33,266 nt of DNA from Desulfovibrio sp. (lineage in GTDB: Bacteria > Desulfobacterota > Desulfovibrionia > Desulfovibrionales > Desulfovibrionaceae). The notes under the pieces were generated by a model. That model was not told the DNA's origin. It saw only the letters and a program-made list of their open reading frames with translations, and made no database searches. The position numbers and the translations under genes were made by a program. Shown here in pieces: positions 1-33,266 of this stretch. The stretch covers positions 1 through 33,266 of the forward strand of contig JAISZH010000052.1 of NCBI GenBank assembly GCA_031269345.1, read 5' to 3'. How positions within the stretch are numbered: the stretch's first letter is position 1; each line of letters starts with the position of its first letter.

Positions 1-126
1 CCGTATCCACAAAAGTACTGATAAATCAAGCTACTATATAAGTATGCGCAAGGCTGTGCCTGCTCCGGCATGGCCTTTATGCGAAAACAACAAAGTATAG
101 CTCCCGTCCAAGACGGTCTATTGACG

Positions 127-177
127 CCCGGCAGCATCCCGAAAGTTTCAGGGTAACTGCCGGGGCATTTTTTTCAA
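127..177 (+). terminator. Putative rho-independent terminator (CCCGGCAG...CTGCCGGG stem followed by T7)
   Basis: 8-bp stem 127-134/157-164 closely followed by cattttttt; the gene it would terminate lies mostly outside the window. Confidence 0.5.
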
Positions 178-383
178 AAAATATTTTTTATCAAAATATA
201 TCAATAGAATATCAGTAACAAAGCGCGCTTTCAAATTGAAACCGCGAAATTAAAACTTGGCACCACATATTTTGAGAACCTGATTGACGAAGAACAACGT
301 GGGAAGGATGTTGAGAAGCTTCGTATTAAGAAGCAGCGAAGACTGAGGACTAAGATTGCCGAGAAAGAATAGAGATATATGCC

Positions 384-420
384 AGAACAAAAACGAAGCC
401 CCTGTGATTCACAGGGGCTT
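384..420 (-). terminator. Rho-independent terminator for the 435-884 gene
   Basis: Perfect 11-bp stem AAGCCCCTGTG-ATT-CACAGGGGCTT (396-420); on the minus strand it is followed by CGTTTTTG. Confidence 0.7.
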
Positions 421-434
421 CCAAGCAATAGGTT

Positions 435-884
435 CTATTTCTTTTTGAACTTGGCTCTCTCCATATACCCACATTGACCACCGCCGGAGACCATCGGGAT
501 GTTGGGGGTAATTCCATCATTGTCCAGAGAAATGCTGAATATTAGATACATCAAATCATCGTCAACAGTTAGCTCACTTCCTTGTAGTATCGTAAGCCCT
601 TCGTAATCACAATCACCCTTGGCTGATTTGATTTTGACATAGTAAGCATTTTCTGCCTTTTTTACGACATCTCTTTCAATCCAATCATTATTCTGCCTAT
701 CAGTTACATATTCACTTGTATGACCATTTTTAAATTTTACTTTCACAAGAAAGGCCCGGTCAGATTTTTCAATGACAATGGTTCCTGCCTTGTTGACGTA
801 TGTTCCTGTTGGGTCAGCAGCAAAAGCAGCCCCACAAATCAATAAGGACATCATTACCAAGGTGAGAAAGAGAAGCCGTTTCAT
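435..884 (-). CDS. Small secreted/periplasmic hypothetical protein
   Basis: 149-aa ORF with clear Sec signal peptide MKRLLFLTLVMMSLLICGAAFAAD, upstream AGGAGC, downstream terminator. Confidence 0.8.
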   Translation of the reverse strand: MKRLLFLTLVMMSLLICGAAFAADPTGTYVNKAGTIVIEKSDRAFLVKVKFKNGHTSEYVTDRQNNDWIERDVVKKAENAYYVKIKSAKGDCDYEGLTILQGSELTVDDDLMYLIFSISLDNDGITPNIPMVSGGGQCGYMERAKFKKK

Positions 885-958
885 CGATAGCTCCTAAAGG
901 TGAAGATGAGTGTTTTGATATTGCGCGGTTTCAATTTGAAAGCGCCAAATGTAGAAAA

Positions 959-2959
959 TCAGCGTTTCCTCGAGTTGTCCAGTTTGGACAGTTTGCGCCG
1001 CACTTCTTTGAGATTTGCGGCCTGGCGCTGGATGGCCTCTTTGTAGCCTTTGGCCGCCTCATCCTTTTTGCCGAGGGCCAGGGCAATGTCCCCGTAATGC
1101 TCCCATATGACCGCATCGTCCCCGCCCAGGCTTATGCAGCGGTTTATGTTCACCCAGGCTTCGGAGTGCCGCCCGAGGCGATACAGAACCCAGGCCAGGG
1201 AATCCACGATGAAATCCGCTTCCGGATTTTGTTCGAGAGCCTTGGTGACAAGCGTAAGAGCCCGGTCCAGTTCGACATTCATGTCGGCCAGGCTGTACCC
1301 GATATAGTTCAGGGCCTGATAGTTTCTCGGGTTTAAGGCGATAATCTCTTCCATGGTCTGCATGGCCGCGTTTTTGTTTCCGATCTCGTCTTGGATGTTC
1401 CCCAGGGAAAAAAGCAAGTCTTCGTCTCCGGGATATTGGCGTAGCGCTTCCATGAGGACGGCTTCGGATCTGGCGGCTTTTTTCAGCTTGGCCAGCGCGA
1501 AGGCCTCGATGCCCCAAAGGTCCTTGCGGTCCGGGAAAAGCTTGCGGCCGGCATGGGCCGTCTTGCGGGCGTTCTCATAATCCTTGGACTTGAGATGGAT
1601 GCGGGCTTTTTGCTCAAGCGCCGCGGGATAAACCGGGCTTTGCGGCTTGATGCCCGCAAGCGGCGCAAGCCAGGATTTGGGATCGTTCGAGCTTTCCTGT
1701 TTGATCATGGACAGAAAAAGGGCAACCTCATCAGCGTCCGCGCCTTTTTCCTGCGCCTGTTTGAGGAGCGCCTCCGCCTGCTGGTAATGGCGTTCCCCGG
1801 CGAAGCGCATGGCGGCCTGTATGAACTGGCTGGCGTTCAATTCAGCGTTTTCAAGGACGCGCATGGCCGCATCCGGTTTTTTTTCTTTCAGACGCAAGGT
1901 GATGATGCGCAGGTACACTTCCTTGTTTTCCGGCATCAACCGCGCCGCTTTTTCGTAAGCTTCGACAGCCGCCGCGAGGTTTTTGTCACGATCTTCAAGG
2001 TAGGCCAGTTCCAGCCAGGCTTCCGCGTACTCCGGCTCTTTTTTCAGCAGTTCACGCAGCAGTTCCTTGGCTTCCCCCGTCCGCCCCACTGTGGACAGGA
2101 CGCCGGCGCGGAAGAGCTCGGCCTCGGGCGACGTATCCGTTTCCGGCAGGATTTTCAGAAGTTCCGCGGCTTTTGTGTTGTCGCCCTGCCTGATGTAGAT
2201 GCGGATCAGTTCTTCCTGAATTTCCCTGTTTTCCGGATTTTTGGCGAGGGCCGCTTCAAGCAGGGCCATGGCTTTGCCGCTTTCTGCTCTTTCGTTGTAC
2301 ACTCCGGACAGGAGCAGGCAAAGCAGCGGGTTGTCCGGAAATCGCTCAAGTCCCGCAAGGGCCGTCTTTTCCGCCTCTTCCAATTCCCCGCGTGAGAGCA
2401 GGATGGCCGCGCCGTCCTGAAATACGGGCAGAGAGGGGTCGAGGCTGATGAGGGCGTTTATGGCCCAGATCACTCCTGTCCGGGTGTTGTCGAAAAGGCT
2501 TTGCGAGAGCGCCAGATAATAGAAAAAGCGCTGGGCTTCCGGGCTTATCCCCCAAGAGGAAACATCCGGGAGGGCGTCTTGCGTCTTTGTCGTGGCCTCG
2601 TCCGGCAGAGGCTTGTTCCCGTGGCTTGCGGAGAAGGCGGAAGGGCAAAGGAGCAGGCAGAAAAACGCCGCGAAACATGCCAGAGCAATTGGCGCTTGAA
2701 ACAGTTCGCTTACGGCGGACAAAGCCCGCCTGCTCCTGTTTCGCGGCAGGGGTTTGCGCTGCAAATCCTTGCAGAGCAGTTCACTCGTTTCATTCGTGAA
2801 CTGCTCTGGAGCAATTGACGCTTGAAACAGTTCGCTTACGGCGGACAAAGCCCGCCTGCTCCTGTTTCGCGGCAGGGGTTTGCGCTGCAAATCCTTGCAG
2901 AGCAGTTTATTCGTTTCATTCATGAACTGCTCTGGAGCGTTGTGTCGTCGGTTCGGCAT
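959..2959 (-). CDS. Tetratricopeptide-repeat protein with repeat-element-derived N-terminus upstream of a hydrophobic signal-like segment
   Basis: 666-aa ORF with many TPR-like helices (e.g. [34 protein letters not shown]); ATG overlaps the TAA of the upstream sigma factor gene (TAATG); hydrophobic segment [21 protein letters not shown] at about residue 90. Confidence 0.85.
2681..2809 (-). repeat. Interspersed element family 1, copy A
   Basis: Tandem with copy B at 126-bp period; shares CAAGGATTTGC.GCGCAAA, GGCGGGCTTTGTCCGCCGTAAGCGAACTGTTTCAAGCG with copies at 22.4 kb. Confidence 0.85.
2805..2940 (-). repeat. Interspersed element family 1, copy B
   Basis: Near-identical tandem copy of A; 126-bp period preserves reading frame. 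Confidence 0.85.
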
Positions 2960-4035
2960 TACTGTTCTATCCAGTCACGTGAAAAGTCCTTGATGTTCGC
3001 AAGCAGATGATCGCGCGCCTTTTGCAGAAGCCGGGCCTCGATCTGCCGGACGCGTTCCCGTGTGATATGAAAAAAGTCGCCTATCTCCCGGAGAGTGGCT
3101 GGTTCATCCGTCAGCAGCCGGTTGTAGAGGACGTATTTTTCCTTGTTGCTGAGCCGGGGGAGCAGGGATTTCAGTCGCTCGCGCACAAGATGGGCGATTT
3201 CTCTGTCGGCCAGAATTTCCTCTATGCCCGGACCCAAGGCCGGCAGGTAGTCCATCCTGGTCGCGCCACCGGAATTTTCATCTCCCACTTTGGCGTCCAA
3301 GGACGTATCCGCGGCATCCAGGCGTTGTTCCATTTCGATTATCTGTTCTTCCGATACGTTAAGGTGCTCGGCCAGGGTCGAGGAATCCGGCTCAAAGCCC
3401 TGGGCGGTGAGCTGCTGGCGTTCCCTGTTCAGATTGTAGAAAAGCTTGCGCTGGGTCTGGGTCGTGCCGATTTTGACCATGCGCCAGTTATCCATAATGA
3501 ACTTCAAGATATAGGCCTTGATCCAGAAGGCGGCATAATAGGAGAATTTTATGCCCTTTTCCGGATCGAACTTGCTGACGGCTTTTACCAGTCCCACATT
3601 GCCCTCCTGGATCAAGTCCAGGACATTTTGCATCCAGCGGCGTTGAAAGTCCATGGCAATGCGCACTACCAGGCGCAGATGGGATGAAACAAGGCGGAAG
3701 GCGGCGTCGGGGTCGCCCGTGTCGCGCACCTTGCGGGCCAATGTGATTTCCTCATCCGGGTTGAGCAGGGGAAAGCGGTGGATTTCCCGCAGATAGGTGT
3801 GGAGGCTGTCACGGGTTTTTTCCGGCGGTCTGTTGACATATGGGGTCAAGGCATCCTGAGCGGCAGCGGCAGAAGAAGGCGGGGCGACCGGGTGGGGATC
3901 GTCCCCGTTGTCTTCCAAATCTTCGGTCAAAAGCGGGTCTTCCTCAAAGAGATCGACTGTCTCCCCGGAATCCTGGGAATATTCTTCTTCGGTCTGTGGC
4001 GCCGTTTTGCAGGCGGCCTCGGCTCGCATGGTCAT
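2959..4035 (-). CDS. rpoH: RNA polymerase sigma-32-like factor (RpoH family)
   Basis: Region 2 DLIQEGNVGLVKAVSKFDPEKGIKFSYYAAFWIKAYILKFIMDNWRMVKIGTTQTQRKLFYNL and C-terminal HTH TLREIGDFFHITRERVRQIEARLLQKAR. Confidence 0.85.
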   Translation of the reverse strand: MTMRAEAACKTAPQTEEEYSQDSGETVDLFEEDPLLTEDLEDNGDDPHPVAPPSSAAAAQDALTPYVNRPPEKTRDSLHTYLREIHRFPLLNPDEEITLARKVRDTGDPDAAFRLVSSHLRLVVRIAMDFQRRWMQNVLDLIQEGNVGLVKAVSKFDPEKGIKFSYYAAFWIKAYILKFIMDNWRMVKIGTTQTQRKLFYNLNRERQQLTAQGFEPDSSTLAEHLNVSEEQIIEMEQRLDAADTSLDAKVGDENSGGATRMDYLPALGPGIEEILADREIAHLVRERLKSLLPRLSNKEKYVLYNRLLTDEPATLREIGDFFHITRERVRQIEARLLQKARDHLLANIKDFSRDWIEQ

Positions 4036-4197
4036 GTGTTCGCTTGGGGAGAGTCCGGGGTGAATTATTCTGTGCCGATAGTAATTTATTCTGTATTTTA
4101 AGCAATCTTTGTTCTATATAATTTTTGTTTGTTCTTTTCAAGGTTTTTCAGTAGATAGACGGAAAACGCTCTGCCGGCGGACACTTCTTTTCTATTG

Positions 4198-4300
4198 GTA
4201 CCCGCAGTGAAAAGTAAGGGCTCGTCAGCCGAAAACGCGGTTTTCGGCTGACTTGCGCCGCTTCGCGGCGGCGGCGGCCGCCAGGCCGCTGTTCAGATTT
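4198..4300. repeat. Interspersed hairpin element family 2, copy 1
   Basis: GTCAGCCGAAAA-CGCGG-TTTTCGGCTGAC (4224-4252), adjacent CGCCGCTTCGCGGCG and CCCGCAGTGAAAAGT; related to 12335-12425. Confidence 0.7.
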
Positions 4301-4365
4301 CCATGCGGAAATCTGTAACCGGCATATCCTTAAAACTTTTCAAGCCCTCCAGACGGAGAAGCGCC

Positions 4366-6831
4366 GTGGATGATTTTCGCAGAAGGCTTGCACAGGGCGC
4401 GCGGTTGCTTTTCGACGGCGCCATGGGCACCATGTTGCAGGGCCGGGGTCTTTCGCCGGGGCATAATCCCGAGATATTCTGCCTTGAGCGTCCGGACGTT
4501 TTGCGCGCTGTCCATGCCGACTATATCCGGGCGGGCGCGGATGTGATCACCACCAGCACCTTCGGCGGAACCCGCTTTAAGTTGCCCGGGGGGGTTGAAG
4601 CGCGTGAATTCAACAGGCGCATGGCAGGCGAGGCGCGCAGGGCCGTCGAGGAATGCGGAAGGCGCGTTTTTGTCGCCGGGAGCGTGGGACCGACGGGGAA
4701 ATTTTTGCGCCCGCTCGGGGAATTGTCCTTCATGGAAATGGTGGATGCTTTCAGGGAGCAGATCCGCGGACTTCTTGAAGGCGGAGTGGACTTGGTGCTT
4801 GCCGAGACCCATTTCGACATAGCCGAAGCCAGGGCTGTGGCCGTGGCCGCGAGACACGAAGGCAGCCCGCCTCTGGGCCTGTCCATGACCTATGAAGACG
4901 GACGCACGCTTACCGGTTCCACAGTTGCCGTCTGCGCGGCCACTCTTGCCAATCTCGGGGCCGATCTGATCGCCGTGAACTGCGGTCAGGGACCGCTGGA
5001 GATGCGCGGCGCGGCTTTGGAACTTCTGCGCCTGTCTCCGGTTCCGGTGCTTATCCAACCCAATGCCGGGCTGCCCAGGCTTGAGGGAGGAGAGACGGTT
5101 TTTCCGCTCGAAGCGGAGGAATTCGCTTCGCTGACCGCGGAGTTCGCGCGGGAAGACGCTCACGGCGGCGCCCAGTGTCTGGGCGGCTGTTGCGGCACCA
5201 CCCCCGCGCACATAGCCGCTTTGGGAGAAATTTTCCGCTCTTTGCCTCCCCAGAGGCCGCGCCCGGCGCATGCCGGCATAGCTTTGACCTCGCGTTCGGG
5301 CATGACCCGTATAGGTTCCGGGCAACCTTTGCGCATCATAGGCGAGCGTATCAATCCCACAGGTAAAAAACGGCTTTCCGCCGAGCTTGGGGATGGAGTG
5401 TTCACAACCGCCCTGCGCTTCGCCGACGAGCAGGCGCAAGGCGGGGCTGCCGCTCTGGACGTGAACGTGGGCGCGCCGATGATTGACGAAACCCTGTGCC
5501 TGCCCGCCCTGGTCGAGGCACTGCAAACGCGCGTGGCTCTCCCCCTGTCCATTGATTCCACAAACATGCCGGCGGTGGAAAAGGCCCTCCGCGTTTATCC
5601 GGCCTCGCCCCTGGTCAACTCCATCAGCGGAGAGGAAGGCAGGCTGGAATTTCTCGGGCCGCTTTGCAGGGATTTCGGCGCCCCGTTCATACTTCTGCCC
5701 TTGCGCGGCAAAAAGCTGCCGGTGCTCGCAAAAGAGCGCATCGCCATTCTGGAGGGGCTTCTGGAGCGCATGGATGCGCTTGGCGTGCCCCGCTTTCTGG
5801 CTGTCGTCGACGCCCTGGTGCTGGCTGCCTCCTCAAGTCCCGAGGCGGGCGGCGAGTGCCTGAAATTTATCTCCTATTGCGCTTATACCTTGCGTATGCC
5901 CGTGATCTGCGGGCTTTCCAACATCTCCTTCGGACTGCCGGCGCGCGAGCTGCTGAACTCCTCATTTCTGGGTCTGGCCGCCGGGGCGGGCATGAACGCC
6001 TGTATCGCCAATCCGTCAAACCTCCGCATCAGAGAGACGGTGGACTCCGTCAATCTGCTTCTCGGTCATGATCCAGGGGCGGAAAGCTTCATTCGCGCCT
6101 ATGCCGGGCGGGAGGCGGCGGCGGATATAAAAAGCGCGCCTTCCCCGGAGGCGAAACGGCCCCTCTCGTCTTATCCGGAGTTGGCCGCGGCGGTTATCGA
6201 GGGTGTAAGCGAAGGTATTGAGGATTTGGTGCAAAAGGCCCTTGACGCCGGGGAAGACCCTTTCGCCATAGTCCGGGAAACCCTGATCCCGGCTTTGAAC
6301 GTGGTAGGGGAACGCTATGAGCGCAAAGAATATTTTCTTCCCCAGCTCATCCGTTCCGCGCAGGCCATGCAGAGGTCCTTCGGCGTCCTTGAACCTCTGC
6401 TTGAGAGAGCCTCCGGCGGGACGGAGCGGCCGGTGGTCGTCATGGCGACGGTGGAGGGTGACATCCACGATATAGGCAAAAATATCGTTTCACTTATGCT
6501 TGCAAACCATGGTTTTGAAGTCGTCGACCTCGGAAAGGATGTGGCGGCGGAGCGCATAGTGGGAGAGGCCCTTGCGCGCGACGCTTCTGTTATCGGCCTC
6601 TCCGCCCTGATGACTACGACCATGGTGCGCATGCGCGACACGGTCGAGCTTGTGGATCAAAAGGGCCTGCCCCAGAAAGTCATGGTGGGAGGAGCGGTTG
6701 TGACGGATGAGTTCGCGCGCTCCATAGGGGCGCATTACGCTCCGGACGCGGTGGCGGCGGTGCATCTGGCCGAAAGCCTGCTGCCGGAAACCCGGAAAAA
6801 GGACAAGCGGGACGGCAAACCAAAAAGGTAG
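4366..6831 (+). CDS. metH: Homocysteine S-methyltransferase / methionine synthase-type protein (Hcy-binding, pterin-binding and B12-binding domains; no reactivation domain)
   Basis: LLFDGAMGTMLQGRGL, QCLGGCCGTTPAHI, IGERINPTGKKRL, GDIHDIGKNIVSLMLANHGFEVVDLG. GTG start at 4366 with upstream GGAG preferred over the ATG at 4303. Confidence 0.9.
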   Translation: MDDFRRRLAQGARLLFDGAMGTMLQGRGLSPGHNPEIFCLERPDVLRAVHADYIRAGADVITTSTFGGTRFKLPGGVEAREFNRRMAGEARRAVEECGRRVFVAGSVGPTGKFLRPLGELSFMEMVDAFREQIRGLLEGGVDLVLAETHFDIAEARAVAVAARHEGSPPLGLSMTYEDGRTLTGSTVAVCAATLANLGADLIAVNCGQGPLEMRGAALELLRLSPVPVLIQPNAGLPRLEGGETVFPLEAEEFASLTAEFAREDAHGGAQCLGGCCGTTPAHIAALGEIFRSLPPQRPRPAHAGIALTSRSGMTRIGSGQPLRIIGERINPTGKKRLSAELGDGVFTTALRFADEQAQGGAAALDVNVGAPMIDETLCLPALVEALQTRVALPLSIDSTNMPAVEKALRVYPASPLVNSISGEEGRLEFLGPLCRDFGAPFILLPLRGKKLPVLAKERIAILEGLLERMDALGVPRFLAVVDALVLAASSSPEAGGECLKFISYCAYTLRMPVICGLSNISFGLPARELLNSSFLGLAAGAGMNACIANPSNLRIRETVDSVNLLLGHDPGAESFIRAYAGREAAADIKSAPSPEAKRPLSSYPELAAAVIEGVSEGIEDLVQKALDAGEDPFAIVRETLIPALNVVGERYERKEYFLPQLIRSAQAMQRSFGVLEPLLERASGGTERPVVVMATVEGDIHDIGKNIVSLMLANHGFEVVDLGKDVAAERIVGEALARDASVIGLSALMTTTMVRMRDTVELVDQKGLPQKVMVGGAVVTDEFARSIGAHYAPDAVAAVHLAESLLPETRKKDKRDGKPKR

Positions 6832-6859
6832 CATGGGCCTTCAGGCCCACGCGTCTTGC

Positions 6860-6950
6860 GCCTGGGCGGGGTTTGGACCCCGCCCAGGCTTCCGCCCGTA
6901 CGGATACCCCGCCCTTCAGGGCGGGGTCGGGCTATCCGGCTGAAGGCCGG
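6860..6950. repeat. Cluster of stacked GC-rich hairpins between metH and the RND gene
   Basis: GCCTGGGCGGGGT-TTGG-ACCCCGCCCAGGC (6860-6889), ACCCCGCCC-TTCA-GGGCGGGGT (6906-6927) nested in CGGATA...TATCCG, CCGGC-TGAAG-GCCGG (6936-6950). Confidence 0.6.
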
Positions 6951-6976
6951 GGTCTCAAGCCGTAAAGGAAGCTCAG

Positions 6977-9900
6977 ATGAATCCTTCCAGTATTTTTATC
7001 CGGCGTCCGGTCGCCACCACTCTGGTCATGATCGGGATCATGCTGGCCGGTTTGATGGGGTATCGCTATCTGCCCACGGCCGCCCTGCCCACCGTGGATT
7101 TTCCGACCATCAATGTGATTGTCGACTATCCCGGAGCCAGCCCGGAGACCATGGCCTCCTCCGTGGCCACGCCTCTGGAAAAACAGTTCTCCACCATCGC
7201 CGGCCTGGATTCGATGATTTCCATGAGCAACCTGGGGCGTACGCGCATCACCCTCCAGTTTGCCCTGGAGCGGGACATCGACGCCGCGGCCCTTGACGTG
7301 CAGACGGCAATCTCAACGGCCATGCGCAGGCTTCCCTCCGATTTGCCGACCCCCCCGAGTTTCCGCAAGGTCAACCCGGCGGACCTGCCGGTTTTCTATC
7401 TCGCCATGTATTCGCCCACCATGCGCCTCACCGATGTCAACGAATACGCTGAAAATATCGTGGCGCAACGTCTTTCCACAGTGAGCGGGGTATCTCAGGT
7501 ATCGGTCTACGGCCAGCTCAAATACGCCGTACGCGTGCAGGTGGACCCGGAGGCCGTGGCCTCACGCCGTATCGGCATAGACGAAATCGCCAACGCCCTG
7601 CGGGAGGGCAATTCCAACCAGCCGGTCGGGTCCTTAAGCGGGCGGGTGCGCGAATATACGGTACAGAGCACAGGGGCGCTGTACAAGGCCGACGAGTACA
7701 AGCCTCTGATCGTGGCCTGGAGGGGCGGGGCTCCGGTGCGTCTCTCGGAAGTGGCCACGGTCATAGACAGCGTGGAAAACGACCGCAGGGCGGGATGGTT
7801 TAACGAATACCGGGCCTTTACCCTGGCCATCGAGCGTCAGCCCGGCGCGAATACCGTGGAACTGGTGGACAGGATCAAGAAAGTGCTGCCGGAATTGCGC
7901 AAGCAGGTTCCGGCCTCCATCGAGTTCATGGTGCAATACGACCGCTCCGAGAGCATCCGCGAGGCGGTGACGGACGTGCAGTTCACCATGTGCCTGACCG
8001 TGTGTCTGGTTATCATGGTCATCTTTCTTTTCCTGCGCAACGTCTCCGCAACGCTGATCCCCAGTCTGGCGGTGCCCCTGTCCGTTGTGGGTTCTTTCGC
8101 CTTCATGCATCTTCTCGGATTTTCCCTGAACAACCTCTCGCTCATGGCCCTGACCCTGTCTGTAGGTTTTGTGGTGGACGATGCCGTGGTCATGCTGGAA
8201 AACATCGTGCGCCACATGGAGAGCGGCAAAAATCCCATGCAGGCGGCTCTGGACGGATCGAGAGAAATAGGCTTCACCATTCTCTCCATGACCCTGTCTC
8301 TGGTGGCGGTGTTCATCCCGGTGCTTTTTCTGGGCGGCATAGTCGGCAGGCTTTTCCACGAATTCGCCCTGACCATCGCCATATCCATCCTGTTGTCCGG
8401 CGTGGTGTCTCTGAGCCTGACGCCCATGCTGTGCAGCCGTTTTCTGCGCCCGCCGGATCATTCGCGCCGTCAGGGAGGTTTGTCGGGCGTTGCGGAGAAG
8501 GTGTTCCTCCGGGCCGCCGCTTTTTATGAAAAAAGCCTGCGCTCGGTCATGCGCGCGCGTTTTGCCTGCCTGGTTTTTTCCTTCCTCATTCTGGGGGGCA
8601 CGGCATATCTGTTCTTCGCGATCCCCAAGGGTTTTCTGCCCACTGAGGACATAGGGCAGATCGTGGTGCGCACTGAAGGGCTGCAGGGCAGTTCGCTCGC
8701 CAACATGACCGAACACCAGCAGCAGCTTGTGGAGATCGTGCGCGGCAATGCCTATGTGAACCGCTACATATCCGTTATCGGGGCAGGAGGAGGCAGCAAT
8801 TTCACGCATGAGGGCTTTATAGGCATCACCCTGACGGACCGCGCCAAGCGCCCGCACGCCTCGGAGATCATAAACCAGTTGCGCCCGCTCTTTGCCGAGG
8901 TTCCGGGGATCCGCGCCTATACCTCAATGCCGCCTTCCATACGCATCGGCGGTTCGGCCACGAAGAGCCTGTACCCGTTCACCATGCAGAGCCCGGACAT
9001 GGAGATTCTCTACCGTGACGCGCAGGTGCTCTATGAAAAGGTCCGGACCCTGAACGAGGTGCAGAACGTGGCCACGGATCTGCTTTTGTCCAACCCGGAG
9101 GTGCGTGTGCGGATTCTGCGCGACAAGGCGTCGGCTTTGGGGATCACCGCCGGACAGATCGAGGCGGCCATGTCTTTGTCCTACGGCACGCGCGAAGTAT
9201 CCACCATACTCGCTCCGACCAATGATTTCCAGGTGATACTGGAGCTTGAGCCGAAGTTTCGGGACCAGCCGCGCACCATGGAGCTTCTGCGCGTGCGCGC
9301 GCCTTCCGGGCAGCTTGTGCCCCTGTCCACCCTTGTGGAAGTGAGCACGGGCGTCGGGCCCATGGTTGTGAACCACCTGGGGCAGATGCCTTCGGTGACC
9401 ATTTCTTTTGACCTGCCCGAGGGGGTTTCCCTGGAGGAAGCCATGCAAAAGGTACAGGACATGGCCCGGTCGACTTTGTCGGATTCCATCAGCACCAGTT
9501 TTCAGGGCACGGCCCAGGCCTTTCAGTCTTCCTTTGAAAATCTCTGGCTTTTGCTTATACTGGCGATCGCCGTGATTTATATAGTGCTCGGCATCCTCTA
9601 CGAGAGCTTTATTCACCCGATCACCATACTCTCCGGGCTTCCCTCGGCCGGGGCGGGGGCTTTGGCCACTCTGCTGCTTTTCGGGAAGGAGCTTGATACC
9701 TACGCCTTTGTGGGCATCATAATGCTCATAGGAATAGTGAAGAAGAACGCCATCATGATGATTGACTTCGCCTTGGAGGCCCAGCGGACGAAAAACCTGG
9801 ACGCGGAAGAATCAATAATCCAGGGGGCCGTGGTGCGCTTCAGGCCGATCATGATGACCACCATGGCGGCTTTCATGGGCACGATCCCCATAGCCGTCGG

Positions 9901-10108
9901 CTTCGGAGCCGGCGGCGAGGCGCGGCAGCCTTTGGGGCTTGCGGTGGTCGGGGGCCTTTGCGTCTCCCAGGTGCTGACGCTCTTTTTTACGCCCGTGTAT
10001 TATTATTACCTGGATAAATTACAGCGGCTCCCGGGCAGACGGAAGAAGCAGACCAGAGAGTACGCGGATTTCGCGCTGGGGCCGACGGGTCTGGAAAGCG
10101 GGAAATAA
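6977..10108 (+). CDS. RND-superfamily efflux transporter, AcrB/HAE1-like inner membrane permease
   Basis: [87 protein letters not shown]. Confidence 0.95.
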   Translation: [1043 protein letters not shown]

Positions 10109-10109
10109 A

Positions 10110-10367
10110 ATGCCTGTTTACGCCCGAATTTTATACTTCGCGATTCCGCTGGTTTCCGGTTGTTCCCTGTTTGGCGGGCAAGGATTCCTTTCAAGTCCTA
10201 AAATTGGGCAACCCGCCTTCCGGCTTGTTCACGAAAGAGTCGATGGCCCGGTTCTTGATTTAGCCTCCTGTCAAAATACCAACTCTACAGAAGAAGCACT
10301 TGGGTTTATACCAAAAATGCGCAGGCCAGCGGATACGGGGAACTATGGAAGACCACATTCGCTATGA
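10110..10367 (+). CDS. Possible small lipoprotein or decayed remnant of a longer gene
   Basis: 85-aa ORF starting right after the RND stop; [23 protein letters not shown] has a lipobox (VSGC); overlaps the mtnA start. Confidence 0.3.
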
Positions 10368-11409
10368 TCCGGAGCAAGGCGTTCTTTTTTTGCTGGATCA
10401 GCGGCTGCTGCCGGCGCGCGAAGAATTTTACGCCTGCCGCTCGACGGACGACGTCATCTACGCCATTCGGGAGATGGTGGTGCGCGGCGCTCCGGCCTTG
10501 GGGGCGGTGGGGGCCTTTGCCTGCGTTCTGGCCGCACGCGAGGCGCGGAATGGCAAAAACCGGGAGGCGGAGCTTGATGCCATGCTTGGAGCCATTGCCA
10601 AAGCGCGGCCCACGGCGGTAAACCTTTCCTGGGCGGTTTCCAGAATGCGCGGGGTGTGGCGGGATAGGAGAGACATAACTTTGGACGGACTGATACGGGT
10701 CTGGGAGGCGGAGAGCGAGCTTATCCGGCGGGAGGATATAGAAGCGAACCGGCGCATAGGCGCTTTCGGAGCGGCTCTCGTCAACGACGGGGAAACCGTG
10801 CTTACGCACTGCAACGCCGGGGCATTGGCCACCGCCGGTTTCGGCACGGCCCTGGGGGTTGTATATGCGGCTTTCGGGCAGGGCAAGGACATCAGGGTCA
10901 TAGCCGGAGAAACTCGTCCTCTGCTGCAGGGCGCGCGGCTTACAGCCTATGAATTACACAGGGAAGGCGTGCCTGTTGCCATAGTCTGCGATAACGCTTA
11001 TGCCTTGCTCATGCAAAGGGGCATGGTGCAGAAGGTGATCACCGGGGCGGACCGCATCGCCGCCAACGGAGACACCGCGAACAAGATAGGCACTTACGGG
11101 GCGGCCCTCCTGGCGCGGGCGCACGGCATCCCCTTTTATGTGGCGGCGCCTTTGTCCACTGTGGACCTGGAAACAAGCGACGGAGCGGGTATTTGCATCG
11201 AAGAGCGGCCGGAAAGCGAGGTCACCTGCATTGCCGGCACGCGTATAAGCCCCGCAGGAGTTCCGGCTTACAATTTCGCCTTTGATGTTACCCCGGCTGA
11301 GCTTATACACGGGATTATCACCGATGCCGGAGTGTTGCGCCCCCCTTACGCGGACAGCTTAAAACGCGCCCTGAGCCGCGAAGGACAGAGGAAGCCGCCA
11401 TGTCGCTGA
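10345..11409 (+). CDS. mtnA: S-methyl-5-thioribose-1-phosphate isomerase
   Basis: [23 protein letters not shown]...[18 protein letters not shown]...[19 protein letters not shown]...[19 protein letters not shown]...FDVTPAELI. Confidence 0.92.
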
Positions 11410-12242
11410 TCAAAGCCCTGGTTTGTCTTACGGCCTTGTCGGTTCTTCTTTCGGCGTTCGCGCTTACCCTGCTTTTCTGGTATGAGGCGAAGAATTCCCC
11501 GGAGGCGCGCGTGCCCGCCCCGGATTGGGGTTATTTGAAACGCGGCCTGCAATTTTTTCTGAATTTGGCGGAGATTGTCTGCGGCCTGCTGCTGCTTCCT
11601 TTCGGGCCTTTGGTCCGCGCTTTTTTCCAGCGTCCGGGGGCAACCGAGAGAAAGGACCTGCCCATGCTGGTTTTCATCCACGGGCTGTATCACAACGCCT
11701 CGACCTGGCTGTATATGGCCTGGTTTCTGAGAAAGAAAGGTTTCCGGATGCGCTTTTTCACCTACGGGCGCTTCACGCCTTTGCCGGCGATAAGCGAAGA
11801 TTTCGGAAATTTTATGCGTCGCCCTGATTTTCAGGGGGCCAGGCCGTTGATTGTGGCGCACAGCATGGGCGGACTGATAGCGCGCGCCTGTCTTGCCGAC
11901 AGGGCGTTTGAGGAGGGCGTGGCCGGCGTCGTCACCCTGGGGACCCCCCATGCCGGGAGCAAGTTAGCCGTTTTGGCCGTCGGAAAGTGGAACCAGGCCC
12001 GTTTTCTTGAGTCGGGTTCGGAATTTCTGCGCAGTCTGCAAGACGCCCCGGCGCCGGCGATACCTTGCGTGTCCCTGGCCGGCACGGCGGATGAGATGGT
12101 TCTGCCGGCTTCCTCTCTTGTCCCGCCCCCCGGCTGGACCTTGAAACTGGTGCCGAACGCCGCGCATCTCTCCATGCTTTTTTGTCCCTCGACATGCGCG
12201 GCGCTGCTTGATGAACTTGAGCGTATTAACCTAAGATGTTAA
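11400..12242 (+). CDS. Alpha/beta hydrolase (lipase/esterase-like)
   Basis: [21 protein letters not shown]; nucleophile elbow [32 protein letters not shown]-terminal membrane segment. Confidence 0.8.
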
Positions 12243-12336
12243 CGCGTTCTGCGAGGCTTTGCCGCGCAACTCCCTGTGGCGGTGTGCTTGCAGGCGGACC
12301 TTGCCCGCCGTCAGGCAGGCGTCTCAAACGTAATGC
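12238..12336 (+). repeat. Diverged member of interspersed element family 1 (copy F)
   Basis: GTTAACGCGTTCTGCGAGGCTTTGCCGCG...GGCGGACCTTGCCCGCCGTCAGGC...GTCTCAAACGTAATGC resembles copy E at 32.9 kb. Confidence 0.55.
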
Positions 12337-12425
12337 CGGGGCCGACGCGCCGCGAAGCGGCGTCAGTCAGCCGAAAACCACGCTTTTCGGCTGACGATCC
12401 CGCGTTGAAAAGTTTACTTTTTAAC
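12335..12425. repeat. Interspersed hairpin element family 2, copy 2
   Basis: GCGCCGCGAAGCGGCG then GTCAGCCGAAAA-CCACGC-TTTTCGGCTGAC (12366-12395) then CCCGCGTTGAAAAGT. Confidence 0.7.
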
Positions 12426-12447
12426 GCATATATCAGTAATTTTTGCG

Positions 12448-15294
12448 ATGGAGCGTATGATGAGCGAAACAGGCATGTCCGATTACAAAAAAACCCTGAA
12501 TCTCCCGCGGACTTCTTTTCCCATGAAAGCCAACCTGGCCCAGCGCGAGCCGGATATCCTGAAACGATGGGAGCGGACGGACGCTTACAGGCGCATGGTG
12601 GAAACCGGGGGAGAAAAGGGAACTTTCATTCTCCATGACGGGCCGCCCTATGCCAACGGACATATCCACCTCGGCACTGCCCTGAACAAGATTCTGAAGG
12701 ATATAATCATAAAGTCGCGCAACATGCAGGGCTACTGCGCCGAGTTTGTGCCCGGCTGGGATTGCCACGGGCTGCCGATCGAGCACAAGGTGGAACAGGA
12801 ACTGGGCGAAGGCAAGCGGGGTCTGCCAGTCTCGGTTGTGCGCAAGGCCTGCCGCGACTATGCGGAGAAATGGCTGAACATACAGCGCGATGAATTCAAA
12901 CGCCTGGGGGTGCTTGGGGTTTGGGACAGTCCCTATATTTCCATGGACCCGGCCTATGAGGCAGTGACGGCGCGCGAATTGTGCAATTTCATGTCCGACG
13001 GCTCGGTCTCGCGCAGCAAAAAGCCCGTACACTGGTGCTGTTCCTGCCATACCGCTCTGGCCGAGGCGGAAGTGGAATATTACGACCGCGTCTCCCCTTC
13101 CATCTACGTGCGTTTTCCCATCAGCGATCCGGGCCTGAAAAGGGTGTTTCCGGAAGCGGTTCCCGGCCGCAGTTATATAGTCATCTGGACCACGACTCCC
13201 TGGACTGTGCCGGACAACATGGCCGTAGCCCTGCACCCGGATCTGGACTATGTGCTGGTGCGCGCGGAAGGGGAATATTATATCCTTGCGGATGAGCGCC
13301 TTGAGGAATGCCGCCGGCTTTTCGGCTGGCTGAACGCCGAGAGCGCGGGCATGGTCAAGGGAACGGACCTGAACGGGCTTGTGGCGCGGCATCCTTTCCA
13401 CGACCGTTTGTCTCCTCTGGTTATGGGCAGGCACGTCACACTGGACGCGGGCACGGGCGTTGTGCATACCGCGCCGGGCCACGGGCGGGAAGACTATGAG
13501 ATCGCCCTGGAAAACGGTCTTGAGATACTCTCTCCTCTGGACGACGACGGACGTTTTTTGCCCGGAGTGGAGTTTTTCGCGGGACTAGGGGTCAATGAAG
13601 CGAACGCGGCCGTCATAGACAAGCTTAATTCCGTCGGCAACCTGATTCGCGAAGACAAGATAAAGCACTCTTATCCGCATTGCTGGCGCTGCAAAAAACC
13701 GGTCATTTTCCGGGCCACGACCCAGTGGTTTATAAGCATGGACGCCAATTTCCTGCGCGAGCGCGCCCTGAAAGCCATCCGCCGGGACGTGCGCTGGATC
13801 CCGGCCTGGGGCGAGGAGCGCATCCATTCCATGATCGAACACCGGCCGGACTGGTGCATATCGCGGCAGCGCACCTGGGGCGTGCCGATACTGGCCCTTA
13901 TCTGCAAGACCTGCGGAGAGGCCTGGCATGAGGCCGCCTGGGGACAGGAAATAACGGAGCGCTTCGCCTCCCATCCCACCGGGTGCGACTACTGGTTTGA
14001 CGCCCCTTCCGGGGAGATAGTTCCGGCGGGTCTGCGCTGCCCCGCCTGCGGGGGCGGCGAATGGAGGCGTGAGACGGACATTTTGGATGTCTGGTTCGAC
14101 TCCGGCACCAGTTTCGCCGCCGTGCTGGAGCGGCGTCCCGAATGCCGTTTCCCGGCGGATATGTATCTGGAGGGATCGGATCAGCACCGCGGCTGGTTCC
14201 ATTCCTCCCTGCTGGCCGCGATCGGCACGCGTCGGGTGCCTCCGTACAGGGAGGTGCTCACGCACGGCTACGTTGTTGACGGGAAAGGCAGGAAGATGTC
14301 CAAATCCGACGGCAACGCCATAGTTCCGGACGAGGTCATCTCCAGATACGGCGCGGAGATTCTCCGCCTTTGGGTGTCCTCCGTGGACTACCGCGAGGAC
14401 GTGCGCATGTCGGAGGAGATACTTGACAGGTTGGTGGACGCCTACCGCCGCATCCGCAACACCTGCCGTTATCTGCTTGGCAACCTCTATGACTTTTCTC
14501 CGGAATTTCAGGTCGGGGAAACGGATATGGACCCGCTGGACCGGCGTGCTCTTGACCTTGTTAGCCGGGCGCATCAGGACATCCAGGCGGCCTATGCTGA
14601 ATATGAGTTCCACAGGGTTTTTCACGCCCTGCACAACCTCTGCGTAAGCGATCTCTCGGCTTTCTACCTGGATGTGATCAAGGACCGCCTCTACGCTGCG
14701 GCGCCCGCAAGCCGGGAACGCCGCTCCGCCCAGACGGCTTTGTACCGCATTCTGCTGCTGCTGCTCGCGGATATGGCCCCGGTGCTGTCTTTCAGCGCTG
14801 AAGAAATCCTCTCCCATCTGCCCGATCCGCTGAAGCCGGCCATTGATACGGTTTTCGCCTTGCGCGACGGGCATCTTTCCCCCCTGCGCCTTGGGGCGGA
14901 GGAAGCGTTGCGCTGGGAGACGCTCATGGATGTGCGCGCCGAGGTCACGCGGGCCATTGAGCCCCTGCGCAAGGCCGGGACCATAGGCCATGCCCTGGAT
15001 ACGGAGGTTGAGGTTTACGCCGGAGCGACCCTTGGCCGGGATCTGCTTGCCCTGGGGACGGACCTGCGTTCTTTGTTCATCGTCTCCTCCTTTTCCCTGC
15101 GCCCGTTGGGAGAGGCCCCGGCCGACGCCGTGGAGGCGGAGAACGTGGCGGACTTGCGCATCAGGGTCCGTCCGGCTTCCGGGGAGAAATGCGGACGTTG
15201 CTGGATATACAGTATGGAGCTTGGCGCGCGTCCCGACCATCCGGGGGTTTGCCCGCGCTGCGCCGCGGTGCTCGGGAGCATGCCCGCCTCCTGA
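12448..15294 (+). CDS. ileS: Isoleucyl-tRNA synthetase
   Basis: HIGH motif [59 protein letters not shown]-terminal zinc cysteines (EKCGRCWIY...CPRC). Start could also be 12457 or 12475. Confidence 0.95.
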
Positions 15295-15387
15295 ACGGTT
15301 TGGAGCGGGTTCGCCGCTTGCGGGCCTGGTTTTTTGTAAATGCGCGGTATAAGGCCGCGCGGGGATTTCGCCCCATGCGAGGATGCG

Positions 15388-16509
15388 ATGGCGACACAGG
15401 CGTTGCTTATGCTGGATGACGGAACCTGCTTTGCGGGCGAGGCCTGCGGGGCGGCGGAAGAAGCAATCGGCGAGACGGTATTCATCACCGGGATGTGCGG
15501 ATATCAGGAAAGCGTCACGGACCCTTCCTATTACGGGCAGATCATGGTGTTTACCACGGCCCACCTCGGCAATTACGGGACGAACCCTTTGGATGACGAA
15601 GCGCCCGGTCCGGTCGCGGCCGGGGTGGTTGTACACGATCTTTTCGAAGCGCAAGGACCTTTCCCGCATTGGCGCGCAACGGAATCTCTGGACGAGAAGC
15701 TCAGACGCCACGGCATAACCGGTGTCAAAAATCTGGATACCCGCGCTCTGGCCCTGCATTTGCGGGACCACGGCTCGCGCAACGGCATAATCAGCGCCCT
15801 GGACCTGGACGAGGCTTCCCTGTTGCGCCGGGTCAGGCAATGGCCCTCCATGCAGGGGCAAGATCTGGCATGCAAGGCCACCTGCGCCGATGTATACGCC
15901 TATGAGGCGAAAGATAGAACTGTTCCGGATCTGCATGTGGTCGTGATCGATTACGGGTTGAAGCGATCCATACTTGAGAGGCTGGCCGCGCAGCGCATGC
16001 GGGCGACGGTCGTGCCCGCGGCCGTCGCCGCGCGGGAGGTTCTGGCCCTCAAGCCGGACGGGGTCTTGCTCACCAACGGCCCCGGAGACCCGGAGCCATG
16101 CTCCTATGCCATATCCTGCATCCGGGGTCTGCTCGGACGGGTGCCGATTTTCGGCATCTGCCTCGGGCACCAGCTTTTGGGATTGGCTTTGGGGGCAAAA
16201 ACCTACAAGCTGCCTTTCGGGCATCATGGCGTCAATCATCCTGTCCTGGACCTGGGGAGCGGGAGAGTGGAGATAACCAGCCAGAACCACGGCTTCTGCG
16301 TGGACCCCGGGACTTTGCCCGCCAGAGCTGAGATGACGCACAGAAATTTGAACGACGACACTTTGGAGGGGCTCAGGGTAAAAGACGCGCCCGCTTTTTC
16401 CGTGCAGTTCCACCCGGAGGCCTCGCCCGGCCCCACCGACGCCACCGGACTTTTCCCGCGCTTTCGCGCCATGATTTTGCGGCACAGGGAGGAGACGCTC
16501 CATGCCTAG
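15388..16509 (+). CDS. carA: Carbamoyl-phosphate synthase small subunit
   Basis: [21 protein letters not shown]; glutamine amidotransferase motif [50 protein letters not shown]. Confidence 0.95.
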
Positions 16510-19500
16510 ACGCGCCGACATAAAAAGCGTGCTGGTGCTTGGCTCCGGACCAATAATTATCGGTCAGGCCTGCGAGTTTGACTACTCCGGAACCCAGGGC
16601 TGCAAGGCCCTTAAAGAGGAAGGCTGCCGCATCATCCTGCTTAATTCCAACCCTGCGACGGTTATGACGGACCCGGGGTTTTCCGAACGCACCTATATGG
16701 AGCCAATGAATCTCGACATGGCCTCGGCCATTATCCGCAAAGAAAGACCGGACGCCCTGCTGCCCACTCTGGGGGGACAGACGGCTCTCAATCTGGCCGT
16801 GGAGTTGCACCGGGCCGGGGTCTTGCGCGAATACAGGGTGGAGATGATAGGGGCGGGCGCCAAATCCATTGAAATCGCGGAAGACCGGGACCTGTTCAGC
16901 AAGACCATGCGCGCGGCCGGTCTGGACCTGCCCAGGAACGGCATAGCCGCGAACCTTGGCGAGGCCCTGGGTATAGCGGAGCAAATCTCCTTTCCCCTGG
17001 TAGTGCGTCCTTCCTTTACTCTTGGCGGAACCGGCGGGGGGATAGCCTGCAACATGGAGGAGTTCCGGGAGATAGTGCGGTACGGTCTGGACGCTTCGCC
17101 GATCGGGCGGGTGCTGGTGGAAGAATCCGTTCTCGGCTGGAAGGAAATAGAGCTGGAAGTCATGCGCGACGGGCGGGACAACGCCGTAGTGATCTGCGGC
17201 ATCGAAAATTTTGATCCCATGGGCGTGCATACGGGGGATTCCATCACTGTCGCCCCCATCCAGACCCTGTCGGATGTGGAATACCAGGAACTGCGCAACG
17301 ACGCCCTGACGGTGGTGCGCGCCGTGGGCGTGGATACGGGCGGCTGCAACATCCAGTTCGCCGTCAACCCGGCAACCGGGCGGCGGGTCATAATCGAGAT
17401 GAACCCACGCGTTTCGCGCTCTTCCGCCCTGGCCTCCAAGGCCACCGGCTTCCCCATCGCGCGCATCGCCGCCAAACTTGCCCTCGGCTATCACCTGGAC
17501 GAGTTGAAAAACGACATCACTCGCACCTCGGCCTGTTTTGAACCCACTATAGACTACTGCGTGGTCAAGGTGCCCCGCTTCAATTTTGAAAAATTCGCCG
17601 GGTCGGCGCCCCTGCTCGGCTTGCAGATGCACTCTGTGGGCGAGACCATGGCCTTGGGCGGCAATTTCCGCGAGGCCCTGCAAAAGGCCCTGCGCGGTCT
17701 GGAAACCGGACTTTCCGGCCTTGAACCCGCGCCGGTGAGCGGCAGCGCGCAAACAGGGCAAAGCCCGCAGGTCCGGCTTGAGGCCTTGCGCGCCATTTTG
17801 CCCACGGCTTCTCCGGAGCGGCTCATGCACCTTTATGAAGCTTTGAGTCTGGGCATGGATGTCGACGAAGCCAATGCCCTGACCGGCATTGACCCCTGGT
17901 TTTTGACGGAGCTTTCGTGGATTGCCGGAACAGAGAAGGAGATTATCGGGCCCTTCGCGGATTTGGCACGCGAATTTCTCGGTGAAGGCAAGGGCTTTGC
18001 GGATCAGAAGAAAGTCGCCGAACTGTCCGGATGTTTGCGCCGGATCAAGGCTCAGGGCTTCAGCGACGCCCGCATCGCCTCCCTGCTCGGCAGGGGGCGC
18101 GAAGCAGGCGGGGGAGAGAGTGAGCTGCGCGCTTTGCGCCTTGCGCTTGGGGTGCGCCCGGTATTCCGTTGCGTGGACACCTGCGCCGGGGAATTCAAGG
18201 CATTGACGCCTTATTTTTATTCCACCTTCGACGGGCTGCACCCGGACCCGGCCCATTTGGACCATGTACGCGCCTCGGATGAAAAGCCCCTGCCCCGGGC
18301 GGGGGGAAAAGACCTGCCGCGCAAGGTCGTGATTCTGGGCGGTGGGCCGAACCGTATCGGCCAGGGCATAGAGTTCGACTATTGCTGCGTGCAGGCCGCC
18401 CTGGCCATGAAAAAGCTCGGCATAACCTCCATCATGGTCAACTCCAACCCGGAAACGGTCAGCACCGATTATGACACGGCGGATCGCCTTTACTTCGAGC
18501 CTGTGACCATCGAGGACGCGCTCGCGGTGTGCGAAGCCGAAAAGCTGGACAGGACGGGCGGGGTTATCGTGCAGTTCGGCGGTCAGACGCCCTTGAACAT
18601 CGCTCAGGCCTTGTCCGCCGCCGGGGTGCCCATTCTCGGCACCACGCCGGCGGACATCGCTCTGGCCGAGGATCGGGAGGAGTTCAGCGTTCTGGCGCGG
18701 GAACTGGGCGTCAGCCAGGCCCCGAGCGGCATGGCCGGAGATGTGGAATCCGCCTGCCGCACGGCCGGGGCAATAGGCTATCCTGTCATGGTCCGGCCCT
18801 CCTTTGTTCTGGGGGGACGAGCCATGCGCGTCATTCACAGCGAGGCCGACCTGCGCGCCTATGTTGGAGGCAGGGAGAGCGGCCTCGTTCTGGACCCGGC
18901 CTCGCCCATCCTGGTGGACAAGTTTCTTGAGGACGCCGTGGAAGTTGACGTTGACGCCGTCTGCGACGGCGAGAGCGTGAGCATCGCGGCGATTATGGAG
19001 CATATCGAGCAGGCCGGCGTGCACTCCGGGGATTCCTGCTGTTCCATTCCCACGCATACCTTGGGAGAAGACATCCTGGAGCGGGTGCGCGCGGACACGC
19101 GCAAACTCGGGATCGGCCTGCACACGGTGGGGCTGCTCAATGTACAGTTCGCAATCCGCGCAGGCGAGGTCTTCGTGCTGGAAGCGAATCCGCGCGCCTC
19201 GCGCACGGTGCCCTTTGTTTCCAAGGCCACCGGGCAGAACGTGGCCGGGCACGCGGCTGAAATCATGGCGGGTCTTTCGCTCTCCACGACCGGCTTTGAG
19301 GAAGAAAAAGCCATTGCCCACCACGCTGTAAAGGAAGCGGTGATCCCCTTTACGCGTTTTCCCGGGGCCGAGATTGGCCTTGGGCCGGAAATGCGCTCCA
19401 CAGGAGAGGTGATGGGCATAGACCGCAGTTTCGGCATGGCCTTTTTGAAATCCCAGTCCGCCAGCGGGGCGGCCATCCCACAAAGCGGCAACGTGGTGCT

Positions 19501-19903
19501 GACGGTCACAGACAAGGACAAGGACGCGTTGATTCCTCTGGCCATGCGCCTCAAGACCCTTGGTTTTACGCTTTTTGCCACCCCCGGGACCAGGGAAGTT
19601 CTGGCCGGACGAGGCATTGAAGCGGAACTGCTGGTGAAAATAGGTCCGCGTCGCCCGCATCTTCTGGATTTCATGCGCGACGGCAAGGCGCAGCTCATGG
19701 TGAACACCGTCAGCGGCCCGGCCTCGGCCAGAGATGCCACGGTGATCCGCGCCGAAGCCCTGGCGCGGAACATCCCCCTGCTCACTACCCTTGAGGCGCT
19801 TCGCGCCGCGGTGGAAGGACTGGAGGTGGGGATCAGGGAGAAACGCAGCGTCGCGCCCCTGCAGGATTATTACGCCGGACTTGTCGGGGCCGGAGAGGGC
19901 TGA
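16502..19903 (+). CDS. carB: Carbamoyl-phosphate synthase large subunit
   Basis: [34 protein letters not shown]; duplicated ATP-grasp domains; second [21 protein letters not shown]; overlaps carA by 8 nt. Confidence 0.96.
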
Positions 19904-19921
19904 TCCCGGTTTGTTTCCGAT

Positions 19922-20044
19922 AGAAAGCGAATTGGGACGACGGAGGCAAAGCCGCAGCCCGCGAGTTTTTGAAAAATCAGGACTAGGCCCGGCGCGCCTC
20001 CACAGGCGGCGTGAACACGGCAAAAAACCGCGTTTTTTGCCGTG
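19922..20044. repeat. Interspersed hairpin element family 3, copy 1
   Basis: AGAAAGCGAATTGGGA...; hairpin CACGGCAAAAAA-CCGCG-TTTTTTGCCGTG (20016-20044) followed by GCGATCTT; inverted relative at 23.55-23.62 kb. Confidence 0.6.
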
Positions 20045-20050
20045 CGATCT

Positions 20051-20090
20051 TATCGCTTAAAACGAAGCGGATGCGTAGTTTTAAGCGATA
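20051..20090. repeat. Perfect 13-bp inverted repeat upstream of htpG
   Basis: TATCGCTTAAAAC (20051-20063) ... GTTTTAAGCGATA (20078-20090). Confidence 0.8.
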
Positions 20091-20132
20091 CATGGCGCCA
20101 GGCAGGAAAAGCCATTTCCTGAAAGCCCTCCC

Positions 20133-20160
20133 TTGACCTTCGGCTCTCGCGACTTACCAT
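20133..20160 (+). promoter_or_regulatory. Candidate htpG promoter
   Basis: TTGACC-N16-TACCAT, followed by GGGAGGAG ribosome-binding site and ATG at 20191. Confidence 0.4.
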
Positions 20161-20190
20161 GATCCAGAAAAAATCTTTCGGGAGGAGCAT

Positions 20191-22350
20191 ATGGCCAAAG
20201 TGGAAAAACGCAAATTTCGGACCGAGACGCAGAAGGTTCTGAATATTCTCACACATTCCCTTTACACGAACCGGGAAATATTCCTGCGCGAGCTGCTCTC
20301 CAATGCCGCCGACGCCTTGGAAAAACTGCGTTTTACGCAGAGCGGGGGAGGAGAAGTGCGCGAAGCCGGGCTGCCTCTGGAAATCAGGGTGAGCGTGGAC
20401 AAGATCTCCGGGATTTTGCAAATCACCGATACGGGTCTTGGCATGAGCGAAAGCGAACTTGTGGACAATCTGGGCACAATCGCCAGATCCGGGTCCGAAC
20501 GTTTTCTCGCGGATATCCGGGCTGAAGCCGTCGGCAGGGATGAGGCAGCGCCGGGAAAAGGGACCGGGGCGGAAGAGGTAGCGCCGGGTAAAGGGACCGG
20601 GGCGGAAGAGGTAGCGCCGGGAAAAGAGGCCGGGGCGGAAGAGGTAGCGCCGGGAAAAGAGGCAGGGGCGGAAGAGGCCGCGCCGGGAAAAGAGGCCGCC
20701 GGGGAATCCCATCCGGGGCAAACGGAGGATGCTGCCGGGCCGAAACCGGATGGCGATGCCGGTGAAGGCGCTTCAGATGCTGGAGGAGAGATCGGCGGAC
20801 AGATTATAGGACATTTCGGGATCGGCTTTTACTCCGTGTTCATGGTTGCGGATTCCGTGGAGGTTGTTTCCCTGCCCGCCCGGGGAGACGCCGGTCCCTG
20901 CCTCTGGACGTCAGACGGAGCAAGCGGTTTTTCCGTCCGGCGCCTGGAAGGGGAGGAAGCGGCAGGGTATCGGCGGGGTACGACCGTCAGGGCCAAGATC
21001 AAAAAAGACGCAAGCGAGTTTTTGGAAAAATACCACTTACAGTCTGTCATCCGCAAACATTCTAATTTTCTGCCTTTCCCGATTTTTCTGGAGGACGAGC
21101 GCTTAAACTCCACCCCGGCCCTCTGGCGCGAGCCGCGCTCCAGCGTCCGCAGGGAACAGTATGATGAATTCTACAAATACCTCACCTATGACGAGAAGCC
21201 GCCTCTGGACGTCCTCCATATCTCCGTGGACGCTCCCGTCCAGTTCAACGCGCTGGTCTTCATCCCCGACAGCGAGCAGGATTATTTCGCCCTGCAGCAG
21301 GAGCGCTGGGGATTGGATCTCTACGCGCGCCGGGTGCTGATTGAGCGCGCGAACAAAGATTTGGCGCCGAATTATCTTTCCTTCCTGAAGGGGGTGGTGG
21401 ACACAGAGGATTTGCCTCTCAACATCTCGCGCGAGAACTTGCAGGAAAATCTGGTGTTGCGTAAGATCTCTCAGACTCTGGTCAAGCATGTATTCAACCA
21501 TCTGGAAAAGATGGCCGAGGCGGAGAGCGGCCGCTATGAGTCTTTCTGGAAACTGCACGGCAAATATTTTAAATTCGCCTTCAACGATTACGTGAACAAA
21601 GACCGGGCGGCCGCCCTGATGCGTTTTCCCTCTTCAGCGGCTGAAGGCGGCTACATCAGCCTGGACGGCTACATCAGCCGCGCCAAACCCGGCCAGAAGG
21701 AAATCTGGCATGTTTCCGCCCCCTCGCCTGAAGCGGCCAAGGTGAACCCGCATCTGGAACGGTTTCTCCGCAAGGGAGTGGAAGTGCTTTATCTGCTTGA
21801 GCCGGTGGATGAATTCGCGCTGGAGGGGCTTGGCAAATACAGGGATTTCAGTTTCAAGTCCGTGGAGCATGCGGATGGAGCGGCCCTCGACGCTTTTCCG
21901 GACGTGGAGGGGGTTGCGTCCGCGCCTGCGGCTTTGAGCGGAGAGGAAAAGGCCGCCGCGGATTCTTTGCTTGCGCGGATGGGCGCGATCCTCGGGGACA
22001 AGGTCAGGGAGATACGGGTTTCGGATCGCCTGGCGGGCAGTCCGGCCGTGCTGGTTTCGCCGGAAGGGCTTTCCTCGTCCATGGAAAAACTGATTCGCGC
22101 TATGCGGAAGAACGACGAGGCGCCGGCTAAAATTCTGGAAGTCAACCCGGAACATCCGGTTTTGCGCGCCATGGCCCGTATTTGCGCCAAGGATCCGGAC
22201 AGTGACCTGCTTGCGGATCTGACCTTGAATCTTTTTGACAATGTGCGGCTTTTGGACGGCAGTCCGGACGATCCGCAGCTTATGGCGGATCGCGGCCTTA
22301 AGCTTATGGGCCGGGCGCTTTCCTGGTATACGGATTTGTCGGGCGTCTGA
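20191..22350 (+). CDS. htpG: Hsp90-family chaperone HtpG with repeat-rich insertion in the N-terminal domain
   Basis: EKRKFRTETQKVLNILTHSLYTNREIFLRELLSNAADALEKLR; TDTGLGMSESELVDNLGTIARSGSERFL; IIGHFGIGFYSVFMVAD; VDTEDLPLNISRENLQ. Confidence 0.95.
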   Translation: MAKVEKRKFRTETQKVLNILTHSLYTNREIFLRELLSNAADALEKLRFTQSGGGEVREAGLPLEIRVSVDKISGILQITDTGLGMSESELVDNLGTIARSGSERFLADIRAEAVGRDEAAPGKGTGAEEVAPGKGTGAEEVAPGKEAGAEEVAPGKEAGAEEAAPGKEAAGESHPGQTEDAAGPKPDGDAGEGASDAGGEIGGQIIGHFGIGFYSVFMVADSVEVVSLPARGDAGPCLWTSDGASGFSVRRLEGEEAAGYRRGTTVRAKIKKDASEFLEKYHLQSVIRKHSNFLPFPIFLEDERLNSTPALWREPRSSVRREQYDEFYKYLTYDEKPPLDVLHISVDAPVQFNALVFIPDSEQDYFALQQERWGLDLYARRVLIERANKDLAPNYLSFLKGVVDTEDLPLNISRENLQENLVLRKISQTLVKHVFNHLEKMAEAESGRYESFWKLHGKYFKFAFNDYVNKDRAAALMRFPSSAAEGGYISLDGYISRAKPGQKEIWHVSAPSPEAAKVNPHLERFLRKGVEVLYLLEPVDEFALEGLGKYRDFSFKSVEHADGAALDAFPDVEGVASAPAALSGEEKAAADSLLARMGAILGDKVREIRVSDRLAGSPAVLVSPEGLSSSMEKLIRAMRKNDEAPAKILEVNPEHPVLRAMARICAKDPDSDLLADLTLNLFDNVRLLDGSPDDPQLMADRGLKLMGRALSWYTDLSGV
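20542..20706 (+). repeat. Five 33-bp tandem units inside htpG (fifth degenerate)
   Basis: Units start at 20542, 20575, 20608, 20641, 20674: GAGGTAGCGCCGGGAAAAGRGRCCGGGGCGGAA, encoding EEVAPGK(G/E)(T/A)GA. Confidence 0.95.
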
Positions 22351-22365
22351 CGCCGATTTGCGTTA

Positions 22366-22622
<257 letters not shown>

Positions 22623-22668
22623 TTACGAAAGCCGCGCAGATGAACGCCGGCAGGAAAGGAGAGGGACG

Positions 22669-23535
22669 ATGAATGCCTTAGCCGAACGCACGAAGAGACT
22701 CTTGGAGCTTTTGGGACATGACGAGGAGCCTTTCGGGATGTTTTACTCGGAGGTAAAGCCCACAGGCGGTTTCGGACCGAAAGGCGGAGAAACCTTCAGC
22801 CGCGAGCGGGAGGCCGCCGGAGAAATTGACTGGCAGAAGGCTTTGGATAACTTCTCCTGTTTTATCGGCAATATCTGGCAAGCGCGCAAAAAAAAGAAGG
22901 CGGCCTGGCTGAGCCATGACGCATGCGGATGCATGGGCGCCGGCTTTTTCTCCGGCATGTACCGCCCCTATCTGGAAGCGAACATCCACTACGTTTCAAC
23001 CGGCACCCGGAATATGCTCATAGAAGGCGAATACTACCTCCCCACTCCTGAATCCATGCGCTCTTTCATGAACGACACGACTCCCGCCCCGGCCGGCGCC
23101 AAATATTGCGTCATAAAACCCCTGGGGCAGTTCACACAGGAAGAGGAACCACTGGTAGTGGTATTTTTCGCCAGGCCCGAAACCCTGAACGGCTTGCATT
23201 CCCTGACCTGCTTCGCGACCGGCAGCCATCTCGCCGTTGTCACGCCCTTCAGTACCGGTTGCGGCAGCATCATAGCCTGGCCCCTTGTCTATCAGCGGCG
23301 CGGAGAGGAACGCGCCGTGCTCGGTGGTTTCGACATCGCCGCTCGGAAATTTCTGAAAACGGACGAGCTCATCTTCTCCGTTCCCTTTGCCCTGTACGGC
23401 AAGATGCTTGACGCAATGGAGGATTCCGTCCTTACGCGTGGGATCTGGCAGCAGGAAGTAAGGCAAAAGGTCGTGAGCAGCCAACGCATATGGAGCAAGG
23501 AAGAAAAAGGCGAAAAGAACCAACGCAATGTCTAG
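22669..23535 (+). CDS. DUF169 family protein
   Basis: RTKRLLELLGHDEEPFGMFYSEVKP...CFIGNIWQARKKKKAAWLSHDACGCMGAGFFSGM...KPLGQFTQEEEPLVVVFFARPETLNGLHSL...GCGSII; start at 22669 supported by GGAAAGGAGAGGG. Confidence 0.8.
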   Translation: MNALAERTKRLLELLGHDEEPFGMFYSEVKPTGGFGPKGGETFSREREAAGEIDWQKALDNFSCFIGNIWQARKKKKAAWLSHDACGCMGAGFFSGMYRPYLEANIHYVSTGTRNMLIEGEYYLPTPESMRSFMNDTTPAPAGAKYCVIKPLGQFTQEEEPLVVVFFARPETLNGLHSLTCFATGSHLAVVTPFSTGCGSIIAWPLVYQRRGEERAVLGGFDIAARKFLKTDELIFSVPFALYGKMLDAMEDSVLTRGIWQQEVRQKVVSSQRIWSKEEKGEKNQRNV

Positions 23536-23550
23536 CCTGTACGGTCGCGA

Positions 23551-23622
23551 CAGGCGTGAAGATCGCTTCGCCGGAAAGCGTGGTTTCCGGCCCGCTCCGC
23601 CGCCATCCCAATTCGCTTTCTG
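23551..23622. repeat. Interspersed hairpin element family 3, copy 2 (inverted relative to 19922-20044)
   Basis: GCCGGAAA-GCGTGG-TTTCCGGC (23570-23591) and TCCCAATTCGCTTTCT, the reverse complement of AGAAAGCGAATTGGGA. Confidence 0.6.
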
Positions 23623-23770
23623 GAGCATTGTACCTTTGAGATGACGCACCCCCGGCCCTCTCCAGCCTACGCCCGCTCCGGCGGTTAACAGCGCAAATAA
23701 ATTGCGCTTACGCCTCTGTAGCGGGCGTCCGCCCTCGCGGTCGCCAGAGCTATTTTAAAGTGAAATTGCT
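23622..23770 (+). repeat. ~150-bp interspersed element family 4, copy 1
   Basis: TTTGAGATGACGCACCCCCGGCCCTCTCCAGCCTACGCCCGCTCCGGCGGTTAACAGCGCAAATAAATTGCGCTTACGCC...GCGGGCGTCCGCCCTCGCGGTCGCCAGAGC matches the reverse complement of 32724-32873. Confidence 0.85.
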
Positions 23771-23818
23771 AGGGTACAATTCATCGCACATTGGTATGAC
23801 GTGCCGGCTTTGCCGGAG

Positions 23819-24583
23819 TCAGCCGCGCATAGCCCTGCGGAACCGGCGGGCAAGGTAGACGGTGAAAAAAATCGCGGAGATCAGCAACAGGTAGTCCAAA
23901 ATCGAAGCTTCAAAAGGCGGCCGCACATTTTGCAGGCCCTTGTCCGGCAGGATGCGCAAGGTACGCACGCTGGCGGCAATGCCCCTGTCATACTCCGCCT
24001 GAGGCGGACCGTCATACAGGGTCATCAGGACTAGCGCCCCGTGCGCGGTCAGCGTCATCCTGATGTGCCGGTTGCGGGTCGTGGCCTCTTCCTGGGAAAA
24101 ATCCAGCACGGAACGCAAATTGAGCGAGAAAAAATCATCCCCCAGGTAGCTGTTGACCATGACGCTCCGGGGAAAAAGCTCCAGGTAGGACTCCTGCACG
24201 GCGTTGGCCAGAGAGGCCGCGACGCCCCGGGGTTTTTCGGCCATGTTCTTTACGGCCTCCGCGTTCAGGCCAAGGGTCGCGTACTCCAGGGTGAACAGGA
24301 TCAGGGCCGGAGAAGCCGGGGCGCTGTCCGGCAGGAAGGCGCCCCGCATCAAGGATGCTCCGGGAATGATTCCGTCCCGCATAAAAACGACGCATATCCG
24401 GCGGGCCTGTTCCTCCAGAAGGCGAACGTCGGAGATCTCCCGCCAGCCGGAAGAAGGCAGCGGCAGCTCGTACCCCGCGACGTCGTCCCGCAAAAGGGGA
24501 GGGGCAGGCTCATCCTGCGCCTTCAGGGGAGAAGGAAGGAACAACCAGGCGACAAAAAAGAGAACCGCGCAGCATCTCCGCAC
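23819..24583 (-). CDS. Hypothetical exported protein with C-terminal transmembrane segment
   Basis: VRRCCAVLFFVAWLFLPSPLKAQDEPAPPLL... signal-like N-terminus; C-terminal ILDYLLLISAIFFTVYLARRFRRAMRG. GTG start at 24583 chosen from upstream GGAGG; ORF extends further upstream. Confidence 0.65.
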   Translation of the reverse strand: MRRCCAVLFFVAWLFLPSPLKAQDEPAPPLLRDDVAGYELPLPSSGWREISDVRLLEEQARRICVVFMRDGIIPGASLMRGAFLPDSAPASPALILFTLEYATLGLNAEAVKNMAEKPRGVAASLANAVQESYLELFPRSVMVNSYLGDDFFSLNLRSVLDFSQEEATTRNRHIRMTLTAHGALVLMTLYDGPPQAEYDRGIAASVRTLRILPDKGLQNVRPPFEASILDYLLLISAIFFTVYLARRFRRAMRG

Positions 24584-24604
24584 GCCCACAGGCCTCCATA
24601 CTTG

Positions 24605-24644
24605 CCGGCATGCGGAGCGCCAGCCCGGGCGCTCCGCATGCCGG
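24605..24644. terminator. Strong hairpin between the permease gene and the 23819 gene (terminator/attenuator-like, no clear T-tract)
   Basis: Perfect 17-bp stem CCGGCATGCGGAGCGCC / GGCGCTCCGCATGCCGG. Confidence 0.5.
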
Positions 24645-24651
24645 ACTGGCA

Positions 24652-26061
24652 TTAGTATATTCCGGTCAGACCATAGATGATGAGCACAGTGATCAGGGCG
24701 ATCAGCGGACCGACGGTTGCCACGACAAAGATGGGCACATACGCCTGACGGTGGGTCAGGCCGGTCACGAACATGGAGGTGATGACCGCGCCGTTGTGTG
24801 GCAGGCTGTCCAGACCTCCTGAGGCCATAGTGGCCACCCGGTGGGCTACTTCCAGGGGTATTTTCGCTTCGTTGCACATCTGGATGAACATATCGGACAT
24901 GGCCGCCATGGCGATGGCGATACCGCCAGAGGCCGAGCCCACAATGCCGCACAGCACGTTCACGGTGACAGCCTCGGTGATCAGCGGGTTTCCGCCGAAG
25001 CCCTTGAACAGCTCAACCATGAACAAAAAGCCCGGCAGCGCGGCGATGATGGAACCGTAGCCGAATTCCGAGGCCGTGTTCATGATGGCCAGGAGAGAAG
25101 CGGCCATGGCCGACTTCATCCCTTCATGGAAGCCCTTGACGATGGGCTTCAGCCCCAGGAGGATGGTGGCGAGGATGGCCGCGATCATGGCGATTTCCAC
25201 GGCCCACATGCCGCGCATGGAGGCCACCGTGATGTCTATGGGGGTCTTGAGGCCGGGGAAGGCCAGGACGTACTTGTCACCGAACAGGTAGGGCACGCCG
25301 TGCTTGGTCATGACATAGTTGACCACACCCACGAGCAGCAGGGGGATCATGGCGATGCTCCAGTGCGGCATCTTCATGTTGGGATCAAGTGGGTCGGGTT
25401 CCTGCAAAAGCGGTTCGCCGCCGGAGTACGTTTCTCCTTTGGCCGCGGCCTTTCTTTGCTCGCGCATGAAATAGGCCATGCCCACTCCGAACATGACCAG
25501 GGCGGCCATTATGCCCATGATGGGGGCGGAATAGGCGTCGGTCTTGAAGTAGGAGGTGGGGATGAGGTTCTGGATCTGGGGAGAGCCCGGCAGGGCGACC
25601 ATGACGAAGGTGATGCCGCCCAGCCAGATGGCGCCGGGGATGAAGCGCTTGGGAACCCCCGCCAGTTTGAACATTTCCGCGGCAAAGGGATACACGGTGA
25701 ACACCACCACATGGGTGGAAACGCCGCCGTAACTCAATATCGCCGCCACCAGCACGATGGTCAGGATGGCGTTTTTCGGGCCCACCACCTTAAAGATGGC
25801 GTGGGTCAGAGATTTGGCGAAACCGGCCATTTCCACGACTTTGCCGAAAATGGCCCCCAGCATGAAGAAGGGAAAGAAGTTGCGCACAAACTCGGACGTC
25901 TTCTGCATGAACAGGTTGGTATACGCGGGCAGGATGGACAGAGGCTCCAGGCAGGCCACTGCCGCCAACGCGACAATCGGTGCGAAGATAATGACGCTGT
26001 AGCCTCGGTAAGCTACAATCATCAGGACAAATAATGCCAAGACAACAATCAATACATCCAT
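24652..26061 (-). CDS. GntP-family-like organic acid permease
   Basis: MDVLIVVLALFVLMIVAYRGYSVIIFAPIVALAAVACLEP...YGGVSTHVVVFTVYPFAAEMFKLAGVPKRFIPGAIWLGGITFVMVALPGSPQIQNLIPT...ASGGLDSLPHNGAVITSMFVTGLTHRQAY. Confidence 0.85.
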   Translation of the reverse strand: MDVLIVVLALFVLMIVAYRGYSVIIFAPIVALAAVACLEPLSILPAYTNLFMQKTSEFVRNFFPFFMLGAIFGKVVEMAGFAKSLTHAIFKVVGPKNAILTIVLVAAILSYGGVSTHVVVFTVYPFAAEMFKLAGVPKRFIPGAIWLGGITFVMVALPGSPQIQNLIPTSYFKTDAYSAPIMGIMAALVMFGVGMAYFMREQRKAAAKGETYSGGEPLLQEPDPLDPNMKMPHWSIAMIPLLLVGVVNYVMTKHGVPYLFGDKYVLAFPGLKTPIDITVASMRGMWAVEIAMIAAILATILLGLKPIVKGFHEGMKSAMAASLLAIMNTASEFGYGSIIAALPGFLFMVELFKGFGGNPLITEAVTVNVLCGIVGSASGGIAIAMAAMSDMFIQMCNEAKIPLEVAHRVATMASGGLDSLPHNGAVITSMFVTGLTHRQAYVPIFVVATVGPLIALITVLIIYGLTGIY

Positions 26062-26078
26062 TTTGGCACTCCTTAGCG

Positions 26079-26522
26079 TTATATGATATCTTCCACATGC
26101 TTTGCCGCGATGGCCACGGCTTCTCCTTCCACGACAACCTCGCCGCGTTGGTTGACGCAACGCGTCGCCATGCGGATGCGGTTCTTCTCAAGTTTTTCCG
26201 TAACCTCACCTTCGGCGCGCAAGGTGTCGCCGATTTTGACCGGGCGTTTGAAATTGCAGCTTTGCGATACGTACAGCGCGCCTTTGCCAGGAATATACAT
26301 CCCCACCAATGTGGAGAACAACGAAGCGGAAAGCATGCCCTGGGCGATGCGTCCGCCCATTTTCTTACCCAGGGAACTGCCGAGGGCATAGACCTCATCC
26401 ACATGGATAGGATTGAAATCCGCGGTCATGGCCGAAAAACTATGAATGTCCGATTCCGTGATGGTTTTCGAAAAGGAGGCTTTGTCGCCTATGTTGATTT
26501 CATCATAAGTTTTGCCCCTCAT
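26079..26522 (-). CDS. MaoC-family dehydratase / (R)-specific enoyl-CoA hydratase-like
   Basis: GKTYDEINIGDKASFSKTITESDIHSFSAMTADFNPIHVDEVYA...GRIAQGMLSASLFSTLVGMYIPGKGALYVSQSCNFKRPVKIGDTL. Confidence 0.88.
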   Translation of the reverse strand: MRGKTYDEINIGDKASFSKTITESDIHSFSAMTADFNPIHVDEVYALGSSLGKKMGGRIAQGMLSASLFSTLVGMYIPGKGALYVSQSCNFKRPVKIGDTLRAEGEVTEKLEKNRIRMATRCVNQRGEVVVEGEAVAIAAKHVEDII

Positions 26523-26581
26523 AGTTTCCTCCTTGCATGGACAAACGTCTTCGCTCCGGCGTTTGGCCGGAGCGAAGGTAT

Positions 26582-27724
26582 TTATTTCAGGCCTATGACG
26601 TTACGGGCAATGACCAATTTGTGAATTTCCGATGTGCCTTCGTAAATCTTGAGCAGACGGGAATCTCGGAACAGCCGCTCAATGGGCATATCTCTCATGT
26701 AGCCATAGCCGCCGTGTATCTGCATGGCCGTGTCGGCGCAGAAGCAGGCCGTTTCCGCCCCGTAATACTTGGCGATGGCGGCATCCAGGGAAAACGGCAG
26801 ACCCGCGCTTTTCAGCCAGGCGGCCTTGTACACCAAACCGCGCAAGGCTTCTATGCGCACCTTCATATCCGCCGCATACCAGGAAAGCCCCTGCTGCGCG
26901 CCGATGGGTTTGCCGAACTGCACCCGGTTGTTGAGATAGGTGACGGATTCCTCAAGAGCTCTTTCGGCAATTCCCAAACCTTGGGCGGCAATGCCGATGC
27001 GCGCGAAATCCAACAGTTCCATGGCCATGGCGAACCCTTTGCCAGGCGCGCCCAGCAGGTGGTCTTTGGGCACACGGCAGTCCTTGAAAAAGATTTCCAC
27101 GGTTTCGGATCCCCGCAGGCCGAGCTTGTCTTCCACTTTGCCCGCGCTGAAACCGGGAGTGCCCTTTTCCACCAGTATGCCGCTCATGCCACGCAGGCCC
27201 TTTTCCGGTTCTGTCAAGGCGAAGACCAGAGTTGTCTTGGCTATGGACCCGCCGGTGATGAAGCATTTGTTGCCGTTGAGCACATAATGGTCGCCATCGG
27301 ATATGGCCGTGGTCTTGGCGGCTGCGGCATCGGAGCCTGCCTGCGGCTCGGTGAGGGCAAAAGCGGCCAGATTGCCGCCACTCAACAGAGGCGGCAGGAA
27401 TTGTTTTTTCTGCGCGTCCGTGCCGTACTTGTAAATGCCGAACGGGGTAATCTGGGTGATGGACAGGGTCGCGGCTGTGGAGGCGCAACGCTTGGCCAGT
27501 TCTTCCACAATCAGCGCCTTGCTTATGTCATCGCCGCCGCTGCCGCCGTATTCCTCGGGAAAGCCCGTGCCCACGAAGCCGAGCTCGGTCATGCGCTTGA
27601 ACAGTTCATGCGAAAATTCGTGTCTGCTGTCCAGTTCGGCCGCCTTGGGCTCCACCTCTTTGAGAGCAAAGTCCTGCGCCGCCTGTTGAATAAGTTTCTG
27701 TTCTTCGGTGAGTTGAAAATCCAT
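26582..27724 (-). CDS. Short-chain acyl-CoA dehydrogenase
   Basis: MDFQLTEEQKLIQQAAQDFALKEVEPKAAELD...AFALTEPQAGSDAAAAKT...DKLGLRGSETVEIFF...QIHGGYGYMRDMPIERLFRDSRLLKIYEGTSEI. Confidence 0.93.
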   Translation of the reverse strand: MDFQLTEEQKLIQQAAQDFALKEVEPKAAELDSRHEFSHELFKRMTELGFVGTGFPEEYGGSGGDDISKALIVEELAKRCASTAATLSITQITPFGIYKYGTDAQKKQFLPPLLSGGNLAAFALTEPQAGSDAAAAKTTAISDGDHYVLNGNKCFITGGSIAKTTLVFALTEPEKGLRGMSGILVEKGTPGFSAGKVEDKLGLRGSETVEIFFKDCRVPKDHLLGAPGKGFAMAMELLDFARIGIAAQGLGIAERALEESVTYLNNRVQFGKPIGAQQGLSWYAADMKVRIEALRGLVYKAAWLKSAGLPFSLDAAIAKYYGAETACFCADTAMQIHGGYGYMRDMPIERLFRDSRLLKIYEGTSEIHKLVIARNVIGLK

Positions 27725-27824
27725 ACCTTACTCCTTATCTCTACTGCTTGCTTGTGTCTATACCGCGCCCATGCGCCAGCGCTTCCACCACCGCAGGCGG
27801 AAGAAGCGCCGTTCCGTTCCGCCC

Positions 27825-29384
27825 TTACAGCGTAAGCCCCATGGGCGCGTCCTTGAAAATGCGCGGATCCATGGTTTTCAGATCATCGGCGATCAAGGGT
27901 TTGAATTCCATCTTGGCCAGAATGTGTTTTTCCAGGTCCACGCCGGGAGCGATTTCCACCAGCATGATACCATCGGGCGTCAGCCGGAGTACCGCGCGTT
28001 CTGTCAGGTACAGCACTTCCTGGCCGGAAGAGACCGCGAATTCGCCGCTGAAGGTCACCTGTTCCAGCTTGTTGATGAACTTGACGCCATCGGCGTCTTT
28101 CACGATGTTCAACTTGCCGTCCTTGATCTCGTATTCGGCCTTGCCTGCGGTGAAAGTACCGCAGAAGCACACCTTTTTGGCGTTCTGCGAGATGTTCACG
28201 AAGCCGCCCGGCCCGACCACGCGTCCGGCGAACTTGCTCACGTTGACGTTGCCCTTCGGGTCGATCTGGGCCGCGCCCAGGCAGCTCAGATCGATGCCGC
28301 CGCCATCGTAGACATCGAAGATGTCCGGGTGTTTGTACATGGCCACGGGGTTGACCGAACCGCCTATGCCCACGCCGGGTAGCGGCACGCCTCCGAGTAT
28401 GCCGGATTCTATGGACAGGGTGATTTTGTCGGCAATGCCCTCTTCGCCCGCGACTCCCGCCACGGAATCGGGAATGCCGATGCCCAGGTTGACCAGTGTG
28501 TTCGGGGTGAGTTCAAAGGCCCCTCTGCGCCCGATGACTTTGCGCACGGTGAGGGGTTCCGGGGCAATGGCGTCCACGGGTATGCGGCGGTTACCGGCGC
28601 ATTCTGCGCGGTATTCCGGAAAGAGGAAAAACTGCACATTGTTTTCCGGCTTCCCTTCCACAACGTAGTCCACCATGAAGCCGTGCACCTTGACTTCCTG
28701 GGCTGGCAGGGAGCCGCGCGCCACCACCTTGTTGACCTGAGCGACGACTATACCGCCGCTGTTGTGCGCGGCGGCGGCCATCTCCAACTGGTCGCCGTGC
28801 GTGCCCTCGTCGCTGAGCGAAAGGTTGCCGTCGGTGTCCCCGTATGAGGCTTTGATAAAGCAGATGTTGATGGGAAAGGCTTTGTACAGGAGTTGTTCCC
28901 GACCGCAGACATTGAGCAGTTCCACCACTTCTTCACCGGAAGCGCGCGCCGCGTCGTTGGCCTTGCAGCCTTCCAGGCGAGGGTCGGCGAAGGTTTTCAG
29001 CCCGACATGGGTGAGCACACCCACCTTGCCGCCGCCTATGGCGCGCAATAGATGTGAGGTAACGCCCTGAGGCACCATATAGGAAACTATCTTGTTCTCA
29101 ACGGTAAGTTTGTTAAGTCCGGGCTCCAGGCCGATATGGGCGCAATACAGCTTCTTGATCAGGCCCTCAATGGCCAGATGGTTGCAGCCGCGCGTCTTGC
29201 CATCGCCCACAGCGGCCGTGTGAAATATTGTGAGGCCGCTCGGAGACCCGGAGGCAAGCCTGCGTTCCTTGAGGGCAATCAGTATTTCCTCGGGCACTCC
29301 GGACCCCACAAAACCGCCCACGCCGAGCGTCATGCCGTCCTTGACCAGTTCGGCCGCCTGTTGCGCCGTAATAACCTTGCTCAT
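27825..29384 (-). CDS. Acyl-CoA:carboxylate CoA-transferase (fused AtoD/AtoA-like, propionate CoA-transferase/YdiF family)
   Basis: MSKVITAQQAAELVKDGMTLGVGGFVGSGVPEEILIAL...PNTLVNLGIGIPDSVAGVAGEEGIADKITLSIESG...GGIDLSCLGAAQIDPKGNVNVSKFAGRVVGPGGFVNI. Confidence 0.92.
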   Translation of the reverse strand: MSKVITAQQAAELVKDGMTLGVGGFVGSGVPEEILIALKERRLASGSPSGLTIFHTAAVGDGKTRGCNHLAIEGLIKKLYCAHIGLEPGLNKLTVENKIVSYMVPQGVTSHLLRAIGGGKVGVLTHVGLKTFADPRLEGCKANDAARASGEEVVELLNVCGREQLLYKAFPINICFIKASYGDTDGNLSLSDEGTHGDQLEMAAAAHNSGGIVVAQVNKVVARGSLPAQEVKVHGFMVDYVVEGKPENNVQFFLFPEYRAECAGNRRIPVDAIAPEPLTVRKVIGRRGAFELTPNTLVNLGIGIPDSVAGVAGEEGIADKITLSIESGILGGVPLPGVGIGGSVNPVAMYKHPDIFDVYDGGGIDLSCLGAAQIDPKGNVNVSKFAGRVVGPGGFVNISQNAKKVCFCGTFTAGKAEYEIKDGKLNIVKDADGVKFINKLEQVTFSGEFAVSSGQEVLYLTERAVLRLTPDGIMLVEIAPGVDLEKHILAKMEFKPLIADDLKTMDPRIFKDAPMGLTL

Positions 29385-29445
29385 ACACTATACTCCTTAT
29401 GCTTGTAAAAAAATTCGCCGAAGGGCAGGCTGTGCACGGGGAACA

Positions 29446-30222
29446 TCAATACTTGAACTTCGCGGGCCGTTTTTCCAGGAATGCCTTGCATCCTTCTTTC
29501 TGATCCTCGGTGGCAAAGCAGAGGGAAATGAGGTTCTTTTCCAGTTCCATGGCCTTGTAGATATCCGTATCAGCGCCGCGGTTGATCGCGATCTTGGCGT
29601 AACGGATGGCAATGCCGGATTTGGAAACGATGGTTTTCATCATGGCCAGGGCTTCATCCAACAGGGCATCGGCTGGCACCACCTTGTTCGCCAGACCCAG
29701 GGCCTTGGCTTCGTCGGCCTTGACGTTGCGGCCCGTGTAAATGAGTTCCCGGGCCATGCCGAGGCCGATAAGGCGGGGCAGACGCTGACTGCCGCCGAAA
29801 CCGGGTATCAGTCCCAGGTTCACTTCCGGTTGTCCAAACACGGCGTTCTCGGACGCTATGCGGATGTCGCAGGCCATGCTCAGTTCGCAACCTCCACCCA
29901 GGGCGAATCCGTTCACGGCCGCGATAAAGGGTTTGCCCATGAGTTCGACGCGGTTGAACACTTCCTGGGCGAACTCCATATAGGCCCTGGCCTGCTCGCT
30001 GGTATAGTCGGCCATCTGGGAAATGTCGGCTCCGGCCACAAAGGCTTTGCCGCTGCCTGTGATAACGGCCCCTTTGATATCGGCGCTGTCTCTGATGATG
30101 GTCAGCACGGCGTCCAACTCTTTCAGTGTGTCGTTATTCAGGGCGTTTAAGGCTTTAGGGCGGTTCATAGTGACGAGGGCAATGGAGTCTTTCTTTTCGA
30201 AAAGCAGATTTTCGTAAGGCAT
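29446..30222 (-). CDS. Enoyl-CoA hydratase / crotonase family
   Basis: MPYENLLFEKKDSIALVTMNRPKALNALN...GSGKAFVAGADISQM...AAVNGFALGGGCELSMACDIRIASENAVFGQPEVNLGLIPGFGGSQRLPRLIG. Confidence 0.93.
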   Translation of the reverse strand: MPYENLLFEKKDSIALVTMNRPKALNALNNDTLKELDAVLTIIRDSADIKGAVITGSGKAFVAGADISQMADYTSEQARAYMEFAQEVFNRVELMGKPFIAAVNGFALGGGCELSMACDIRIASENAVFGQPEVNLGLIPGFGGSQRLPRLIGLGMARELIYTGRNVKADEAKALGLANKVVPADALLDEALAMMKTIVSKSGIAIRYAKIAINRGADTDIYKAMELEKNLISLCFATEDQKEGCKAFLEKRPAKFKY

Positions 30223-30252
30223 GGTTTCCTCCTTTAATAAGATAAGAAGAAA

Positions 30253-30597
30253 GTGATTTGCGTCATCTAAATATTACAATATAGCCTTTTCAATGTGATC
30301 CTGCATCATCCGTGGTAAATTGCCAAGCAATCGACTTTGGCGTCTTGTTTCTCTCGGCTTCCCAAGCGGCCGATTCACTCCGAAATGTTTCTATCTTCTC
30401 AATGCGTCGGCCAAGACACTGCATCGCCATAATGTTGATTTCAATCTCCGCGATGTCCAACCAGCTTCCATGCTTCGGAGTTCCGTCCATCATCCCATCA
30501 TCCGTGGGCGTTATGACATATTTTTTCGTTCTCATGTTTTGACTCATCCTTTTTTTAGATGAGTCTAACATATCAATATCTTAGATGGCGCAAATCA
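30253..30597 (-). mobile_element. Internally deleted IS630-family-like remnant with terminal inverted repeats
   Basis: TGATTTGCGTCATCTAAATATT at 30253 versus AATATCTTAGATGGCGCAAATCA ending near 30595; encloses a transposase C-terminus. Confidence 0.6.
30267..30571 (-). pseudogene. Decayed C-terminal fragment of an IS630-family DDE transposase
   Basis: TPKHGSWLDIAEIEINIMAMQCLGRRIEKIETFRSESAAWEAERNKTPKSIAWQFTTDDA; an apparent 1-nt deletion then restores RITLKRLYCNI* in another frame. Confidence 0.7.
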
Positions 30598-31104
30598 AGA
30601 GTAAGAGGCAGTTGCAATCTTTCACGGCAGAAGGCGGATACGAAAATTGCCTGCGGGAGACGGAGCTTCCTCACCGGACGGCTGACGTGTTGGCAGTATG
30701 CGCGTGAACTTTGAAGAAGCAACAAGTATTCCATAAAGACTGTTTTAGTTAATATATTAAAATAACTAGAATAATTTTTTGTATGACACAACGATGGCAA
30801 CGATCTGGACATCACTGCCGACATGTCGGTTTTTCCATATAGAGATGTAGTTTCCCTACATGTCTTGTTTTAGATACAGCACCGGCCGCACTAAAATAAT
30901 AAAGTGCGGAAATATGGAAAAAAAACAGCGAATTCGAACTTATTTTTTTCAGTCACAGACGGACACGCACGCGGGTATAGTTTCTTTTTTTATTATATCA
31001 TATTGTAATCATTATAGTTATTTTCAGTAAGCCCTCGCTTTGACTTATAACTTTTTTGTCTGTATTAAACTACACTATTGTTGTTTTATGTCGCTGTCGA
31101 GCTT

Positions 31105-31131
31105 TCCGACAGTATTTGTCGGATTGTCGGA
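31105..31131. promoter_or_regulatory. Candidate regulator-binding site upstream of the PAS/sigma-54 activator gene
   Basis: TCCGACA-GTATT-TGTCGGA perfect dyad (31105-31123) plus overlapping direct repeat TGTCGGA-T-TGTCGGA. Confidence 0.45.
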
Positions 31132-31235
31132 TCATGGAATAAAAAATAGCTTTACTTATACCTGAGACAACATATATGCTCAGAAAAAATTCTAGACCGC
31201 TTCAGGCCGATAGCCACTACAGCGGAGGTACGCCG

Positions 31236-32717
31236 ATGGACGACTGCTACGCAAAGGAAGTGGAAGAACTGCGCCGTGAAAACGAAAGCCTGCGCGGGGA
31301 ACTGCACAGCGCGCTGCTAAACAATTATATCTACGAGACAATCATGCGCATCCTGCCGGACGGATTTCTGGTCGTGGCCAGAGACGGTTCCATCAGGGAC
31401 ATCAACGAGACGTACTGCAAATTTTTTGGAGTGAAACGCGAGAAGGTTATCGGCACGCCCATAGTCAACCTTATCCCCAACACAAAGATGCTGGAAATCA
31501 TGGAAAAAGATCTCACGGAAATAGATACGTACCATGAGTATCTTCCCGGCACCACTGCGGGGGAACTGCGTGTGGCGGTCACTCGCCTGCCGGTGCGCAC
31601 GCGTTCCGGAGAGATATTCTCCAGCGTAGCGCATATAAAATTTTCTCAATACAATGCCAAGCTCATGCAGTCCATCCTGGAAATGGGCGAGGAGATAAAG
31701 TATTACCGCAAGGAATTGACCCGTCATTCCATAGAAACATACTCCTTCGAAACCCTGCCCACATCCAGTCCGGTGTACAGGGAAGCCAAGCTGCAGGCGC
31801 AACGCTTTGCCTCCAGCGATCTCCCGATCATGCTTTCCGGGGAAACCGGGGTGGGCAAGGAAGTTTTCGCCAATGCCGTCCATAATGCCAGCGACCGGCG
31901 CAACGGCCCCTTCGTTTGCATCAACTGCACCTCCATTCCTGCGGAATTGCTGGAATCCGAACTTTTCGGCTACGAGGAGGGCGCGTTTACCGGCGGGCGC
32001 AGGGGCGGCAAAAAGGGCAAATTTGAACTGGCATCAGGCGGAACCCTGTTTTTGGACGAAGTCGGCGATATGCCCCTGTCCATGCAGGTCAAGTTGCTGC
32101 GGGTCCTGCAGGACAACTGCATCGAACGGGTAGGGGGAGAGCGCCAGATAAAGGTGGATGTACGTATACTTTCGGCCACAAACCAGGATCTGGATAAGAA
32201 GGTCGCGGATAAAACCTTCAGGGAAGATTTGTACTACAGGCTGAACGTGCTGCCTGTCTTCATACCGCCCCTGCGCGAGCGCAGGGAGGATATTCCGGGG
32301 CTGATCTACACCTTTCTCGACGAACTTAACCGCACTTACGCGAAAAACATGGTCATCGCCCCTGACACCTTCGTATATCTGCAAAATTACCACTGGCCCG
32401 GCAATATCCGGGAACTCCGGAACGTCATCGGCCGCTGCTTTATGACGACCGACACCGGCATCATCAATCCCGACAACCTGCCATCGCACCTGCTGACAGT
32501 TCTGGACAAGGGAAAATTCGGGGACAGGGCGCTTGCCGAGGTAATCGTGCTGCAGGAGCGCGATGTCATCATGAAGGCTCTGCGCAAGTACAATTTCAAC
32601 TGCTGCAAGGCGGCGCGGGCGCTGTCCGTGCATCGTTCCACATTGTACGCGAAAATGGAAAAGTACGGCATAAAAATTTCCGCGATGCGCAGTACTCTGG
32701 ATGCGGAAATTTCCTGA
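31236..32717 (+). CDS. PAS-domain sigma-54-dependent transcriptional activator, Fis-type HTH
   Basis: PAS-like LPDGFLVVARDGSIRDINETYCKFFGV; AAA+ core GETGVGKEVFANAVHNAS, ELFGYEEGAFTGGRRGGKKGKFE, GGTLFLDEVGDMP; Fis HTH CCKAARALSVHRSTLYAKMEKYGI. ORF opens at 31176; start at 31236 or upstream. Confidence 0.9.
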   Translation: MDDCYAKEVEELRRENESLRGELHSALLNNYIYETIMRILPDGFLVVARDGSIRDINETYCKFFGVKREKVIGTPIVNLIPNTKMLEIMEKDLTEIDTYHEYLPGTTAGELRVAVTRLPVRTRSGEIFSSVAHIKFSQYNAKLMQSILEMGEEIKYYRKELTRHSIETYSFETLPTSSPVYREAKLQAQRFASSDLPIMLSGETGVGKEVFANAVHNASDRRNGPFVCINCTSIPAELLESELFGYEEGAFTGGRRGGKKGKFELASGGTLFLDEVGDMPLSMQVKLLRVLQDNCIERVGGERQIKVDVRILSATNQDLDKKVADKTFREDLYYRLNVLPVFIPPLRERREDIPGLIYTFLDELNRTYAKNMVIAPDTFVYLQNYHWPGNIRELRNVIGRCFMTTDTGIINPDNLPSHLLTVLDKGKFGDRALAEVIVLQERDVIMKALRKYNFNCCKAARALSVHRSTLYAKMEKYGIKISAMRSTLDAEIS

Positions 32718-32723
32718 CAGATC

Positions 32724-32873
32724 AGAGCAATTTCACTTTGAAATTGCTCTGGCGGCCGCGAGAGCGGACGCCCGCCGCGAAGGCGTAAGCGCAATTTATT
32801 TGCACTGTTAAACGCCGAAGCGGGTGTAGGCTGGAGAGGGCCGGGTGCATCATCTCAAAAGTAAAATGCTATA
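32724..32873 (-). repeat. ~150-bp interspersed element family 4, copy 2 (inverted relative to copy 1)
   Basis: AGAGCAATTTCA-CTT-TGAAATTGCTCT hairpin then GGCGGCCGCGAGAGCGGACGCCCGCCGCGAAGGCGTAAGCGCAATTTATTTGCACTGTTAAACGCCGAAGCGGGTGTAGGCTGGAGAGGGCCGGGTGCATCATCTCAAAAGTAAAATGCT. Confidence 0.85.
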
Positions 32874-32997
32874 GAGCGTGTTAACTTTAATTGTTAACAC
32901 GCTCTACAGGGATTTGCAGCGCAAATCCTTGCCGCGAGATGCTTGCACGCGGGCTTTGCCCGCCGTCAAGTGAGCATCTCAAGCGTAAATGCTATAG
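32861..32997 (+). repeat. Interspersed element family 1, copy E (stem-swapped variant)
   Basis: AGAGCGTGTTAAC-TTTAATT-GTTAACACGCTCT, GGATTTGC-AGC-GCAAATCC, GAGATGC...GCGGGCTTTGCCCGCC...GCATCTC; bounded by GTAAAATGCTATAG / GTAAATGCTATAG. Confidence 0.8.
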
Positions 32998-33012
32998 CTG
33001 AAGCCTCACCTT

Positions 33013-33266
33013 TCAGACCATAAAGGAAGTTTTGGTGAAGCCGTTGCCGATCATTTCCGCGACGGCATTGCCGAGTTCGTCGCGCACCTCCATCCGGTAG
33101 ACGCGCACGCGCCGGCCTTTGGAAAGCAGCGTGGAGCGGGCGATCAGACGGTTGCCGGCGGGCTGCCGGAAATAGGAAATGTTGCAGGACTGCCCCACCG
33201 TGTCCCCCTTTTCCCGGCCCAATACCCTGCCCAGGTTTGAATGCACCCCGAAGGCGAAGTCCGCCA
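33013..33266 (-). CDS. Hotdog-fold thioesterase (PaaI-like), 5' end truncated by window edge
   Basis: ADFAFGVHSNLGRVLGREKGDTVGQSCNISYFRQPAGNRLIARSTLLSKGRRVRVYRMEVRDELGNAVAEMIGNGF; frame remains open to the window end. Confidence 0.65.
   Translation of the reverse strand, partial: ADFAFGVHSNLGRVLGREKGDTVGQSCNISYFRQPAGNRLIARSTLLSKGRRVRVYRMEVRDELGNAVAEMIGNGFTKTSFMV

Follow-up and report, generated by a model that had tools for sequence, protein, structure and literature searches.

Short palindromic repeats that are read in frame within bacterial proteins are already known from the RPE, ERIC/RU-1 and QMITE families. The Rickettsia palindromic elements (RPE) are short palindromic dispersed repeats of ~150 bp that lie in frame in unrelated protein genes (PMC10969869). 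The ERIC/RU-1 (127 bp) and RU-2 repeats of enterobacteria are MITE-like and open in a frame. They are mostly intergenic with occasional in-frame fusions, and YPO1552 of pestis is named in the context of in-frame RU fusions (PMC2759123). QMITE1 and QMITE2 of Coxiella are MITEs that have inserted in frame in genes or have extended genes at the C-terminal end (PMC5896051). A search for literature on Desulfovibrio and miniature inverted-repeat elements found no relevant report.

The repeat described here, from a Desulfovibrio genome, represents a new family when set against these systems, RPE having been compared by description. As with RPE, in-frame insertions in unrelated genes (encoding a TPR protein, a lipoprotein and CopA) can be set against empty orthologs. 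Nevertheless, the lineages are unrelated, only 3 of ~180 sampled places are internal and in frame as opposed to the unusually high in-frame frequency of RPE, and the Desulfovibrio element prefers sites just past stop codons. ERIC/RU-1 has a similar length (~127 bp), MITE-like character and open frame, but its hosts belong to another phylum, and the present case differs in having empty orthologous sites in a sister species and an insertion within an existing signal peptide. The QMITE elements differ in organism, and the functional-gene example quoted for them, EnhC, is a C-terminal extension (PMC5896051). MITEs of the IS630/Tc1-mariner type resemble the element in its short terminal inverted repeats, its absence of coding capacity and the TA at both ends of 12 of 23 single copies. 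The one DDE_3 transposase copy tested, in the host genome (L243), was rejected as an IS630 parent, as it is not flanked by the ends of the element.

The TPR gene and its junction with the sigma factor gene

The window, i.e. the whole 33,266-nt stretch analyzed, carries on its reverse strand an alternative, RpoH-like sigma factor gene (2959..4035), recognized by the Pfam families Sigma70_r1_2, r2, r3 and r4. It lies upstream of a gene encoding a TPR protein of 666 aa (959..2959), which was assigned from its ORF, its TPR families and the sigma adjacency seen in relatives. The sigma stop TAA overlaps the TPR ATG (TAATG). From this ATG the ORF reads through MPNRRHNA (2936..2959), with which the n-region of the signal peptide still begins, and then through two 42-residue blocks. 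These are encoded by a first-read repeat unit (2809..2934) and a second-read unit 97% identical to it (2683..2808), each of 126 nt or 42 codons, and the 84 repeat codons are free of stops. Next come the hydrophobic core and the c-region (2625..2682), which complete the signal peptide, and then the TPR domain; all of these features are on the reverse strand. The junction sequence therefore bears out the preliminary description as regards the coupled TAATG, the two tandem 126-bp copies in frame with their quoted translation, and the placing of the hydrophobic signal-like segment after both repeats. That account also put the displacement of the export signal at about 90 residues. The displacement holds, whereas its size is refined: 84 codons were inserted, and the hydrophobic core starts at residue 95 compared with residue 24 in the sister species, a shift of 71 residues and not 84 because the sister n-region is ~15 codons longer than the flank-joined sequence of the window.

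For the TPR protein, AlphaFold predicts a superhelix mostly with pLDDT >90, preceded by a disordered stretch over residues 1–86 (pLDDT <50). The best bacterial structural match in Foldseek is LbcA (8sxf_C, TM 0.54/0.64), a lipoprotein of the outer membrane that partners the CtpA protease (PMC8764530); the two proteins have a TPR superhelix and an export signal in common. Orthologs of the TPR protein carry export segments or lipoboxes, and most of those outside the genus have a lipobox. From this distribution and the LbcA match, the protein probably needs export. Comparison with the sister species gave dN/dS values of 0.25 for the mature TPR region and 0.15 for the sigma factor; the former shows purifying selection on the TPR gene as an average over both lineages, from which a very recent loss of function would escape.

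Structure and copy number of the element

The repeat is a short dispersed, MITE-like element of 124–126 bp without a transposase of its own. At least 57 matches were found in the 2.63-Mb host genome, a draft of 203 contigs, and matches occur in 15 of 15 genomes of the genus, so the repeat in the TPR gene is not a chance feature. In an alignment of 45 near-full copies, which were sampled rather than collected exhaustively, the core GAGCAGTT...AATTGCTC forms terminal inverted repeats with GAGCARTT ends. Both ends are flanked by TA in 12 of 23 single copies. The consensus folds into stacked hairpins, with a z-score of −6 to −7 for the folding, and units are frequently found in tandem. The loop of the second hairpin has 3 nt instead of 2 nt in 12 of the 45 copies, both TPR copies included; the extra base yields a unit of 126 nt, a multiple of three. 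Units of this length are mostly open in just one of six phases.

Each TPR unit has the other as its nearest copy (5 differences in 125 columns), and the two have one base in common that is absent in 43 of 43 other copies, which favors duplication in place as the origin of the pair. Elsewhere in the window, on the forward strand, an intergenic tandem pair is located 16 nt after htpG (22367..22601), and a diverged partial copy (78%) is found at 32901..32990. The htpG gene itself contains internal 33-bp tandem repeats (20492–20706, forward strand) that encode 11-residue blocks (EEVAPGKGTGA) in the chaperone.

Searches for a known family were negative within their scope. Rfam gave no match to the element at E values up to 1. 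The repeat-encoded peptide had no Pfam or NCBIfam match above cut-off and no match in a plasmid collection, and a match to ESPR (extended signal peptide) with E 0.013 was below the cut-off and was not accepted. No match to RAYT (Y1_Tnp, PF01797) was found in the host genome, which is 92% complete, and an assignment to REP/REPIN was rejected since the genome is without RAYT.

Filled and empty sites in related genomes

The relatives compared were Desulfovibrio MAGs and isolates, whose sample names point to a termite-gut origin. The sister species is Desulfovibrio sp. Roe453_bin138 (G006). Its TPR protein is 86% identical and has the same TAATG, a matching start (MPKRRH, continuing as MPKRRHHPP) and a homologous export segment, without the element. 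This comparison of the sigma–TPR junction, which the preliminary description had proposed as a check, yields a common MPxRRH start on an element-free background. Joining the flanks in the window without the element restores a normal-looking signal peptide, from which it follows that the element separates the n-region from the h-region. The insertion point would thus be between these two parts. The greater length of the sister n-region makes it possible that a deletion accompanied the insertion.

Two further in-frame insertions were found in the sister species. Its lipoprotein carries the element in the tether (AACAASPLPP[42 aa]LEEERTK as against AACAVPALPLDEERAK in the host), and at the nucleotide level this is an exact 126-nt insertion facing an exact empty site in the host genome. 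A length of exactly 126 nt fits 124 + 2, but the flanking dinucleotides are CC and TT. In the CopA-type ATPase of the sister, the element lies in frame in the stretch that links the membrane part to the C-terminal HMA domain, whereas the host ortholog is without it. Filled and empty sites between the sister species therefore run in both directions. The three internal insertions agree in unit length (42 codons), orientation and phase. The common phase needs no selection on the peptide, as it is essentially the sole open phase of a frame-keeping length. Together with the empty TPR site of the sister, these two insertions support the earlier proposal that the repeat entered the gene and, in the manner of RPE, was turned into coding sequence.

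Location of copies relative to genes and stop codons

Gene calls around the copies were made with a codon-usage ORF caller trained on the window. Among 42 places in the host genome, all besides that in the TPR gene lie between genes, save one that overlaps a low-scoring ORF. In the relatives, 87 of 89 places are intergenic. A gene interrupted out of frame by a copy might have been counted among the intergenic cases. Overlaps at L168, L269 and L291 were judged to be spurious, reflecting a low-scoring ORF or a start called too far upstream. Copies within 60 nt of an upstream gene are oriented in sense in 55 cases versus 7 in the opposite direction. The upstream stop falls exactly on the first three bases of the element at 16 of ~131 places, being TAG in 15 and TGA in one, a diverged copy (L130). 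The 5' TAG of the element serves as the stop of the upstream gene at L143, L146, L153, L157, L158, L164 and L169 in the host and at L115, L116, L180, L183, L210, L215, L227 and L240 in the relatives. Such an overlap would be expected if the element targeted the TA of the stop codon and began with G.

The TPR insertion follows this habit, being in sense and 24 nt past the sigma stop. The element ended up inside the TPR gene because that gene begins at the same stop. At three host loci (L143, L150 and L163), the element closely precedes the start of a gene. Read-through frames at these loci and at L145 were rejected as coding insertions, a normal start being present downstream of the element. 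A different contribution to a protein was seen in G013 (L114:961-1612), where the element supplies the last residues and the stop codon, i.e. the C-terminal tail, of a cysteine-rich protein.

Proposed history of the insertion and alternative explanations

The observations are probably explained by insertion of the element in the TPR signal peptide, doubling with the frame kept, reading from the coupled ATG and continued export of the protein. A TA-flanked, non-autonomous, palindromic MITE-like element would have landed in sense 24 nt past the sigma stop, between the charged MPNRRHNA start and the hydrophobic core, and would then have undergone tandem duplication in place. As read from the ORF, the TPR gene is intact and its frame was kept because both units span 42 codons and have no stop in that phase. 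Translation is predicted to run from the conserved sigma-coupled ATG through the 84 element codons, so that the n-region would be long, disordered and positively charged (net charge +8 over 90 residues). Export would continue, and any cleavage that still takes place would remove the insert along with the signal peptide, so that the mature LbcA-like periplasmic TPR protein would be unchanged. Survival of such insertions would depend on the 126-nt form with the 3-nt loop, which makes up about a quarter of copies and alone preserves the frame, and on sites that tolerate a disordered peptide, such as a signal n-region, a lipoprotein tether or an interdomain linker.

Start codons within the repeat offer a different reading of the same ORF. 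Downstream of the first ATG and ahead of the export segment, in-frame starts are present in the form of an ATG in the first unit (codon 13), which is absent from other copies of the element, and a TTG in each unit preceded by AGGAGC. The second-unit TTG (TTG TCC GCC..., ~10 nt past AGGAG) might be where the exported form begins, which would give a signal peptide of conventional length and leave the repeat as a 5' leader, and the copies just upstream of gene starts at the three host loci named above are in keeping with such a role. Nevertheless, this TTG sits in a GC-rich hairpin and the resulting n-region has no positive charge. Moreover, the ATG over the sigma stop is kept in 8 of the 10 closest relatives (in one of the others it is 3 nt and in another 65 nt further on), and translation initiated at 2959 can proceed into the TPR domain without encountering a stop codon. 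The exported form is therefore judged improbable as a product of the TTG, and the suggestion of the preliminary description that translation now starts inside or after the repeat appears less likely than a start at the coupled ATG. The internal starts, at the ATG of the first unit or at the TTG after AGGAG, may be additions to it, with weaker support.

The insertion could also have abolished export, leaving the TPR protein cytoplasmic or degraded and the gene decaying towards a pseudogene. With its start at residue 95, the hydrophobic core lies past that of all relatives examined (72 orthologs, median 14.5, maximum 66), and export may be weakened by this. Complete loss is unlikely given a frame open over 666 codons, the dN/dS of the mature part, the positive charge of the n-region and the several differences between the units that have introduced neither a stop nor a frameshift. 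An assembly artefact, in which short-read assembly bridged separate contigs by way of the repeat, has in its favor that the draft consists of 203 contigs with many copies near contig ends, and the tandem copy number could be wrong. The join itself is right because the sigma and TPR genes are also adjacent in relatives without the element; in addition, the TPR units bear both shared and private substitutions, and an artefact is hardly credible.

The in-frame insertions of this element extend coding palindromic repeats beyond Rickettsia and the gammaproteobacteria to Desulfovibrio of presumed termite-gut origin. An 84-residue insert between n-region and h-region constitutes a natural test of how much n-region length the export machinery tolerates. 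A simple route of repeats into proteins is suggested by the capture of stop codons together with a length rule, by which the units seen inside genes are all of 126 nt. A more speculative idea, regarded as rather doubtful, is that the element is a sense module adapted to gene ends, whose 5' TAG regenerates stops and whose 126-nt form supplies a 42-residue disordered linker, with insertions in secreted or modular proteins being kept and sometimes used, possibly by altering TPR export.

A second palindromic repeat family was observed in the window at 23651–23770 and 32726–32845, with copies of 120 nt that are 90% complementary. Sequence similar to it occurs near the IS630-type gene in L243. The ORF at 30290–30571 on the reverse strand resembles the C-terminal end of an IS630-type (DDE_3) transposase and, by eye, is like the L243 copy.
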